64,000 bases of DNA from Chloroflexota bacterium (GTDB taxonomy: Bacteria > Chloroflexota > Limnocylindria > Limnocylindrales > CSP1-4), in assembly GCA_025935925.1 (NCBI GenBank), contig JAICUI010000001.1:1-64000 (forward strand), given 5' to 3'. The notes beneath the pieces were generated by a model. It was given only the letters and a program-made list of their open reading frames with translations, ran no database searches and had not been told where the DNA came from. Made by a program: the position numbers and the translations under genes. Below, one piece after another: positions 1-64,000 of this stretch. Position 1 is the first letter of the stretch. Every line of letters begins with the position of its first letter.

Positions 1-118
1 CCCCTGCAGATCCGACGCGGTTCGGTCGCGAAGCCGGTGTGAGTCCGGCACAGTCCCGCTACGGTGACCGCCCTCTCGGGGGCGGAAGTCCGGTCGCCGA
101 CCAGCCGTCGCCGCTCGA
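1..118 (+). promoter_or_regulatory. Cobalamin riboswitch aptamer (5' end beyond window)
   Basis: The stretch around 29-75 reads GAAGCCGGTGTGAGTCCGGC, then CACAGTCCCGCTACGGTGA. This matches the conserved B12-box core of cobalamin riboswitches: a GCCGGTG...TCCGGC stem followed by the CCCGC-AC-GTGA element. The later AAGTCCGGTCGCCGACCA segment resembles the closing part of the aptamer. The P1 5' strand and upstream promoter are outside the window. The next six genes all serve corrinoid uptake or assembly, so B12-dependent repression of the operon is the natural reading (family knowledge). Confidence 0.9.
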
Positions 119-160
119 GCCTTCGAGAGAAAGGTCAGGCGTGCCGTGCGATCCACCGCC

Positions 161-193
161 TGACCCCCGCTTCGTGACCCGAAGCCGGGGTCA
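161..193 (+). terminator. Hairpin, probable expression platform of the riboswitch
   Basis: TGACCCC (161-167) pairs with GGGGTCA (187-193). After one C-C mismatch, GCTTCG (169-174) pairs with CGAAGC (180-185), giving a 13-bp stem with a 5-base loop. It lies between the aptamer and the favoured GTG start at 225. Only TTCC follows, so there is no classic U-tract. It could be a weak or Rho-assisted terminator, or an anti-terminator partner. Its position argues that translation does not begin at the in-frame GTGs at 141 or 174. Confidence 0.6.
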
Positions 194-224
194 TTCCGTC
201 TCCACTCCCTGCCGGAGCCCCTTC

Positions 225-1289
225 GTGGACGCACGCCCCGTTCCCGCGCGCCGCCGACGCCCGCGGCCCGCCCCTCCCCCCGTCCCGTTGCTCATCGCCC
301 TCCTCGCGCTCCTCGTCGCGGCGTGCTCGGGCGCCACGGCGACGCCCGTGCCCGCGGCACCGACGCCGCCGCCCAGCCCGGCCGCGACGCCGGCATCGAC
401 CGCGACCCCGACCGTGTCGCCGGTGGCGGCGTTCCCCGTGACCGTCACCGACGACGAAGGCACCAAGGTCACGATCGACGCGGAGCCGCACAGGATCGTC
501 GCTCTGACGCCCGCGGCGACCGAGACGCTGTTCGCGCTCGGGCTCGGCGACCGGGTCGTCGGCAAGGCGCAGGACGTGGACCTGTTCCCGCCCGAGGCGA
601 AACCGATCCCGGAGGTCGCGGTCTACGATAACGTCGACGTCGAGAAGGTGACCGGGCTCGCGCCCGACCTCGTCATCGCCGGCGGCAACAACTTCAACAA
701 GCCGGACGCGATCGCCAAGCTCCGCTCGCTCGGGGTGCCGGTGGTCGTCGAGTACGCGCCAGACGTCGCGACGGTGCTCGCGGACATCCGGCTCATCGGC
801 AGCGCGACCGGCACCGCCGACGCGGCAACCGGGATCACGGACCGCATGTCGCGGGAGATGGCGCGCGTCCAGACTGCCGTGCAGGGCCTCCCGCGGCCGC
901 GGACCTGGTACGAGCTCGACGCGACCGGCGCCTTCTACGGCCCGGCCGATCACTCGTTCCTCGCCGAGATGCTGGGGATGGCGGGCGCCGACCCGATCAC
1001 GACGGGCTCGCCGGACGCCTACGACATCCCCGCCGAGCGCCTGATCGCGGCGGACCCCGAGCTGATCCTGCTCGCGGACGCGCGGTACGGGACGAAGGCC
1101 GAGGACGTCGCGAAGCGCCCGGGGTGGTCGGCGATGAGCGCCGTCAGGAGCGGCGACATCCGGCCGATCGACGACACCACGGTGACCCGCCCCGGGCCGC
1201 GGCTGTTCCTCGGGCTGGCGCTCCTCGCCCGGACGATCCATCCCGACGCCCCGATCCCGTCCGCCGAGCCCATCCCGCCGGTGCCGTGA
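225..1289 (+). CDS. btuF: ABC transporter substrate-binding lipoprotein, cobalamin type (BtuF-like)
   Basis: Predicted extracytoplasmic corrinoid-binding lipoprotein of 354 aa. Start GTG 225 has GGAG at 214-217 and gives an Arg-rich N-terminus, a hydrophobic stretch and a lipobox LVAAC with Cys at residue 34. A Thr/Pro-rich linker (about 37-70) precedes the periplasmic-binding (helical backbone) domain, whose opening PHRIVALTPAATETLFALG is typical of the BtuF/FepB family. In-frame GTGs at 141 (AGAAAGG upstream) and 174 are alternatives, but both lie before or in the regulatory hairpin. The riboswitch and the cob genes point to B12; from this protein alone, heme or siderophore binding could not be excluded. 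Confidence 0.88.
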   Translation: MDARPVPARRRRPRPAPPPVPLLIALLALLVAACSGATATPVPAAPTPPPSPAATPASTATPTVSPVAAFPVTVTDDEGTKVTIDAEPHRIVALTPAATETLFALGLGDRVVGKAQDVDLFPPEAKPIPEVAVYDNVDVEKVTGLAPDLVIAGGNNFNKPDAIAKLRSLGVPVVVEYAPDVATVLADIRLIGSATGTADAATGITDRMSREMARVQTAVQGLPRPRTWYELDATGAFYGPADHSFLAEMLGMAGADPITTGSPDAYDIPAERLIAADPELILLADARYGTKAEDVAKRPGWSAMSAVRSGDIRPIDDTTVTRPGPRLFLGLALLARTIHPDAPIPSAEPIPPVP

Positions 1290-1293
1290 CGCG

Positions 1294-2379
1294 ATGACCA
1301 CCCCGACCACGACCCGCGCGCCGGCGCTCGGCGGCCTGCCGCTCGCCGTACGCGTCCGGCCCCGGACGCGAGCGTGGCGACTGGCCGTGGTCGGCATCGC
1401 GGTCGCCGTCGCGGCGTGCATCCTCGGCATCGTCCTGGGCACGGTGACGGTGCCGGTCGCGGACACCCTCGCGGTGCTCGTCGACCACCTCGTGCCCGGC
1501 GCGACGTCGAGCGTGAGCGCCACGACGGACGCGATCGTCTGGGACCTCCGGGTGCCGCGGGTCCTGACCGCGCTCGTCGTCGGGACGGCGCTCGCGGTCG
1601 CGGGTGCGACGTTCCAGGGCCTGCTGCGCAACCCGCTCGCGGACCCGTACGTCCTCGGCACGGCGTCCGGCGCGGCCCTCGGTGCGGCGATCGCCGTCCT
1701 GGTCCCGGTCCGGTTCGCGATCGTGGGGTTCGGCCTCGTCCAGGTGCTGGCGTTCGCCGGCGCGCTGCTCGCGGTGACCGCGGTGTACCGCCTGTCGCGC
1801 ATCGGCGGGCTGTCGCCCCTGACCAGCCTGCTCCTGACGGGCTACGCGGTCGGATCCCTGCTCGCCGCCGGGCTGGCGATGGCGATGTACCTCTCGGGTG
1901 CCGCGCTGCGGACGATCTTCGGGTTCCTGCTCGGCGGGTTCGAGGCGTCGTCGTGGGAGCGCCTCGCGGGCGTGCTGCCGCTGATCGCGATCGGCACGGT
2001 GCTGATCGCCGTCCGGGCGCGGTCGCTCAACGCGCTGCTGCTCGGCGAGGAGTCGGCGATGCACCTCGGCGTCGACGTCCGGCGCGAGCGAACGATCCTG
2101 CTGGCACTCGCGTCGCTCGTGACCGCGGCCGCGGTGACGGTGAGCGGCCTCATCGGCTTCGTGGGGCTCGTGGTGCCGCACGTGGTGCGGCTCATCGTCG
2201 GGCCGAACGCCCGGGCGGTGATCCCGCTGTCGGCGCTCTGGGGCGCGAACCTGATGCTGCTGTCGGATCTCGTCGCACGGCTGCTCGGCGACGTGCCCGT
2301 GGGCGTCGTGACGGCGGCGATCGGTGCGCCGTTCTTCCTCGTCGTCCTGCGCTCGGCGCGGGCCGGGTACGAGCTGTGA
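1294..2379 (+). CDS. btuC: FecCD-family ABC transporter permease (BtuC)
   Basis: 361-aa polytopic membrane protein, the permease subunit of a cobalamin importer. It has about nine or ten hydrophobic segments. Family landmarks are visible: RNPLADPYVLGTASGAALGA in the first third and LIGFVGLVVPHVVRLIVGP in the last third, the latter near the loop that contacts the ATPase. The ATG lies five bases after the btuF stop, and its own stop overlaps the next GTG (GTGA at 2376-2379), so the genes are translationally coupled. Cobalamin specificity rests on the upstream riboswitch. Confidence 0.92.
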   Translation: MTTPTTTRAPALGGLPLAVRVRPRTRAWRLAVVGIAVAVAACILGIVLGTVTVPVADTLAVLVDHLVPGATSSVSATTDAIVWDLRVPRVLTALVVGTALAVAGATFQGLLRNPLADPYVLGTASGAALGAAIAVLVPVRFAIVGFGLVQVLAFAGALLAVTAVYRLSRIGGLSPLTSLLLTGYAVGSLLAAGLAMAMYLSGAALRTIFGFLLGGFEASSWERLAGVLPLIAIGTVLIAVRARSLNALLLGEESAMHLGVDVRRERTILLALASLVTAAAVTVSGLIGFVGLVVPHVVRLIVGPNARAVIPLSALWGANLMLLSDLVARLLGDVPVGVVTAAIGAPFFLVVLRSARAGYEL

Positions 2380-3134
2380 CCGCCGCCGCGATCGCCCTCG
2401 AGGGCGTGACCGTCGCGTACGGCGAGCGACTCGTGCTGCGGGACGTCGACCTCGCGATCGGGCGGGGTGAGCTCGTCGCCGTCATCGGGCCGAACGGCGC
2501 GGGCAAGTCGACGCTGCTCCGGGCCGCGACGGGGCTCGTGGCGCCGGCGGCGGGCCGGATCCTGGTCGACGGCGAGCCGGTCCGCGGGCTCGATCGCGCC
2601 GCCGTCGCGCGACGGATCGCGGTCGTACCCCAGGTGGCCGCGCTGCCGTTCTCGGCGCGCGTCGAGGAGGTCGTCGCGCTCGGGCGCGTGCCGCACGAGG
2701 ACCCGATCCGCGGTCCGCGGCCGTCCGATCGCGCCGCGGTCGCCGCCGCGATCGAGCGCGTGGGCCTGGGTCACCTGCTGGGTCGGGACGCGCGCGAGCT
2801 GTCGCAGGGCGAACGGCAGCTGGTCCTCGTCGGCGTAGCCGTCGCGCAGGCCGCCGCGACGATGCTGCTCGACGAGCCGACGATCCACCTCGACCTGCGG
2901 CACCAGGTGCAGACGATGGAGCTGCTCGCCGACCTGAACGAGCGCGACGGCACGACGACCGTGGCCGTGCTCCACGACCTCGCCCTGGCGGCCGCGTTCT
3001 TCCCGCGCCTGGTCCTCGTCGCGGACGGTCGCGTGGTCGCCGACGGCGCGCCGGCCTGGGTCCTCGCGCCGGAGCGCATCCGGGACGTGTTCGGCGTCGA
3101 CCCGGCGCTCGTCCGCCTGCCGGCGCCCGTCTGA
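2376..3134 (+). CDS. btuD: ABC transporter ATP-binding protein (BtuD)
   Basis: 252-aa ATPase that powers the BtuCD importer. Visible motifs are Walker A GPNGAGKST (about residues 38-46), signature LSQGERQ, Walker B MLLDEPTIHLDL (the usual SHLD is IHLD here) and a switch His in VLHDLALA. The start GTG 2376 overlaps the btuC stop as GTGA. Length is normal for the family. It is the last transporter gene before the nucleotide-loop enzymes. Confidence 0.93.
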   Translation: MTAAAIALEGVTVAYGERLVLRDVDLAIGRGELVAVIGPNGAGKSTLLRAATGLVAPAAGRILVDGEPVRGLDRAAVARRIAVVPQVAALPFSARVEEVVALGRVPHEDPIRGPRPSDRAAVAAAIERVGLGHLLGRDARELSQGERQLVLVGVAVAQAAATMLLDEPTIHLDLRHQVQTMELLADLNERDGTTTVAVLHDLALAAAFFPRLVLVADGRVVADGAPAWVLAPERIRDVFGVDPALVRLPAPV

Positions 3135-3136
3135 GC

Positions 3137-3916
3137 GTGCGGACGATCCTGGCCGCGGTCGCGTTCCTGACCCGGATCCCGGTGCCGGCTGCGACGCCCA
3201 CGGCGCCCGAGGCGTCGGCGGCCTCGTCTCCGGCCGGCCCGGCCGCGTTCGGGCTCGTCGGCGCCGGGCTCGGTGCCGTGGCGGCGCTCCCGCTGCTCGC
3301 CCTCGGCGATCGCGTCCCGTGGATCGCGGCGCTCCTCGCCGTCGCGATCCTCGCGATCGCCTCGGGCGCGCTCCACCTCGACGGCCTCGCCGACACCGCC
3401 GACGCGCTCGCCGCGCCCGACCCCGAGCGCGCCGAGCGGGCTCGCAAGGATCCGGCGGTCGGCGCCGCGGGCGCCGTCGCGCTGCTGCTGGCGCTGGGGC
3501 TCGAGGTCGCGGCGCTCGCGCAGCTCGCGTCGAGCCCGCGGGCGGCCGTCGTGGTGCTGGTGATCGCCGCCGCGTGGGGCCGGGCCGCGGCGGTGGTCGT
3601 GGCGATCGCGGCGAGGGGCGGGGCCCGGGCCGCTGGACTCGCGGCGGGGTTCGCACGCGACGCGCGCGGCGTCGACGCGGTCCTCGCGGCCGCCGTGCCC
3701 GTCGCGCTGCTCGCCGGCCCGATCCTGCTCGAGGGATCGCTGTTCGCGTGCATCGCCGTCGCGCTCGGGATGGTGGTGGGGCTGGCCGCCGCGTGGGCCG
3801 TCGTGCATGCCCGGCACGGCCTCGACGGCGACGGCCTCGGCGCGACCGTGGTGCTCGCCGAGACGTCCGTCCTCGTCGCCGCGGCGATCGCCGCATCCGC
3901 CGTGGCGCCGAGCTGA
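3137..3916 (+). CDS. cobS: Adenosylcobinamide-GDP ribazoletransferase (cobalamin synthase)
   Basis: 259-aa integral membrane enzyme that joins adenosylcobinamide-GDP to alpha-ribazole (phosphate), the last step of nucleotide-loop assembly. Family features are the N-terminal FLTRIPVP, the acidic motif ALHLDGLADTADAL (about residues 75-88) and KDPAVGAAGAVALLLALGL, followed by several hydrophobic helices. The GTG start is two bases after the btuD stop. Its stop shares one A with the next ATG (TGATG). Confidence 0.93.
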   Translation: MRTILAAVAFLTRIPVPAATPTAPEASAASSPAGPAAFGLVGAGLGAVAALPLLALGDRVPWIAALLAVAILAIASGALHLDGLADTADALAAPDPERAERARKDPAVGAAGAVALLLALGLEVAALAQLASSPRAAVVVLVIAAAWGRAAAVVVAIAARGGARAAGLAAGFARDARGVDAVLAAAVPVALLAGPILLEGSLFACIAVALGMVVGLAAAWAVVHARHGLDGDGLGATVVLAETSVLVAAAIAASAVAPS

Positions 3917-4449
3917 TGGCGCACCCGCTCGTGTTCCTGCTCGGCGGCACGCGCAGCGGCAAGAGCGGTCGCGCGCTCGCGCGCACGCGCGAGCTCGCGG
4001 GCGACGGCCGGGCGTGGGTGCTCGCGACGGCCATCCCGGGCGACCCGGAGCTCGATCGCCGGATCGCGCGCCATCGCCGGGACCGGCCGGCGTCGTGGCC
4101 CACGATCGACGTCGGGACCGACCTGGCCGGCGCGATCGCGAGGACCGCGGACGCCGAGCCGGTGCTCGTCGAAGGCCTCACGCTGTGGCTCAGCGCGCTG
4201 GCCGGCGACGAGCCCGTCGACCCCGACCCCATCCTGGACGGCCCGCTCGCCGCGGCGCTGGCGGCGATCGACGCCCGGCCCGGACCCGTCGTGATCGTCA
4301 GCGACGAGCTCGGGATCGGCCTCGCGCCGATGCACGCGGGTGCCCGATCGTTCCGCGACCTCACCGGCCTTGCCCACCAGCGCATCGCCGCCCACGCCGA
4401 CGAGGTCGAGCTCGTCGTCGCCGGCCTGCCGCTACGGCTCAAGCCGTGA
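3916..4449 (+). CDS. cobU: Adenosylcobinamide kinase / adenosylcobinamide-phosphate guanylyltransferase
   Basis: 177-aa bifunctional enzyme that phosphorylates adenosylcobinamide and then transfers GMP from GTP. The N-terminus has P-loop GGTRSGKS (residues 10-17). RHRRDRPASWPTID carries the conserved His and Arg residues of the family, with the histidine that accepts GMP. The C-terminal part has VSDELGIGLAP, FRDLTGLAHQRIAAHADEV and VAGLPLRLK, all typical of CobU. It overlaps cobS by one base and cobT by four (GTGA). Confidence 0.94.
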   Translation: MAHPLVFLLGGTRSGKSGRALARTRELAGDGRAWVLATAIPGDPELDRRIARHRRDRPASWPTIDVGTDLAGAIARTADAEPVLVEGLTLWLSALAGDEPVDPDPILDGPLAAALAAIDARPGPVVIVSDELGIGLAPMHAGARSFRDLTGLAHQRIAAHADEVELVVAGLPLRLKP

Positions 4450-5528
4450 GCGAGCTCGAGCGCGCGCTCGCCGCGATCCATGCCCTGGGCGAGCCCGATG
4501 CGGGCGCCATCGCGGCGGCACGTGCGCATCTCGACGCCCTGACGAAGCCGCCCGGGAGCCTGGGCCGGCTCGAGGAGCTCGTGGAGCAGCTCGCAGGGAT
4601 CACCGGCGATCCGGCGCCGCGCGTCGATCACCCGGCGATCGTCGTCGCCGCGGGCGATCACGGCGTCGCCCGGCACGGCGTGTCCGCCTATCCGCCCGAG
4701 GTGACCGCGCAGATGGTCGCCAACTTCGTCGCCGGCGGGGCGGCGATCAACGCCCTCGCCGGGGGCATCGGGGCCGACGTCGTGGTGGTCGACGTGGGCG
4801 TCGCCGGGGCCGTCCCGGACGGTGACCCCGACACGGCGCACGCGCGGCTGCTGCGCCGCCGGGTCCGCGACGGCACCGCGGACTTCACCGCGGGTCCCGC
4901 GATGCGCCGCGAGGACGCCGAGGCCGCGATCGAGGCCGGCATCGAGGTTGCCCGTGATGTGGCCGCGGATGGCGCCGGGATCGTCGGCGTCGGCGAGATG
5001 GGCATCGGCAACACGACCGCGGCGAGCGCCGTGGCGTCGGTGCTGACCGGGTTCGCGCCCGACGCGGTCACCGGGCTCGGGACGGGCGTCGATGCCGAAG
5101 GACGGCAGCGGAAGGTCCGGGCCATCGAGCGGGCGATCGCCGTGAACGCGCCGGACCGGCTCGATCCCGTCGGGGTTCTCGCGGCGGTCGGCGGGCTCGA
5201 GATCGCGTGCCTGACGGGCGTGATCCTCGGCGCGGCGGCCGCACGCATCCCCGTCGTCCTCGACGGGTTCATCACCGGTGCGGCGGCCCTCGTCGCCTGC
5301 GATCTCGCCCCCGGGCTGCCCGACCGGCTGATCGCCGCGCACCGGTCGCCCGAGCCAGGGCATGCCATCGTCCTCAACCGTCTCGGCCTGCGCCCGCTGC
5401 TCGAGCTCGAGCTGCGGCTGGGCGAGGGGAGTGGCGCGGCCCTCGCGATCGGGCTCCTCCAGGCGGCGGCGCGCGTCCGCGACGGCATGGCGACGTTCGA
5501 CGACGCGGGCGTGTCGGGGCCCGCCTGA
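4446..5528 (+). CDS. cobT: Nicotinate-nucleotide-dimethylbenzimidazole phosphoribosyltransferase
   Basis: 360-aa enzyme making alpha-ribazole phosphate from NaMN and dimethylbenzimidazole. Landmarks are LTKPPGSLGRLEELVEQLA near the N-terminus, AAGDHGVARHGVSAYP, GEMGIGNTTAASA in the middle, and LRLGEGSGAALA near the C-terminus, which carries the catalytic glutamate of the family. The GTG start overlaps the cobU stop. This closes the riboswitch-led operon. No adenosyltransferase or corrin-ring synthesis gene is present here, so the block looks like salvage plus lower-ligand attachment. Confidence 0.94.
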   Translation: MSELERALAAIHALGEPDAGAIAAARAHLDALTKPPGSLGRLEELVEQLAGITGDPAPRVDHPAIVVAAGDHGVARHGVSAYPPEVTAQMVANFVAGGAAINALAGGIGADVVVVDVGVAGAVPDGDPDTAHARLLRRRVRDGTADFTAGPAMRREDAEAAIEAGIEVARDVAADGAGIVGVGEMGIGNTTAASAVASVLTGFAPDAVTGLGTGVDAEGRQRKVRAIERAIAVNAPDRLDPVGVLAAVGGLEIACLTGVILGAAAARIPVVLDGFITGAAALVACDLAPGLPDRLIAAHRSPEPGHAIVLNRLGLRPLLELELRLGEGSGAALAIGLLQAAARVRDGMATFDDAGVSGPA

Positions 5529-5583
5529 CGCCGCCCCGCGGCCCGCGTCTCGATCGGCGCCCGGATGCCGGATGATGGCGGGG

Positions 5584-6705
5584 ATGCGGATCGCGGACTT
5601 CGAGCTCGAACGCTTCTTCGCCCGCTACGAGTTCGCCGTGCGCCACCTGCTGTGCGCGAGCGACGTCGAGGGCTGGGCGATGGCGGACCTGGTCGCGCTC
5701 GCGGACGCCGAAGGCGCCGAGCTGTGGCGCGACCTCCGGCTCGGCTACACGGAGTCGCTCGGGCACCCGCTGCTGCGGCGCGAGATCGCCACCCTGTACG
5801 ACACGGTGGCCGAGGACGAGGTCCTCGTGTTCAGCGGCGCAGAGGAAGCGATCTTCGTGCTGGCGAACGTGATGCTCGGCCCGCGCGACCATGCGATCGT
5901 CGGGTGGCCCAGCTACCAGAGCCTCCACGAGGTCGCCCGCTCGACCGGCGCGGACGTCGCGCTCCACGAGCTCCGCGAGGAGGACGGCTGGGCGATCGAC
6001 GTCGATCGGCTGCGCGGAGAGCTGCGCGCGACGACCAGGCTCATCGTCATCAACGCGCCGCACAACCCGACGGGCTCGATGCCGGATGCCGCGACGTTCG
6101 GCGCGATCGTGGACCTCGCGGCCGACGCCGGCGCGACGCTGGTCGTCGACGAGGTCTACCGGTTCCTGGAGCGCGACGCGGCGGACCGCCTGATGGCCGG
6201 CGCCGACGCGGGCCCGCACGTCGTCAGCATCGGCGTGATGTCCAAGTCGTTCGCGCTGGCCGGCGTGCGGATCGGGTGGCTGGCCACCCACGACGCCGCA
6301 CTCCTCGATGCCGCCGCGCGGTTCAAGGACTACACGACGATCTGCGCGTCGGCGCCCGCCGAGGTGCTGTCGCTGATCGCGCTGCGCGCCCGCGACGTGG
6401 TGCTGGGGCGCAGCCGGGCCATCGTGGACGCGAACCTCGACCTGATCGACCCGTTCTTCGAACGGCAGGCCCGGCACTTCCGATGGGTCCGGCCGCGTGG
6501 CGGCCCGGTCGGCTTCCCGGAGCTCCTGGGCGGCGTCCCGATCGACCGGTTCGCGCAGGACCTGCTCGAGGCGACCGGCGTCCTCATCGCGCCGGGCTCG
6601 ATCTTCGGGCACCCGGGCAACCACTTCCGTCTCGGGTTCGGGCGCACGACGATGCCCGCGGCGCTCGCCGAGCTCGAGGCCTTCACGTCGCGGACGCTCG
6701 GCTGA
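5584..6705 (+). CDS. Class I/II PLP-dependent aminotransferase
   Basis: 373-aa fold-type I PLP enzyme. Motifs seen: NAPHNPTGSMP, VVDEVYR with the PLP-ring aspartate, VMSKSFALAGVRIGW with the Schiff-base lysine, and the substrate-carboxylate arginine in HFRLGFGR. ATG 5584 puts MRIADFELERFF at the N-terminus; ATGs at 5572 and 5575 are alternatives. It follows cobT by about 55 bases on the same strand, so it may be read through from the B12 operon. CobD (threonine-phosphate decarboxylase) is a related fold, but nothing here decides for it. The substrate is unknown. Confidence 0.85.
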   Translation: MRIADFELERFFARYEFAVRHLLCASDVEGWAMADLVALADAEGAELWRDLRLGYTESLGHPLLRREIATLYDTVAEDEVLVFSGAEEAIFVLANVMLGPRDHAIVGWPSYQSLHEVARSTGADVALHELREEDGWAIDVDRLRGELRATTRLIVINAPHNPTGSMPDAATFGAIVDLAADAGATLVVDEVYRFLERDAADRLMAGADAGPHVVSIGVMSKSFALAGVRIGWLATHDAALLDAAARFKDYTTICASAPAEVLSLIALRARDVVLGRSRAIVDANLDLIDPFFERQARHFRWVRPRGGPVGFPELLGGVPIDRFAQDLLEATGVLIAPGSIFGHPGNHFRLGFGRTTMPAALAELEAFTSRTLG

Positions 6706-6757
6706 CATGGCGGAGTGGATCTGCGAGCGGGTGCGGGCGAACCTGGGCGACGGCTAG

Positions 6758-8149
6758 CTAGGGAACGCGCGGGACCTCGGGCAGGGCCGCGAACCCGCCG
6801 AGGAAGCGCGCGGTGATCCGCGTCGCGATCCCGAGGTCGTCGATCCGGATGTTCTCGTCGGGTGCGTGGGCGCGACAGTCGTCGCGCGCGGCGCCGAGCG
6901 TCGTCGCGGGGACGCGGTTCGCGGCGCACACCTGGAACATCGGCACGGTCCCGGCCATCGACACGCCGACGCTCGCCGGCATGCCGACGACATCCTCGGA
7001 CGCACGTGCCGCGAGCCGGACGAGCGGGTGGCTGGGCGGGGTCCACCACGCCGGCTCGCCCTCGCGGGGGATGATCTCGACATCCCCGAAGCCGTGGTCG
7101 TCGAGGTGCCGGCGAACGGCGGCGATCATCGCCGACGGGTCCTGGTCGGGGACGATGCGGATGTCGAGGCGCGCGTTCGCCTCCGCCGGCGTGACCGTCT
7201 TGGGCGTCGCCTCGGTGTGGCCCGCCCACAGGCCCTGCAGGTTGAGCGTCGTCTGGAACGTCAGCGCCTCGAGCGCGTCGTAGCCGTCGAGCCCGCCCAC
7301 GAACCGCGACACCTGCCAGTCCTGGCGGATGTCGTCGAGGGTCGAGAGGTCCATCGAGCGGATGGCCGCGAGCTGGTCGTCGGTCGGCGCCCGTTTGCCC
7401 GCGGCGAGCCCGGCCACGGCCGGGCGGCCGTCGGCGTCCCAGAAGGTCGCGAGGGCCGCGATCAACCGGTGGCCCGCGTTGGGCAGCACGACCGTGAGGC
7501 TCGAGTGCGCATCGTGGGCCATGGTCCGGACCCGGAGGTCGAGTACCACGATGCCCTTGCCGCCGCCGACGACCTGCGGTCGGCCCTCGAAGTCGAGCCC
7601 GCCACCCTCGATCAGGGCGGCGTCCGCCTCGCGCAGGCCCGGGCGCAGGCCCAGCAGCGCATCGAGCGCCCCGCTGCCCGTCTCCTCCTGACCCTCGACG
7701 AGGTACCGGACGCGGCACGGCAGCGGCCCGATGGCCGCGAGCCACGCTTCGACCGCCCAGACGCGCGGCAGGAACTCGCCCTTGTTGTCGGTCGCGCCGC
7801 GCGCGTAGACGCGGCCGTCGCGGACCGCGGGCTCGTATGGAGGCGTCGTCCACAGCTCGAGCGGCGACGCCGGCTGGTTGTCGTAGTGCTGGACGGCGGT
7901 CACGGTCCGGGGCCCGTCGCCGATCTCGCCGACGACGAGGGGCGGTGCGCCGTCGACCTCGAGCACTTCGACGCTCGCGCCGAGGCGTCGCAGGCGCGCG
8001 GCGGTCCAGTCCGCGGCGGCCCGCAGGGCAACCGCGTCGCCGCCCTCCGACGGGATCGCGAGGAACTCGATCAGCTCGTGGGTCCAGCCGTCCAGCCGTT
8101 CCGCGACGACGCGGTCGAGCGCCGCGAGCTGGTCATCCGTGGCGGTCAT
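6758..8149 (-). CDS. M20 family metallopeptidase (dipeptidase-like)
   Basis: 463-aa zinc-dependent hydrolase. Metal-site and catalytic motifs are recognisable: TAVQHYDNQP with the first His, YARGATDNKGE with the bridging Asp, and VEGQEETGSGAL with the general-base Glu pair. A dimerisation domain follows, and the metal-binding EGEPAWW region lies in the C-terminal part. It starts at 8149 in an ATGA overlap with the upstream aminomethyltransferase, so the two are co-translated. The physiological substrate cannot be told from sequence. The end converges with the aminotransferase, leaving 52 bases between them. Confidence 0.9.
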   Translation of the reverse strand: MTATDDQLAALDRVVAERLDGWTHELIEFLAIPSEGGDAVALRAAADWTAARLRRLGASVEVLEVDGAPPLVVGEIGDGPRTVTAVQHYDNQPASPLELWTTPPYEPAVRDGRVYARGATDNKGEFLPRVWAVEAWLAAIGPLPCRVRYLVEGQEETGSGALDALLGLRPGLREADAALIEGGGLDFEGRPQVVGGGKGIVVLDLRVRTMAHDAHSSLTVVLPNAGHRLIAALATFWDADGRPAVAGLAAGKRAPTDDQLAAIRSMDLSTLDDIRQDWQVSRFVGGLDGYDALEALTFQTTLNLQGLWAGHTEATPKTVTPAEANARLDIRIVPDQDPSAMIAAVRRHLDDHGFGDVEIIPREGEPAWWTPPSHPLVRLAARASEDVVGMPASVGVSMAGTVPMFQVCAANRVPATTLGAARDDCRAHAPDENIRIDDLGIATRITARFLGGFAALPEVPRVP

Positions 8150-9336
8150 GCGCGCTTGCGCTCGAGGTCGAGGAACGGCAGCTCCACGACTGTCGCGGCG
8201 ACGCGGCCGCGGCGACCTTCCACGCTCCACTCCACCTGCAGCTTCGACCCGACGCGGTCGTATCGGGCGGGAACGAACGCGAGCGCGATGGCCTGCTTCA
8301 GGATCGGGCTCCATCCGTGCGACGTCGCCTTGCCCACCTGCCGGCCGTCCGCGAACACCGGCGTCGGGGAGCGGTCGACGAAGGGCGAGATGGCGGGCGG
8401 CAGCCCCTGGGCGTCGAACAGCCCCTCGATGTCGTACCAGTCGAGCTGCAGGCCGACGAGCCGACGCGCGGGCCCACCGGCCGCGACCTCCGCCTCGAGC
8501 GCGCGTCGCCCGACGAAGTCGCCCTTGTCGAAGCTCACGAGCTTCCCGAGCCCGATCTCGAACGGGCTGTAGTTCTGCTCCGGGTTCATGGCGTGGCGCG
8601 CCGAGGTGTAGTCGACCTCGAGCATGATCAGGCCGGCCTCGAGCCGCGTGACGTCGAGCGCGTACATCCCCGCGGGCCGGATCGCATACGCCTGGCCGGC
8701 GGCGAACAGCGAGTCCCACACCTGCGGCGCGCCCTCGGCCGGGATCCACAGCTCGTAACCGAGGTCGCCGGTGTACCCGGTCCGGCTGACGTCCACGTCG
8801 ATGCCTGCCACCTTTGTGGCGCGCCGGCGGAAGTAGCGCAGGTCCGAGAAGTTCTCGCCGGTCGCCGCCTCGAGCACCGCGCGGCTGAACGGGCCCTGGA
8901 GGGCGAGCGCGGCGACGTGCTCCGAGACGTCCTCGATGGCGACGTCGAGCCCGGCCGCGTTGAGGCTCAGCCAGCGGTACTGCGGATCGGCGGCCGTCCA
9001 CCGCAGCTCCTGGTCGCCGACCCGGTGGATCGTGCCGTCGTCGACGACCTTGCCGTGCTCGTCGCACCACGGCGTGTAGATCACCTGGCCGACCTTGAGC
9101 TTCGACGCGTCGCGGGTGATCACGCGGTCGGCGAGGCGCAGGGCATCGGGCCCCGAGACCCGGTACTTGTACAGCGGGCTGACGTCGATCACCGCCGCGG
9201 CCTCGCGGATGGCGTTGTACTCGATGTCATGCGCGTCGGCATAGGCGGACGGGGCGAAGTAGCCCGCCCATTCGCGCCACTGCATCTTCACGTTCAACGG
9301 CGCGGTCCGGTCATGGAACGGGGTGCCGACGCTCAC
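8146..9336 (-). CDS. GcvT-like aminomethyltransferase (folate-binding)
   Basis: 396-aa GCV_T family protein. The N-terminal half shows a DVSPLYKYRVSGPDALRLADRVITRD segment and an ALQGPFSRAVLEAATG segment. The middle has RTGYTGDLGYELWIP and RLEAGLIMLEVDYTSARHAMNPEQNYSPFEIGLGKLV in shortened form, typical of T-protein and dimethylglycine-type demethylases. The barrel domain ends the chain. Start GTG 9336 has an excellent GAGGAGG three to five bases upstream. Pairing with an M20 peptidase rather than gcvH/gcvP suggests a catabolic demethylase or transferase, not the glycine cleavage complex. Confidence 0.85.
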   Translation of the reverse strand: MSVGTPFHDRTAPLNVKMQWREWAGYFAPSAYADAHDIEYNAIREAAAVIDVSPLYKYRVSGPDALRLADRVITRDASKLKVGQVIYTPWCDEHGKVVDDGTIHRVGDQELRWTAADPQYRWLSLNAAGLDVAIEDVSEHVAALALQGPFSRAVLEAATGENFSDLRYFRRRATKVAGIDVDVSRTGYTGDLGYELWIPAEGAPQVWDSLFAAGQAYAIRPAGMYALDVTRLEAGLIMLEVDYTSARHAMNPEQNYSPFEIGLGKLVSFDKGDFVGRRALEAEVAAGGPARRLVGLQLDWYDIEGLFDAQGLPPAISPFVDRSPTPVFADGRQVGKATSHGWSPILKQAIALAFVPARYDRVGSKLQVEWSVEGRRGRVAATVVELPFLDLERKRA

Positions 9337-9367
9337 GGGCCCTCCTCGTGCGTAGGGCCCGAGGGTA
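9337..9367 (-). promoter_or_regulatory. Promoter -10 and GGGCCC hairpin at the RBS of the GcvT-like gene
   Basis: On the minus strand, TACCCT (9367 to 9362) is a plausible -10 element giving a leader of about 19 bases. The leader carries GGGCCC (9360-9355), a 12-base loop and a second GGGCCC (9342-9337) directly before the GTG. The Shine-Dalgarno GAGGAGG runs into the second arm, so pairing would hinder ribosome access. No good -35 is seen. Confidence 0.45.
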
Positions 9368-9673
9368 GCAGCGGCGACCGTGGGCGCGGGACGAGGCAGC
9401 CGCTCCGCGCTGGCCAGGGAGTGCGGGCTCGTGCCCGCGGCCCATCTCCCCGACGTCCCGATCCACCAGATCCGAACCGCGTGACCGCCATCCACGTCGA
9501 TCGACGGCCGCCGCTCGTCGGCGCCTGCGTCTTGACCGATGCCGTGCACGCCGATGCGGATCGTCGCCGTTCGATGCGCGCGGAAGCAGCGTTCGACGCC
9601 CCTGGAGCTGGATAACGGTCACGGCTTGGAGATGTGGTGGGTCCGTGCCACGCACACGGACGGCGGTGCGGCC
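9368..9673. other. Gene-free stretch between divergent genes
   Basis: About 300 bases separate the GcvT-like promoter from the palindrome-rich promoter of the oxidoreductase pair. The open frames here have strongly arginine-biased shadow-like translations and no convincing ribosome-binding site. I see no tRNA, repeat or recognised RNA motif. Confidence 0.4.
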
Positions 9674-9720
9674 CGCACGCGTGCGTCCGCTAGACTGCAT
9701 CGGCTTGATGCACGGTGCAT
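9674..9720. promoter_or_regulatory. Palindrome-rich promoter/operator of the oxidoreductase operon
   Basis: Three perfect inverted repeats lie in 47 bases: CGCACGCGTGCG (9674-9685), TGCATC-N5-GATGCA (9696-9712) and ATGCACGGTGCAT (9708-9720). A -10-like TAGACT sits at 9691-9696. The first palindrome is where a -35 would be and the other two cover the predicted start of transcription, a classic operator arrangement. GGAGGGG (9724-9730) precedes GTG 9736. No regulator gene is adjacent. Confidence 0.6.
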
Positions 9721-9735
9721 AACGGAGGGGACCGC

Positions 9736-11355
9736 GTGCCGCAGCGCTACGACGCGGTGATCATCGGGGGTGGCCACAACGGCCTGATCTCGGCCGCGTA
9801 TCTCGCGCGCGCCGGCCTCAGGACGCTGGTCCTCGAGCGCCGCCACGTCCTGGGCGGCGCCGCGGTCACCGAGGAGATCGTCCCCGGGTTCCGGTTCTCG
9901 GTCGCGTCGTACGTCGTGAGCCTGCTGCGGCCGGAGATCATCCGCGACCTCGAGCTGCCGAAGCACGGGCTGGACATCCTGCCGCTCGACGGCACGTTCA
10001 CCCCGCTGCGCGAGGGCGAGGGGCCGAAGGGCGGCGACTACCTGTGGCGGGTCAACGACCACGGCCGCACGATCCGCGAGCTGCGCCGGTGGTCCAAGAG
10101 CGACGCCGAGGCGTACGAGGAATACGGCCAGCTCATGGTCGAGATGGCCCGCTTCATCAAGCCGATCCTCGGCATCGTCCCGGGCGATCCGACCGAGAAC
10201 GACCCGCGGCCGATGCTCCCGCTCGCGTCGCTCGCCCGCCGCTTCGGCCAGCTCCCCGAGCGCCAGCAGGCCGTGTTCGTCCAGCTGATGACGATGTCGG
10301 CCAAGGACTTCCTCGACCAGTGGTTCGAGACCGATCCGCTCAAGGCGACGATGTCGGCGTCCGGGATCATCGGGACGTACCAGGGGATCCGGTCGCCCGG
10401 CACCGCGTACGTCCTGCTCCACCACTACATGGGCGAGATCGATGGGGCGTTCCGCGCATGGGGCATCCCGAAGGGCGGCACGGGCGGCGTGTCGTACGCG
10501 ATCGCTCGCGCGGCGCAGGCCCAGGGCGCGCAGATCCGCACCGAGGCGCCCGTCGCCCGGATCAAGGTCAGCGGCGACCGGGCCACGGGCGTCGTCCTCG
10601 CGTCGGGCGAGGAGATCGAGGCCGGCGTCGTGCTCTCGTCGGCGGACGCCAAGGTGACGTTCCTGGACCTGCTCGAGGCCGGCACGCTCGACCCGACGTT
10701 CGAGCAGGAGGTCAGGCGGTTCAAGTTCCGCGGCTCGTCCGGCAAGGTCAACCTCGCCGTCGACCGGCTGCCCGACTTCTCGTGCCTGCCCGGGTTCGGC
10801 GAGCACCTGCGGGGCGCGATCTCGTTCAGCCCCACGACGCGCGAGATGGAGCAGGCCTACGACGACGCGAAGTACGGGCACTTCTCCAGCCGCCCGTACA
10901 TCGACATGATCATCCCGACCCTCGTCGACCCCCAGATGGCGCCGCCCGGCAAGCACGTGATCAGCTGCTTCGTCCAGTACGCGCCGTACAAGCTGGCGCC
11001 CGAGCTCGGCACCTGGGATGACCAGCGCGAGGCGTTCGGCGACGCCGTGATCAACCGGATCGCCGAGTTCGCGCCGAACATCCGCGACATCATCGTCGGC
11101 CGCCAGGTGCTGACGCCGCTGGACATCGAGCGGACGATCGGCCTCACCGAGGGGAACATCTTCCAGGGCGAGCTGTCGCTCGAGCAGCTGTTCTTCAACC
11201 GTCCCGTCCCGGGCTACGCCCGGTTCCGGACGCCGATCCGCAACCTGTACCTGTCGGGCTCGTCCACCCACCCGGGCGGCGGCCTGATGGGGGCGAACGG
11301 CCGGCTCGCGGCGCTCGAGGTGCTCAAGGCCCGGGGCGGCCGGAGGGCGGCATGA
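9736..11355 (+). CDS. Phytoene desaturase-like FAD oxidoreductase (PYROXD2-type), copy 1
   Basis: 539-aa amine-oxidase/CrtI-fold flavoprotein. The dinucleotide-binding motif VIIGGGHNGLISAAYLARAG begins at about residue 8, followed by LERRHVLGGAAVTEE. The C-terminal FAD motif is LYLSGSSTHPGGGLMGANG. An ITTY-like KGGTGGVSYAIARAA segment supports the family. GTG 9736 has a strong GGAGGGG. The stop overlaps the second copy (ATGA). The phytoene-desaturase label reflects fold only: there are no other carotenoid genes here, so it is annotated as an oxidoreductase of unknown substrate. Confidence 0.85.
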   Translation: MPQRYDAVIIGGGHNGLISAAYLARAGLRTLVLERRHVLGGAAVTEEIVPGFRFSVASYVVSLLRPEIIRDLELPKHGLDILPLDGTFTPLREGEGPKGGDYLWRVNDHGRTIRELRRWSKSDAEAYEEYGQLMVEMARFIKPILGIVPGDPTENDPRPMLPLASLARRFGQLPERQQAVFVQLMTMSAKDFLDQWFETDPLKATMSASGIIGTYQGIRSPGTAYVLLHHYMGEIDGAFRAWGIPKGGTGGVSYAIARAAQAQGAQIRTEAPVARIKVSGDRATGVVLASGEEIEAGVVLSSADAKVTFLDLLEAGTLDPTFEQEVRRFKFRGSSGKVNLAVDRLPDFSCLPGFGEHLRGAISFSPTTREMEQAYDDAKYGHFSSRPYIDMIIPTLVDPQMAPPGKHVISCFVQYAPYKLAPELGTWDDQREAFGDAVINRIAEFAPNIRDIIVGRQVLTPLDIERTIGLTEGNIFQGELSLEQLFFNRPVPGYARFRTPIRNLYLSGSSTHPGGGLMGANGRLAALEVLKARGGRRAA

Positions 11356-13004
11356 GCGGCGCGACCGCGGCACCTGGGGTGCCGGCGAACGCCGTGGCGG
11401 GCGGGAGCGCCTACGACGCGATCGTCGTCGGCGCCGGCCACAACGGGCTGACCGCGGCCGCATACCTCGCGCGCGCCGGCCTGCGCGTGGCGGTGGTCGA
11501 GGCGCGCGGCGTCGTCGGCGGCGCGGCGGTCACCGAGGAGCTTGGCGGCGTCCGCGTCCCGGCGCTCGCCCACACGGTCGGCCGGCTGAAGCCGTCGGTG
11601 GTCCGGGAGCTGGAGCTCGCAAAGCACGGCCTGTCGCTCGTCGCGCCCGAGGTGCGGGTGTTCGCCCCACAGCCGGACGGCCGCGCCGTCACCCTGTTCG
11701 CCGAGCTCAACCGGACGTGGGACGCGCTGCGGGCCTATTCCGCGGACGAGGCAACCTCCTACGTCGAGTTCGACAGCCGCGTCCGGTCGCTCGCCGGGTT
11801 CCTCGCGGACCTCGCGGACGAGGCGCCGCCCGACGTCCGGGCGCCCGGGTTCGGCGACGCCCTCCTCGGGCTTCGGCTCGGCCGCGCGTTCCGCGGCCTC
11901 GGCAAGGACGACGGACGGACGATCCTCCGCGTCCTCGCGATGGCCGTCGCGGACTTCACGGGCGAGTGGTTCAGCGCGGAGCCCATTCGCGCCGTGACCG
12001 CGTGGCGCGGCGTGCGCTACACGGCGATGGGCCCGTGGTCGGCCGGCTCGACGGCGGTGCTCCTCGCGGATGCCGCGGGCAACGACGGCGGCGGGTCCGG
12101 CGAGACGGTCTACGCGCGCGGTGGGCCTTCCGCGGTCGCGGAGGCGATTGCGGCCGCGGCCCGTGCGGCCGGCGCGGAGATCCGGCTCAACGCCAGGGTG
12201 ACGGAGGTCACGACGCGCGACGGCGCGGTCACCGGCGTCGCCCTCGCGTCCGGCGAGGAGCTCAGGGCGCCGGCGGTCGTGTCGGGCGTCGATCCCAAGC
12301 GGCTCCTGACCACGCTCGTCGACCCCGTGGTCGTCGGGCCGTCGATGCGCTGGCGCGCGGGCAACATCCGAACGCCCGGGTCGGTGGCCAAGGTGAACCT
12401 CGTCCTCGACGGGCTGCCCTCGTTCCCCGCGGCCGGCGACGATCCGCGGCTGCTCCGCGGCCGGATCCTGGTCGGGGCGTCGTCCATCGACGACATGGAG
12501 CGGTCGTTCGACCCGTCGAAGTACGGGCTGCTGCCGTCGTCGCCCGTGCTCGAGGCGACCATCCCGTCGCTCGTCGACCCGTCGCTCGTCGCGGGCGCAA
12601 AGGACGGCACGCACGTGATGAGCGTCATCGCGCAATGGATGCCGGCCCGCCTGCCGGCCGACGCGTGGGCGGAGCGGCGCGAGCAGGTTGGCGACCTCGT
12701 GGTCCGGACGCTCGAGACCGTCGCGCCGAAGCTCGGCAAGCGGGTCCGCGCCCGCCAGGTGCTCACGCCGTCGGACCTCGAGGCCGAGTACGGCCTGACC
12801 GGCGGTCATCCGCTCCACGCGGAGCCCGCGCTCGACTCCTTCTTCCTGTGGCGGCCGCTCCTCGGCTGGGCCCGCTACCGGATGCCGGTCGACGGGCTGT
12901 ACCTGGCGGGGTCGGGTGCGCACCCGGGCGGGGGCGTCACCGGGCTCCCCGGCCGCAACGCGGCGCGCGAGGTGCTCGCGGACGCGAAGCGCCGCCGGCG
13001 ATAG
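11352..13004 (+). CDS. Phytoene desaturase-like FAD oxidoreductase (PYROXD2-type), copy 2
   Basis: 550-aa paralogue of the gene before it, translated through an ATGA overlap. It has a disordered Ala/Gly-rich first 20 residues, then IVVGAGHNGLTAAAYLARAG, VEARGVVGGAAVTEE, a GPSAVAEAIAAAARAAG segment and the C-terminal LYLAGSGAHPGGGVTGLPG. Both copies keep the nucleotide-binding and flavin-binding motifs, so both look functional. Tandem, overlapping paralogues suggest a heteromeric enzyme or two successive oxidations (inference). Confidence 0.84.
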   Translation: MSGATAAPGVPANAVAGGSAYDAIVVGAGHNGLTAAAYLARAGLRVAVVEARGVVGGAAVTEELGGVRVPALAHTVGRLKPSVVRELELAKHGLSLVAPEVRVFAPQPDGRAVTLFAELNRTWDALRAYSADEATSYVEFDSRVRSLAGFLADLADEAPPDVRAPGFGDALLGLRLGRAFRGLGKDDGRTILRVLAMAVADFTGEWFSAEPIRAVTAWRGVRYTAMGPWSAGSTAVLLADAAGNDGGGSGETVYARGGPSAVAEAIAAAARAAGAEIRLNARVTEVTTRDGAVTGVALASGEELRAPAVVSGVDPKRLLTTLVDPVVVGPSMRWRAGNIRTPGSVAKVNLVLDGLPSFPAAGDDPRLLRGRILVGASSIDDMERSFDPSKYGLLPSSPVLEATIPSLVDPSLVAGAKDGTHVMSVIAQWMPARLPADAWAERREQVGDLVVRTLETVAPKLGKRVRARQVLTPSDLEAEYGLTGGHPLHAEPALDSFFLWRPLLGWARYRMPVDGLYLAGSGAHPGGGVTGLPGRNAAREVLADAKRRRR

Positions 13005-13011
13005 CGAACGG

Positions 13012-13641
13012 TCAGGCGGGCAGCGCCGCCGGGCCCGCGGGCGTCGAGTCGAAGCCGCGAAGCCGATCCGCCAGGCGGTCGAGCCAGCCCGCGAGGGCCG
13101 CCGACAACCGCGGTGCCGTGCGCGCCGCGCCGGCCGCGCCGGCCGCGCCGGCCGCGGTCACCGGGCGCTCGGCCCGGCCGTGCCACGCCACGAAGCGGCT
13201 GGGCACGACGCGGACCGATTGCGTGTAGGTCGCACGGAACCCTTCGGGGTCGAGGCCCGCGGTGGCGAGCTCGTCGTGGTACTTCGCGAAGAACGCGTCC
13301 GGGACGGACAGCGACCCGGGCGCCGCGAGCTCCGCCGACGCCTCGATGAGCCCCACGTTGAAGTCGGCGTGCGGGTCGCCGACCGCGACCATCAGCCGCG
13401 GGTTCGCGCGAAGGTTGCGCACCTTGACGGCGTTCGGCTTCGACCACACGAGCAGCGCCTCGCCGTCCCACAGGAACCACGTCGGGACGAGGTGCGGCGA
13501 GCCGTCCGGTCGGACGGTCGAGAGCCACACGACGCGCTCCTCGGCGAGCATCGGCAGCACGCGGCGCGCGGTCGCCGCGGCGTCCGGGTCATAGCCCGGG
13601 CGCGCGGCGGGTGCGGCGATCGATGCGGCGGCTGCGTGCAT
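13012..13641 (-). CDS. Pyridoxamine 5'-phosphate oxidase-fold protein (FMN/F420-type)
   Basis: 209-aa protein. Residues about 25-150 form a split-barrel PNPOx-like domain: VVWLSTVRPDGSPHLVPTWFLWDGEALLVWSKPNAVKVRNLRANPRLMVAVGD is the flavin-type binding region, with the SKP-K and R-NL-NPR pattern of F420/FMN-dependent members. The C-terminal part carries an (AAG)n run encoded by a 9-bp tandem repeat. The gene ends six bases after the convergent oxidoreductase stop. Enzyme activity and cofactor are not decidable here. CACGAT six bases before the ATG could be a weak -10. Confidence 0.78.
   Translation of the reverse strand: MHAAAASIAAPAARPGYDPDAAATARRVLPMLAEERVVWLSTVRPDGSPHLVPTWFLWDGEALLVWSKPNAVKVRNLRANPRLMVAVGDPHADFNVGLIEASAELAAPGSLSVPDAFFAKYHDELATAGLDPEGFRATYTQSVRVVPSRFVAWHGRAERPVTAAGAAGAAGAARTAPRLSAALAGWLDRLADRLRGFDSTPAGPAALPA
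13125..13157. repeat. 9-bp GC-rich tandem repeat inside the PNPOx-fold gene
   Basis: CCGCGCCGG is present three times in a row (13125-13151) plus a partial fourth. It stays in frame and encodes the AAG-AAG-AAG run in the C-terminal tail, a likely site of replication slippage. Confidence 0.7.
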
Positions 13642-13737
13642 GCCGCGATCGTGGGCGAACGCGGCCGCCGAGCCAGCGGGCGACCGTCCCCACGCCCGAT
13701 GGACGCATGACGATGCGCCGCCTCGCCGCGTGCCGGG

Positions 13738-14817
13738 CTACCGGCGCTCGATCTGCGCCTCCTCGACGATGCGCTCCTGCTCGACGGGGCTCGTCGTCGG
13801 GACGCCGTCGGCCACGGCCTGCTCGCGCTCGAGCGTCCACTCCCAGGACTTGAGCTGGCGCATGAGGCTGCGGCCCGTGAGGTCCAGGTGGAGCGGCGTG
13901 ACCGAGATCCGGCGGTTGACCACGGCGTGGAAGTCGGTCCCGGGCACGGGGATCCCCGACGGTGCCGGGCCGCCGATCCAGAAGTACGGGATGCCGCGCG
14001 GGTCGGTGCGGCGGATCAGCTCGTCCTGGTACACGCGCCGGCCGACGCGCGTGATCTCGAAGCCCTGCGCCTCGTCGGCCGGCACCGCCGGCACGTTGAC
14101 CGAGATCAGCTCGCCGCGCTTGAGCCCGTGCTCGAGGATGTTGCGGGCGACGACCGTTGCGGCCATGCCGGCGAGCGTGAAGTCGATGTGCTCGTCGTAC
14201 TCCTGCGAGATCGCGAACGCCGGGCAGCTGTTGATCACCGCCTCCATCGCGGCCGACACCGTCCCGGAGTATGTGATGTCGTCGCCCAGGTTCGCGCCGT
14301 AGTTGATGCCGGACGCGACGAGGTCGAACCGCTCCTCGAAGAAGCCGAGGAACGCGAGCGAGACGCAGTCGGTGGGCGATCCGTCGACGGAATAGCCCAT
14401 CGACCCGTCGCCGAGGCTGCGCTCGCGGACCCGGAGCGGCCGCATGAGCGTCTTCTGGTGGCCGACGGCGGACTGGTTGGTGTCGGGCGCCACGACCGTG
14501 ACGTCGCCCAGCGGGTCCAGGGCGAGCTTGAGGGCGAGCAGGCCCCGCGACTCGATGCCGTCGTCATTGGTGACGAGGATCCGCGGCCGCGAGGGCGCCT
14601 CGCCCGGCGTCGCGACGCGCTTCAGGGATCGCGGCTTGCCGCGCTTTCCGGCGACGGGCTCGCCGCGCTCCTTGTCGAGGTCCCGCCGCTCCGCGCGAGC
14701 GCGTTCGCGGGTCATCTCGGGCGGCTGGTCGCGTGCGGCGTCGCCGTCGCGCGCCGGTTCCTCGTCCCGCGCCGGTTCCTCGTCCCGTGACGGCGTTCGG
14801 CCCTTCTCGTCGGTCAC
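13738..14817 (-). CDS. surE: 5'/3'-nucleotidase SurE with charged N-terminal extension
   Basis: Metal-dependent nucleoside monophosphatase. The SurE core starts near residue 78 with PRILVTNDDGIES (metal-binding Asp pair), then APDTNQSAVG and SGINYGANLGDDITYSGTVSAAMEA, all diagnostic. From GTG 14817 the protein is 359 aa, about 77 residues longer at the N-terminus than a normal SurE. That extension is Arg/Glu/Asp-rich with a duplicated RDEEPA unit. The GTG overlaps the upstream permease stop (GTGA), which supports the long form; an internal start closer to residue 78 is possible. Confidence 0.88.
   Translation of the reverse strand: MTDEKGRTPSRDEEPARDEEPARDGDAARDQPPEMTRERARAERRDLDKERGEPVAGKRGKPRSLKRVATPGEAPSRPRILVTNDDGIESRGLLALKLALDPLGDVTVVAPDTNQSAVGHQKTLMRPLRVRERSLGDGSMGYSVDGSPTDCVSLAFLGFFEERFDLVASGINYGANLGDDITYSGTVSAAMEAVINSCPAFAISQEYDEHIDFTLAGMAATVVARNILEHGLKRGELISVNVPAVPADEAQGFEITRVGRRVYQDELIRRTDPRGIPYFWIGGPAPSGIPVPGTDFHAVVNRRISVTPLHLDLTGRSLMRQLKSWEWTLEREQAVADGVPTTSPVEQERIVEEAQIERR
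14750..14785. repeat. 18-bp direct repeat in the surE N-terminal extension
   Basis: CGCGCCGGTTCCTCGTCC occurs twice back to back (14750-14767 and 14768-14785). It is a multiple of three, so it duplicates six residues of the charged extension without shifting the frame. Confidence 0.85.
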
Positions 14818-16172
14818 GCGCCGGATTCCTCCGCGGGCTGCGCCGGGGGCCGGACCGGCGTGGCCGCGGAGCGTGGCGCGGCGTCGGGCACGCGGCCAGA
14901 CGCGTCGGGCAGGGCGCGCGGGGCGTGCGGCGGCTCCCCGGGCGTCGCACCGGCGGCGGACGGCTCGGCGGGTTCGGCGATCGGCGAGCCGGGCTGTCGG
15001 TCATCGTCGACGTCGGCGTCCACGCCCGGCACGGGCTCGCGCGGCCGGCGGACGTTCCGCCCTTCCCGCGCCGCGACGCGCCGGGTCGCCCGGTCCGCCA
15101 CGGTCCCGCTCTCCCGCGACCGTGCGACCCAGTGGAAGAAGAACGCCGAGAGGACCGCCGCGATCGGGATGCCGAAGATCGCCCCGGCGATGCCCGCGAT
15201 CTTCGAGCCGATGACCACCGATGCCAGGACGACGATCGGGTGGACGCCGACCGACCCGGACATGAGCCGCGGCGACAGGATGTTCATCGTCACGAACCAC
15301 GCGATGGCCATGAGGATGAGCACCGGCAGGACCGGGCCGTCGGGCGTCAGCGCGGCCGCGACGACGGGCGGCGCCCACGACAGGAACGGGCCGAAGAACG
15401 GGATCATCTGGAGCAGCCCGGCGGCGACCGTCGTGAGCGCCGCGTACTGGAGCCCGAAGACGATGTTCACGAGCGCGGTGAACGCGCCGAACACCAGGCC
15501 CAGGATCAGCTGGCCGCGCAGGAACCCGCCGAACGATCGCCCGACCGCGACCTGCAGCAGCCGCGCCTGGGGCACGAGCGCAGGCGGCACGAGCCGGTAC
15601 AGGAAGGCGAGGATGTCCTCGCGGTCGAGCGCGATGTAGATCGACAGGATCACCAGCAGGAGCACGTTGCCGAACACGCCGATGGACGCGAACGCCAGCG
15701 ACTGCAGCGGCCCCACGAGCTGCGCCGCCCACTCGCGGAGGTTGGCCACGATCGTCGGTGCCTGGCCGACCAGGTCCACGTTGAGGCCGAGCGCCGCGAG
15801 CCGCGACTGGATGTCGGTGAGCAGGATCGTCAGCTGGGTCTCGAACTCGGTGAACGGGAACTGGCTGATCGAGGCGTAGATCGTCGCCGACGCCTGGACG
15901 ATGATGCCGAGCAGCAGGGCCACCATCGTCAGGTACACGATGATCACGGCGGCCTGCGGCGGCACCCGGGGCACCCGCGCCACGAACGTGATCAGCGGCA
16001 GCAGCGCGAACGACAGCAGCCACGCGAGGAAGAACAGCAGCAGGATGTCGCCGAACGCGTAGAACACGCTCCCGGCGAAGCCGATCACGACGAACGCGAG
16101 CGCGACGACGCCCAGGATCAGGACGGCGTCGAGGAGCCGGCGCTGGCGCTCGGTGAGGACGTCCTGCGGCAT
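14814..16172 (-). CDS. AI-2E family transporter (PerM/YdiK-type membrane protein)
   Basis: 452-aa membrane protein. About eight hydrophobic segments span residues 20-345, including GSVFYAFGDILLLFFLAWLL and the family motif QMIPFFGPFLSWAPPVVAA with the conserved P-x-x-GP. The last 100 residues form a Pro/Ala/Arg-rich cytoplasmic tail. Family members are putative permeases; AI-2 export is only shown for one member, so the substrate is unknown. ATG 16172 is seven bases downstream of TAGGCT, suggesting a leaderless mRNA. It overlaps surE by four bases. Confidence 0.88.
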   Translation of the reverse strand: MPQDVLTERQRRLLDAVLILGVVALAFVVIGFAGSVFYAFGDILLLFFLAWLLSFALLPLITFVARVPRVPPQAAVIIVYLTMVALLLGIIVQASATIYASISQFPFTEFETQLTILLTDIQSRLAALGLNVDLVGQAPTIVANLREWAAQLVGPLQSLAFASIGVFGNVLLLVILSIYIALDREDILAFLYRLVPPALVPQARLLQVAVGRSFGGFLRGQLILGLVFGAFTALVNIVFGLQYAALTTVAAGLLQMIPFFGPFLSWAPPVVAAALTPDGPVLPVLILMAIAWFVTMNILSPRLMSGSVGVHPIVVLASVVIGSKIAGIAGAIFGIPIAAVLSAFFFHWVARSRESGTVADRATRRVAAREGRNVRRPREPVPGVDADVDDDRQPGSPIAEPAEPSAAGATPGEPPHAPRALPDASGRVPDAAPRSAATPVRPPAQPAEESGA

Positions 16173-16179
16173 GGGCGAC

Positions 16180-16185
16180 AGCCTA
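16180..16185 (-). promoter_or_regulatory. -10 element of the AI-2E permease gene
   Basis: Minus-strand TAGGCT with a 7-base spacer to ATG 16172; transcription would begin at or next to the start codon. Confidence 0.5.
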
Positions 16186-16216
16186 CGCCGCGGCGCCAGC
16201 GACGATCCGTCGTCCC

Positions 16217-16304
16217 ACGGCCGAGGCGACGCTCACAAGCATCGGCCCTCCGACGGCCGAGGCGACGCTCACAAGCATCGGCCCTCCGACGGCCGAGGCG
16301 ACGC
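16217..16304. repeat. 36-bp tandem repeat, 2.4 copies
   Basis: The unit starting ACGGCCGAGGCGACGCTCAC is perfectly repeated at 16217-16252 and 16253-16288, with a 16-base partial copy at 16289-16304. Each unit contains GGCCGA and TCGGCC able to pair across about 17 bases. It sits between trpS and the permease gene, both minus strand. A diverged copy continues to about 16326 and recurs near 49273. Confidence 0.9.
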
Positions 16305-16326
16305 GATGCGAGCCATCGTCCGGAGG
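16286..16326 (-). repeat. Dispersed intergenic repeat, copy A
   Basis: Read on the minus strand this contains CCTCCGGACGATGGCTCGC then GCGTCGCCTCGGCCGTCGG. The same 40-base pattern with few changes lies on the plus strand at 49273-49314. Both copies are intergenic. Confidence 0.7.
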
Positions 16327-16331
16327 ACTGC

Positions 16332-17351
16332 TCAGCGCAGGCCCATCCGGTGCCGGACCTCGTCCATCGTCGCCTGCGCCTTCGGCTTCAGGCGGTCGGC
16401 GCCGGCCTCGAGGATGCCGTCGATCTCGGCCGGGTTGGCCATCAGCTCGGCGTACCGCTCCCGCGCGGGGGCGTAGTGGTCGATGATCCGCTGCGCGAGC
16501 AGCTTCTTGGTGTCGACACAGCCCGTCCGCGCGGTCCGCTCGCCGTCCCAGATGTCCTCGTAGTCGTCGCCGAAGAACCGGTGCAGCTGGCAGACGTTGC
16601 ACACCTCCGGCCGGCCCGGATCGGTGCGCAGGATGCGCTTCGTGTCCGTCACCATCGACATGACCTGCTTCCGGATCACGTCCGGGTCGCCCAGGATGTC
16701 GATGGTGTTGCCGACCGACTTCGACATCTTCTTGACGCCGTCGGTCCCCAGGACGACGGGGGCCGGCGTGTACACCGCCTGCGGCTCGGGGAACGTGTCG
16801 CCGTAGCGGTTGTTGAAGGCGCGCACGATCTCGCGGCTCAGCTCGAGGTGCGCGGCCTGGTCCTTGCCGACCGGCACGAGGCTCGCCTTGTAGATGACGA
16901 TGTCGGCCGCCTGCAGGACCGGGTACGTCAGCAGGCCGTGGTTCACGTCGTCGGGCTGGGTGGCGATCTTGTCCTTGTAGGTCGGCGTGCGCTCCAGCCA
17001 GCTCACCGGCGTCACGGTCGAGAGCAGCCACATCAGCTCGGTGTGCTCGGGACGGTGGCTCTGGACGAACAGCGTGCAGCGCTCGGGATCCAGCCCCAGC
17101 GCGAGGAGGCCTGCGGCCATCTCTCGGGTCCGCGACCGGAGGACGTCCGCGTCGTGCGTGCTCGTGAGCGCGTGGTAGTCGACGATGCAGTAGATCGCCT
17201 CGTACTCGAACTGGAGCATGACGTAGTTGCGGATCGCGCCCAGGTCGTTGCCCAGGTGCACGAGGCCGGACGGCTGGATCCCGGAGAAGATCCGCGGGCG
17301 CGGCGCCGGCGCGGCGGTCGGGGACGGCGCGGGAGCGAGCTCGACGGTCAT
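16332..17351 (-). CDS. trpS: Tryptophan-tRNA ligase
   Basis: 339-aa class I aminoacyl-tRNA synthetase that charges tRNA-Trp. The HIGH-type motif is in GIQPSGLVHLGN (about residues 24-35), and the KMSKS loop is intact as VKKMSKSVGN. CIVDYHALT and VPVGKDQAAHLELSREI are TrpRS landmarks. The N-terminus has about 20 extra Pro/Ala residues. It starts at ATG 17351, eight bases from TACACT, with no obvious Shine-Dalgarno, and is divergent from homoserine dehydrogenase. No T-box or trp leader is visible. Confidence 0.95.
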   Translation of the reverse strand: MTVELAPAPSPTAAPAPRPRIFSGIQPSGLVHLGNDLGAIRNYVMLQFEYEAIYCIVDYHALTSTHDADVLRSRTREMAAGLLALGLDPERCTLFVQSHRPEHTELMWLLSTVTPVSWLERTPTYKDKIATQPDDVNHGLLTYPVLQAADIVIYKASLVPVGKDQAAHLELSREIVRAFNNRYGDTFPEPQAVYTPAPVVLGTDGVKKMSKSVGNTIDILGDPDVIRKQVMSMVTDTKRILRTDPGRPEVCNVCQLHRFFGDDYEDIWDGERTARTGCVDTKKLLAQRIIDHYAPARERYAELMANPAEIDGILEAGADRLKPKAQATMDEVRHRMGLR

Positions 17352-17359
17352 TGGCGGCG

Positions 17360-17365
17360 AGTGTA
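17360..17365 (-). promoter_or_regulatory. -10 element of trpS
   Basis: Minus-strand TACACT with an 8-base spacer before ATG 17351, consistent with a leaderless transcript. Confidence 0.5.
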
Positions 17366-17445
17366 CGGGACCGCCCTCACCCGGCGGCAGGCGAGTCGGG
17401 TGCCGGCGGCGGATCCTTCGCCGGCTGGGGCGCCGGACGGTTCGG

Positions 17446-17451
17446 TACCAT
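17446..17451 (+). promoter_or_regulatory. -10 element of the hom-thrC-thrB operon
   Basis: TACCAT here would start transcription about 25 bases before GTG 17484, leaving room for the GAGAGGC ribosome site. No threonine attenuator or riboswitch is seen in the short leader. Confidence 0.45.
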
Positions 17452-17483
17452 CCCGCCAGCCCCATTCCGTCACGAGAGGCGAC

Positions 17484-18605
17484 GTGTCCGTCCAGCCCCT
17501 GCGCATCGGCGTGATCGGCGCCGGCACCGTCGGCCGCGAGGTCGTCCGCGCGCTCCTCGACCGGTCGCCACGGCTCCAGCCCGCCGATGGCGCGCCGCTG
17601 GTGCTCGCGGGCGTCGCCGTCCGGAACGTCGAGCGCGCGATCGCCGCCGGCGTCCCCGAGGAGCTGCTCACGGACGCGCCGGCCCACCTCGTCGCTTCGG
17701 ACGAGATCGACGTCCTCGTAGAGCTGGCCGGTGGCGACGAGCCGGCCCGGACGCTCATCGCCGCGGCGCTCGGCACCGGCAAGGCCGTCGTGACCGCGAA
17801 CAAGCACGTCGTCGCGCATCACGGGGCGGAGCTCGAGCGGATCGCCCGCGAGGCCGAGTCGCCGCTCCGCTTCGAGGCCGCGGTGGCGGGCGGCGTCCCG
17901 GTCCTCGGGCCGCTGGCGCTCGACCTCGCCGCGAACCGGGTCGCGCGGGTGCGCGGCATCGTGAACGGGACGACGAACTACATGCTCACGGCGATGGCCC
18001 GCGAGGGCCGCGAGTACGCCGACGTCCTCGAGGATGCGCAGGCACGCGGCTACGCCGAGGCCGATCCGACGGCCGACGTCGAGGGCCTCGACGCCGTGAA
18101 CAAGCTGGTCATCCTCGCGCGGCTCGTGTTCGGGCACTGGCTCGCCCCGGAGGCGATCGGGAACCGTCCCGGCACCACGCGCGGCGAGGCCGGTTCGCCC
18201 GGCATCACGGGGGTGACCGCCGACGACGTCGCGGCCCTGGCCGCCGAGGGCCGGACGATCCGGCTGCTCGCGACCGCGCGCCTCGCCGAGGACGGCGCGA
18301 TCGAGGCGTCCGTCGTCCCGACGGCGCTTCCCGGCGGGTCGGCGTTCGGGCGCTGCGACGGCGTGCTGAACCGGATCGAGGTCGACGCGGCGCCCGTCGG
18401 TCGGGTCGCGTTCGAGGGCCCGGGCGCGGGCGGCGCGGCGACCTCCTCCGCCGTGCTCGGCGATCTGGTCGCGGTCGCGCGCGGGCAGGGATCGACGTGG
18501 GCAGGGCTGCCAGCCGCAACCGCGCGCTCGCGCATCGAGGTGCGGCCGGTCGCCGGCGAGTGCGTCGCGGCGCCGTCCGGCGCCTGCTACCCGGTGGGAG
18601 ACTGA
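17484..18605 (+). CDS. hom: Homoserine dehydrogenase without ACT domain
   Basis: 373-aa NAD(P)H-dependent enzyme reducing aspartate semialdehyde to homoserine. The Rossmann motif VIGAGTVGREV begins at about residue 11. VVTANKHVVAHHG, AAVAGGVPVLGPL, VNGTTNYMLTAM and YAEADPTADVEGLDAVNKL contain the substrate and catalytic lysine/aspartate region. The chain ends soon after the catalytic domain, so the C-terminal ACT regulatory domain found in many bacterial Hom proteins (about 430 aa) is missing. It is first in the threonine operon. Confidence 0.94.
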   Translation: MSVQPLRIGVIGAGTVGREVVRALLDRSPRLQPADGAPLVLAGVAVRNVERAIAAGVPEELLTDAPAHLVASDEIDVLVELAGGDEPARTLIAAALGTGKAVVTANKHVVAHHGAELERIAREAESPLRFEAAVAGGVPVLGPLALDLAANRVARVRGIVNGTTNYMLTAMAREGREYADVLEDAQARGYAEADPTADVEGLDAVNKLVILARLVFGHWLAPEAIGNRPGTTRGEAGSPGITGVTADDVAALAAEGRTIRLLATARLAEDGAIEASVVPTALPGGSAFGRCDGVLNRIEVDAAPVGRVAFEGPGAGGAATSSAVLGDLVAVARGQGSTWAGLPAATARSRIEVRPVAGECVAAPSGACYPVGD

Positions 18606-18610
18606 CCACG

Positions 18611-19690
18611 ATGTCCACGACCCTCGCGCCGCGCCCGTCGCTCGTCGATCGCTACCGCGACTTCCTGCCCGTCACCGACGCCACGCCGGTGGTATCGCTC
18701 GGCGAGGGCGGCACGCCGCTCGTGCCGGCTCGCCGGCTGGGTGCCGCGATCGGCGTCCCGAACCTGCACCTCAAGATCGAGGGCCAGAATCCGTCCGGCT
18801 CGTTCAAGGATCGGGGCATGGTCGTGGCGGTCGCGAAGGCGCTCGAGGACGGGGCGAGGAGCGTGATCTGCGCCTCGACCGGCAACACGTCGGCATCGGC
18901 CGCCGCGTACGCCGCCGCCGCGGGCCTCGAGTGCGTCGTCGTCCTGCCCGAGGGCAAGATCGCCGTCGGGAAGCTTCTGCAGGCGCTGGTCTTCGGTGCA
19001 CGGACGATCAGCGTGTCGGGCAACTTCGACGAGGCGCTGCGTATCGTGCGGGCGCTGTCCGAGCAGGACGACCACCCGATCACGCTCGTCAACTCCGTCA
19101 ACCCGTTCCGGCTCGAGGGCCAGAAGACGGCGGCCTTCGAGATCTGCGACGACCTCGGGCGGGCGCCCGACATCCTCGCGATCCCCGTCGGCAACGCGGG
19201 CAACATCAGCGCCTACTGGCGCGGGTTCCGCGAGTACCGCGACGCCGGCCGGGTCGATGCCACCCCGCGCATGTGGGGCTTCCAGGCGGCCGGCGCGGCG
19301 CCACTCGTGTCGGGCCGGCCCGTCGACCATCCGGAGACCATCGCGACCGCGATCCGGATCGGCAACCCCGCGTCGTGGGACCTCGCCGTCGAGGCCCGCG
19401 ACGCCTCCGGCGGGCGGATCTCGGCGGTCACCGACGAGCAGATCCTGTTCGCGCACCGCGAGCTGGCACGCCTCGAGGGCGTGTTCTGCGAGCCGTCGTC
19501 GGCGACGTCGGTGGCGGGCGTGGCCGCGGCCGCCGCGGCCGGCGAGGTGGACCGCGACGCGCTCGTGGTGTGCGTCCTGACCGGGAACGGCCTCAAGGAC
19601 CCGACGACGGCCGAGCGCGGCCTGTCGATCAACCCCGTGCAGGCGGAGCCCACGGTGCCGTCCGTCATGCAGGCGCTCGGCTGGTGGTGA
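18611..19690 (+). CDS. thrC: Threonine synthase
   Basis: 359-aa PLP enzyme converting O-phosphohomoserine to threonine. GEGGTPLVPARRLG opens the domain, and the PLP lysine is in NPSGSFKDRGM (about residue 63). CASTGNTSASAAAYAA and PVGNAGNISAYWRGF bind the cofactor phosphate. Length matches the short class of bacterial threonine synthases. It lies five bases after hom and just before thrB. Confidence 0.95.
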   Translation: MSTTLAPRPSLVDRYRDFLPVTDATPVVSLGEGGTPLVPARRLGAAIGVPNLHLKIEGQNPSGSFKDRGMVVAVAKALEDGARSVICASTGNTSASAAAYAAAAGLECVVVLPEGKIAVGKLLQALVFGARTISVSGNFDEALRIVRALSEQDDHPITLVNSVNPFRLEGQKTAAFEICDDLGRAPDILAIPVGNAGNISAYWRGFREYRDAGRVDATPRMWGFQAAGAAPLVSGRPVDHPETIATAIRIGNPASWDLAVEARDASGGRISAVTDEQILFAHRELARLEGVFCEPSSATSVAGVAAAAAAGEVDRDALVVCVLTGNGLKDPTTAERGLSINPVQAEPTVPSVMQALGWW

Positions 19691-19706
19691 GACGGGCGGC
19701 GACGGC

Positions 19707-20657
19707 GTGGTGACCTGGGCGGACCTGCCCGGGCGGTCGCTCGTCGTCGAGGTCCCGGCGTCGTCCGCGAACCTCGGCGCCGGGTACGACTGCCTCGGGC
19801 TCGCGCTGGAGCTCGTGAACCGGGTCACGGTGGAGGCGTGCGACGGGGACGGCTCGATCGACCTCGTCGTCACCGGCGAGGGAGCCGGCGACCTGCCGGC
19901 GAATCGCGAGAACCGGTTCGTCGCGGGCCTCGAGGCGGCGCTCGAGGCGGCGCTGGGGCCGCGCCCGGCATCGCTCGGCTGGCGGATCGTCATGGACAAC
20001 GAGATTCCGCTCTCGCGCGGCCTCGGCTCGTCGGCCGCGGCGACGGTCGGCGGCGTCGTGGCGGGCAATGCGATGGCGGGCGCGCACCTGCGCGACGACG
20101 CGCTGCTGCACCTCGCGACGACGATCGAGTCCCATCCGGACAACGCCGCGGCCGTGCTCCTCGGAGGGTTCGTCGTCTCGGCGCACCTCGGCGATCGCGT
20201 CGAGGCCGTGCGGTTCGATGCGCCCGAGGGCCTGCAGGCGGTCCTGTTCATCCCGGATCGGCGGCTGTCGACGGAGGCGATGCGTCGCGTCCTGCCGGCC
20301 GAGGTCCCGCACCGTGACGCCGTCGAGAACATGGGCCGCGTCGCCATCGGCGTGGCGGGCATCGCGTCCGGCCGGCTCGAGCTGCTCGCGGACCTCACCG
20401 TCGACCGGATCCACGAGCCCTACCGCTCGGTCGCGTACCCGGAGCTGCCACGGCTGACCGGTGCCGCTCGGGCCGCCGGTGCACTGGGCGCGTTCCTGTC
20501 GGGCGCGGGCTCGACGGTGCTCGCGTTCGTCGGCCCCGGCGGCGACCCCGCGCCGGTCGAGCGTTCGCTGGCCGAGGCGGCCGCGGCGCAGGGCCTCGAC
20601 GGCGTGACGCGCATCGTCCGGCCTCGCAACACCGGGCCGGTCGTCAGCCCGGGCTGA
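19707..20657 (+). CDS. thrB: Homoserine kinase
   Basis: 316-aa GHMP-family kinase that phosphorylates homoserine for threonine synthase. Motifs: VPASSANLGAGYDCLGLAL near the N-terminus, the ATP-binding loop PLSRGLGSSAAATVGG (about residues 96-111), SHPDNAAAVLLGG, and the C-terminal AFLSGAGSTVLAF. The start is GTG 19707 or the adjacent GTG 19710. Gene order hom-thrC-thrB completes aspartate semialdehyde to threonine. Confidence 0.95.
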   Translation: MVTWADLPGRSLVVEVPASSANLGAGYDCLGLALELVNRVTVEACDGDGSIDLVVTGEGAGDLPANRENRFVAGLEAALEAALGPRPASLGWRIVMDNEIPLSRGLGSSAAATVGGVVAGNAMAGAHLRDDALLHLATTIESHPDNAAAVLLGGFVVSAHLGDRVEAVRFDAPEGLQAVLFIPDRRLSTEAMRRVLPAEVPHRDAVENMGRVAIGVAGIASGRLELLADLTVDRIHEPYRSVAYPELPRLTGAARAAGALGAFLSGAGSTVLAFVGPGGDPAPVERSLAEAAAAQGLDGVTRIVRPRNTGPVVSPG

Positions 20658-20723
20658 CGCCGCCGATCTCGGCCGCCGCCCCGACCGCCGATCCGGGTGG
20701 TCGCGGCGCCCGGCCGATGGCGG

Positions 20724-20729
20724 TACGGT
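20724..20729 (+). promoter_or_regulatory. -10 element of the AraC-family regulator gene
   Basis: TACGGT followed by TTCGGAC and then GTG 20737; predicted to yield a leaderless mRNA. Confidence 0.5.
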
Positions 20730-20736
20730 TTCGGAC

Positions 20737-21225
20737 GTGAGCCGAGAGGTCGAGGACCTGAACCGCCGCCTCCTGCGGGCGCGTGACGCGATGGACCGCG
20801 CCTATGCGGAGCCGCTCGACGTCGCCTCGATCGCGGCCGTCGCGCACGTGTCGGAGGCCCACTTCATCCGCAGCTTCCGGGCCGCGTTCGGCGAGACGCC
20901 GCACCGCTACCTGCAGCGCCGGCGCGTCGAGCGCTCGATGTTCCTGCTGCGCGAGACGGATCGGAGCATCACGGACATCTGCTTCGACGTGGGCTTCATG
21001 AGCCTCGGCACGTTCAGCCGCACGTTCCGCGAGATCATCGGCGAGACGCCGTCGAGCTACCGGGACGGTCACGGCCCGATGGTCGCTCCGAACTGCATCC
21101 AGATGTGGGCGATGCGGCCGCGGTACGCCGTTGGCGAGGGGCCGACCGCGGCGATGCCGCCCGCAACGCCGGAAGCCCCGGAATCGAGCAGTTTTGGAGA
21201 AGCGACCGCCGCGGCGGCTCCCTAG
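20737..21225 (+). CDS. AraC-family transcriptional regulator (short)
   Basis: 162-aa DNA-binding protein. The two helix-turn-helix units of an AraC domain fill about residues 10-112: LDVASIAAVAHVSEAHFIRSFRAAFGETPHRYLQRRRVERS and SITDICFDVGFMSLGTFSRTFREIIGETPSSYR. There is no N-terminal sensing domain; a Pro/Ala-rich tail of about 45 residues follows. Immediately downstream are a VOC protein and a DUF1801 protein in the same direction, which it may control. A stand-alone AraC domain may respond to partner proteins or simply to its own level. Confidence 0.9.
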   Translation: MSREVEDLNRRLLRARDAMDRAYAEPLDVASIAAVAHVSEAHFIRSFRAAFGETPHRYLQRRRVERSMFLLRETDRSITDICFDVGFMSLGTFSRTFREIIGETPSSYRDGHGPMVAPNCIQMWAMRPRYAVGEGPTAAMPPATPEAPESSSFGEATAAAAP

Positions 21226-21265
21226 CCTGACCTCATCGACACCAGCCACGCACCGGAGACCGACG

Positions 21266-21694
21266 ATGATCACCAGGCTCAACGTCACCTCGATCTACGT
21301 CCTCGACAAGGACGAGGCGCTCGACTTCTACGTCAACAAGCTCGGCCTCGAGAAGGGCTCGGACTTCAGGCAGGGCGACTACCGCTGGCTGACGGTCCGG
21401 GTCCCGAACGAGCCCGGCATCGAGATCTCGCTCGAGCAGCCCGGCGCCCCGCTCCACGACGAGCAGACCGCCGAGCAGCTCCGCGAGCTGATCACCAAGG
21501 GCGCGCTCAGCGGCCTCGTGTTCCACACCGACGACATCCGGGGGCTCTACGAGCAGCTCCAGGAGCGCGGCGTGAGCGACTTCACGCAGGAGCCGATCGA
21601 CCACTTCTACGGGACCGACATGGGGCTGCGCGACCCGTTCGGCAACGCGATCCGGATCCTCGAGCGCAAGGCCGCGCCCGTCGCGTCCGCCTGA
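21266..21694 (+). CDS. VOC-fold (glyoxalase/bleomycin resistance-like) protein
   Basis: 142-aa protein with two beta-alpha-beta-beta-beta modules. It begins ITRLNVTSIYVLDKDEALDFYVNKLGLE and ends DMGLRDPFGNAIRILE with a metal-ligand-type glutamate at the end. Start ATG 21266 has GGAG nearby. TAGCCT at 21223-21228, overlapping the end of the AraC gene, could be its own -10. The AraC-VOC-DUF1801 order is a common small stress or resistance-type cluster. No substrate can be assigned. Confidence 0.85.
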   Translation: MITRLNVTSIYVLDKDEALDFYVNKLGLEKGSDFRQGDYRWLTVRVPNEPGIEISLEQPGAPLHDEQTAEQLRELITKGALSGLVFHTDDIRGLYEQLQERGVSDFTQEPIDHFYGTDMGLRDPFGNAIRILERKAAPVASA

Positions 21695-21724
21695 CCCGCG
21701 ACAGCACACGAAAGGAGGCCGACG

Positions 21725-22186
21725 ATGGCCGACACGAAGACCGCCGCGAAGAAGCCCGCCAAGAACGTCTGGACGGACGAGGAGCGAGCCGCGATGCAGG
21801 CCAGCGCGCACGAGCGGAAGTCGCGCGCGAAGCTCAGCCCCGAGGACGAGCGCTCGGCCGGCCTGCAGGACATCAAGGACAGCCTCGCCAAGCTGCCCGA
21901 CGACGATCGGGAGCTCGGCCAGCGGCTCCACGAGGTCATCACCGAAGCGGCGCCACAGCTGATGCCCCGGACGTACTACGGGATGCCCGCCTACGCGACG
22001 GGCGGCAAGACGGTCTGCTTCTTCAAGGCGAAGTCCAAGTTCAAGGAGCGCTACTCGACGCTCGGCTTCGAGTCCATCGCGGAGCTGGACGACGGGGACA
22101 TGTGGCCGGTCGCCTTCGCCGTCGCGGAGCTCACGCCCGCCGTCGAGGCGCGCATCGCCCAGCTCGTCAAGAAAGCGGCGGGCTGA
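21725..22186 (+). CDS. DUF1801/YdhG-like protein with lysine-rich N-terminus
   Basis: 153 aa. The Lys/Ala-rich start (ADTKTAAKKPAKNVWTDEE) is followed by a DUF1801-type core with AAPQLMPRTYYGMPAYATGGKTVCFFKAKSKFKERYSTLGF. Some relatives resemble frataxin-fold iron chaperones, but function is unproven. It has a strong AAAGGAGG ribosome site. Its TGA (22184-22186) is in the same reading frame as the UvrA-like gene that follows. Confidence 0.75.
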   Translation: MADTKTAAKKPAKNVWTDEERAAMQASAHERKSRAKLSPEDERSAGLQDIKDSLAKLPDDDRELGQRLHEVITEAAPQLMPRTYYGMPAYATGGKTVCFFKAKSKFKERYSTLGFESIAELDDGDMWPVAFAVAELTPAVEARIAQLVKKAAG

Positions 22187-22189
22187 CCG

Positions 22190-24543
<2,354 letters not shown>

Positions 24544-24547
<4 letters not shown>

Positions 24548-25260
24548 CCCGGGAGCCTCGCCTCCGGGGCCTTCGTGCCGGCGGCGACGAACGTGTCGGG
24601 CTGGGGCGCGTCCTGGACCATGCGGACCGGGATGACGCCGCCCCAGGCGGGCCACGCCTCGTCGTCGTCGTCGTGGTTGATGTCCGCGCGGACCTTCGCC
24701 GACGCCTCCGTGAGGTCCATCCACAGCACGGACGTCGCCTTGCGCTCCTTGGGCGACATCGGCCGGAGCTCCGGCCAGCGACCCGGATAGAGGTGCTCGA
24801 CGAACGCCTCGAGGGCCCGTTCGGCCTCCGCGGGATCGGTCACGAGGTGGGCCGTCCCCAGCGCCATCACCGACCGGAAGTTCACGGAGTGGTTGAACCC
24901 GGACCTCGCGAGCACGAGCCCGTCGAGCAGCGTGACGGTGACGCACACCGGGACGCCGTCCGTGCTTCGGAGCATCCGGCTCGCCGACGAGCCGTGCCAG
25001 TACAGCCGGTCGCCCTGGCGCCAGACCGCGGTCGGCGTGGCGTACGGCTGGCCGTCCTGGACCCACGCGACGTGGCCGACGATCGCGGCGTCGAGGATCG
25101 CGTCGATCGTCTCGCGGTCGTACCGGCCGCGCTTGGGCAGGCGGCGGACGCGCGTTCGGTCCGACGGCGGGAGAACGAGGGGGACAGGCTCGGCGGGCTC
25201 GCCCGGCTCCGTGTCGGGGTCCGGGTACTCGGCGCGCCCGGCGGCCGGGGTCTGGCTCAC
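24544..25260 (-). CDS. PNPOx-fold protein (split-barrel flavin-binding)
   Basis: 238-aa protein. After a Pro/Glu-rich N-terminus the domain begins RRLPKRGRYDRETIDAILDAAIVGHVAWV, then GQPYATPTAVWRQGDRLYWHGSSASRMLR, a pattern of pyridoxamine-phosphate-oxidase-like FMN-binding proteins (often annotated Nim-like or DUF). GTG 25260 overlaps the upstream small ORF's stop. The two stop codons of this gene and the convergent UvrA-like gene share CTAG at 24544-24547, leaving no intergenic space. Activity is unknown. Confidence 0.82.
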
Positions 25261-25484
25261 TTGCGGTACAGGACCCAGAGCGTGACGCCGGTGGGCTGCG
25301 GCGCGTAGCCGTATGCCGGGGCCGCGGCGGGCGGCGTCGTCGCGACGGCGCCGATGTTGGCGATGCGCCAGCCCTCTGGGGCTCGGCGGGCGGCGTCGGC
25401 GGCGACCCAGTCCCAGAGCGGATCGCCAAGCGTGGTGTCGGCCGTGACCAGGAGCTGGTCGTCGCCGATGAGTCGCTCCTTCAT
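25257..25484 (-). CDS. Small conserved-looking hypothetical protein
   Basis: 75 aa from ATG 25484, which has a GAGGGGACC-type ribosome site. The sequence has GDPLWDWVAADAARRAPEGWRIANIGAV and ends LWVLYRK; it has no signal peptide or membrane helix. It is coupled by a four-base overlap to the PNPOx-fold gene. No family recognised. Confidence 0.6.
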   Translation of the reverse strand: MKERLIGDDQLLVTADTTLGDPLWDWVAADAARRAPEGWRIANIGAVATTPPAAAPAYGYAPQPTGVTLWVLYRK

Positions 25485-25614
25485 CCCAGGTCCCCTCGCT
25501 GCGAGGCGTGAACGCGGACAGGGTACGCGGCGCGAGGCGGGCGTGGACACGGAACGCCGCGCCCGGCGGATGCCCGGCGCGGCGGTTGGACCGTGGATCG
25601 AGCCCGGGCGACGG

Positions 25615-26055
25615 TCAGTCGCTGCCGCAGCTCGAGTTCACGTGGTCGATCGTGACGTCGAAGTCCCTGATCTGCAGGACCGCCTGGTAGTGGCACGTCT
25701 CGTCGAGGAAGCGCGACTTCGTGTTCGTCACCGTGTGGTACACCGCGACGCCGTCGTTGCCGAAGAAGAACCGGTCGTTGGTGAGCTCGGTGCTCTGCCC
25801 GAGGACGACGCCGCCGAGCGAGATCGTCGTGACGACCTTCTGGTGGACGATGACGGCGGAGCCCGGCTTCGAGTCGGTGAACTCGGCCTTGCCCGTGACG
25901 TCGAAGCAGTACGTGTACCAGGGGCTGTCGTCGAAGCACCACGCGTCGGACAGGTCCTGGGACGTGGGGGAGGCGGCGAGGGCCTGCGACCCGCCGGCGA
26001 CGGCGAGGGCGGCGACCGCAAGCACGGGGGCGAGGAGGCGGACGAGGCGATGCAT
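25615..26055 (-). CDS. Secreted hypothetical protein
   Basis: 146 aa. A clear Sec signal peptide is present: MHRLVRLLAPVLAVAALAVA then GGSQALAA, with cleavage expected near residue 28. The mature part is small, beta-rich in appearance and has four cysteines (WCFDD, YCFDV, TCHYQ, SSCGSD) that could form two disulfides. GGAG lies before ATG 26055. No family recognised. It follows the 49-aa secreted peptide gene by 39 bases, probably in one transcript. Confidence 0.75.
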   Translation of the reverse strand: MHRLVRLLAPVLAVAALAVAGGSQALAASPTSQDLSDAWCFDDSPWYTYCFDVTGKAEFTDSKPGSAVIVHQKVVTTISLGGVVLGQSTELTNDRFFFGNDGVAVYHTVTNTKSRFLDETCHYQAVLQIRDFDVTIDHVNSSCGSD

Positions 26056-26094
26056 GGGATTGGCGCTCCGTGGGTGGCCGCGGTCGGGCCGGGA

Positions 26095-26244
26095 TCAGTT
26101 CGAAGGAACGGGGATGGTCGTCGAGACGCCGCCCGGCTTCACCGGGCCGGCCTTGGGCGAGACGGCGAGCGCCGAACCGCTGAGGGCGACGACGAGGGCG
26201 ATGGCGGCGATGACGGGGGCCGCGATGCGGGCGATGCGCTTCAT
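26095..26244 (-). CDS. 49-aa secreted peptide (small ORF)
   Basis: Short gene with ATG 26244 and TGA ending at 26095. Translation gives a Lys/Arg start MKRIARIAAP, a hydrophobic core VIAAIALVVALSG and a likely cleavage site SALA, leaving a mature peptide of about 23 residues rich in Pro, Gly and Val. GGAG lies eight bases before the ATG but is part of a perfect 9-bp stem (26251-26304). It lies just upstream of the secreted 146-aa gene and shares a similar leader-peptide style. Function unknown. Confidence 0.68.
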   Translation of the reverse strand: MKRIARIAAPVIAAIALVVALSGSALAVSPKAGPVKPGGVSTTIPVPSN

Positions 26245-26250
26245 GTCGAT

Positions 26251-26304
26251 GACTCCGGGTTGGGCGGCTGGCGCGGCGCGGGGTTGTCGCCGCTGCCCGG
26301 AGTC
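26251..26304 (-). promoter_or_regulatory. Stem-loop masking the ribosome site of the 49-aa peptide
   Basis: GACTCCGGG (26251-26259) and CCCGGAGTC (26296-26304) are perfectly complementary, with a 36-base GC-rich loop. In the minus-strand transcript the 3' arm carries GGAG, seven to eight bases before the AUG, so the folded form would block translation initiation. This is the layout of RNA thermometers and other RBS-masking regulators. Nothing else is seen in the rest of 26305-26451. Confidence 0.6.
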
Positions 26305-26451
26305 TTGGCGGCGGCGCGGCGCGAGGACACGGACGCCCGTGGCCGGCTGCGGTCGTCGCTCGGCCGCGGCGGGATGGACGTTCGTCGATGGCGGTCGGGC
26401 CGCCGGCGCCTCACGCCGTCCTCGGTCGCCGGTGAGGTCGACGGCCGCGAG

Positions 26452-26703
26452 CTAACCCTCGGCCGAGCCGCCCTGCTCGTCGTCGGCTCGCCGGGTGCCG
26501 CCCTGGGCCGGCGGCGTCCAGGACCGGTCGGCGTACCGCAGCTGACGCTGGATCAGATCGTCGTCGAGTCGCCGGGCGTCCTCGCGGAGGAGCTCGCGAT
26601 CGCGGGCGTTCTCCTCGTCCTGGGCGGCGGCGGGATCGACCGGCGCGGGCGCCTGCTCCGGCGTCGACCCGTCGTTCCCGAAGAGCCGTTTGAGGAAGCT
26701 CAT
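26452..26703 (-). CDS. Small acidic hypothetical protein
   Basis: 83 aa, beginning MSFLKRLFGNDG (a possible amphipathic membrane-binding helix), then an acidic, helix-prone segment ARDRELLREDARRLDDDLIQRQLRYADRSW and a disordered tail. The ATG overlaps the stop of the dienelactone hydrolase gene (ATGA), so it is co-translated with it. No family recognised. Confidence 0.65.
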   Translation of the reverse strand: MSFLKRLFGNDGSTPEQAPAPVDPAAAQDEENARDRELLREDARRLDDDLIQRQLRYADRSWTPPAQGGTRRADDEQGGSAEG

Positions 26704-27470
26704 GCGGCTGCGGGCGCGGCGCTCCGGATGAACGCGAGCACCTCGTCCCACGCCTTGGCCGAGGACGACGAGAACTCGTCCGCCTTGCGATCGAAGAACG
26801 AATGCGGCGCGTTCGGGTAGACGACGATCCTGTGGTCGACGCCTGCCGCGGTCAGCGCGGTCTCGAACGTGCCGCGAACCTCGGGTCCGATGTTGTCGTC
26901 CGCCCCGCCGAACAGCGCGAGGACCGGCGCCTGGAAGCTCGTCGCGACGTCCGCGGGCGCCGGGGTTCCGTTGCTCGACCCGCCCGTCGGCCAGCCGTAG
27001 AAGCCGATGACGCCGGACAGGCCGAGGCCCATCGTCGCCGTCAGGAACGCCGTCCGGCCGCCCATGCAGAACCCGATCGTGAAGATCCGGGTCGCGTCGG
27101 TCGTCGAGCGGAGGTGCTCGACGGCGGTCGTGATATCGGCGGTCAGCCCCGCGAACGTCGTCTGCGCAACGTGCGGCCGGTAGTCGAAGCCGGGACCGCG
27201 GTCGCCGATGCCCGCCGTACGCCCGAAGTAGTCGATGGCGATCGCCTCGGTGCCGTGCTCGGCGAACCGCAACGCGAGGTCGCGGTAGTAGGCGTGGAGG
27301 CCGCGCACGTCGGGCAGGATCACGATCCCGGAGCCGTCAGGCTCGGCGGCCCGCGCCTGGTAGGCCATGAACCGGTTGCCGTCGGCCGCCTCGAGGACGA
27401 GGTCCTTCGCGTCCAGCGAGCCGCCCTCGATCGGGGCGATGGGCGGGCGGGAGTCGTGGTCGAAGCACAT
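26700..27470 (-). CDS. Dienelactone hydrolase family protein
   Basis: 256-aa alpha/beta hydrolase. The catalytic triad is visible: nucleophile Cys in GFCMGGRTAF, Asp in LFGGADDNIGPE and His in PNAPHSFFDR. ILPDVRGLHAYYRDLALRFAEHG is characteristic of DLH proteins. Start ATG 27470 has GGAGGT upstream; longer frames are unlikely. It is divergent from the HTH/nuclease gene with 55 bases between. Substrate not inferable. Confidence 0.9.
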   Translation of the reverse strand: MCFDHDSRPPIAPIEGGSLDAKDLVLEAADGNRFMAYQARAAEPDGSGIVILPDVRGLHAYYRDLALRFAEHGTEAIAIDYFGRTAGIGDRGPGFDYRPHVAQTTFAGLTADITTAVEHLRSTTDATRIFTIGFCMGGRTAFLTATMGLGLSGVIGFYGWPTGGSSNGTPAPADVATSFQAPVLALFGGADDNIGPEVRGTFETALTAAGVDHRIVVYPNAPHSFFDRKADEFSSSSAKAWDEVLAFIRSAAPAAA

Positions 27471-27525
27471 GCGCGCACCTCCGACGTGATTGTTGCCCAT
27501 AAGCCGGACGTAAGTCGCCCGGGCC

Positions 27526-28257
27526 ATGCTCCGGGTCGTGGATGTGAGGCGCGTGGGCCGCGCGGTCCGAGCCCTTCGGATCCGCCGTGGCTGGCGCCAG
27601 GAGGACCTCGCACGGCAGGCGCGCCTCGCCCGTTCGGTCGTCGGCCGCGTCGAACGCGGCGAGCAGGCCGGGCTCACGCTCGATGCGGTTGCCGCCGTCG
27701 CCGAGGCGCTCGGGGCGAGGGTGTACCTCGACCTGCGCTGGGATGGCGAGGGCCTCGACCGACTGCTTGACGAAGGGCACGCGACGCTCGTCGATCGGGT
27801 CGTCGCGTGGCTTCGCGCGCACGGATGGGAGGTCGCGGTCGAGGCGTCCTTCGCGATCGGTGGGGAGCGCGGGTCGATCGACATCCTGGCGTGGCACCCG
27901 GTGCGTCGGGCGCTCGCGGTCTTCGAGGTCAAGTCCGTGACGCCGGACATGCAGGCGATGCTCTACGGCCTGGATCGGAAGGGCAGGCTCGGTCCGGGCC
28001 TCGCGCGAAGCAAGGGGTGGGCGGCGCGCACGGCGGCGCGGATCCTCGTGCTGTGGGACACGCGAACGAATCGACGACGCATCGAGCGGCACGGCGAGTC
28101 GGTCCGGGCGGCGCTGCCGGCCGGGACACGTGAGGTCGTGGCGTGGCTGCGCGATCCTTCGGAACCACCTCCCGCCGGCGTCTGGTTCGTGACAGATGTC
28201 GGTGGCATGGACGCAATGGGTGTCCGCCGACGCCGCGTCCGCGTCCGACGAGCGTGA
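27526..28257 (+). CDS. XRE-type HTH protein fused to a PD-(D/E)XK nuclease-like domain
   Basis: 243 aa. Residues about 8-65 form an XRE/Cro helix-turn-helix (WRQEDLARQARLARSVVGRVERGEQAGLTLDAVAAVAEALG). Residues about 88-190 resemble a restriction-endonuclease fold: E106, then GSIDILAW with D119, then VFEVKS with E134-x-K136, the spacing expected of a PD-(D/E)XK site. The tail is Arg-rich. No methyltransferase or toxin partner is adjacent. It could be a regulator using a dead nuclease fold, or a nuclease that represses itself. Confidence 0.75.
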   Translation: MLRVVDVRRVGRAVRALRIRRGWRQEDLARQARLARSVVGRVERGEQAGLTLDAVAAVAEALGARVYLDLRWDGEGLDRLLDEGHATLVDRVVAWLRAHGWEVAVEASFAIGGERGSIDILAWHPVRRALAVFEVKSVTPDMQAMLYGLDRKGRLGPGLARSKGWAARTAARILVLWDTRTNRRRIERHGESVRAALPAGTREVVAWLRDPSEPPPAGVWFVTDVGGMDAMGVRRRRVRVRRA

Positions 28258-28398
28258 ACCGTCGGCTCTGTCGTGCCATCGGTCCACCATGCGGCCCGTG
28301 GGCGGCGCCGGCTTGCCAAGGGTCCGTGTGGCGGACGGCCGACGGCACGGGCCTCGATACGGGCCGCGGGATGGACCCATGACGACGCACCGGGGATA

Positions 28399-28417
28399 CC
28401 GTCCGCCGGGCGGACGG
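28399..28417. repeat. Perfect inverted repeat in the lysC upstream region
   Basis: CCGTCCGCC, one G, then GGCGGACGG: nine perfectly matched base pairs. It lies 50 bases before the aspartate kinase -10, so it may be an operator or the end of the HTH/nuclease transcript. No T-run follows. The rest of 28258-28468 shows nothing recognisable. Confidence 0.5.
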
Positions 28418-28468
28418 CTGGCGCGTACGGCTCCGAGCATCCGGCGAGGGGCTCCGGGACCCCTCCGC

Positions 28469-28474
28469 TAGAAT
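28469..28474 (+). promoter_or_regulatory. -10 element of aspartate kinase gene
   Basis: TAGAAT, with a 7-base spacer to ATG 28482. It overlaps an in-frame ATG at 28473, which therefore should not be the start. Confidence 0.55.
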
Positions 28475-28481
28475 GCCGCGC

Positions 28482-29786
28482 ATGCCCGCCCCCCTTGTCG
28501 TGATGAAGTTCGGCGGCTCGTCGGTCGCCGGCGCGGAGCGCATCAAGCGGGTCGCGAGGCGCATCGTCCGCGAGCGCGCGCGCGGGTCGGAGCTGGTCGT
28601 CGTCGTGTCCGCGATGGGTGACACGACGGACGAGCTGCTCGCCCTGGCCGCCGCCATCACCGACGAGCCCGACGCCCGCGAGCTCGACGTCCTGCTCGCC
28701 ACCGGCGAGCACCAGTCGGCGACCCTCATGTCGATGGCGCTCCAGTCGCTCGGGGTCCCGGCGATCAGCCTGACCGGCCCGCAGGCCGGGATCACGACCG
28801 ACGGCCGCTATGGCAAGGCCCGCATCGCCGGCATCGACCCGCGGCGGGTCAGGGCGGAGCTCGCCGCCGGCAAGGTCGTGATCGTCGCCGGGTTCCAGGG
28901 GATGAGCGTCGCGGCGCTCGACGGCCTCGAGGCGACCGAGCCGGCCAGCGCGGTGCACACGGCCGAGATCACCACGCTCGGCCGCGGCGGCTCGGACACG
29001 ACCGCCGTCGCCCTGGCCGCGCAGCTCGGCGCGGACCGCTGCCAGATCTACACCGACGTGAAGGGCATCTACTCGGCCGACCCGCGCATCGTCGCGGACG
29101 CGCGCCAGCTCGACGTCGTCGGCTACGAGGAGATGATGGAGCTCGCCCACCAGGGGGCCCAGGTCATGCAGGTCCGGGCGGTCGAGCTCGGCTGGGTCAA
29201 CGACGTCGTCATCGAGGTGCTCAGCTCGTTCGAGGACGCGCCCGGCACGCAGATCAGGGAGGACCCGCTCGTGGAGCAGCGGAACAAGGTCCGGGGCATC
29301 GCGCACGACCGGAACGTCGCCAAGGTCACGCTCGTCGACGTGCCCGACCAGCCGGGCGTCGCCCGGAGCGTGTTCGGTCCGCTCGCCGAGCAGGGGATCA
29401 ACGTCGACATGATCGTCCAGAACGTCGGCCACGGCGGGGCGACCGACCTCAGCTTCACGATCCCGCGCGTCGAGCTCGCGAAGGCGAAGCGGATCCTCGA
29501 GCCATTGATCCGCGACCTGGGCTTCCGCGACATGACCACCGACTCCGCCGTCGCGAAGGTCAGCATCGTCGGCGCCGGCATCCACAACGCCCCGGGCTAC
29601 GCGGCGCGGATGTTCGGGACGCTCGCCGATGCCGGGATCAACATCGAGATGATCTCGACCTCGGAGATCCGGATCACGACGATCATCGCCGAGGACCGCG
29701 TGGAGGAGGCGGTCCGGAGCCTGCACGCGGCCTTCCAGCTCGAGCAGCCCGAGACCGTCGAGGCCGCCTCCGCCCTCGCGGGCTGA
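28482..29786 (+). CDS. lysC: Aspartate kinase
   Basis: 434-aa enzyme phosphorylating aspartate, the entry to lysine, threonine and methionine synthesis. The kinase domain has VMKFGGSSVAG (residues 7-17), TLGRGGSDTTAVALAAQLGA and YTDVKGIYSADPRIV. Two ACT domains follow from about residue 270 (VTLVDVPDQPGVARSVF; VSIVGAGIHNAPGYAARMFGTLADAGINIEMISTS), so feedback inhibition by end products is expected. Start ATG 28482 is preferred over 28473 because the latter lies in the -10. It heads the run into biotin and fatty-acid genes. Confidence 0.95.
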   Translation: MPAPLVVMKFGGSSVAGAERIKRVARRIVRERARGSELVVVVSAMGDTTDELLALAAAITDEPDARELDVLLATGEHQSATLMSMALQSLGVPAISLTGPQAGITTDGRYGKARIAGIDPRRVRAELAAGKVVIVAGFQGMSVAALDGLEATEPASAVHTAEITTLGRGGSDTTAVALAAQLGADRCQIYTDVKGIYSADPRIVADARQLDVVGYEEMMELAHQGAQVMQVRAVELGWVNDVVIEVLSSFEDAPGTQIREDPLVEQRNKVRGIAHDRNVAKVTLVDVPDQPGVARSVFGPLAEQGINVDMIVQNVGHGGATDLSFTIPRVELAKAKRILEPLIRDLGFRDMTTDSAVAKVSIVGAGIHNAPGYAARMFGTLADAGINIEMISTSEIRITTIIAEDRVEEAVRSLHAAFQLEQPETVEAASALAG

Positions 29787-29792
29787 CCGCCG

Positions 29793-30677
29793 GTGACGGG
29801 ACCCGGCACGACGACCATGTACCGCCGCGTCGATCGGTTCGGCGCGATCGGCAGCACCAACGACATCGTCCGCGACTGGCTGCGCGCCGGCGAGGACGAG
29901 GTGTGCGTCGCCGTGGCCGACGAGCAGACGACCGGGCGCGGCCGCCACGGGCGGACGTGGCAGGCGCCCCCCGCGGCGGCGCTCCTCCTGAGTGCCGGGT
30001 TCCGGCCGCGCTGGCTCGACCCCGACCGGACGTGGCGGCTCGCGGCCGTGGTTGCGCTTGCGATGGCCGACGCGGCCGAGGATGCTGCTGGGCTGCCCGT
30101 CGGCGCGGTCCGGCTGAAGTGGCCGAACGACCTCGTCATCGAGGCGGCCGGTCCGAACGCGCTGCTGGTGGGCGACCTGTCGCCCGACGCCGCAGCAGCA
30201 CGCCTCGGCGCGCCGCTCGAGCTCCGGAAGCTGGCCGGGGTGCTGGGCGAGAGCGAGGGCCTCGGGTCGGACGACCCGCGGGTCGTCGTGGGCATCGGCA
30301 TCAACGCGGACTGGCAGGCGGCCGACTTCCCCCCGGGGCTTGCGACCGCGATGACCAGCCTCCGCGAGGCGTCCGGTGGCCGCCCCATCGACCGGGAGGC
30401 GCTGCTCCGCGGCTTCCTCGACCGGCTCGAGGGCCGCATCGAAGCGCTGCGCGCCGGGTTCTTCGACGTCGGGACCTGGGTCGAGCGCCAGGCGACGACC
30501 GGGCGTGCCGTGCAGCTGGAGCAGGCCGACGGGTCGGCGTCGGGACCGGTCCTGGCCGCGGGCGTGGACGGCTCATCCGGCGCGCTCATCGTCGAGGACG
30601 AGACGGCGCCGGGCGGGGATCGCCGGGTCCACGCGGGCGAGGTCGTCCGCGTCCGTCTCGCCGGGCTCGGGGTGTAA
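29793..30677 (+). CDS. birA: Biotin-[acetyl-CoA carboxylase] ligase, monofunctional
   Basis: 294-aa enzyme that attaches biotin to BCCP. Motifs: GSTNDIVRDW, EQTTGRGRHGRTW (biotinyl-AMP loop), LKWPNDLVI and VVGIGINADW. No N-terminal HTH is present, so it is not a repressor. It begins with GTG six bases after lysC and is followed by a sigma factor and then acc genes whose product it modifies, a sensible functional grouping. Confidence 0.92.
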   Translation: MTGPGTTTMYRRVDRFGAIGSTNDIVRDWLRAGEDEVCVAVADEQTTGRGRHGRTWQAPPAAALLLSAGFRPRWLDPDRTWRLAAVVALAMADAAEDAAGLPVGAVRLKWPNDLVIEAAGPNALLVGDLSPDAAAARLGAPLELRKLAGVLGESEGLGSDDPRVVVGIGINADWQAADFPPGLATAMTSLREASGGRPIDREALLRGFLDRLEGRIEALRAGFFDVGTWVERQATTGRAVQLEQADGSASGPVLAAGVDGSSGALIVEDETAPGGDRRVHAGEVVRVRLAGLGV

Positions 30678-30681
30678 CGCG

Positions 30682-31308
30682 GTGGCCCGCCCGGTGTTGG
30701 GAAGGCGTGACGGCGCCGCGTCGTCCGTCGTGCCCCTCGACCGCGATCGCCCCCTCGTGGAGGCGGCGCGGCGCGACCCCGCCCAGTTCGACGCCCTGTA
30801 CCGGAAGTACCTCGCCCAGGTGTACGCCTTCGCCCTGTATGAGCTCGCGGACCATCACGCCGCCGAGGACGCCACCGAGCGCACGTTCCTGCGCGCGCTC
30901 GCCGCGCTGCCGCGGTTCCGGGAGCAGGCGCGCGCCGAGGACGGGCCGGACGCGTCCACGTTCCGCGTCTGGCTGTTCCGGATCGCGCGCAACACGATCG
31001 CGAACGAGCGCCGGGCGCGTCGCCGCCGGCCGGCGGCCTCCCTCGAGGTGGCCCTCGGCGCGGGGCTCGCGATCGCCGACGGCTCCGACCTCGAGACGGA
31101 GGCCGTGACCCGGGACGAGGCGTCCGCGGCGCTGCGCACCCTCCAGTCGCTCCCCGACGACCGGCGCCGGGCGCTCCTGCTCCGCTTCGTCGACGAGATG
31201 ACGACGGCCGAGATCGCGGGCGTCCTCGGCCGGTCCGAGGGCGCGGTGCGTGTCCTGATCCACCGCGCCCTGCGGGACGTCGCGCGGCGGCTGGACACGA
31301 CCCGGTGA
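30682..31308 (+). CDS. ECF-type RNA polymerase sigma factor
   Basis: 208 aa. Region 2 spans about residues 32-85 (FDALYRKYLAQVYAFALYELADHHAAEDATERTFLRALAALPRF); region 4 spans about 148-202 (LPDDRRRALLLRFVDEMTTAEIAGVLGRSEGAVRVLIHRALRDV). GTG 30682 is four bases after birA. Its stop overlaps the next small membrane protein (GTGA), the usual position for an anti-sigma partner. The promoter it recognises is unknown. Confidence 0.9.
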   Translation: MARPVLGRRDGAASSVVPLDRDRPLVEAARRDPAQFDALYRKYLAQVYAFALYELADHHAAEDATERTFLRALAALPRFREQARAEDGPDASTFRVWLFRIARNTIANERRARRRRPAASLEVALGAGLAIADGSDLETEAVTRDEASAALRTLQSLPDDRRRALLLRFVDEMTTAEIAGVLGRSEGAVRVLIHRALRDVARRLDTTR

Positions 31309-31868
31309 CGGGCCCGCGGCTCCCCGAGCGCGACACGACCCAGGTCGACGCCCTCATCGCGGACAGGTATCTCGACGCGCTGCTCGCCGCCGCCGACCGG
31401 CGAGCCGGCGATGCCCCGTCCGACGCCGCGCTGGATCCGGCGATCCGGGACGCCGTGCGGGTGCTCCGGGCGGCGCTCGTCCGCGTGCACCCGTCGTTCC
31501 GGTTCGAGGACCGGCTCGCCGCGCGACTCGCGGCGCTCGCCGCGGCGCAGGCCGGCGACGCGCGCGCGGCCGCGGGCGGCGGCGTCGTGCCATTTCCGGC
31601 GTCGCTAGGCGGGGATGCGGACCTCGACGCCATCCTCGACGGCGACCTCGATCCCGCGGCCGACGACGACGCCGGCGCCGGCACGGACCGCCGGCCGCTG
31701 CTCGTGACCGGCGCCATCACGTCTGCCGCGCTATCCCTCGCCGGCGTCGCGTGGGTCGCGTGGCGCGCGTCCCGGCCGGCGGCCCGCCGCTCGGCGATGG
31801 GTCGCGCCGCCCGGACGGCGCACGAGCGACGCGCGTCGGCGATCGCCGGCCTCGGCGGTCCCGCCTGA
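31305..31868 (+). CDS. Single-span membrane protein, possible anti-sigma partner
   Basis: 187 aa. The N-terminal 130 residues are cytoplasmic, helical and rich in Ala/Asp/Arg; one transmembrane helix lies at about 133-152 (LLVTGAITSAALSLAGVAWVAW); a short Arg-rich tail follows. There is no zinc-binding HxxxCxxC motif of classic anti-sigma factors. Coupling to the sigma gene is the only reason to suggest an anti-sigma role. The stop overlaps accD (TGATG). Confidence 0.6.
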   Translation: MTGPRLPERDTTQVDALIADRYLDALLAAADRRAGDAPSDAALDPAIRDAVRVLRAALVRVHPSFRFEDRLAARLAALAAAQAGDARAAAGGGVVPFPASLGGDADLDAILDGDLDPAADDDAGAGTDRRPLLVTGAITSAALSLAGVAWVAWRASRPAARRSAMGRAARTAHERRASAIAGLGGPA

Positions 31869-32740
31869 TGCCCGTCAAGTTCCCCCAGTTCCGGTCCCGT
31901 CGCGACGCGTTCCCCGAGTCGCTCTGGACTCGCTGCCCGTCGTGCGAGGAGCAGCTGTTCAACAAGCAGCTCGAGAAGGCGATGAACGTCTGCCCGTCGT
32001 GCGGGCACCACTTCCGCCTGTCGGCGCCGCTGCGCCTCGGCCAGCTGCTCGACGAGGGGTCGTTCGAGGAGCACGACTCCGGCCTGGTCTCGGTCGACCC
32101 CCTCGGCTTCGTCGACCAGAAGGCCTATCCCGACCGCGTGGCCGCGGCGCAGCTCGCGACGGGCCTCAACGACGCGGCGGTCTGGGGCCTCGGCCGGGTC
32201 GACGCGACGCGCATCGCGATCGTGGTCATGGACTTCGGGTTCATGGGCGGCTCGATGGGCGCCGTCGTGGGCGAGAAGGTTGCCCGGGCGGCGGAGGCGG
32301 CGCTCGCGGAACGCCTCCCGCTCGTGGTCGTCTCCGCGTCCGGCGGCGCGCGGATGCAGGAGGGCACCCTGGCGCTGATGCAGCTCGCGAAGACGATGGC
32401 CGCGCTCGAGCGCCTGCGCGACGCGGGCGTCCCGTTCGTGTCGGTGATGTCCGACCCGACGACGGGCGGCGTGTTCGCCTCGTACGCGGCGATGGGCGAC
32501 GTCAACCTCGCCGAGCCCAACGCCCTCATCGGCTTCGCCGGCGCGCGCGTCGGCGCCGGCACGATCGGCCAGGAGCTGCCGCCCGGCTTCCAGCGCTCCG
32601 AGTTCCTGTACAGCCACGGGTTCGTCGACCGGGTCGTGGCCCGCGCCGACCTGCGGCGCGAGCTCTCGCTGCTGCTCCGCTACCTCGTCCCGCGGCCACT
32701 CGACGCGCTCGCGCGGCCCCTGGAGGCGTCCGTTGGTTGA
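31868..32740 (+). CDS. accD: Acetyl-CoA carboxylase carboxyltransferase subunit beta
   Basis: 290-aa half of the carboxyltransferase making malonyl-CoA. The N-terminal C4 zinc ribbon (WTRCPSCEEQLF ... NVCPSCGHHF) lies at residues 20-50. The crotonase-type core includes SASGGARMQEGTLALMQLAKT, SDPTTGGVFASYA and FAGARVGAGTIGQELPPGFQRSEF. One-base overlap with the gene before it and eight-base overlap with accA. Confidence 0.95.
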   Translation: MPVKFPQFRSRRDAFPESLWTRCPSCEEQLFNKQLEKAMNVCPSCGHHFRLSAPLRLGQLLDEGSFEEHDSGLVSVDPLGFVDQKAYPDRVAAAQLATGLNDAAVWGLGRVDATRIAIVVMDFGFMGGSMGAVVGEKVARAAEAALAERLPLVVVSASGGARMQEGTLALMQLAKTMAALERLRDAGVPFVSVMSDPTTGGVFASYAAMGDVNLAEPNALIGFAGARVGAGTIGQELPPGFQRSEFLYSHGFVDRVVARADLRRELSLLLRYLVPRPLDALARPLEASVG

Positions 32741-33773
32741 CCGACTGCTCCGCCGGGGCGACGGCGCGCGGGCCGAGGCTGCCGAGGCCGAGCCTGTCGT
32801 GCCGGCGATCAACCCCGACGGCGACCCGAAGGACGTCATGTGGGCGCGCGTCCAGCTCGCGCGGAACCTGCGCCGCCCGCGCACCCTCGAGCTGCTGTCC
32901 GTGATGGCCGACGACGTCATCGAGCTCCACGGCGACCGGCTGTTCGGCGACGACGAGGCGATCGTCGCGGGGTTCGCGACGATCGGCGGCCACCGCGTCG
33001 CGGTCGTCGGGCAGCAGAAGGGCCAGGACACCGAGGAGAACGTCCGGCGCAGCTTCGGCATGCCCCACCCCGAGGGCTATCGCAAGGCGATGCGGATCAT
33101 GGAGCTCGCCGAGCGCTGCGGGCTGCCGGTCGTGACGTTCGTCGACGTCCCGGGCGCCCACCCCGGGCCCGAGTCGGAGGAGCGCGGCATCGCCGAGGCG
33201 ATCGCCCGCTCGGTCGGCCTCATGACCCGCCTGCGGACGCCGATCGTGACCGTCATCACCGGCGAGGGCGGCTCCGGCGGGGCGCTGGCGATCGCCGTCG
33301 GCGACGTCGTCCTCGCGCTGGAGAACGCGGTGTACTCCGTCATCTCGCCCGAGGGCTGCGCCAGCATCCTGTGGCGGACGTCGGACGAGGCGCCGACGGC
33401 CGCGCTGGCGATGCGGATGAGCGCCCAGGACCAGCAGGCGCTGGGCGTCGTCGACGAGGTCATCCCGGAGCCGCCGCAGGGCGCCCACGCGGATCCCGAG
33501 GAGACCGCGCAGCGGCTCAAGACCGCGATCGTCCGCGAGCTCGACCGCCTGTCGGGGATCCCGCTCGACGCGCTGGTCGAACAGCGCTATCGCCGGTACC
33601 GTTCCCTCGGCGCGTTCGAGGAGATCGCCGCGCCGGCGCCGACGCCGACCGTGCCGCCCCGCCCGGGGCTGGCCGAACGGCTGCGCGGACTCATCGAGGC
33701 GGGCCAGCGGGCGATCCCCGCGCCGCTCCCCGTGGGCCGGCGCCAGGAACCTCCCGCCCGAGAGGACGTCTGA
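32733..33773 (+). CDS. accA: Acetyl-CoA carboxylase carboxyltransferase subunit alpha
   Basis: 346-aa partner of AccD. Landmarks are VQLARNLRRPRTLELL, VVGQQKGQDTEENVRRSFGMPHPEGYRKAMR, FVDVPGAHPGPESEERGIAEAIA and GEGGSGGALAIAVGD, all standard for AccA. The start is TTG 32733 with GGAGG upstream, inside the end of accD. The tail is about 25 residues longer than usual and Pro/Arg-rich. Confidence 0.95.
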   Translation: MVDRLLRRGDGARAEAAEAEPVVPAINPDGDPKDVMWARVQLARNLRRPRTLELLSVMADDVIELHGDRLFGDDEAIVAGFATIGGHRVAVVGQQKGQDTEENVRRSFGMPHPEGYRKAMRIMELAERCGLPVVTFVDVPGAHPGPESEERGIAEAIARSVGLMTRLRTPIVTVITGEGGSGGALAIAVGDVVLALENAVYSVISPEGCASILWRTSDEAPTAALAMRMSAQDQQALGVVDEVIPEPPQGAHADPEETAQRLKTAIVRELDRLSGIPLDALVEQRYRRYRSLGAFEEIAAPAPTPTVPPRPGLAERLRGLIEAGQRAIPAPLPVGRRQEPPAREDV

Positions 33774-33777
33774 GCCG

Positions 33778-34329
33778 ATGCCCGATCCCACCCCGCCGCG
33801 CGACCGGACGCCGGCCGAGCGCCAGGCCGACCACGAGGGCCTCGCCCGGCTGTCGGAGTCGCTCGTCCCCGCCCTCGTCCAGAAGCTGAACGCTTCGGCC
33901 CTCGGCGAGCTCGAGGTGCGCGAGGGCGAATGGCGGATCCGGCTCCGTCGTCACCACGCCGCTGCGACGCGCCGCGAGCGGCCGCGCATCGGCGCCGGCG
34001 GGACGAGGCCGGCGGCGCCGGCCGTCGCGCCCGCGGTCGCCAGCCCCGCGGCGGACGTCGCGGGGCTGGATCGGGTCGTCGCCCTGTCGCCCGCCGTCGG
34101 TGTGTTCCGCGCCGTGGCGGCGGTCGGGACGAGCGTGCGCAGCGGGGACCGGATCGCCGTCGTGGACCTGCTGGGCATCGCGCAGGACGTCGCGGCGCCG
34201 GCGGACGGCGTCGTGGTCGAGGTGTTCGCCGAGAGCGGCGAGGCCGTCGAGTACGGCGAGGAGCTCGCGCTGGTCGAGGTCGCGGATGCCCGCAATGGCG
34301 ACGGGCACGCCACGGACGGGCGGGGCTAG
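33778..34329 (+). CDS. BCCP-like protein lacking the biotinylation lysine
   Basis: 183 aa. Residues about 20-60 look like the N-terminal helical and strand region of BCCP (ALGELEVREGEWRIRLRR). After a Pro/Ala linker, residues 100-167 form a biotinyl/lipoyl-type barrel: VRSGDRIAVVDLLGIAQDVAAP and GVVVEVFAESGEAVEYGEELALVE. Where BCCP has EAMKM, this has VDLLGI (residues 129-134), so no lysine can take biotin. It sits between accA and accC in the operon. A structural or regulatory subunit is possible; the intact BCCP is at 38330. Confidence 0.78.
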   Translation: MPDPTPPRDRTPAERQADHEGLARLSESLVPALVQKLNASALGELEVREGEWRIRLRRHHAAATRRERPRIGAGGTRPAAPAVAPAVASPAADVAGLDRVVALSPAVGVFRAVAAVGTSVRSGDRIAVVDLLGIAQDVAAPADGVVVEVFAESGEAVEYGEELALVEVADARNGDGHATDGRG

Positions 34330-35703
34330 ATGATCTCGCGCGTCCTGATCGCCAACCGCGGCGAGATCGCCCTCCGGATCCTGCGCGCGTGCCGCACGCT
34401 CGGCCTCGAATCGGTCGTCGCGTACTCCGAGGCCGACCGCAGCTCGCTCCCGGCGATGCTCGCGGACGAGGCCATCTGCATCGGCCCCGCCGACGCCCGC
34501 CGCTCGTACCTCTCGGCGCCCGCGCTGATCTCCGCCGCCCTCGTCACGGGCTGCGACTCGATCCACCCGGGCTACGGGTTCCTGTCCGAGGACGACGCCT
34601 TCGCCGACGCCGTCCGGGAGCACGGCCTCACCTTCATCGGTCCCTCGGCGAACGTGCTCGAGCGGTTCGCCTCGAAGGAGGAGACCCGCCGGCTGCTCGC
34701 CCAGTACGGCCTCCCCACGATCCCCGGGTCGGGTCTGCTCGTCGACGACGCGATGGCCCTCGAGGAGGCGGAGCGCATCGGCTACCCGGTCCTCGTCAAG
34801 CCGTCAGCGGGCGGCGGCGGAAAGGGGATGCGCATGGTCCGCTCGCCGCGCGAGCTCGCCGGGATCCTGCCGATCTGCCGCTCGGAGGCGAAGGCGGCCT
34901 TCGGCGACGACTCGCTGTACCTCGAGCGCTGGCTCGAGGACAACCGCCACGTCGAGATCCAGGTCGCGGTCGACCGGTTCGGTCACGGCGTCCACCTGTG
35001 GGAGCGTGACTGCTCCGTCCAGCGGCGGCACCAGAAGATCATCGAGGAGTCGCCGTCGCCCGCGATGACGGCCGCCGGGCGGCAGGAGCTCGCCGAGCGC
35101 GCGATCAAGGCCATCGTCGCCGCGGGCTACGAGAACGTCGGCACCCTCGAGTTCCTCGTCGACAATGACGGCAACGCCTACTTCATCGAGATCAACTGCC
35201 GGATCCAGGTCGAGCACCCCGTGACCGAGATGCTCACGGGCCTCGACCTCGTCGCGCTGCAGATCCGCATCGCGGCGGGCGAGCCGCTCGGGATCACGCA
35301 GGCCGACATCCCGCAGCGCGGCCACGCGATCGAGTTCCGGATCAACGCCGAGGACGCCGCGCACGACTTTCGGCCGAGCACGGGAACGATCGAGCGGTTC
35401 AATGCGCCTGGCGGCCCGGGCGTCCGGTTCGACTCGCACGCGTACGCGGGCTACGAGATCCCGCCCTATTACGACTCGCTGCTGGGCAAGCTCGTCGTCT
35501 GGGGCCCGACACGCGAGGCGGCCATCGCCCGCGGGCACGCGGCGCTGGGTGAGCTTGTGCTCGACGGCGTCGTGACCAACACACCGATCCACCGCGCGCT
35601 GCTGTCGTCCGAGCCGTTCCTCGAGGGCCGGTTCACCACGAATCTCCTCGACCGCGTGGGGAGCGCCGCGTTCCTCGCGGCCGCGGAGCGGACGCCCGCA
35701 TGA
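34330..35703 (+). CDS. accC: Acetyl-CoA carboxylase biotin carboxylase subunit
   Basis: 457-aa ATP-grasp enzyme that carboxylates biotin on BCCP. RVLIANRGEIALRILRACRTLGL opens the chain. Also seen: GYGFLSEDDAFADAV, the glycine-rich KPSAGGGGKGMRMV, ERDCSVQRRHQKIIEESPSP and YFIEINCRIQVEHPVTEM with the catalytic Glu/Asn/Arg set. Full length for the family. It begins right after the stop of the BCCP-like gene. Confidence 0.96.
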   Translation: MISRVLIANRGEIALRILRACRTLGLESVVAYSEADRSSLPAMLADEAICIGPADARRSYLSAPALISAALVTGCDSIHPGYGFLSEDDAFADAVREHGLTFIGPSANVLERFASKEETRRLLAQYGLPTIPGSGLLVDDAMALEEAERIGYPVLVKPSAGGGGKGMRMVRSPRELAGILPICRSEAKAAFGDDSLYLERWLEDNRHVEIQVAVDRFGHGVHLWERDCSVQRRHQKIIEESPSPAMTAAGRQELAERAIKAIVAAGYENVGTLEFLVDNDGNAYFIEINCRIQVEHPVTEMLTGLDLVALQIRIAAGEPLGITQADIPQRGHAIEFRINAEDAAHDFRPSTGTIERFNAPGGPGVRFDSHAYAGYEIPPYYDSLLGKLVVWGPTREAAIARGHAALGELVLDGVVTNTPIHRALLSSEPFLEGRFTTNLLDRVGSAAFLAAAERTPA

Positions 35704-35803
35704 CCGCCCGTCCTCGTCGCGTCTTGCAGCCCTGCACGCAAGCCGCGGCAGGCGCGCAGCCGCCCGCGGCACACTGTCCGCAGACCATTCCCTGGAGCCG
35801 TTC

Positions 35804-36322
35804 GTGACCGACACCGCGACCCCCGAGACCGCGCCGCCCACCGTTGGCGCCACGACGCCGACCCCGACCCCCGGCCCGGTCCACAGCGTCCGCGAGATCG
35901 AGGCGCTCATCCCGCACCGCTGGCCGATCCTGCTCGTCGACCGGATCGTCGAGTACGACGCCGACGCCCGGCGCATCGTCGGGATCAAGGCCGTCACGGC
36001 GACCGAGTGGTTCTTCCAGGGCCACTTCCCGGGCCTGCCGGTGATGCCCGGCGTGCTCCAGGTGGAGGCGCTCGCGCAGACGATGGCGGTCTACGTCGCG
36101 AAGCAGCCGGGCTTCGGGGACCGCATCGGGCTGTTCGCCGGCATCGACGAGGTGCGCTTCAAGCGGGTCGTCGTGCCGGGCGACACGCTGCGCCTCGAGA
36201 TCACGATGGAGAAGCTCGGCAGCCGGTTCGGCAAGGGCCGGGGCGTCGCGAGCGTCGACGGCGAGGTCGCGTGCGAAGGGCTGCTCAGCTTCGTCATCCC
36301 GCCGGTTGGCGTCCTCCGATGA
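35804..36322 (+). CDS. fabZ: 3-hydroxyacyl-ACP dehydratase FabZ
   Basis: 172-aa hot-dog-fold dehydratase. After about 28 disordered Thr/Pro residues comes IEALIPHRWPILLVDRI; the catalytic His is in FFQGHFPGLPVMPGVLQVEALAQ together with the conserved Glu. GTG 35804 has GGAG at about 35793. It lies 100 bases after accC with no obvious promoter, and its stop overlaps the next ATG. The fold cannot distinguish FabZ from the isomerase FabA alone, but the HFPG/PG-L-E pattern favours FabZ. Confidence 0.92.
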   Translation: MTDTATPETAPPTVGATTPTPTPGPVHSVREIEALIPHRWPILLVDRIVEYDADARRIVGIKAVTATEWFFQGHFPGLPVMPGVLQVEALAQTMAVYVAKQPGFGDRIGLFAGIDEVRFKRVVVPGDTLRLEITMEKLGSRFGKGRGVASVDGEVACEGLLSFVIPPVGVLR

Positions 36323-37065
36323 CCCGGATCGCGGTGCTCAGCGACGTCCACGGCAACCTGCTCGCGCTCGAGGCCGTGCTCAAGCAGATCAAGAAGGATC
36401 GCCCCGACGCCGTGCTCGTCGCCGGCGACCTCGTCATGAACGGACCGGATCCGAACGGGACCGTCGACGCGCTGCGGGCGCTCGAGGGCGACGGCGCGCT
36501 CGTCGTGTCGGGCAACACCGACATCGCGGTCGGCGACTTCGACTACGGCGCGGCGTTCCCGCAGTACCAGGACGGCGTCCCGGACACGATCACGGTCGCC
36601 GCCGAGTGGGCGCACGACGAGCTCGGCGACGACGAGCTCGACTGGCTGCGCCGGCTGCCGGCCGAGCGGCGGATGCGGACCGCCGACGACACGCTCGTGC
36701 TGGTGGTGCACGCCTCGCCCGGAAGCCAGACGCGGGGCTTCGACCAGTCGCTGGACGCCAACATCGTGTTCGAGCGTGCGGCCGCCACCGACGCGCGCAT
36801 CATCTGCGTCGGGCACACGCACGTGCCGGAGGTCCGCGACCTGGGCTGGAAGGTGATCGTCAACGACGGCTCCGCCGGGTACGTCTTCGACGGCGACCCC
36901 ACCGCCTCGTGGGCGATGGTCACGGTCGCCGACGGCGAGGCGAGGGCCGAGATCCGGCGCACCGAGTACGACGTGCTGACGGTGGCGAACGCGATCTCCG
37001 CCCGCGGCCTGCCGGGCGACGTGTATCGCGCGGCCACGGTGCGCACCGGGAAGCTGGTCCGATGA
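36319..37065 (+). CDS. Metallophosphoesterase (YfcE/phosphodiesterase-like)
   Basis: 248-aa calcineurin-fold enzyme. Metal-binding motifs: VLSDVHGNLLAL, LVAGDLVMNGP, VVSGNTD, VVHASPGS and ICVGHTHVPEV. It is enclosed between fabZ and fabF with four-base overlaps at both ends, so it is expressed as part of the fatty-acid operon. That position suggests, but does not show, a role with phosphopantetheine or lipid phosphoesters. Confidence 0.88.
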   Translation: MTRIAVLSDVHGNLLALEAVLKQIKKDRPDAVLVAGDLVMNGPDPNGTVDALRALEGDGALVVSGNTDIAVGDFDYGAAFPQYQDGVPDTITVAAEWAHDELGDDELDWLRRLPAERRMRTADDTLVLVVHASPGSQTRGFDQSLDANIVFERAAATDARIICVGHTHVPEVRDLGWKVIVNDGSAGYVFDGDPTASWAMVTVADGEARAEIRRTEYDVLTVANAISARGLPGDVYRAATVRTGKLVR

Positions 37066-38333
37066 GCTGGCGCTGGCCGGATGCGCCGCGGCGCGTCGTC
37101 GTGACCGGGATGGGCGCGCTCAGCGCGCTCGGGCAGGACGTCACCTCCACGTGGGACGGCCTCGTCGCGGGCCGGTCCGGCGTCGCGACGATCGACAGCT
37201 TCGACCCGTCGCGCCTCGACTGCCGGATCGCGGCCGCGGTGAAGGACTTCGACCCGTCGGGCGTCCTCGACCGCAAGGAGACGCGCCGGACCGACCGCTA
37301 CATCCAGTTCGGGTTGGTGGCCGCTCGTCAGGCGCTGGACGACGCCGGGCTGCCGGGCCGGCTCGAGGGCGAGCTCGCGGAGCGGACCGGCGTGCTCCTC
37401 GGGAGCGGCCTCGGCGGCGTCAACACACTGTTCGACAACGTGCTCGTGATGGCCGACCGCGGACCCGACCGGATCTCGCCGTTCTTCATCCCGATGGGCA
37501 TCGCCAACGTCGGCTCCGGCCAGATCGCGATCGCGAGCGGCGCGCTCGGGCCGAACTTCGCCACCGTGTCGGCGTGCGCGACGGGCGGCCACGCGCTGGG
37601 CGAGGCGTGGGAGATCATCCGGCGCGGCGACGCCGACGTCATGATCGCCGGCGGCGTCGAGGCCGGGATCCACGAGGCGACCGTGGGCGGGTTCGCGTCG
37701 ATGAAGGCGCTGTCCACCCGCAACGACGACCCCGAGGCGGCCTCGCGGCCGTTCGACAAGGGTCGCGACGGGTTCGTGATGGGCGAGGGCTGCGGCGTCG
37801 TGATCCTCGAGGCGCTGGACCACGCCGAGGCCCGCGGCGCGACGCCGCTCGCGGAGCTCGTCGGCTACGGGGCCACGGCGGATGCCTCGCACATCACGCT
37901 GCCGGCGCCGGGCGGGATCGGCGCGGTCCGGGCGGCCCGGCACGCGCTCGCGAAGGCGGGCATGGACCCGTCCGAGATCCAGCACGTCAACGCGCATGCG
38001 ACGTCGACGCCCGAGGGCGACAAGGCGGAGCTGCAGGCGATCCGCACGATCTTCGGCGACCACGCGCCCGAGGTGTCCATCACGGCCAACAAGTCGATGC
38101 TCGGCCACACCCTCGGCGCGGCGGGGGCGATCGAGGCGATCGTCACGATCCTGACGATCCGCGAGGGCTGCGTGCCGCCGACGCTCAACCTCGAGGACCC
38201 GGATGACGAAGCGGCCGGGCTCGACATCGTCGCCGGCTCGGCCGCCCGGCGCGGGGTGACCGCGGCCATCTCCAACTCGTTCGGCTTCGGCGGCCAGAAC
38301 ACGGCGCTCGTGTTCCGCCGCTTCGACGCATGA
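37062..38333 (+). CDS. fabF: Beta-ketoacyl-ACP synthase II
   Basis: 423-aa thiolase-fold condensing enzyme for chain elongation. The catalytic Cys is in TVSACATGGHALGEA, with catalytic histidines in VNAHATSTPEGD and NKSMLGHTLGAAGAIEA and the GFGGQN loop near the end. VVVTGMGALSALGQD opens the domain. Overlaps the phosphoesterase and the BCCP gene by four bases each. Confidence 0.96.
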   Translation: MSWRWPDAPRRVVVTGMGALSALGQDVTSTWDGLVAGRSGVATIDSFDPSRLDCRIAAAVKDFDPSGVLDRKETRRTDRYIQFGLVAARQALDDAGLPGRLEGELAERTGVLLGSGLGGVNTLFDNVLVMADRGPDRISPFFIPMGIANVGSGQIAIASGALGPNFATVSACATGGHALGEAWEIIRRGDADVMIAGGVEAGIHEATVGGFASMKALSTRNDDPEAASRPFDKGRDGFVMGEGCGVVILEALDHAEARGATPLAELVGYGATADASHITLPAPGGIGAVRAARHALAKAGMDPSEIQHVNAHATSTPEGDKAELQAIRTIFGDHAPEVSITANKSMLGHTLGAAGAIEAIVTILTIREGCVPPTLNLEDPDDEAAGLDIVAGSAARRGVTAAISNSFGFGGQNTALVFRRFDA

Positions 38334-39070
38334 CCGCGGACGATGCCGCACAGCCGCCGAAGGAGGACGAGGGCGTGATCGAGCCGCACCTCGCCGACGC
38401 CGCGGAGCCGGTGCAGCCGGTGGCCGTCGGGCCGGGCGATCCGGAGCCGCACGCCGGCGAGCCTGCCACCACGGCGGACGGCGGCGCGAACGCCGCCACG
38501 GACGCCGCGACCGCGCCCGGCGGCAACGGGACCGACGGCGGGAGCCTCGCCGACGCGCTGCCGGCCGCGTGGACCGGCGTCACGACGCCCGGGGACGCGT
38601 CGCTCCTGGAGCTCGTCGATCGCCTCGCCGCGGTGCTCGAGCGGAGCGATCTCGCCGAGCTCGAGGTCGCGTCGGGCGGGACGACCATCGTCCTCCGCTC
38701 GCCGGCGGCCGTCGCGGTTCCGATGGCCGCAGGCGCCGCGGTGGCGGCCGGGCTCGCGCCGGTGGCCGACGGCGCCGACGCCGCCGTCGCAGCGGCCGCA
38801 CCCGCCGGCGTCCCGGCTGCGGTGCCGGAGCGGCCGTCGGTCAAGGCGCCGCTGACCGGGATCTACTACGCCGCCCCGTCGCCCGGCGCGCAGCCGTACG
38901 TCGCCGTCGGCAACCACGTGTCGGCGGGGCAGATCATCGGCCTCATCGAGGCGATGAAGCTGTTCAACGAGATCAAGAGCGACCTGTCCGGGCGCGTCGT
39001 CCGGATCTGCGCCGAGAGCGGCTCTCTCGTCAAGGCCAAGCAGCCCCTCATCGAGGTGGAGCCCGCATGA
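38330..39070 (+). CDS. accB: Acetyl-CoA carboxylase biotin carboxyl carrier protein, long linker
   Basis: 246 aa. Residues 1-85 are an acidic, Ala/Pro-rich disordered extension. Residues about 90-125 are the BCCP N-terminal element (LLELVDRLAAVLERSDLAELEVASGGTTIVLRS). The biotinyl domain has LIEAMKLFNEIKSDLSGRV with the biotin-accepting Lys210. Family length is usually 150-170, so it is unusually long. It overlaps fabF and fabH (ATGA), and is separated from accD/accA/accC, where a lysine-less homologue sits instead. Confidence 0.93.
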   Translation: MTADDAAQPPKEDEGVIEPHLADAAEPVQPVAVGPGDPEPHAGEPATTADGGANAATDAATAPGGNGTDGGSLADALPAAWTGVTTPGDASLLELVDRLAAVLERSDLAELEVASGGTTIVLRSPAAVAVPMAAGAAVAAGLAPVADGADAAVAAAAPAGVPAAVPERPSVKAPLTGIYYAAPSPGAQPYVAVGNHVSAGQIIGLIEAMKLFNEIKSDLSGRVVRICAESGSLVKAKQPLIEVEPA

Positions 39071-40281
39071 CGCCGCCCGCGAGTCGCTCCGTCCGCCTCA
39101 CCGGCTGGGGTCGCTACGCCCCGAGCCAGGTCCTGACGAACGCCGACCTCGAGCGGATGGTCGACACCTCCGACGACTGGATCGTGAGCCGCACCGGCAT
39201 CCGCGAGCGGCGCGTCGCGGCCGCACACGAGTCCACGGCGTCGATGGGCGCGGTCGCGGGGCTGCGCGCGATCCACACCGCCGGGCTGCGGCCCGACGAC
39301 ATCGACGTCATCATCCTCGGCACGCTGACGCCGGACTACTGGATGCCGTCGACCGCGGCGCTGGTGAAGGAGGCGATCGGCAACACGCGGGCCTCGGCGT
39401 TCGACGTCATGGCCGCCTGCTCCGGGTTCGTGTACGGCTACGCGACGGCGACCGCGTACATCCAGGCCGGGCTCGCGAAGCACGTCCTCGTCATCGGCTC
39501 GGAGCTGCTGACCCGGTTCCTGGACTTCACGGACCGCGGCACGTGCATCCTGTTCGGCGACGGCGCGGGCGCGGTCGTGCTGTCGGCATCGGAAGAGCCG
39601 ACGTCCCCGGTCGGCATCGAGCTCACGACGGAACCGCAGGGCGCGTACATGATCTGGCTGCCCGCCGGCGGCTCCGTCGCCCCGCCCTCGACGGAGACCA
39701 TCGCGAAGGGCCAGCACAAGATCCGGATGGAAGGCCGCGAGACGTACCGCTTCGCGACCCGGACGCTCGCGTCGACGGCGCTCGCCGCGGTCGGCAAGGC
39801 GGGCTGGACGCAGGACGACGTCGACCTCATCGTCCCGCACCAGGCGAACGTGCGGATCATCGAGGCCGTCGCGAAGGGCCTCGACCTTCCGATGGAGCGG
39901 ATCTACGTCAACCTCGACAGGTACGGCAACACGTCGGCGGCGTCGGTGCCGATCGCGCTCGCGGAGGCCGTCAACGAGGGCCGGGTGAAGGTCGGCGACC
40001 GGATCGTGTTCGTCGCCTTCGGCGCGGGGTTCACGTCGGGCGCGGTCGCCCTTGAGTGGACCGCCGACCCGGCGCGCGGCCGCGACGCCGACGACGCCAT
40101 CCGGCCCGAGAGCGTGCACGTCCGCCCGCCGGTGGACTGGGACTCCGTCGACCCGATCCCGGCCGCCCTCGCCGAGGTCCTCGCGCGGCCGCTGCCGGTG
40201 GACCTCGACCTGTCCGATGTCGTCCCCGACGAGCCGGCCCCTGCGCAGCCCGAGCCCGCCGCGCAGCCGGTCAGTCGCTGA
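39067..40281 (+). CDS. fabH: Beta-ketoacyl-ACP synthase III with C-terminal extension
   Basis: 404-aa initiation condensing enzyme using acyl-CoA and malonyl-ACP. The catalytic Cys is in DVMAACSGFVYGYATA, His in IVPHQANVRIIEA and Asn in NLDRYGNTSAASVPIALAEAV. DTSDDWIVSRTGIRERR is typical near the N-terminus. The enzyme ends around residue 330; the remaining 70 residues (from PARGRDADDAIRP) are acidic and Pro-rich and not part of FabH, with unknown role. Confidence 0.94.
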   Translation: MTPPASRSVRLTGWGRYAPSQVLTNADLERMVDTSDDWIVSRTGIRERRVAAAHESTASMGAVAGLRAIHTAGLRPDDIDVIILGTLTPDYWMPSTAALVKEAIGNTRASAFDVMAACSGFVYGYATATAYIQAGLAKHVLVIGSELLTRFLDFTDRGTCILFGDGAGAVVLSASEEPTSPVGIELTTEPQGAYMIWLPAGGSVAPPSTETIAKGQHKIRMEGRETYRFATRTLASTALAAVGKAGWTQDDVDLIVPHQANVRIIEAVAKGLDLPMERIYVNLDRYGNTSAASVPIALAEAVNEGRVKVGDRIVFVAFGAGFTSGAVALEWTADPARGRDADDAIRPESVHVRPPVDWDSVDPIPAALAEVLARPLPVDLDLSDVVPDEPAPAQPEPAAQPVSR

Positions 40282-40322
40282 TCACGCCGGGCGCGCCGCC
40301 CGGGACCAGGAGGAGTGAGCCC

Positions 40323-41072
40323 ATGATCGACCTGACCGGAAAGGTCGCCCTCGTCACCGGCGGCTCCCGCGGCATCGGGCGGGCCATCGCTCTCCGGCTC
40401 GCGACGCAGGGCGCCGACGTCGCGTTCAGCTACAAGGGCAACCAGGCCGCCGCGGAGTCCACGGCAGCGGAGATCGGGGCCCTGGGCCGGCGGTCCCTCG
40501 CGATCCAGGCGGACGCGCGCGAGCAGGAGGGGGCCGAGGCGCTCGTGAAGCAGGTCCTCGACGCGTTCGGAAAGGTCGACATCCTCGTCAACAACGCCGG
40601 CATCACCCGTGACGACCTGATCATGCGCATGAAGCCCGAGGACTGGACGGACGTCCTCGAGACGAACCTGTTCGGCGCGTTCTACGCGCTCAAGGCCGTG
40701 ACCCGCCCGATGCTCAAGGCGCGGGGCGGACGGATCGTCAACATCACGAGCGTGTCGGGCCAGGCGGGGCAGATGGGCCAGGCCAACTACAGCTCCGCGA
40801 AGGCCGGGCTCATCGGCCTGACGAAGGCGGCCGCGCGCGAGCTCGCGTCGCGCAACATCACGGTCAACGCGGTGGCCCCCGGGTTCGTGCTGACGGAGCT
40901 CACGCAGGACCTCCCGGACGCGCTCAAGACGGAGCTGACCAACCGCACGCCGCTCGGCCGTTTCGGCACCACCGAGGAGGTCGCGAACGCGGTCGCGTTC
41001 CTCGCCTCGGACGAGGCCGCGTACATCACCGGGCAGGTCCTGGCGGTGGACGGCGGCCTGGTGATGATGTAG
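40323..41072 (+). CDS. fabG: 3-oxoacyl-ACP reductase FabG
   Basis: 249-aa short-chain dehydrogenase for the first reduction of fatty-acid elongation. The NADPH motif is TGGSRGIGRAIA (residues 13-24); NNAGITRDDLIMRM contains the NNAG strand; the catalytic Ser is in ITSVSGQAGQ and Tyr/Lys in NYSSAKAG. AGGAGG precedes ATG 40323. It is the last fatty-acid gene here; acpP, fabD and enoyl reductase are not in the window. Confidence 0.94.
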   Translation: MIDLTGKVALVTGGSRGIGRAIALRLATQGADVAFSYKGNQAAAESTAAEIGALGRRSLAIQADAREQEGAEALVKQVLDAFGKVDILVNNAGITRDDLIMRMKPEDWTDVLETNLFGAFYALKAVTRPMLKARGGRIVNITSVSGQAGQMGQANYSSAKAGLIGLTKAAARELASRNITVNAVAPGFVLTELTQDLPDALKTELTNRTPLGRFGTTEEVANAVAFLASDEAAYITGQVLAVDGGLVMM

Positions 41073-41074
41073 CG

Positions 41075-41656
41075 GTGCCGTTCGCCGTCGAGGACACCGC
41101 GATCCCCGAGGTGAAGATCGTCCGGCCACGCCTGTTCGGCGACGAGCGCGGATGGTTCGGGGAGGTCGTCCAGGTCGAGGCGTTCGCGCCGCTCGGGCTG
41201 CCGACGCGGTTCGTCCAGGTCAACCAGTCGCGCTCGGCGCGCGGCGTGGTGCGTGGCCTCCACTTCCAGTGGGACCCGCCGCAGGGCAAGCTCATGCGCG
41301 TCGTCCGGGGACGCGCGTTCATGGTGGCTGCCGACATCCGTCCGGGCTCGCCGACGCTCGGCCAGGTGGTGACGCTCGACGCGTCCGACGAGGAGCCGGT
41401 GCTGTTCTGGGCGCCCGCCTCCTTCGCGCGCGGGTTCGCGGCGCTCGCCGACGTCACGGAGATCGAGTACTTCTGCACCGCGACGTACGACCCGCGCCAC
41501 GAGTCCGGGATCCGCTGGGACGACCCGACGCTCGCCATCGCGTGGCCCGTCGACGCGCCGAGCCTCTCGTCCAAGGACGCCGCCGCGGGCTCGCTCGCGG
41601 ACTGGCTGGCGAGGCCCGAGTCCGGCGCGTTCGCCTGGGGGCCCAGCGCCGGGTAG
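41075..41656 (+). CDS. dTDP-4-dehydrorhamnose 3,5-epimerase family protein
   Basis: 193-aa cupin-fold sugar-nucleotide epimerase. RSARGVVRGLHFQWDPPQGKLMRVVRGRAF holds the catalytic His and substrate-phosphate residues; FARGFAALADVTEIEYFCTATYDPRHESGIRWDDPTLAIAWP is the family C-terminal motif. It has a GTG start two bases after fabG. No other rhamnose genes (rmlA, B, D) are nearby, so the product may differ or the others may lie elsewhere. Confidence 0.87.
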   Translation: MPFAVEDTAIPEVKIVRPRLFGDERGWFGEVVQVEAFAPLGLPTRFVQVNQSRSARGVVRGLHFQWDPPQGKLMRVVRGRAFMVAADIRPGSPTLGQVVTLDASDEEPVLFWAPASFARGFAALADVTEIEYFCTATYDPRHESGIRWDDPTLAIAWPVDAPSLSSKDAAAGSLADWLARPESGAFAWGPSAG

Positions 41657-41727
41657 TCGCTCTGCACGACGCCGGCTGGGACCATCGGCTGGTGCCCGCC
41701 GCCACCCCGTGATGCGAGCATCGCGCC

Positions 41728-43599
41728 ATGCAGCGCCCGCGCCTGCCCGGCGTCCAGTCGGCGATGCCGGTCCGCGGCCGGCCCACGCCCGGGCGGCTGC
41801 ACGCGCTCGCATTCGCGGCGGGCGTGGTGTTCCTCGTGCTCGGGCTCGTCGGATGGATCGCGCACGGCGGCCCGGGGTCCCTCGAGGAGGTGACGCTCGT
41901 CCTCGACCTGACCATCGGCGGGACGCTGCTGTGCACCAGCGCGCTCGTCGGGCGTGCCCGGTCGTCCGAGCTGCGGCGCTCCGCGCAGCTCGCGGTCCTC
42001 CAGCTCGCCGCCCGCCGGATGAGCGCGTCGCAGGGCAGCGAGGAGGTCGGCCGCGCCGTCGTCGAGGAGACCCGCCGCGTCATCGACTACCACAACGCGC
42101 GCGTGTACCTGTTCGCCGCGCCCGACCAGCTGCTGCCGGTCGCGTTCGAGGGGCGCGTGGGCGCGTACGAGCGCGTCGACATGGCGATCCTGCGCACCAC
42201 GCTCGGCGAGGGGTTCACGGGCTGGGTCGCCGAGCACCGGACGCCGCTCAAGGTCGACGACGCGAACCGCGACCCGCGCGGCTCCACGATCCCGGGTACC
42301 GACGACGTGGACGAGTCGATGCTCGTCGTGCCCATGGTCCACGACGACGAGCTGGTCGGCGTGATCACGCTGTCGAAGCTCGGGCTTCGGCAGTTCGACG
42401 ACGACGATCTCCGGCTGCTGCTGATCCTCGCCGACCAGGCGGCCACCGCGTTCACGGGCGCGGCGCACCTCGCCGAGGCCAGGCGCCTGACGGCCGACCT
42501 GCGCCGCCTGCTCGACATGAGCAGCGCGCTGTCGCGATCCCTGGACCCGGTCGCGGTCGCCGACCTGATGGCCGAGCACCTCGCTCGGACGGTCGGGACC
42601 GAACAGGCGCTGATCAGCCTGTGGGACGAGACCAACGACCAGGTGCGCTCCATCGGCTGCTATCCGCCGGGCACGCGCGAGCGGCTGGACGGCTGGTACG
42701 ACCTGGGCGACTACCCGCTGACGCGCCGCGTGATCGCGGACCAGCGCCTCGAGCAGGTCGATGCCGACGACCCGGCCGCCGACGCCGCCGAGGTCGCCTA
42801 CCTGCGGCAGCACGGCTACGGCGGGCTGCTGATGCTGCCGCTGGTCGCCAAGGACCGGGCGATCGGCCTGGTCGAGCTCGCGTTCGAGGGGCGGCCGACG
42901 AGCGACCCGAGCGTGATCACGCTCGCGCGGACGATGACCCACGAGGCCGCGATGGCGCTCGAGAACGCGCGGCTGTACGAGGACGCGCGACGGCTCGCGG
43001 ACCGCGACCCGCTGACCGGGTTCTTCAACCACCGCTACCTCCACGAGCGCCTCGCCGAGGAGGTGGTCCGTGCCGCCCGCTCGCGCCGGCCCGCGAGCGT
43101 CCTCATGCTCGACCTCGACGACTTCAAGCTCGTCAACGACTCGTTCGGGCACGTCTACGGCGACCGCGTGCTGGTCCACGTCGCCGAGCGGATCCGGGAG
43201 GCGCTCCGCCTGTCGGACGTGACCGCCCGCTACGGCGGCGACGAGTTCGCCGTGATCCTCCCCGAGACCGACATGGCCGAGGCGCTCGCCGTCGCGGGGC
43301 GGATCCTCGACGCGTTCAACGCCGCCCCCTTCGCGGCCGAGGGCCGCCGGCCGTTCCCGATCGGCGGGTCGGTGGGCATCGCGTGCTATCCCGACGACGG
43401 CCGCTACGCCACGGAGCTCATCGCCGTCGCGGATCGCCGCCTGTACGAGGCGAAGCGCGGCGGCGGCAACCGGGTGACGGCCGGGCCGGCGACCGACGAT
43501 GCCGTCCTTCCGGCCGCCGATGGTCCCGGGAGCTCGACGCCGCGGACCGCCTCCGCCCCGTCGCTGGTGGGGGCCGAGGTGCGGTCCGGGGAGGCCTGA
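41728..43599 (+). CDS. Membrane GAF-GAF-GGDEF diguanylate cyclase
   Basis: 623 aa. Two transmembrane helices (about 24-45 and 55-75), then two GAF sensor domains (about 95-235 and 255-400), then a GGDEF domain with YGGDEF (503-507 for GGDEF). The RxxD product-inhibition site is intact as RLSD, five residues upstream, so it should make c-di-GMP with feedback control. DPLTGFFNHRYLHERL starts the catalytic domain. The Ala/Ser/Pro tail is disordered. No EAL domain. A second GGDEF gene follows. Confidence 0.92.
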   Translation: MQRPRLPGVQSAMPVRGRPTPGRLHALAFAAGVVFLVLGLVGWIAHGGPGSLEEVTLVLDLTIGGTLLCTSALVGRARSSELRRSAQLAVLQLAARRMSASQGSEEVGRAVVEETRRVIDYHNARVYLFAAPDQLLPVAFEGRVGAYERVDMAILRTTLGEGFTGWVAEHRTPLKVDDANRDPRGSTIPGTDDVDESMLVVPMVHDDELVGVITLSKLGLRQFDDDDLRLLLILADQAATAFTGAAHLAEARRLTADLRRLLDMSSALSRSLDPVAVADLMAEHLARTVGTEQALISLWDETNDQVRSIGCYPPGTRERLDGWYDLGDYPLTRRVIADQRLEQVDADDPAADAAEVAYLRQHGYGGLLMLPLVAKDRAIGLVELAFEGRPTSDPSVITLARTMTHEAAMALENARLYEDARRLADRDPLTGFFNHRYLHERLAEEVVRAARSRRPASVLMLDLDDFKLVNDSFGHVYGDRVLVHVAERIREALRLSDVTARYGGDEFAVILPETDMAEALAVAGRILDAFNAAPFAAEGRRPFPIGGSVGIACYPDDGRYATELIAVADRRLYEAKRGGGNRVTAGPATDDAVLPAADGPGSSTPRTASAPSLVGAEVRSGEA

Positions 43600-43635
43600 G
43601 CCAGTACGGAAGTACCAGGACGCGGCGCCCGACAG

Positions 43636-43641
43636 TACCCT
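43636..43641 (+). promoter_or_regulatory. -10 element before second GGDEF gene
   Basis: TACCCT at 43636-43641 would start transcription near 43648, leaving about 40 bases before GTG 43688, which has GGAGGG at 43681-43686. Confidence 0.45.
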
Positions 43642-43687
43642 CGGGGCGTGTTGCCGCGCGCGGGCGGGCCGGTCATCCTTGGAGGGC

Positions 43688-45100
43688 GTGAAGGACACCG
43701 GCGAGCTCAGGAGCGACGAAGGGCTGCGCGGCGAGCTGCGGGCCCTGGCACGACGACCCCTCTTCCTCGCCCTCCTGGCCCTCGCGTTCGTCGAGGCCCT
43801 TCGGCTGGTGCTCGAGCCTTCCCTGGTCAACCTCCTCGGCGTGACCCTCGTGGGCGTCGTCGCGTTCATGTTCGGGCGCGAGCGGGACGAGGTGTCCGGC
43901 CTCGAGGGCTCGCGCTCGGAGGCCGAGTCGTTCGCGCGGATCCTCCGCGGACTCGCCCGGTCCGTGTCGCCCGACGCGATCGTCGACGCCATCGTCGAGG
44001 AGCTGGGGACGGGCACCGGCGCCGACCACGTCGCCGTCGTCCGCCGCCGGCCCGAGACACGCAACCTCGAGGCGATCCTGTCGCCGACGCGCGCCGGCGC
44101 GCCCGCGTCGCGGACGACGCTGCCGCTGCGCGAGCTCGAGGACCCGCTCTCTGACCAGGCTGGCGCCGATCTCGCGGTCGCGTCCGTGCGCGGTCGCCGC
44201 CTGACCGCGGTGCCGATCGAGCCCGATCCCGACGGCGACCCTGATCTCGTCCCGCTGGGGATCGCCCGCACCCGCGTCGCGTCCGTCGACGGCGTCGCGG
44301 CGGTCGCCGAGGCGGACAGCGCCGTGGCGACGCTGCCGCCCCGCGTGCGGCGCGCGCCGCAGGCGACGTCCATCCGCGAGGGCGCCGACCAGCGCATCGC
44401 GAACCGGATCGCGGAGCGGCTGCGTGACAGCTACGGGCTGCGGAACCTGCTCGCTGCGCCGCTCCGCGTCAACGGCCGGATCGAGGGCGCCATCGTGCTC
44501 TCGCGGCGGCTCGATGCGGCGTGGCCCGAGAGCGCGAACCGGTTCCTCGAGGCGGCCGCGGTCGAGGCGTCGGCGGCGCTGGGCCGCGTGTACTCGCTGC
44601 GCGAGGCGGAGACGCGCGCGACCACCGACGCCCTCACGGGGCTGCCGAACCGCCGCTACTTCGACGAGTACTTGGGGCTGCTCGCGCGGCGCCGCCGGGC
44701 AGAAGACCGCGTGGGCGTGCTGATGATCGACATCGACCGGTTCAAGCGCCTCAACGACACGTTCGGGCACGGCGTGGGCGACCACGTCCTGCGCGACGTC
44801 GCCCAGGCGATCGCCGGGGCGGTGCGCGATGACGACGTCCCGGCCCGGTTCGGCGGCGAGGAGTTCGCCGTCCTGCTCAAGAACCCGACGCCCGGTGTCG
44901 CGATCGAGGTGGGGGAGCGCGTCCGCCGCTCGGTGGCCCAGCTCGACCTGCGGCGCATGGGGGTGCCCGGCGTCTCGGTCTCGGTGGGTGTGGCGGTGGC
45001 CGACGAGTCCGACGAGCCGCTCGACGCGATCATCGACCGCGCCGACCAGGCGCTCTACCGGGCGAAGCGCGCGGGACGCGACCGCGTGGTGGCCGCGTAG
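43688..45100 (+). CDS. Membrane GAF-GGDEF diguanylate cyclase
   Basis: 470 aa. Two hydrophobic helices at about 22-62, a GAF-like sensor domain (about 85-290) with an unusually divergent middle, and a GGDEF domain beginning TTDALTGLPNRRYFDEYL. The active site is FGGEEF (GGEEF at 389-393) and the RxxD inhibitory site is RDDD at 380-383. Both catalytic and inhibitory features are intact. It probably senses a different input from its neighbour. Confidence 0.9.
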   Translation: MKDTGELRSDEGLRGELRALARRPLFLALLALAFVEALRLVLEPSLVNLLGVTLVGVVAFMFGRERDEVSGLEGSRSEAESFARILRGLARSVSPDAIVDAIVEELGTGTGADHVAVVRRRPETRNLEAILSPTRAGAPASRTTLPLRELEDPLSDQAGADLAVASVRGRRLTAVPIEPDPDGDPDLVPLGIARTRVASVDGVAAVAEADSAVATLPPRVRRAPQATSIREGADQRIANRIAERLRDSYGLRNLLAAPLRVNGRIEGAIVLSRRLDAAWPESANRFLEAAAVEASAALGRVYSLREAETRATTDALTGLPNRRYFDEYLGLLARRRRAEDRVGVLMIDIDRFKRLNDTFGHGVGDHVLRDVAQAIAGAVRDDDVPARFGGEEFAVLLKNPTPGVAIEVGERVRRSVAQLDLRRMGVPGVSVSVGVAVADESDEPLDAIIDRADQALYRAKRAGRDRVVAA

Positions 45101-45198
45101 GTCCGGGCGCCACGGCGGGGGTGATCGCGCCGCGGCATCGTCCCGGCATCGACCCGCCAGCGGCGGCATCCCTCGACGCATGTCGATCGCCCCGGCCG

Positions 45199-45259
45199 AT
45201 CGTCCGACGCCCTGACGGCCCCGAGCGACCCCTTCGGCCCCGTTCAGCATCCGGACGAT
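45199..45259. other. Extended imperfect hairpin, possible structured RNA
   Basis: ATCGTCCG (45199-45206) pairs with CGGACGAT (45252-45259). Inside it, CTGACGG can pair with CCGTTCAG with one bulge, and CCGA with TCGG. The nested arrangement over 61 bases is more than expected by chance in a short intergenic gap, although high GC content makes pairing easy. Confidence 0.35.
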
Positions 45260-45295
45260 GCCGCCGGCCGATCGGAACGACCACCACCTACGTCG

Positions 45296-45318
45296 ACGAT
45301 CGGCGGGACCGATCGTTT
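45296..45318 (+). terminator. Probable intrinsic terminator of the GGDEF genes
   Basis: ACGATCGG (45296-45303), a CGGGA loop and CCGATCGT (45309-45316), a perfect 8-bp stem followed by TTT and CCC. It is the best terminator-like structure in the window and lies ahead of the polX promoter. Confidence 0.55.
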
Positions 45319-45394
45319 CCCGTCGAAGCGGCCCCAACGGTCTCGGCTCGTCCACCACGTCGGCGGCGGGACGCCCTCGGCCCTCGATGGCTCC

Positions 45395-45400
45395 TACCAT
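45395..45400 (+). promoter_or_regulatory. -10 element of polX
   Basis: TACCAT followed by GGGGCG and ATG 45407; a leaderless transcript is expected. Confidence 0.5.
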
Positions 45401-45406
45401 GGGGCG

Positions 45407-47347
45407 ATGCCCCGACGCGACCAGCTTCTCGGCCCGCTGCCCGACGCCGAGCTCGCCGAGCCGCGGCCGGACGGCGCCGACGTCGACGAGGAGCTGATCG
45501 AGCCGCCGCCGGACGAAAACGGTGACGTGAGCTCCCGGCGAGCGGTCACGAACGGCGACCTCGCCCGGATGTTCCACGAGATCGGCGACATCCTCGAGGT
45601 CAAGGGCGAGAACAAGTTCAAGACCGTCGCCTACCACCGTGCCGCCGACGCCATCGCCCGAGCCCCGTTCGACGTCGCGGCGGCGTACGCGGCCGGCGAC
45701 CGGCCGCCGATCCCGGGCGGGGGGACGGCGATCGCCGACAAGATCGCTGAGGCGGCCACGACCGGCCGGATGGCCTACCACGAGCGCCTGCGCGCCGAGA
45801 TCCCGCCGACGCTCGTCGACCTCCTCCGCCTCCCCGGCGTCGGGCCGCAGACCGTGCGGCTCGCCTGGGAAGGGCTCGGCGTCACCAACCTCGAGGAGCT
45901 CAAGGCGGCCGCCGAGGCCCAGAAGCTGCGCGAGCTGAAGGGCATCTCCGCGAGCACCGAGCAGCGGATCCTCGAGGGCATCGAGAAGCTCGCGACCCGA
46001 CCGCGACGGCTGCTCCTCCACCGGGCGCAGTCGCTCGCCGACGACCTCGCCGCGCAGGTCGCCGCCGTCGACGGCGTGGCGCGCGTCTTCCAGGCGGGGA
46101 GCCTCCGCCGCCGGCGCGAGACCATCGGCGACCTCGACCTGCTCGTGGAGACCGACCGGCCCGACGTCGTCATCGACCGGTTCACGACCCTCGGCGTCGT
46201 CGACCGGGTGATCGGCAAGGGTCGCGCGAAGGCCGCGGTCAGCGTGTTCCGTGGGCCGCAGGTGGACCTCATGGTCATGCCGCCGGGCGAAGCGGGGACG
46301 TATCTCGTCCACTTCACGGGCTCGGCGGACCACAACATCCGTTTGCGCGGGCTCGCTCGTGACCGGGGCTGGAGCCTGTCCGAGAAGGGCTTCGTGCGCA
46401 TCGACGACGACGGCAACGCGCTCGAGGGCGCCGCCGCCGACCCGCGGACGTTCGAAGACGAGGCGTCCGTCTATCGCTTCCTCGACCTCGCGTGGATCCC
46501 GCCCGAGCTCCGCGAGGACCGCGGCGAGGTGGAGGCCGCGCGCGACGGCACGCTGCCGGACCTCATCACGCTCGCGGACCTGCGCGGCGACCTGCACAGC
46601 CACTCCGAGTGGAGCGACGGGGTCCACTCGATCGAGGTGATGGCGGAGGCCGCGCGGCGTCGCGGCTACAGCTACCAGGTGCTGACGGATCACTCGCAGG
46701 GGCTTCCCATCGCCCGCGGCCTGTTCCCCGACCGCGTCGAGGAGCAGCGCGAGATCATCGCCGCGCTGAACGCCCGCTTCGCCGCCGAGGAGGCCGCGGG
46801 CGAGCTGCCACCCGGCGCGCACCCCGGCGGCTTCCGGCTGCTCCACGGCTGCGAGCTGGAGGTGTCGGCCGATGCCGTCCTCGACTACGACGCCGACCTG
46901 CTCGCGCGCTTCGACCTCGTGGTCGCCTCGGTCCATGTCGCCCGCCGGCAGCCCCGCGACCAGCTGACGAAGCGGACGCTGACGGCGATCCGGAGCCCGC
47001 ACGTCGACGTGATCGCGCACCCCTCGGGGCGGATGATCCAGACCCGGGACGACCTCGACCTCGACTGGGACGCGGTGTTCGAAGCGGCCGCGGCGACCGG
47101 CACGGCGCTCGAGATCAACGGCTCGCCGCACCGCCTCGATCTCGCGCCGGAGCGGGCGCGGCGCGCCGTGTCGTTCGGCTGCATCCTCTCGATCGACTCC
47201 GACGCGCACCGGACCGAGGAGCTGGACTACGTGCGCTGGGGCGTCGACCAGGCGCGGCGCGGCTGGGTGGAGGCCCGGAACGTCCTCAACACGCGGTCAC
47301 GCGACGACGTCCTCGCCTGGGTCGGGGGCAAGCCCGGGCGCGTCTAG
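45407..47347 (+). CDS. polX: DNA polymerase/3'-5' exonuclease PolX
   Basis: 646-aa family X repair polymerase. An N-terminal extension of about 48 residues is followed by the helical 8-kDa region and HhH (LLRLPGVGPQTVRLAWEGLG). The polymerase aspartates are in AGSLRRRRETIGDLDLLVE and PQVDLMV. The C-terminal PHP exonuclease keeps all metal motifs: DLHSHSEWSDG, LTDHSQGL, GCELEV, VASVHVA, IAHPSGR and IDSDAH. Both activities look intact. Suited to base-excision gap filling (family knowledge). Confidence 0.95.
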   Translation: MPRRDQLLGPLPDAELAEPRPDGADVDEELIEPPPDENGDVSSRRAVTNGDLARMFHEIGDILEVKGENKFKTVAYHRAADAIARAPFDVAAAYAAGDRPPIPGGGTAIADKIAEAATTGRMAYHERLRAEIPPTLVDLLRLPGVGPQTVRLAWEGLGVTNLEELKAAAEAQKLRELKGISASTEQRILEGIEKLATRPRRLLLHRAQSLADDLAAQVAAVDGVARVFQAGSLRRRRETIGDLDLLVETDRPDVVIDRFTTLGVVDRVIGKGRAKAAVSVFRGPQVDLMVMPPGEAGTYLVHFTGSADHNIRLRGLARDRGWSLSEKGFVRIDDDGNALEGAAADPRTFEDEASVYRFLDLAWIPPELREDRGEVEAARDGTLPDLITLADLRGDLHSHSEWSDGVHSIEVMAEAARRRGYSYQVLTDHSQGLPIARGLFPDRVEEQREIIAALNARFAAEEAAGELPPGAHPGGFRLLHGCELEVSADAVLDYDADLLARFDLVVASVHVARRQPRDQLTKRTLTAIRSPHVDVIAHPSGRMIQTRDDLDLDWDAVFEAAAATGTALEINGSPHRLDLAPERARRAVSFGCILSIDSDAHRTEELDYVRWGVDQARRGWVEARNVLNTRSRDDVLAWVGGKPGRV

Positions 47348-47413
47348 CGCCCGCGCACGCCCGGGCGCGCATCGCGCGAGCTCCGCGCCGCACGTCCCGG
47401 CTCGGCCGCGGCG

Positions 47414-47419
47414 TACCAT
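47414..47419 (+). promoter_or_regulatory. -10 element of the 270-aa membrane protein gene
   Basis: TACCAT, 7-base spacer, ATG 47427; the same layout as polX. Confidence 0.5.
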
Positions 47420-47426
47420 CCCGGCG

Positions 47427-48239
47427 ATGTCCCTCCACGCCCCCGCGGCCCTCGTCGCCCGGCGCGAGCTGGTGGTCGTCGCGGTCACCCTCGTGGCGCT
47501 GGCCAGGCTCGTCACCCGGGCCGACGCGCTCGTCCTCGTCGTCCTGCTGCCGCTTGCGATGGTCGTCGCAGGCACCGCCGCGCTGCGCGGCGACCGTCGC
47601 GCGCCGTTCGAGTCGCTCCTCGTCCCCGCGGTGCTGACGGGCGGTGCGGGCGCAGCGATCCAGCTCGTGCCGGCGGGTCTCGGCGTGGTCGCCGCGCTCG
47701 CGCTGTTCGCGTTCGGGTTCGACCGGGTGCTCGCCCTCGAGATCCGGCTGCTGGCCCAGCCCACGGGCACCTCGGAGGCCGACCGCGCGCGCGTCCTGGC
47801 GGCGGCCGTCGTCGCGGCGTTCGTCGGGTTCACGGGGATCGCGGCGATCGTTCCCGGCGGCCTCCCGGAACCGGGCGTCTCGAGCGCCGACGCGGGGCTG
47901 ACGGAGGGGTCGCTGCTGCTGCTCGCCGTCGGCGACGCGCTCGTGGCGCTGGCGCTCGGGTACCGCGTCGCCGCTGCCCGGTACGGGTCGCGGTTGCACG
48001 CGGCGCGCTCGGCGGCCACGTACGCGATCGTGATCGCGGTCGCCGCCGGCGCCCTTCGGGCGGTCGACGTCCCGCGTCTCGTCGGGCCGGCGGCCCTGAC
48101 GCTCGTGTTCTACCTGTGGGACGGGCTCCACGCGACGGCGCCCGACCGGCGCCGTGAGCCGCGGTTCCTGTGGGAGACCATCCTCCTCGGCGTGCTCGCC
48201 ATCGTGGTCGTCGCCTGGAACCTGCGCCTCCGCGCGTGA
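47427..48239 (+). CDS. Polytopic membrane protein of unknown function
   Basis: 270 aa, mostly hydrophobic, with about eight membrane segments and a few short Arg/Asp loops (RRAPFE, DRRREPRF). No transporter, enzyme or carotenoid motif is recognised. It lies alone between polX and the TPR gene, with its own leaderless-type promoter. Confidence 0.7.
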   Translation: MSLHAPAALVARRELVVVAVTLVALARLVTRADALVLVVLLPLAMVVAGTAALRGDRRAPFESLLVPAVLTGGAGAAIQLVPAGLGVVAALALFAFGFDRVLALEIRLLAQPTGTSEADRARVLAAAVVAAFVGFTGIAAIVPGGLPEPGVSSADAGLTEGSLLLLAVGDALVALALGYRVAAARYGSRLHAARSAATYAIVIAVAAGALRAVDVPRLVGPAALTLVFYLWDGLHATAPDRRREPRFLWETILLGVLAIVVVAWNLRLRA

Positions 48240-48289
48240 CCCCGGGTTAACGCGCGACGCCGGGCCGTTCGTCGCGACGCGGCTCGCGT

Positions 48290-48318
48290 TTGACGCGCCG
48301 CACGGCGAGTGCTAGAAA
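48290..48318 (+). promoter_or_regulatory. Strong sigma-70-type promoter of the TPR gene
   Basis: TTGACG (48290-48295), 17-base spacer, TAGAAA (48313-48318). It is the closest match to a canonical promoter in the window. Transcription would start near 48325, giving a leader of about 90 bases. Confidence 0.65.
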
Positions 48319-48413
48319 CACGTGCCCGCGACCCGCGCCGGATTCGGCATGCCATGCCGTCGGCACGCCCCGCGCGACGCGGCCAACAGGACCCCGAAAG
48401 GACGACCTCCACC

Positions 48414-49271
48414 GTGACCTTCCCCGAGATCGACGCCGCCGCCCAGACGCCTGCGGGCCAGACGCGGCTCAAGCGGCAGCTGGCCGAGCAGGCCATCGCC
48501 CAGGCCGCCGCCGCGGACTGGGGCGACGCCGCCGAGACCAACCGCCGCCTGCTCGAGCTCGGTGCCGACTCCGAGGCCGAGAACCGCCTGGCCAAGGCGC
48601 TGTGGGAGCTCGGCGAGCTCGGGTCCGCGCGCGAGCACTACCAGAAGGCGCTGGCGCTCGACCCGACGAACCGGATCGCGGAGCGCAACATCGACCGGCT
48701 CAAGGTCCTGCTCGTCGAGGCCGGCGAGAAGACGGTGCCCGCCAAGCCCGGGTCGAAGGCGCCGGTGAGCATCTTCGTCGAGGAGACCGGCAAGACGGGC
48801 TTCGCGCACCTGACGAAGCTCGCCCGTCCGGCGGAGCTGGCGCAGGTCAACCCGGGCGACCTCGTCGAGCTGGTCCCGGAGGGCAACCGCCTCGTCGCGA
48901 TCAGCAACGGCGTCCGGATCGGGATCGTCGAGCCGCGCGTCGCCGCCCGCCTGATCAAGCTCATCGCGGACGGCAACAAGTACCTCGCCGGGGTCACGTC
49001 CCTCGGCGACAAGGACGTCCGGCTCATCATCCGCGAGGTCTTCCAGGACCCGCGCAACTACGGCAAGGTGAGCTTCCCGACCGCCGCCAAGTCGTCCGAC
49101 CTCCGCCCGTACACCAAGGGCACCCTCCTGCGCGAGGACGAGGAGCTCGAGGACGAGCTCGAGGACGACATCGAGGACGAGGAGATCGAGAACTTCGAGC
49201 GGGTGCTGCCGCCGGAGGAGACGACGGACGAGGCGTTCGTCGAGGAGACCGACGAGCTCGAGGAGCCGTAG
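48414..49271 (+). CDS. TPR protein with acidic C-terminal tail
   Basis: 285 aa. Residues about 10-85 form tetratricopeptide-like helices (DAAETNRRLLELGADSEAENRLAKALWELGELGSAREHYQKALALDPTNRIAERNIDRL). A compact mixed domain follows (about 115-235, NPGDLVELVPEGNRLVAISNGVRIGIVEP ... VRLIIREVFQDPRNYGKVSFP). The last 45 residues are strongly acidic. GTG 48414 has AAAGGA upstream; ATG 48354 is an alternative. It may be a nucleic-acid or ribosome-associated adaptor, but no function is known. It precedes the methyltransferase-like gene. Confidence 0.72.
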   Translation: MTFPEIDAAAQTPAGQTRLKRQLAEQAIAQAAAADWGDAAETNRRLLELGADSEAENRLAKALWELGELGSAREHYQKALALDPTNRIAERNIDRLKVLLVEAGEKTVPAKPGSKAPVSIFVEETGKTGFAHLTKLARPAELAQVNPGDLVELVPEGNRLVAISNGVRIGIVEPRVAARLIKLIADGNKYLAGVTSLGDKDVRLIIREVFQDPRNYGKVSFPTAAKSSDLRPYTKGTLLREDEELEDELEDDIEDEEIENFERVLPPEETTDEAFVEETDELEEP

Positions 49272-49272
49272 A

Positions 49273-49314
49273 CCTCCGGGCGATGGCTCGCCGGAGCGTC
49301 GCCTCGGACCTCGG
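49273..49314 (+). repeat. Dispersed intergenic repeat, copy B
   Basis: CCTCCGGGCGATGGCTCGC then GAGCGTCGCCTCGG and CTCGG. It matches the minus-strand copy at 16286-16326 over about 40 bases with few differences. GGGCGATGG-CTCGCC can fold into a short hairpin. It sits just after the TPR gene stop. Confidence 0.68.
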
Positions 49315-49346
49315 TGAGTTCCTCGCCTCTGCGACAATCCGCGCCG

Positions 49347-52058
49347 ATGGCTGGCCGCGCGCTGCTTCTCCGCGCCGAACCCGGGTTCAGCCTGCCGGCG
49401 TTCGAGCGGTTCGCGCCGCCGCCCCCGCCGTCGCTGGTCATGGCGCGGCTGGAGGCGGCTTCGGCGCCCGGCGACATCATCCTCGACCTGTTCGGCCGCG
49501 GTGGCTGGGTCGCCCGCTCGGCGATCGACCACCAGCGCAAGGCCGTCACGCTCGAGAGCACGGCGCTCGACCGCCTGCTCGCCGAGATCGTCCTCCGTCC
49601 GCCCGACCTGCGGCACCTCGACGCGGCCATCCAGGCGCTCGCCGCGTCCGCGCGCCGCGAGTCCAGCCTCAAGGCGTCGATCACCGACCGCTACGCGAGC
49701 CGCTGCGCGACCTGCGACCGTCCCGTCATCCTCGACGAGCTGACGTGGAGCACCGAAGCGGCGCCGGAGGATGGCGAGCCGCACGGCCCGCGACCGATCC
49801 GGAAGCACTACCGCTGCCCGGTGTGCCGCGACCAGCTCGGGGGCGGGGAGGCGCGCCACGCGCCGCTCGACGCCGCGGACCTGCGGCGCGCGCTCGACAC
49901 GGACGCGGGCAACCGGCGGGCCGCGCTCCGCGACCGCTTCCCGACGCTCGACGGCGGCGAGTCGCTGCCCGACGAGCTGCTCGACCTGCACACGCCGCGT
50001 CAGCTCGACGCGCTCGCGGCGATCCTCGAGCGGATCGAGGGCGAGCTGCGGGCCGCCTCGATCGAGGCGGCGCTCCGACTCGCGCTGCTCCATGCCGTGG
50101 GACCGGCCAGCCGCCTCGCGACGTCGTCCGGCCGCGTGGCGCCGCTGCGGATCACCGGCGGCCACGTGAAGGGTCCGGGAACCGCGCAGTGGCGCGAGCG
50201 CAACCCGTGGGCGGCGTTCGAGGACGGGGTTCGCGTGGTGCGCGGGTTCGTCCAGCGGCTGGAGAGCGGCGCGTGGGGACCCGTCCCGGCCCGCCTCGGC
50301 GACGACCTCCGGAGCCTCGCCGAGGGGTCGGCCACGGCCGTCGTGAAGCAGGGGACGCCGGCGGCCTCGGCCGCGCTCGCCCTCGAGGTGCACCACTGGC
50401 AGGGGAGCGGCGCGCGACCGCGGATCCGCCTCGCCGTCGGCACCCCGCCCCTGCGGCCCGTGGCGGAGCGGCTGGCCTGGGCGTACCACGGCACCGCGTG
50501 GGCCCTCGGTCGCGACGCCGCCTCGACCCTGCCGCTCGAGCCGCTGTTCGGGCCGCCCGTCCGGCCGGCGTGGGGCTGGCAGGCCGCTGCGATCGGGCGG
50601 AGCCTGCGCGCCGTCGAGCCGGCGCTCGCGCGCGACGGCCGGGTCGTGTTCCTCCTGGAGGGCGAAGGGCCGGAGTCGCTCGTCGCGTGTGCGCTCGGGG
50701 GCGTCACGGCCGGGTACCGGATGGCTGGGGCGCGCCTGCCCGAGGCGGGCCGCGACACGGGCGGGGTCGTCGAGCTCGTGCCCCCCGGCTCCGGCGCCGT
50801 GTCCGGCGGCCCGCGGACGCGCGCGAACGTCGCGCTCCCACCGATCGCCGGCGACGCCGGCGACCCGGACGTCGTCCCGTCGGAGCGCCTGTTCGCGCCG
50901 CCCGACCGGCAGCCCGGCGCGCCGTTCTCCGCGGGGGACGCCGAGCGCGCCGTCGTGGACGCCGCCGTCGAGGTGCTCAAGCTCCGCGGCGAGCCAGTCA
51001 CGTTCGACGGGATGCTGGGCGAGATCCTCGTCGGCCTCGACCGCACCGGCCACCTGCGCCGGCTCGTGCGGCCGCCCGCGTCCGATCCCGATGCCGGCGA
51101 GCCGACCGGTGACGACGCCGCTGCTCCCGGGCGCCCGTCGCTGTCGGACTCGCTCGTCGCCGTCCCGCCGTCGGCCGACCTCGTCGAGCGGCTGCTCGCC
51201 GTCGTCCACGGCGCCCTCGCGGGTGCCGACGGCCGGCGCCTGGTGCGGGTCGGCGAGGACCGCTGGTGGCTCGGCGAGCAGGAGGACCGGGACCTCGCGG
51301 CGGTGCCGCTGGCGGACCGGGTCGAGTGGGCGGTCTACAGCCTCCTCTCGACCGCCGGACCGCTGTCGGAAGCGTCGTTCCTCGACCGGATCGCGGGACT
51401 GTTCGCCGGCCCCGATCTGCCAGATGAGGCCCTCGTCCGCGCCTGCCTCGACTCGTACCGCAGCCTCGCGAGCACGCCGGACCGGCTCTCCACCGGCGAC
51501 GACCTCGTCCGCCGGAGCGAGGACCACAGCCGGTTGCTCGCACTGCTCGTGGACCTCGGGCACCGGCTCGGGTTCCAGTGCTGGGTCGGCGAGCGCCAGC
51601 AGCCCCGGCGGGTCGACGGCCGCACGCTCGCCGAACGCCTCGGCGAGCGGGAGCTGGCCGGGCCGCCGAGCCTCGGGCGGCTCGCGGCGCGCGACCTCGA
51701 GGAGGTCGACGTCGTGTGGTACGTCCGTGGCCGGATGGTGCTCGCGTGGGAGGTCGAATGGACCGCGATGATGTCCGACACCGTCCTGCGGCGCCACGGA
51801 CGGCTCCCGCCGGACGAGCGCCTGGTGCGGTTCCTGGTCGTGCTCCCGGAGCGGGCCGAGCTCGTGCGCCACAAGCTCGATCGGTCGCCGCTCCTCCGCG
51901 AGGGCCTCGAGGACGGGGGCTGGCACCTGGTGAAGGCCAATCATCTCCGCGAGTGGGCGTCGCGCGACGAGGTGACGCTCGACGACCTCGAGCCGCTGCT
52001 GGGCCTGGATCCGGCCGTCGAGCGGACCGGCGACCAGCTGTCGCTGTTCGGCGGCTGA
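49347..52058 (+). CDS. Large methyltransferase-like / zinc-ribbon / nuclease-like protein of unknown function
   Basis: 903 aa. Residues about 25-85: LVMARLEAASAPGDIILDLFGRGGWVARSA resembles SAM-binding motif I of DNA amino-methyltransferases (DUF1156/COG1743-like), without a visible DPPY-type motif. Residues about 120-160: CATC ... CPVC, a zinc ribbon. The middle (about 430-480) has FLLEGEGPESLVACALGGVTAGYRMAG, possibly a second, degenerate methyltransferase unit. Residues about 785-805: EVDVVWYVRGRMVLAWEVEW, a D...E-x-E arrangement like a PD-(D/E)XK fold. The chain ends ERTGDQLSLFGG. No cognate restriction gene is adjacent. A DNA modification or repair role is a guess. Confidence 0.7.
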   Translation: MAGRALLLRAEPGFSLPAFERFAPPPPPSLVMARLEAASAPGDIILDLFGRGGWVARSAIDHQRKAVTLESTALDRLLAEIVLRPPDLRHLDAAIQALAASARRESSLKASITDRYASRCATCDRPVILDELTWSTEAAPEDGEPHGPRPIRKHYRCPVCRDQLGGGEARHAPLDAADLRRALDTDAGNRRAALRDRFPTLDGGESLPDELLDLHTPRQLDALAAILERIEGELRAASIEAALRLALLHAVGPASRLATSSGRVAPLRITGGHVKGPGTAQWRERNPWAAFEDGVRVVRGFVQRLESGAWGPVPARLGDDLRSLAEGSATAVVKQGTPAASAALALEVHHWQGSGARPRIRLAVGTPPLRPVAERLAWAYHGTAWALGRDAASTLPLEPLFGPPVRPAWGWQAAAIGRSLRAVEPALARDGRVVFLLEGEGPESLVACALGGVTAGYRMAGARLPEAGRDTGGVVELVPPGSGAVSGGPRTRANVALPPIAGDAGDPDVVPSERLFAPPDRQPGAPFSAGDAERAVVDAAVEVLKLRGEPVTFDGMLGEILVGLDRTGHLRRLVRPPASDPDAGEPTGDDAAAPGRPSLSDSLVAVPPSADLVERLLAVVHGALAGADGRRLVRVGEDRWWLGEQEDRDLAAVPLADRVEWAVYSLLSTAGPLSEASFLDRIAGLFAGPDLPDEALVRACLDSYRSLASTPDRLSTGDDLVRRSEDHSRLLALLVDLGHRLGFQCWVGERQQPRRVDGRTLAERLGERELAGPPSLGRLAARDLEEVDVVWYVRGRMVLAWEVEWTAMMSDTVLRRHGRLPPDERLVRFLVVLPERAELVRHKLDRSPLLREGLEDGGWHLVKANHLREWASRDEVTLDDLEPLLGLDPAVERTGDQLSLFGG

Positions 52059-52063
52059 CGCCG

Positions 52064-52092
52064 CTGACGACCGTCCGCGGCGGGGGTACCCT
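52064..52092 (+). promoter_or_regulatory. Promoter of the DUF885 gene
   Basis: CTGACG (52064-52069), 17-base spacer, TACCCT (52087-52092). A leader of about 70 bases separates it from GTG 52171. Confidence 0.5.
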
Positions 52093-52170
52093 CGGGCCCA
52101 ACGTCCCGACACCGCGCCGGCCGCAACCCACGCGAGCGCGGTCCAGCCCGTCCCCAGCGGAGTGCCTGCC

Positions 52171-53859
52171 GTGACCGACGCCGCCACGCCCACCACGTCC
52201 CGGATCGACGAGATCGCCGAGCGGTTCTGGGAGGACCTCCTGGCGCTCCAGCCGACGACGGCCACCCTGTACGGCGACGAGCGCTACGCCGACCGGCTGG
52301 AGGACCCGAGCGCCGAGGGCCGCGAGCGGATGATGGCGCTCGCGCAGCGGGCCGCGGCCGAGTCGGCCGCCGTCCCCGAGGACGGGCTGTCGGTCGAGGA
52401 CCGGATCACGCGCGACATGCTGGGCGTCATCGGCAGCCTCATCACCGAGGAGCAGCAGAACCACTACTACGAGATCGGGTCCGTCGACCAGATCAACGGT
52501 CCGCAGACGCTGCTCGCGCAGGTCAGCCAGTTCCAGCCGGCCGACACGCCCGAGCGGCTCGAGAAGTGGCTCGACCGGCTGCGCGCGTACGGGCCGTACA
52601 TCGACGCGAACATCGAGATCCTCGAGGACGGCAAGCGGTCGGGCAGGACGGCGGCGCGGATCGTCGCCGAGCGCACCATCCGCCAGCTCGAGAGCCTGCT
52701 CGCGACGCCCATCGACGAGGCCGTCATCCCGTCGCTGTCGCGCGTCGCCAGCGAGGCGGACCGCGAGCGCGTGCGCGACGTCGTCCGCGACGTGATCTAC
52801 CCGGCGGACCGCCGGTACCTCGAGGCGCTCAGCGACGGATACCTCGAGCGGACTCGCGACCAGCCCGGCCTCGTGTCGGCGCCCGACGGCGACGCGCTGT
52901 ACCGCTTCGCGATCCGCCGCTGGACCACCCTCGACCTGGACCCGAAGGACGTCCACGAGGTCGGCCTCGCCGAGCTCGCGTCGATCGACGACGAGCGCCG
53001 GGCGATCGCGCGCGCGGCCGGGTTCGGCGACGACGTCGACGGGTACCGCGCGTCGCTCGCCAGCGACCCCGCGAACCAGGCGTCCACCAAGGAGGAGCTC
53101 GTCGCGCGGGCGAACGAGGACATCGTTCGCGGGTTCGAGGCCGCGCCGCGCGTCTTCGGCCGCCTGCCGCAGGCGCCGTGCGAGGTGAAGCCCGTCGAGG
53201 AGTTCAAGGAGAAGGACGCGCCGTTCGCGTACTACTTCCCGCCGACGCCCGACGGCTCGCGCGGGGGCACCTACTACGTCAACACGTACGACCTGCCGAG
53301 CCGCACGTTCTCCAAGCTGGCGGCGACGACGTACCACGAGGCCGTGCCCGGCCACCACTTCCAGATCGCGCTCGAGGTCGAGCACCCGACGCTCAACACC
53401 TTCCGGCGCCTCGGTGCGCGGATGACCGGGCCGGCGTTCGTCGAGGGCTGGGGCCTGTACAGCGAGCGGCTGGCCGACGAGCTCGGGCTCTACCGGAACG
53501 AGCCGGAGCGGCTCGGGATGCTCGACGCGCAGGCGTGGCGGGCCTCGCGCCTGATCGTCGACTCCGGGATGCACGGCCTCGGCTGGTCGCGCCAGCAGTC
53601 GATCGACTGGCTGCTCAAGACCGGGCTCTCGAACACGGACGCGGTCATCGAGACCGACCGCTACATCGCGTGGCCGGGACAGGCGCTGTCGTACATGACC
53701 GGGATGCGCGAGATCCGGCGCCTGCGCCGCGAGCTCGAGGCGCGCGACGGGGCGCGCTTCGACCTCAAGCGCTTCCACGACGAGCTCATCGGCCACGGGT
53801 CGCTGCCGCTCGTCACGCTCGCGCGCGAGCTGCCGCGCTGGGTCCAGCCCGCGGACTGA
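52171..53859 (+). CDS. DUF885 family metal-dependent peptidase-like protein
   Basis: 562 aa. A helical N-terminal region is followed by a gluzincin-like core: TTYHEAVPGHHFQIALE (HEAVPGHH zinc motif) and the downstream Glu helix AFVEGWGLYSERLADELGL, as in DUF885 proteins related to M32-type carboxypeptidases. The C-terminal GQALSYMTGMREI segment is typical. GTG 52171 has GGAG at 52159-52162 with 8-base spacing; GTG 52162 is less likely. There is no signal peptide, so it is probably cytoplasmic. Confidence 0.88.
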   Translation: MTDAATPTTSRIDEIAERFWEDLLALQPTTATLYGDERYADRLEDPSAEGRERMMALAQRAAAESAAVPEDGLSVEDRITRDMLGVIGSLITEEQQNHYYEIGSVDQINGPQTLLAQVSQFQPADTPERLEKWLDRLRAYGPYIDANIEILEDGKRSGRTAARIVAERTIRQLESLLATPIDEAVIPSLSRVASEADRERVRDVVRDVIYPADRRYLEALSDGYLERTRDQPGLVSAPDGDALYRFAIRRWTTLDLDPKDVHEVGLAELASIDDERRAIARAAGFGDDVDGYRASLASDPANQASTKEELVARANEDIVRGFEAAPRVFGRLPQAPCEVKPVEEFKEKDAPFAYYFPPTPDGSRGGTYYVNTYDLPSRTFSKLAATTYHEAVPGHHFQIALEVEHPTLNTFRRLGARMTGPAFVEGWGLYSERLADELGLYRNEPERLGMLDAQAWRASRLIVDSGMHGLGWSRQQSIDWLLKTGLSNTDAVIETDRYIAWPGQALSYMTGMREIRRLRRELEARDGARFDLKRFHDELIGHGSLPLVTLARELPRWVQPAD

Positions 53860-53890
53860 CCGGGGCGCGTCCGGCGGACCGGTCAGCGGC

Positions 53891-55288
53891 TCAGCTGTCG
53901 AAGCCGATCCCGAGCGCGTCCATCGCCCGCAGGAACCAGCCGGGCTCGCCCTCGTGCTCGTCCGCGGCGATCACCGCGCGCCGCATGAGCTCAACGGCCG
54001 GCGTCCGGACCGGCTCCGGCGGGATCGGGAACGGCCGCGACTGGACGAAGCGCATCCGGAGGCGTGGCGAACGCGGGTCGAGCAGCTTGTCGCGCAGGAT
54101 CCCGGCCGCCCAGCGTGAGGCCCCCACGCCGAGGCCCGTGTAGCCGAGGGCGTAGTGCACGCGGCCGCCGAGCACGTCCCCGAACGTGACGTGGAAGCGC
54201 GTGGTCGTATCGATCGCGCCGCCCCAGCGGTGCGTGAACGGCACGTCGCGCAGCTGGGGGAACGTCGCGCGGAAGTGGGCGGCAAGCTTGTCGAAGGTGG
54301 CCGGGCGGCGGTCGTGCTGCGGTCGGACCCGGTTTCCGGGGTGGTAGATCGCGTCGTAGCCGCCCCACAGGATCCGGTCGTCGGCGGTCAGCCGGAAGTA
54401 GTGGAACTGGTAGCCGGCATCCCCGAGGCCCTCGCGGCCCTTCCAGCCGATCGACGCGCGCTGACCGGGCGTCAGGCGCGCCGTCACGAGCACATAGTCG
54501 TATACGGGCACGAACAGCTGGGTGAGGCGGCGCAGCCACGCGCTGTACGCGGACGTCGCCACCACGACGTGCGTCGCCTCGACGGCCGCGCCGCCCGCCA
54601 GCCGGACCGTCACGCCGCCGGCGCGCCGGGCGAGCCCGGTGACCCGCGACGCCTCGTGGACGGTTCCGCCACGGCGCTCGACGGCGGCCGCGAGCCCCCA
54701 CGCGAGCTTCGCCGGGTTGAGCAACACGCACTGGTCCGCGCCCGCTCGGACACCGGCGAGGAAGGTCGGCGAGCGGACCTCCGCCTGGATCTCATCCGGC
54801 GACAGGAACGTCAGCGCATGCCCGTGCCGGGCGCCCAGCTCCACGGAGTCGCGCAGGGCGTCGACCTGCCACGGCTCGGTCGCCACCTCGAGGGTCCCGG
54901 TCGGCTCGAGCTCGCAGTCGATGCCCTCGGCGCCGACGAACGCGACCAGCTCCGCGAGGTTCCGGACACCCTCGCGCTCGAGCTCGTCGATCTCGTCCGC
55001 GAAGTGCAGGAGGCCGTTCGCCAGGCCGTGCGTCAGCGACGCGGCGCAGAACCCGCCGTTGCGTCCACTCGCACCGGAGCCCACGCGGTCGGCCTCCAGC
55101 ACGACGACCCGCAGCGACGGGTCCGCGTCGAGCAGCGCGATCGCCGTCCACAGCCCCGTGAAGCCGCCGCCGATGATCGCGACGTCGGCGCGCACGGTTC
55201 CGGCGAGGGGCGGACGCCGCGGGCCGGGGTCGCCGGTCGCGAACCAGTACGAGCCGCCGGCGGGCGCGCTGGGCTCCGATGCGGTCAT
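53891..55288 (-). CDS. FAD-dependent D-amino-acid oxidase-fold enzyme (PuuB-like)
   Basis: 465-aa DAO-family flavoprotein. ADVAIIGGGFTGLWTAIALL binds FAD; GSGASGRNGGFCAASLTHG is typical of gamma-glutamylputrescine oxidase-like enzymes; ALGYTGLGVGASRWAAGIL closes the FAD site. Start ATG 55288 is six bases after TAGATT on the minus strand, so the mRNA may be leaderless. It is divergent from a HemL-like aminotransferase and IclR regulator, suggesting one amine-catabolic locus. The exact amine substrate is not inferable. Confidence 0.88.
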   Translation of the reverse strand: MTASEPSAPAGGSYWFATGDPGPRRPPLAGTVRADVAIIGGGFTGLWTAIALLDADPSLRVVVLEADRVGSGASGRNGGFCAASLTHGLANGLLHFADEIDELEREGVRNLAELVAFVGAEGIDCELEPTGTLEVATEPWQVDALRDSVELGARHGHALTFLSPDEIQAEVRSPTFLAGVRAGADQCVLLNPAKLAWGLAAAVERRGGTVHEASRVTGLARRAGGVTVRLAGGAAVEATHVVVATSAYSAWLRRLTQLFVPVYDYVLVTARLTPGQRASIGWKGREGLGDAGYQFHYFRLTADDRILWGGYDAIYHPGNRVRPQHDRRPATFDKLAAHFRATFPQLRDVPFTHRWGGAIDTTTRFHVTFGDVLGGRVHYALGYTGLGVGASRWAAGILRDKLLDPRSPRLRMRFVQSRPFPIPPEPVRTPAVELMRRAVIAADEHEGEPGWFLRAMDALGIGFDS

Positions 55289-55290
55289 GT

Positions 55291-55346
55291 GATCAATCTA
55301 CGCGGATCGATGCGGCGAACCACCGTTGATCTACGAGATTCGCACG
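55291..55346. promoter_or_regulatory. Divergent regulatory region with GATCAA/TTGATC repeats
   Basis: The minus-strand -10 TAGATT is at 55300-55295. GATCAATCTACG (55291-55302) and GTTGATCTACGA (about 55325-55336) share GATC and CTACG, and GATCAA and TTGATC also form an inverted pair. This may be a binding site shared by both divergent genes, perhaps for the IclR protein encoded at 56991. Confidence 0.4.
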
Positions 55347-55375
55347 TTGGGCGCGTCATCCGGACGATATCCGTG

Positions 55376-55405
55376 TTGACGGTCCTTCGCGCCGTGTGGC
55401 ACGAT
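55376..55405 (+). promoter_or_regulatory. Promoter of the HemL-like aminotransferase gene
   Basis: TTGACG (55376-55381), 18-base spacer, CACGAT (55400-55405). A leader of about 140 bases runs to ATG 55553; it contains no recognised riboswitch. Confidence 0.5.
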
Positions 55406-55552
55406 CGGGCGAGTTGTTGCACGGTCCGCAACGCCCGGGTCCGGTCTCGGAGGCCGCCCGCCGGGCGAACGGACGCCTCGCACGCCGCCGAGATCCTGAC
55501 GGGCGGCGCGGCGCCCTCGTTGGGCGCGGCGGGGTCGAACCCTGGAGGCATC

Positions 55553-56956
55553 ATGCCGGCCGACCCCGCCGCCCGCCCCACCCCGACGTTGCGCCGCGAG
55601 CGCCAGAGCGCCCTCTACCGACGGGCGAAGCAGGCGATGCCCGGTGGCACGAACTCCAACTTCCGCGTCTGGGGCGACGACACGGTCTACGTCGACCGCG
55701 GCAAGGGCGGCCACGTCTGGGACCTGGACGGCAACGGGTACGTCGACCTCCGGCTGGGCTACGGGCCCGTCATCCTCGGCCACGGCGACGACCGCGTGGA
55801 CGACTATGTCAACGAGCGGATGCGCAAGGGCGTCAGCTTCTCGCTGACGAGCGAGGACGAGATCGACGCGATCGAGCTCGTCAAGGAGCTCAACCCGTGG
55901 GTGGCCAAGGCGCGCATGACCGTCTCGGGCACCGAGGCGACGATGCACGCCATGCGCGTCGCGCGCGCCTACACCGGCCGCACCAAGATCGTGAAGTTCG
56001 AGGGCCAGTACCACGGTGTCCACGACTACGCGCTGATCAGCGTCGCTCCCAACAACATGGCGGAGCTCGGCGACGAGGAGAACCCGGTCGGCCTGGCCTG
56101 GGGCCGCGGCATCCCGGAGCAGGTCGCGAAGACGATCGTCCCGGCCCGCTACAACAACATCGAGTTCCTGCGCCGGCTGTTCGAGCGCGAGGGTCGCGAC
56201 ATCGCCGCGGTCATCGTCGAGCCCGTCCTCGGCAACGCGGCCGGCATCCTGCCCAAGCCGGGCTTCCACCAGGCGATGCGCGCGCTGACCGAGGAGTTCG
56301 GGATCCTCCTGATCTTCGACGAGGTCAAGACGGGCTTCCGGTTCGCCAGGGGCGGCGCGGCCGAGTACTTCGGGATCACGCCCGACATCGCGACGTACGC
56401 CAAGGCCATGGGCAACGGGTATCCGGCCGCGGCCTTCGGGGGACGCGAGGAGGTCATGAGCGTCCTGCCCGACAAGATGAGCCACGGCGGCACCTACGCC
56501 GGCAACCGGGTCGCCGCGGCGGCCGCGGTGGCAACGCTCAGGCTCATCCGCGACACGAACGCCCTCGAGACGATCCACGCGACCGGTGACCGGATCCGCG
56601 ACGGCGTCTCGAAGCTCATCGAGGCGAAGGGCCTCGCGTATCACGTCACCGGCCACCCCTCGATGTTCGGCATCATGTTCACCGACCAGGTCGCGAGCGA
56701 GTACCGTGACTGGGCCGACACGGACCACGACCTGTACGACGAGGTCGCCTTCGGCATGCACGCACGCGGTGCGATGCCGGAGCCCGACAGCCGCGAGCCG
56801 TGGTTCATCTGCGAGGCTCACGCGCAGGGTGACATCGTCGACCGGGTGCTGACGGCCTTCGAGGGCTCGCTCGCCGCCGCGCTCGACCGGCGCGCGACGG
56901 ACGCCTCCCACGCCGGCCGGCCCGAGGCGGCCATGTCGAACGCGGCGGCCGGCTGA
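55553..56956 (+). CDS. Class III aminotransferase, glutamate-1-semialdehyde aminomutase-like
   Basis: 467-aa PLP enzyme. MPGGTNSNFRVWGDD and LDLDGNGYVDL-type opening are HemL-like; VSGTEATMHAMRVARAYTGR binds PLP phosphate; LLIFDEVKTGFRFARGGAAEYFG has the ring Asp; the lysine is in ATYAKAMGNGYPAAAFGG. GGAGG precedes ATG 55553. Tetrapyrrole genes are absent, and the neighbours are an amine oxidase and IclR regulator, so a catabolic aminotransferase or mutase is more likely than true HemL. Confidence 0.87.
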   Translation: MPADPAARPTPTLRRERQSALYRRAKQAMPGGTNSNFRVWGDDTVYVDRGKGGHVWDLDGNGYVDLRLGYGPVILGHGDDRVDDYVNERMRKGVSFSLTSEDEIDAIELVKELNPWVAKARMTVSGTEATMHAMRVARAYTGRTKIVKFEGQYHGVHDYALISVAPNNMAELGDEENPVGLAWGRGIPEQVAKTIVPARYNNIEFLRRLFEREGRDIAAVIVEPVLGNAAGILPKPGFHQAMRALTEEFGILLIFDEVKTGFRFARGGAAEYFGITPDIATYAKAMGNGYPAAAFGGREEVMSVLPDKMSHGGTYAGNRVAAAAAVATLRLIRDTNALETIHATGDRIRDGVSKLIEAKGLAYHVTGHPSMFGIMFTDQVASEYRDWADTDHDLYDEVAFGMHARGAMPEPDSREPWFICEAHAQGDIVDRVLTAFEGSLAAALDRRATDASHAGRPEAAMSNAAAG

Positions 56957-56990
56957 TCCGACGCGAGCGAGCAGGAGGGATGTCCGACCG

Positions 56991-57761
56991 ATGACCCTGG
57001 ACGGGAACGCGGTTCGCTCGGTCGACCGGGCGGCGGCCCTGCTGCTCGCGCTCGGGGAGTGCGACGGCGAGGCGGGCGTCACCGAGCTCGCGCGGCGGCT
57101 CGGGCTGCACAAGTCGACGGCGTCGCGACTGCTGGCGACGCTCGAGAAGCGCGGCCTCGTCGAGCAGGACGACGAGAGCGGCAAGTACCGGCTGGGGATC
57201 GTGGTGCTCCGCCTCGCCGAGACCGCGGAACGGACGCTCGACCTGCGTTCGATCGCGATGCCCGAGCTCGACCGCCTCGCGCGCGCGACGCGAGAGACGA
57301 CGGGGCTCGCGGTGCTCGACGGCGACCAGCTGCTGACGGTCGCGCAGGCCGACGGGCCGAACCTCGTCGCGATGGGCGACTGGACCGGCCGCGCCGTGCC
57401 GCCGCACACCGTCGCCGCGGGCAAGGTGCTGATGGCCGCGCTCCCGGAGCGCGAGATCATGCGCCAGGTCCGGCGGGGCCTCGACAAGCTGACGGACCGG
57501 ACGATCACGGACCTCGAGCCGCTGCTCGAGGAGCTGGCGCGGGTCCGGCGGCGCGGCTATGCGACCGCCTTCGGCGAGTACGACGACGGGCTCAACGCCG
57601 TGGCGGCGCCGGTGTACGACGCGAGAGGCCACGTCGCGGCAGCCGTCGACGTCTGGGGCCCGTCGTTCCGCGTCACGCCGGCACGCGTGCCGGAGCTCGT
57701 CCAGCAGGTCCGTGCGTCCGCCGCGGCCGTGGGCATCCGCCTGGGGGGCACCGCGGCCTGA
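56991..57761 (+). CDS. IclR-family transcriptional regulator
   Basis: 256 aa. A winged HTH spans residues about 8-65 (VDRAAALLLALGECDGEAGVTELARRLGLHKSTASRLLATLEKRGLVEQ), with an IclR effector-binding domain after it (TTGLAVLDGDQLLTVAQ; YATAFGEYDDGLNAVAAPVYDARGHVAAAVDVWGPSFRV). GGAGGG lies 11-17 bases upstream. It lies 34 bases after the aminotransferase and likely controls the local amine locus in response to a small metabolite. Confidence 0.92.
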   Translation: MTLDGNAVRSVDRAAALLLALGECDGEAGVTELARRLGLHKSTASRLLATLEKRGLVEQDDESGKYRLGIVVLRLAETAERTLDLRSIAMPELDRLARATRETTGLAVLDGDQLLTVAQADGPNLVAMGDWTGRAVPPHTVAAGKVLMAALPEREIMRQVRRGLDKLTDRTITDLEPLLEELARVRRRGYATAFGEYDDGLNAVAAPVYDARGHVAAAVDVWGPSFRVTPARVPELVQQVRASAAAVGIRLGGTAA

Positions 57762-57769
57762 CGCGCTGC

Positions 57770-57775
57770 TAGGCT
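57770..57775 (+). promoter_or_regulatory. -10 element of the MscS gene
   Basis: TAGGCT with a 9-base spacer before ATG 57785. Confidence 0.45.
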
Positions 57776-57784
57776 GACCGCGCG

Positions 57785-58711
57785 ATGCCCGACGACCTGC
57801 GCGCCCAGGTCCTCGCGTTCCTGGGCGACACGGTCGTCCCGGTCGCGCTGACGATCGTCGTCGCCCTCGTCCTCATCCGCTACACGCGTGCCGTCGTCCA
57901 CCGCGTGTTCCAGACCGTGCTCGACGTCGAGCTCCGGCAGGCCGGTCCCGACGACCTCGCGTCGCTCGAGACGGGCAAGCGGATCGCCACGCTCGACGCG
58001 CTGCTGATCTGGATCATCCGGGGGTTCATCCTCGTGATCGCGGCGTTCATGGTCCTCGGCCAGCTCGGGGTGGACGTCGGCCCGGCGCTCGCGGGCCTCG
58101 GGATCGCGGGGATCGCGGTCGGCTTCGGGGCGCAGAGCCTGGTGCGCGACTACTTCAACGGCGCGCTGATCCTGCTCGAGAACCAGTTCTCGAAGGGCGA
58201 CGTGGTCTCGATCGCCGGGGTGACCGGCACGGTCGAGGACTTCAGCCTGCGCCGGACGGCCGTCCGCGACATCGACGGCATCCTGCACACCGTCCCGAAC
58301 AGCGAGATCCACGTCGCGTCGAACCGGACGCGGGTGTGGGCGCGCATCAACCTCGACGTCACGGTGGCGTTCGGCACGGACGTGGATCGGGCGACGCGGG
58401 TCGTGAACGAGGCCGGCGACGCGATGGCGGCCGACCCGCGCTGGGCCGAGGAGCTGCTCGAGACGCCGCGCGTGCTGCGGGTCGAGAACATCGGCGAGTT
58501 CGGCGTCACGCTCAAGGTCGTGGGCAAGGTCACGGCGCCGTCGCTGCCGGCGGCGAACGGCGAGCTCCGCCGGCGCCTGCTCGCGTCGTTCGCGGTCAAC
58601 GGCATCCAGCTGCCGCGGCCGGCCCGGGTGGTCCTGGCACGCGACCCGGACGTCGACCCGTTCGCGCCCGGCGGGCCGAGCGAGGAGGAGCTGAGCGCCG
58701 GCTCGGAGTGA
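57785..58711 (+). CDS. mscS: Small-conductance mechanosensitive ion channel (MscS family)
   Basis: 308 aa. Membrane helices at about 16-32 and 73-95, then the pore helix GLGIAGIAVGFGAQSLVRDYFNGALILLENQFSKGDVVSI with the Gly/Ala packing pattern of MscS TM3. The beta domain (VEDFSLRRTAVRDIDGILHTVPNSEI) and alpha/beta C-terminus follow. It opens under membrane tension to relieve osmotic shock (family knowledge). Confidence 0.93.
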   Translation: MPDDLRAQVLAFLGDTVVPVALTIVVALVLIRYTRAVVHRVFQTVLDVELRQAGPDDLASLETGKRIATLDALLIWIIRGFILVIAAFMVLGQLGVDVGPALAGLGIAGIAVGFGAQSLVRDYFNGALILLENQFSKGDVVSIAGVTGTVEDFSLRRTAVRDIDGILHTVPNSEIHVASNRTRVWARINLDVTVAFGTDVDRATRVVNEAGDAMAADPRWAEELLETPRVLRVENIGEFGVTLKVVGKVTAPSLPAANGELRRRLLASFAVNGIQLPRPARVVLARDPDVDPFAPGGPSEEELSAGSE

Positions 58712-58741
58712 GGCGGGGCCGAGCGACCCGAGCTGCACGCG

Positions 58742-58747
58742 TAGAAT
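58742..58747 (+). promoter_or_regulatory. -10 element of acs
   Basis: TAGAAT, overlapping an in-frame ATG at 58746. Transcription should start near 58754, which leaves GTG 58782, behind GGAGGG, as the usable start. Confidence 0.5.
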
Positions 58748-58781
58748 GGCCCGACCATCAGGTGTGCTGCCGGAGGGATTC

Positions 58782-60743
<1,962 letters not shown>

Positions 60744-60747
60744 TCGG

Positions 60748-61404
60748 GTGCCGTTCGGCTTCCTGCGCAGGAAGGGCGGCGACGCTGCGACCGCGGACCA
60801 GGCGGCGGCCGACAGCCCGGGGCACGGGCGGTCGGGTCCCGCCCGTGGCGTGGCCTTCACCGCCCTGACCGAGGACTGGCGGCTGTCAGGCCGGATGGAG
60901 ATCGCGGGACGGCTGTCCGACGCGCTGAACAAGCGTGAGGCGATCTCGATCGCCGACGTCGACTGGGGCCCGCCCGACAGCGACTCGCTCGAGCCGGCCC
61001 CGGGGCTCAAGAGCGTCGACCCCTACGACCTCATCCTCGTCACGGCGGGCGACGAGAGCCTGCCGCCGCTCACGGACGCCGAGCGCGCAGCCCTCAAGGT
61101 GCACAAGGTCCCGTACGACGTGGCGCTCGAGGTGCCGCCGTTCCGGGTCATCGGCACGGTGTACCTCCACCCGGGCTCTGAGCCCGACCGGCTGATGGAG
61201 CGCTCGACCGAGATGTTCGTGCCGGTCGTCGAGGCGACGGCGCGGTTGGGCGAGCAGGTCGTCACCGACCCGGAGATCGACGTGATCCTCGTCAACCGCT
61301 TCTACCTGCGGGGCGTGCAGCAGGTCGACAAGCGCACCGGCGAGGCGCCCCAGAAGCTGCCGGGACAGCCGCTCGGCGGAACGAGCTGGCAGGACCGCTC
61401 CTGA
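60748..61404 (+). CDS. Conserved-looking hypothetical protein
   Basis: 218 aa from GTG 60748, four bases after acs. The N-terminus is Arg/Lys-rich with disordered Ala/Gly. The core (about 35-200) has GRMEIAGRLSDALNKREAISIADVDWGPP, YDLILVTAGDESLPPL and VTDPEIDVILVNRFYLRGVQQVD, alternating strands and helices without known catalytic motifs. No signal or membrane helix. It converges with the CpaE-like gene 33 bases away. No function assigned. Confidence 0.65.
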   Translation: MPFGFLRRKGGDAATADQAAADSPGHGRSGPARGVAFTALTEDWRLSGRMEIAGRLSDALNKREAISIADVDWGPPDSDSLEPAPGLKSVDPYDLILVTAGDESLPPLTDAERAALKVHKVPYDVALEVPPFRVIGTVYLHPGSEPDRLMERSTEMFVPVVEATARLGEQVVTDPEIDVILVNRFYLRGVQQVDKRTGEAPQKLPGQPLGGTSWQDRS

Positions 61405-61437
61405 CCGCGCCCTGACCGCGGAAGCTGGTCCCGGGCG

Positions 61438-62700
61438 TCAGGCCCGGGCGCGCGGCGCCGCAAGCAGCAGCCGGCCGAACAGCCGGAACCCGCCGGGTGC
61501 GCGCTCGGGGACGCGCTCGAGCTCCTTGCCCATGAGCCGGTCGGCGAGCGTGAAGAAGTCCTGCGTGATCGGGTCCTTGGGCGCGAGATCCACGAGGGTC
61601 CGGCCCTCGTTCACCGCTCGCACGAGCGTCAGGCCCGCGGACCGCACCTGGCCCCAGGCCGGGATCCCGACCGCCTTCTCGACGTCGTCGACCGCGACGC
61701 CGGTGTTGGCCCGGTTGACGACCAGCGACAAGCGGTCGCGCATCCCGAGCTCGTCGGCCACGTCGCGCAGCTTGACCGTCGCCCGGATCGCCGGGAGGTC
61801 CGGCGTCAGGGGCACCACGATCCGGTCGGCCTTGTCGAACACCGCGCGGTTGAGCGGGCTGTACGACGGGTGGAGGTCCGCGATGACGAAGTCGACGCCG
61901 CGCCGCGCCTGGACCAGGGCCTGCGCGACACGCTCGGGCTGGAGCACGTCCGTGTGGATCGGGCTGGCGGTCAGCGGCAGCACGCGCAGCCCGCACGGGT
62001 GCGCCGAGGCGAGCTCGAGAAACGGGATCGCCGGGCCGCCCTCCAGCTCGTCGCGCCACGCGTCGACGACCGTGGGCACGCCCTCCATCCCGAGCGAGAT
62101 GTCGACGTGGCCCGTGACGGTGTCGGCGTCGATCATCAGGACGCGCTGGCCGCGTGCCGCGAGGACGGCCGCCAGGTTGAGCGCGATCGTCGTCTTGCCG
62201 ACCCCGCCCTTCGGGTTGAACACGGCGACGAGCTGGCCGCGCCGGCCCCAGTCACGGCTGTCGATCGCGCCCTGCAGGACGGGCCCCGAGCCGTCGTCCA
62301 CGGCGACGGACCGGATCCACATCGCCTCGACCCGCCACCGGACCGACTCCGCGGAGTAGGGGCGGGTCAGGTACTCGTCGTCCTCGTGGCCGGCTCCGTT
62401 GAGCTCGAGCCGGTCGATCGTCAGGGGGTCGATGATCATCAGCGCCGGGATCGAGCGCACGCCGCGGTGCATCAGCTCCCAGGCCTGGGACGCGCCGACC
62501 GGGTCGCCATCCGCGTCCAGGACGCCGACCACGACGTCCGGCCGCGACTCGAGCAGCTCGCGGAGCTCGCGCGCGTCCTCGACGACGAACGCGTCGAACC
62601 CGCCGGCCTCGAGCTCTGCCGCGACCTGCTCGGCCTCGGTGCGGGGAAGGAGGAGGGCGACCGCCGACGGGGCGGCCGCCGGCGCGGGGACGAGGGTCAC
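61438..62700 (-). CDS. CpaE/MinD-like ATPase with N-terminal receiver-like domain
   Basis: 420 aa. Residues about 12-125 look like a degenerate response-regulator receiver (AVALLLPRTEAEQVAAELEAGGFDAFVVEDARELRELLE ... PALMIID). Residues about 150-400 are a ParA/MinD ATPase with deviant Walker A VFNPKGGVGKTTIALNLAA, VLMIDADTVTGHVDISLG and VIADLHPSYSP. This architecture is that of CpaE, which positions tad-type pilus machinery. GTG 62700 overlaps the upstream gene's stop. No secretion ATPase or pilin genes are visible in the window. Confidence 0.83.
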   Translation of the reverse strand: MTLVPAPAAAPSAVALLLPRTEAEQVAAELEAGGFDAFVVEDARELRELLESRPDVVVGVLDADGDPVGASQAWELMHRGVRSIPALMIIDPLTIDRLELNGAGHEDDEYLTRPYSAESVRWRVEAMWIRSVAVDDGSGPVLQGAIDSRDWGRRGQLVAVFNPKGGVGKTTIALNLAAVLAARGQRVLMIDADTVTGHVDISLGMEGVPTVVDAWRDELEGGPAIPFLELASAHPCGLRVLPLTASPIHTDVLQPERVAQALVQARRGVDFVIADLHPSYSPLNRAVFDKADRIVVPLTPDLPAIRATVKLRDVADELGMRDRLSLVVNRANTGVAVDDVEKAVGIPAWGQVRSAGLTLVRAVNEGRTLVDLAPKDPITQDFFTLADRLMGKELERVPERAPGGFRLFGRLLLAAPRARA

Positions 62701-64000
62701 CCCTCGGCCTCGGGATCACGCGCGGTGACCTGCACGGTGCCCTCGGCGCTCGCCGTCACGCGGGCGGCGAAGCCCGGCATCGTCGGGACGGCGTCCCGGA
62801 ACGACACGTCCGGCAGGTGGGTCACGTTGAACACGAACTCGCCTTCCGGGCCCGAGGCGACGGTGACGTTCTGCACGCCGGGGACCCGGCCGAGGTGGCG
62901 CTTGAAGCTCGCGATGCTCGCGACCGACACGAGGCCGGACACGACCACGGCCGTCGTCCGGGGCTCGGTCCCGCCGGCGCCGTCGCCGTGCGCGGGAAGG
63001 AGCTTGGCCAGGCGGTCCGTGTACGACTCCTCGACGCCACCGGCATCGACGCGGGCGGCCATCGCCGCGTGGGCCTCGGGATCGAGCTCGTCGTCGCCGA
63101 CGCGGCCCTTGAGGAGCTCGGCGGCAGTCTCGGCGACGTCGGCGGCGGCCTCGGCCTGGCCCGCGGACTCGGCGGCGGACTCGGCGGCGACGACCGCCTC
63201 CGCGGCGGCCTCGAGGGCGGCCATGATCGCCCCGCGGTCGACCGGATCGCCGGCCTCGTCGACCTCCGGGAAGCCCTCGGGCGTCTCGCCCGCAGCCCAG
63301 CGAGGGGTGTCGTCGTCGTCGGTGGACGGCTCGGTGCGCCACGTGGTGTGCCCGTCACCCCATTCGTTGGCGTTCGGCTCGCCCCAGCCGTTCGCGGCGG
63401 GATCGCCGCCGGCGGCGTCGACGGCGTCGGCGGCAGCCGGCCACTCGCCCGCGGGCTCGGTCGCGCCGGCGTCGGCCGGCTCGACCGTCTCGGCCACCCC
63501 GACCGTCGGCTCGGCATCGCCCGGTGCGGCTTCGGACCTGTCTCCGGCCTCCGGCTCGGCGGTCTGTGCATCGGCCGTCGCGGATGCACCTGCGTCCGCG
63601 TCGACCAGCTCGGGCTCCGGCGCCGCGAGCACCGTGGCGACGGCCGCGGCGGGCTCGGGCTCCGGCGCCGCATCGGGCACGGACCACTCGAGGCTGCCGA
63701 GGTCCGCGAGCGACTCGAGGGACGGCGGCTCCGGCATCGACTCGGCCATCGTCGCGAGCAGCGACGGGTCGTCCTCGTCCTCGAGCCGGGCGGCGTAGCC
63801 GGCGATCGCCGAGCGGTAGTCATCGGCCGTGCCGACGACCTCGGCGACGCGCGTCTCGATGGCGGCGGCATGGGCGTCCAGCTCGGCGGTGAGCTGGGTT
63901 CGGCGGTCGCCGATCCTCGTCTCGGTCTCGGCCTTGATTCGCGCGATCTCCTCGCGCGACCACTCCTTGATCGCGGCGATGTCCTGGTCGGACTTCGTGC
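62697..64000 (-). CDS. Coiled-coil, Ala/Glu-rich protein (5' end beyond window)
   Basis: The frame is open to the window edge, giving 433 residues with no N-terminus. The visible start (AAIKEWSREEIARIKAETET...) is a charged coiled coil of about 60 residues. A long Ala/Glu/Pro-rich low-complexity region follows, then a second Ala-rich helix (about AALEAAAEAVVAAESAAES), and finally a folded C-terminal domain: VVVSGLVSVASIASFKRHLGRVPGVQNVTV ... EGEFVFNVTH, like a small ferredoxin-fold domain. Its stop overlaps the CpaE-like start. ATG 63749 is internal, not the true start. It may be an adaptor or polarity factor for the ATPase. Confidence 0.72.
   Translation of the reverse strand, partial: TKSDQDIAAIKEWSREEIARIKAETETRIGDRRTQLTAELDAHAAAIETRVAEVVGTADDYRSAIAGYAARLEDEDDPSLLATMAESMPEPPSLESLADLGSLEWSVPDAAPEPEPAAAVATVLAAPEPELVDADAGASATADAQTAEPEAGDRSEAAPGDAEPTVGVAETVEPADAGATEPAGEWPAAADAVDAAGGDPAANGWGEPNANEWGDGHTTWRTEPSTDDDDTPRWAAGETPEGFPEVDEAGDPVDRGAIMAALEAAAEAVVAAESAAESAGQAEAAADVAETAAELLKGRVGDDELDPEAHAAMAARVDAGGVEESYTDRLAKLLPAHGDGAGGTEPRTTAVVVSGLVSVASIASFKRHLGRVPGVQNVTVASGPEGEFVFNVTHLPDVSFRDAVPTMPGFAARVTASAEGTVQVTARDPEAEG

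Follow-up and report, generated by a model that had tools for sequence, protein, structure and literature searches.

Hairpins that statically sequester a Shine-Dalgarno (SD) sequence, of the type associated with de Smit and van Duin, lower translation initiation. The leaders of the ROSE and fourU RNA thermometers likewise fold into a hairpin whose 3′ arm carries the SD. Published ROSE-type thermometers depend on the balance between mismatches and G-C pairs, and a ROSE-type thermometer in which pairing of the SD has been perfected is permanently repressed (PMC3669281). The tisB mRNA is an example of a standby-dependent mRNA (PMC7708055).

Here we describe a leader that precedes a 49-aa ORF in the window, which is the whole 64-kb stretch of Chloroflexota DNA that we analysed (Table 1). 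As in static hairpins of the de Smit and van Duin type and in tisB, a stable stem ahead of a small ORF holds the SD of this leader closed. Static or standby-dependent systems such as tisB differ from the window hairpin, for which no standby site, processing event or trans-acting regulator is known. We regard the window hairpin as a real feature of an ordinary, already known kind. With moderate confidence we read it as an SD-occluding hairpin that would impose static low, or coupled, translation on a young, lineage-restricted ORF derived from a partial duplication.

Table 1. Positions of the leader hairpin, the small ORF and the genes around them, with the related gene of a second genome
Feature	Position	Strand	Basis
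Stem 5′ arm, GACTCCGGG	26296..26304	-	Sequence; paired in minimum-free-energy fold and partition function
Loop region, 36 nt, GC-rich, weak internal pairing	26260..26295	-	
Stem 3′ arm, CCCGGAGTC, contains SD GGAG	26251..26259	-	Sequence; SD closed at 37 °C in partition function
49-aa ORF (MKRIARIAAPVIAAIALVVALSGSALA/VSPKAGPVKPGGVSTTIPVPSN), signal peptide and short Pro/Val-rich tail	26095..26244	-	Coding score, GC3, related signal peptides
146-aa secreted protein, family unassigned, with the 172-aa G011 protein as relative	25615..26055	-	
75-aa conserved uncharacterised gene, synteny anchor	25257..25484	-	Present in all 12 genus genomes
Uncharacterised 83-aa ORF, overlaps the stop of the dienelactone hydrolase gene; marks synteny on the upstream side	26452..26703	-	
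Dienelactone-hydrolase family gene, upstream	26700..27470	-	Pfam PF01738, E 5.6e-35
172-aa secreted protein gene, Chloroflexi isolate GZL_ISSM_2_bin.109 (G011)	JAICUV010000066.1, G011:C126		

The leader hairpin and its chance background

Read on the minus strand, the leader has the layout 5′-GACTCCGGG-(36 nt)-CCCGGAGTC-ATCGAC-ATG-3′, and its two arms, which an earlier note on this DNA had described as perfectly complementary, do pair at nine of nine positions (26304-26296 with 26259-26251). The 9-bp helix that they form is present in both the minimum-free-energy fold and the centroid. The SD of the 49-codon ORF is GGAG (26257-26254), which lies within the 3′ arm and ends 9 nt before the ATG; there is no second SD-like motif near this start, so that to call it the only plausible SD, as had been done, is fair. 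In partition-function calculations with transcripts beginning at 26304, 26320, 26340, 26360 or 26400, all five of which include the 5′ arm, the unpaired probability of the SD is ~0 at 37 °C. Deleting the 5′ arm in silico partly frees the SD (unpaired probability 0.10-0.94 across its four bases), which agrees with the earlier expectation that a transcript start downstream of the arm would abolish the stem. We infer that the 5′ arm is transcribed, although no sigma-70-like promoter was found; nor was a Rho-independent terminator. A stable helix covering the SD, the hallmark of static SD-sequestering hairpins, is therefore present, and the proposal that the SD is masked is supported by folding and by an SD-covering stem in one related leader, that of the congeneric isolate G011.

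The region is 73% GC. A stem this long forms in 0.5% of shuffled leaders in which the SD was kept, and opening the SD costs 8.0 kcal/mol, a value equalled or exceeded in 2.7% of 297 SD-bearing genes of the genus. Among the 252 SD-preceded starts in the window, counting those of any ORF of at least 30 aa, four are covered by stems of at least 8 bp, and the 49-aa ORF is the sole 9-bp case. Our gene background consisted of stretches, ~0.78 Mb in all, of the source genome and four congeners, with genes called by a home-made gene caller; here perfect SD-covering stems of at least 8 bp were found at 8 of 296 SD-bearing genes (3.2 expected) and those of at least 9 bp at 2 of 296 (1.1 expected), such that ~3% of SD-bearing genes carry a stem of at least 8 bp over the SD, a frequency about 2.5-fold that in shuffles. 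The 121-nt region shows no excess in overall folding energy relative to its shuffles (z = 0.01), and 9-bp inverted repeats with short spacing begin at 71 positions in the 64 kb. Nor is masking of the SD enriched in signal-peptide genes, the mean opening cost being 3.6 kcal/mol in 52 secreted and 3.8 kcal/mol in 245 other cases. Taken together, the GC content, the shuffle rates, the stem counts in the genus and the folding z-score place the stem modestly above chance: it is unusual for a single leader, but a set of a few hundred genes should contain one such stem, a caution that extends to 73% GC genomes, in which perfect 9-bp SD-covering stems are to be expected at about that frequency.

It is possible, and we hold this view tentatively, that the pairing arose by chance in a leader of such high GC content and has no selected role, with the small ORF being translated normally or never. 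A rate of 0.5% per leader, set beside the roughly 250 starts that an SD precedes in the window, is in line with a chance origin, as are the stem counts in the genus, the overall folding energy and the finding of zero compensatory changes between the window and G011 leaders; against a chance origin is the fact that in the one related leader, too, a long stem covers the SD, made in part of other bases.

Thermal stability and candidate mechanisms

The arrangement had been interpreted in the earlier note as that of an RNA thermometer or a ligand switch. A layout in which the SD is occluded by a leader hairpin is indeed what these elements have, and is what the leader shares with ROSE and fourU. 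What we do not find in the leader is the marginal stability that allows opening over 20-50 °C by way of mismatches, U-rich sequence and G-U pairs. Unlike its counterparts in ROSE and fourU thermometers, the anti-SD of the window is neither U-rich nor mismatched nor weakened by G-U pairs, and the hairpin is far too stable (-27.8 kcal/mol at 37 °C). Within longer transcripts, pairing of the SD in silico is at least 93% (93-100%) at 70 °C, with an unpaired probability of 0.07 or less, and the minimum-energy fold of the isolated hairpin is still closed at 90 °C. In published mutants, perfect pairing of the SD blocks the action of the thermometer (PMC3669281). The search of Rfam returned sub-threshold chance matches only, with zero matches to thermometer or riboswitch families, and this holds for the G011 leader as well as for that of the window. 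Since the SD stays closed at 70 °C, the stem is perfect and GC-rich, mutants of ROSE with perfected pairing are repressed and Rfam offers no match, a thermometer is unsupported, and we reject it on the strength of the predicted melting and the perfect stem. A ligand switch fares no better, because no Rfam family was matched and no alternative fold was identified; the conserved aptamer with covariation that would characterise a riboswitch was not found either, a related leader occurring in one genome and covariation being absent. We therefore consider a thermometer or ligand-responsive switch extremely unlikely. An operator for a transcription factor was likewise rejected, as GACTCCGGG occurs in the window no more often than its composition predicts (3 occurrences seen, 2.8 expected) and the G011 sequence differs.

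In the SD-occluding reading that we prefer, a very stable leader hairpin would hide the SD and the 49-aa ORF would be only weakly translated, such that the hairpin would act as a static damper of initiation and not as a thermosensor. Alternatively, the 49-aa ORF might be translated only once the hairpin has been opened by an agent other than mild heat, for which ribosome loading from upstream, a helicase or the timing of folding during transcription are candidates. If the hairpin is functional, it would add to the known examples in which occlusion of the SD keeps translation low. A more elaborate proposal, that a lineage-specific secreted micropeptide was born by duplication of the leader and signal peptide from a secreted-protein gene and sits under a conserved, non-thermal SD-occluding hairpin that a dedicated factor opens, strikes us as very unlikely.

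The small ORF, its secreted neighbour and the related gene

The signal peptide of the 49-aa ORF is clear and has ALA at its end. With a codon score of 13.3, which ranks at the 45th percentile when the first 49 codons of each called gene are scored, and a GC3 of 0.94, the ORF is from its sequence a plausible coding ORF. The earlier description of a secreted micropeptide stands as far as the ORF, its signal peptide, its coding score and its GC3 are concerned, but conserved relatives beyond the signal peptide were not found. When 100 relatives were searched, matches were confined to signal-peptide-like stretches of other proteins, and conservation of the mature part in other species, which a family of secreted micropeptides would display, was not seen. 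The peptide has no match in Pfam or NCBIfam. Viral contigs yielded no homologues, and GTDB contigs none beyond the G011 contig itself. Its signal peptide is related to that of the next gene, which encodes the 146-aa protein, and to that of G011.

The 146-aa gene follows the 49-aa ORF after 39 nt, on the same strand and in the same frame, with a single TGA between them. Its product has no match in Pfam or NCBIfam. Across 177 genomes of the class, a single full-length relative was found, namely the 172-aa G011 protein; this protein has a signal peptide of the same kind, and its mature domain and the 146-aa protein are related. The 172-aa gene is a single gene at the syntenic site and lies before the same conserved 75-aa gene; the 75-aa protein (MKERLIGDDQLLVTADT...), kept in 12/12 genus genomes, itself has no Pfam or NCBIfam match. 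The G011 gene thus shares with the window a related leader, a signal peptide, synteny and an SD-covering stem, whereas it is one full-length gene where the window has the 49-aa ORF and then the 146-aa gene. In G001 the syntenic site holds a C-terminal remnant of the 146-aa secreted protein with the 5′ part missing (L086, G001:C10:65699-65845, minus strand), and G006, the closest genome by the 75-aa gene, has neither the 49-aa ORF nor the 146-aa gene; the 83-aa ORF is partly aligned in G006. Given the remnant in one genome and the absence from the other, the syntenic site is labile.

Aligned over leader and signal peptide together, the window and G011 sequences reach a score of 72, where the best shuffle reached 43; when the leaders are compared by themselves, 1.2% of shuffles do equally well, which is marginal. 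The G011 stem pairs CTCC-C-GGGATCGG with CCGATCCC-A-GGAG, giving 12 pairs with one mismatch that cover the SD, and a 12-bp stem was reached in 0/2000 shuffles. In a column-wise comparison, G011 retains six of the window's nine pairs unchanged, while three are broken and none is compensated; the G011 leader has extra pairs of its own further inside. There is no covariation between the two leaders, and the G011 stem may be taken as mild support for a maintained SD-covering hairpin and not as covariation. The window and G011 leaders were the two compared, and the evidence of selection on the stem is weak.

Under the partial-duplication origin that we favour, the small ORF would consist of a leader and signal peptide that come from a secreted-protein gene, with the full-length relative of that gene immediately downstream, and would be young, lineage-restricted and probably the product of a partial duplication. 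Our case for this history draws on the signal peptides and on synteny, because the similarity between the mature tail of the 49-aa ORF and the G011 linker is not significant. The 49-aa ORF may be a by-product of the duplication of the neighbouring secreted gene, and, if the hairpin is functional, a duplicated signal peptide may here have given rise to a small secreted ORF. The same observations can be read as decay: the 49-aa ORF would be a relic, a truncated copy, and the hairpin a leftover from the leader of an ancestral secreted gene. The relatedness of its signal peptide and leader to the full-length G011 gene fits such a relic, as do the single TGA that interrupts the frame otherwise shared with the downstream gene and the state of the same site in other genomes (a truncated C-terminal remnant in G001, empty in G006), but the coding score and GC3 are intact and the SD and start are in place, and we think this reading possible though somewhat unlikely.

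The 49-aa ORF could also act as a leader peptide, its translation being coupled to that of the downstream 146-aa gene, as the shared strand and frame and the 39-nt gap would allow; the SD of the 146-aa gene, moreover, has an opening cost of 5.4 kcal/mol, above the median. This SD, however, pairs mostly with its own coding region and not with the small ORF, so no clear switch driven by ribosome passage is predicted; coupling through pairing of the small ORF with the downstream SD is not predicted by folding and was rejected, and we view the leader-peptide reading in general as doubtful. Since the relic and the leader-peptide readings concern the ORF and are compatible with occlusion of the SD, our confidences in the several readings overlap.

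Observations at other loci

A gene that by eye resembles homogentisate 1,2-dioxygenase (L056:9714-10937, minus strand, equivalent to G000:C103:149714-150937) has in its leader a perfect 13-bp hairpin, GACTGGCCTCCTC-acccc-GAGGAGGCCAGTC, that encloses the SD. This hairpin, which is kept in the congener G001 (L108) and absent in G003 and G009, is more striking than the 9-bp stem of the window. We note that the CTAGACT at its 5′ arm could be a -10 element, in which case this arm may escape transcription.

Within the window, an ORF on the plus strand (22295-24547) encodes a 750-aa UvrA-like ATPase, identified by eye, whose first start codon falls at the Walker A motif (GVSGSGKSS). The true start may therefore be a different codon further upstream, or the ORF may be a truncated paralogue.
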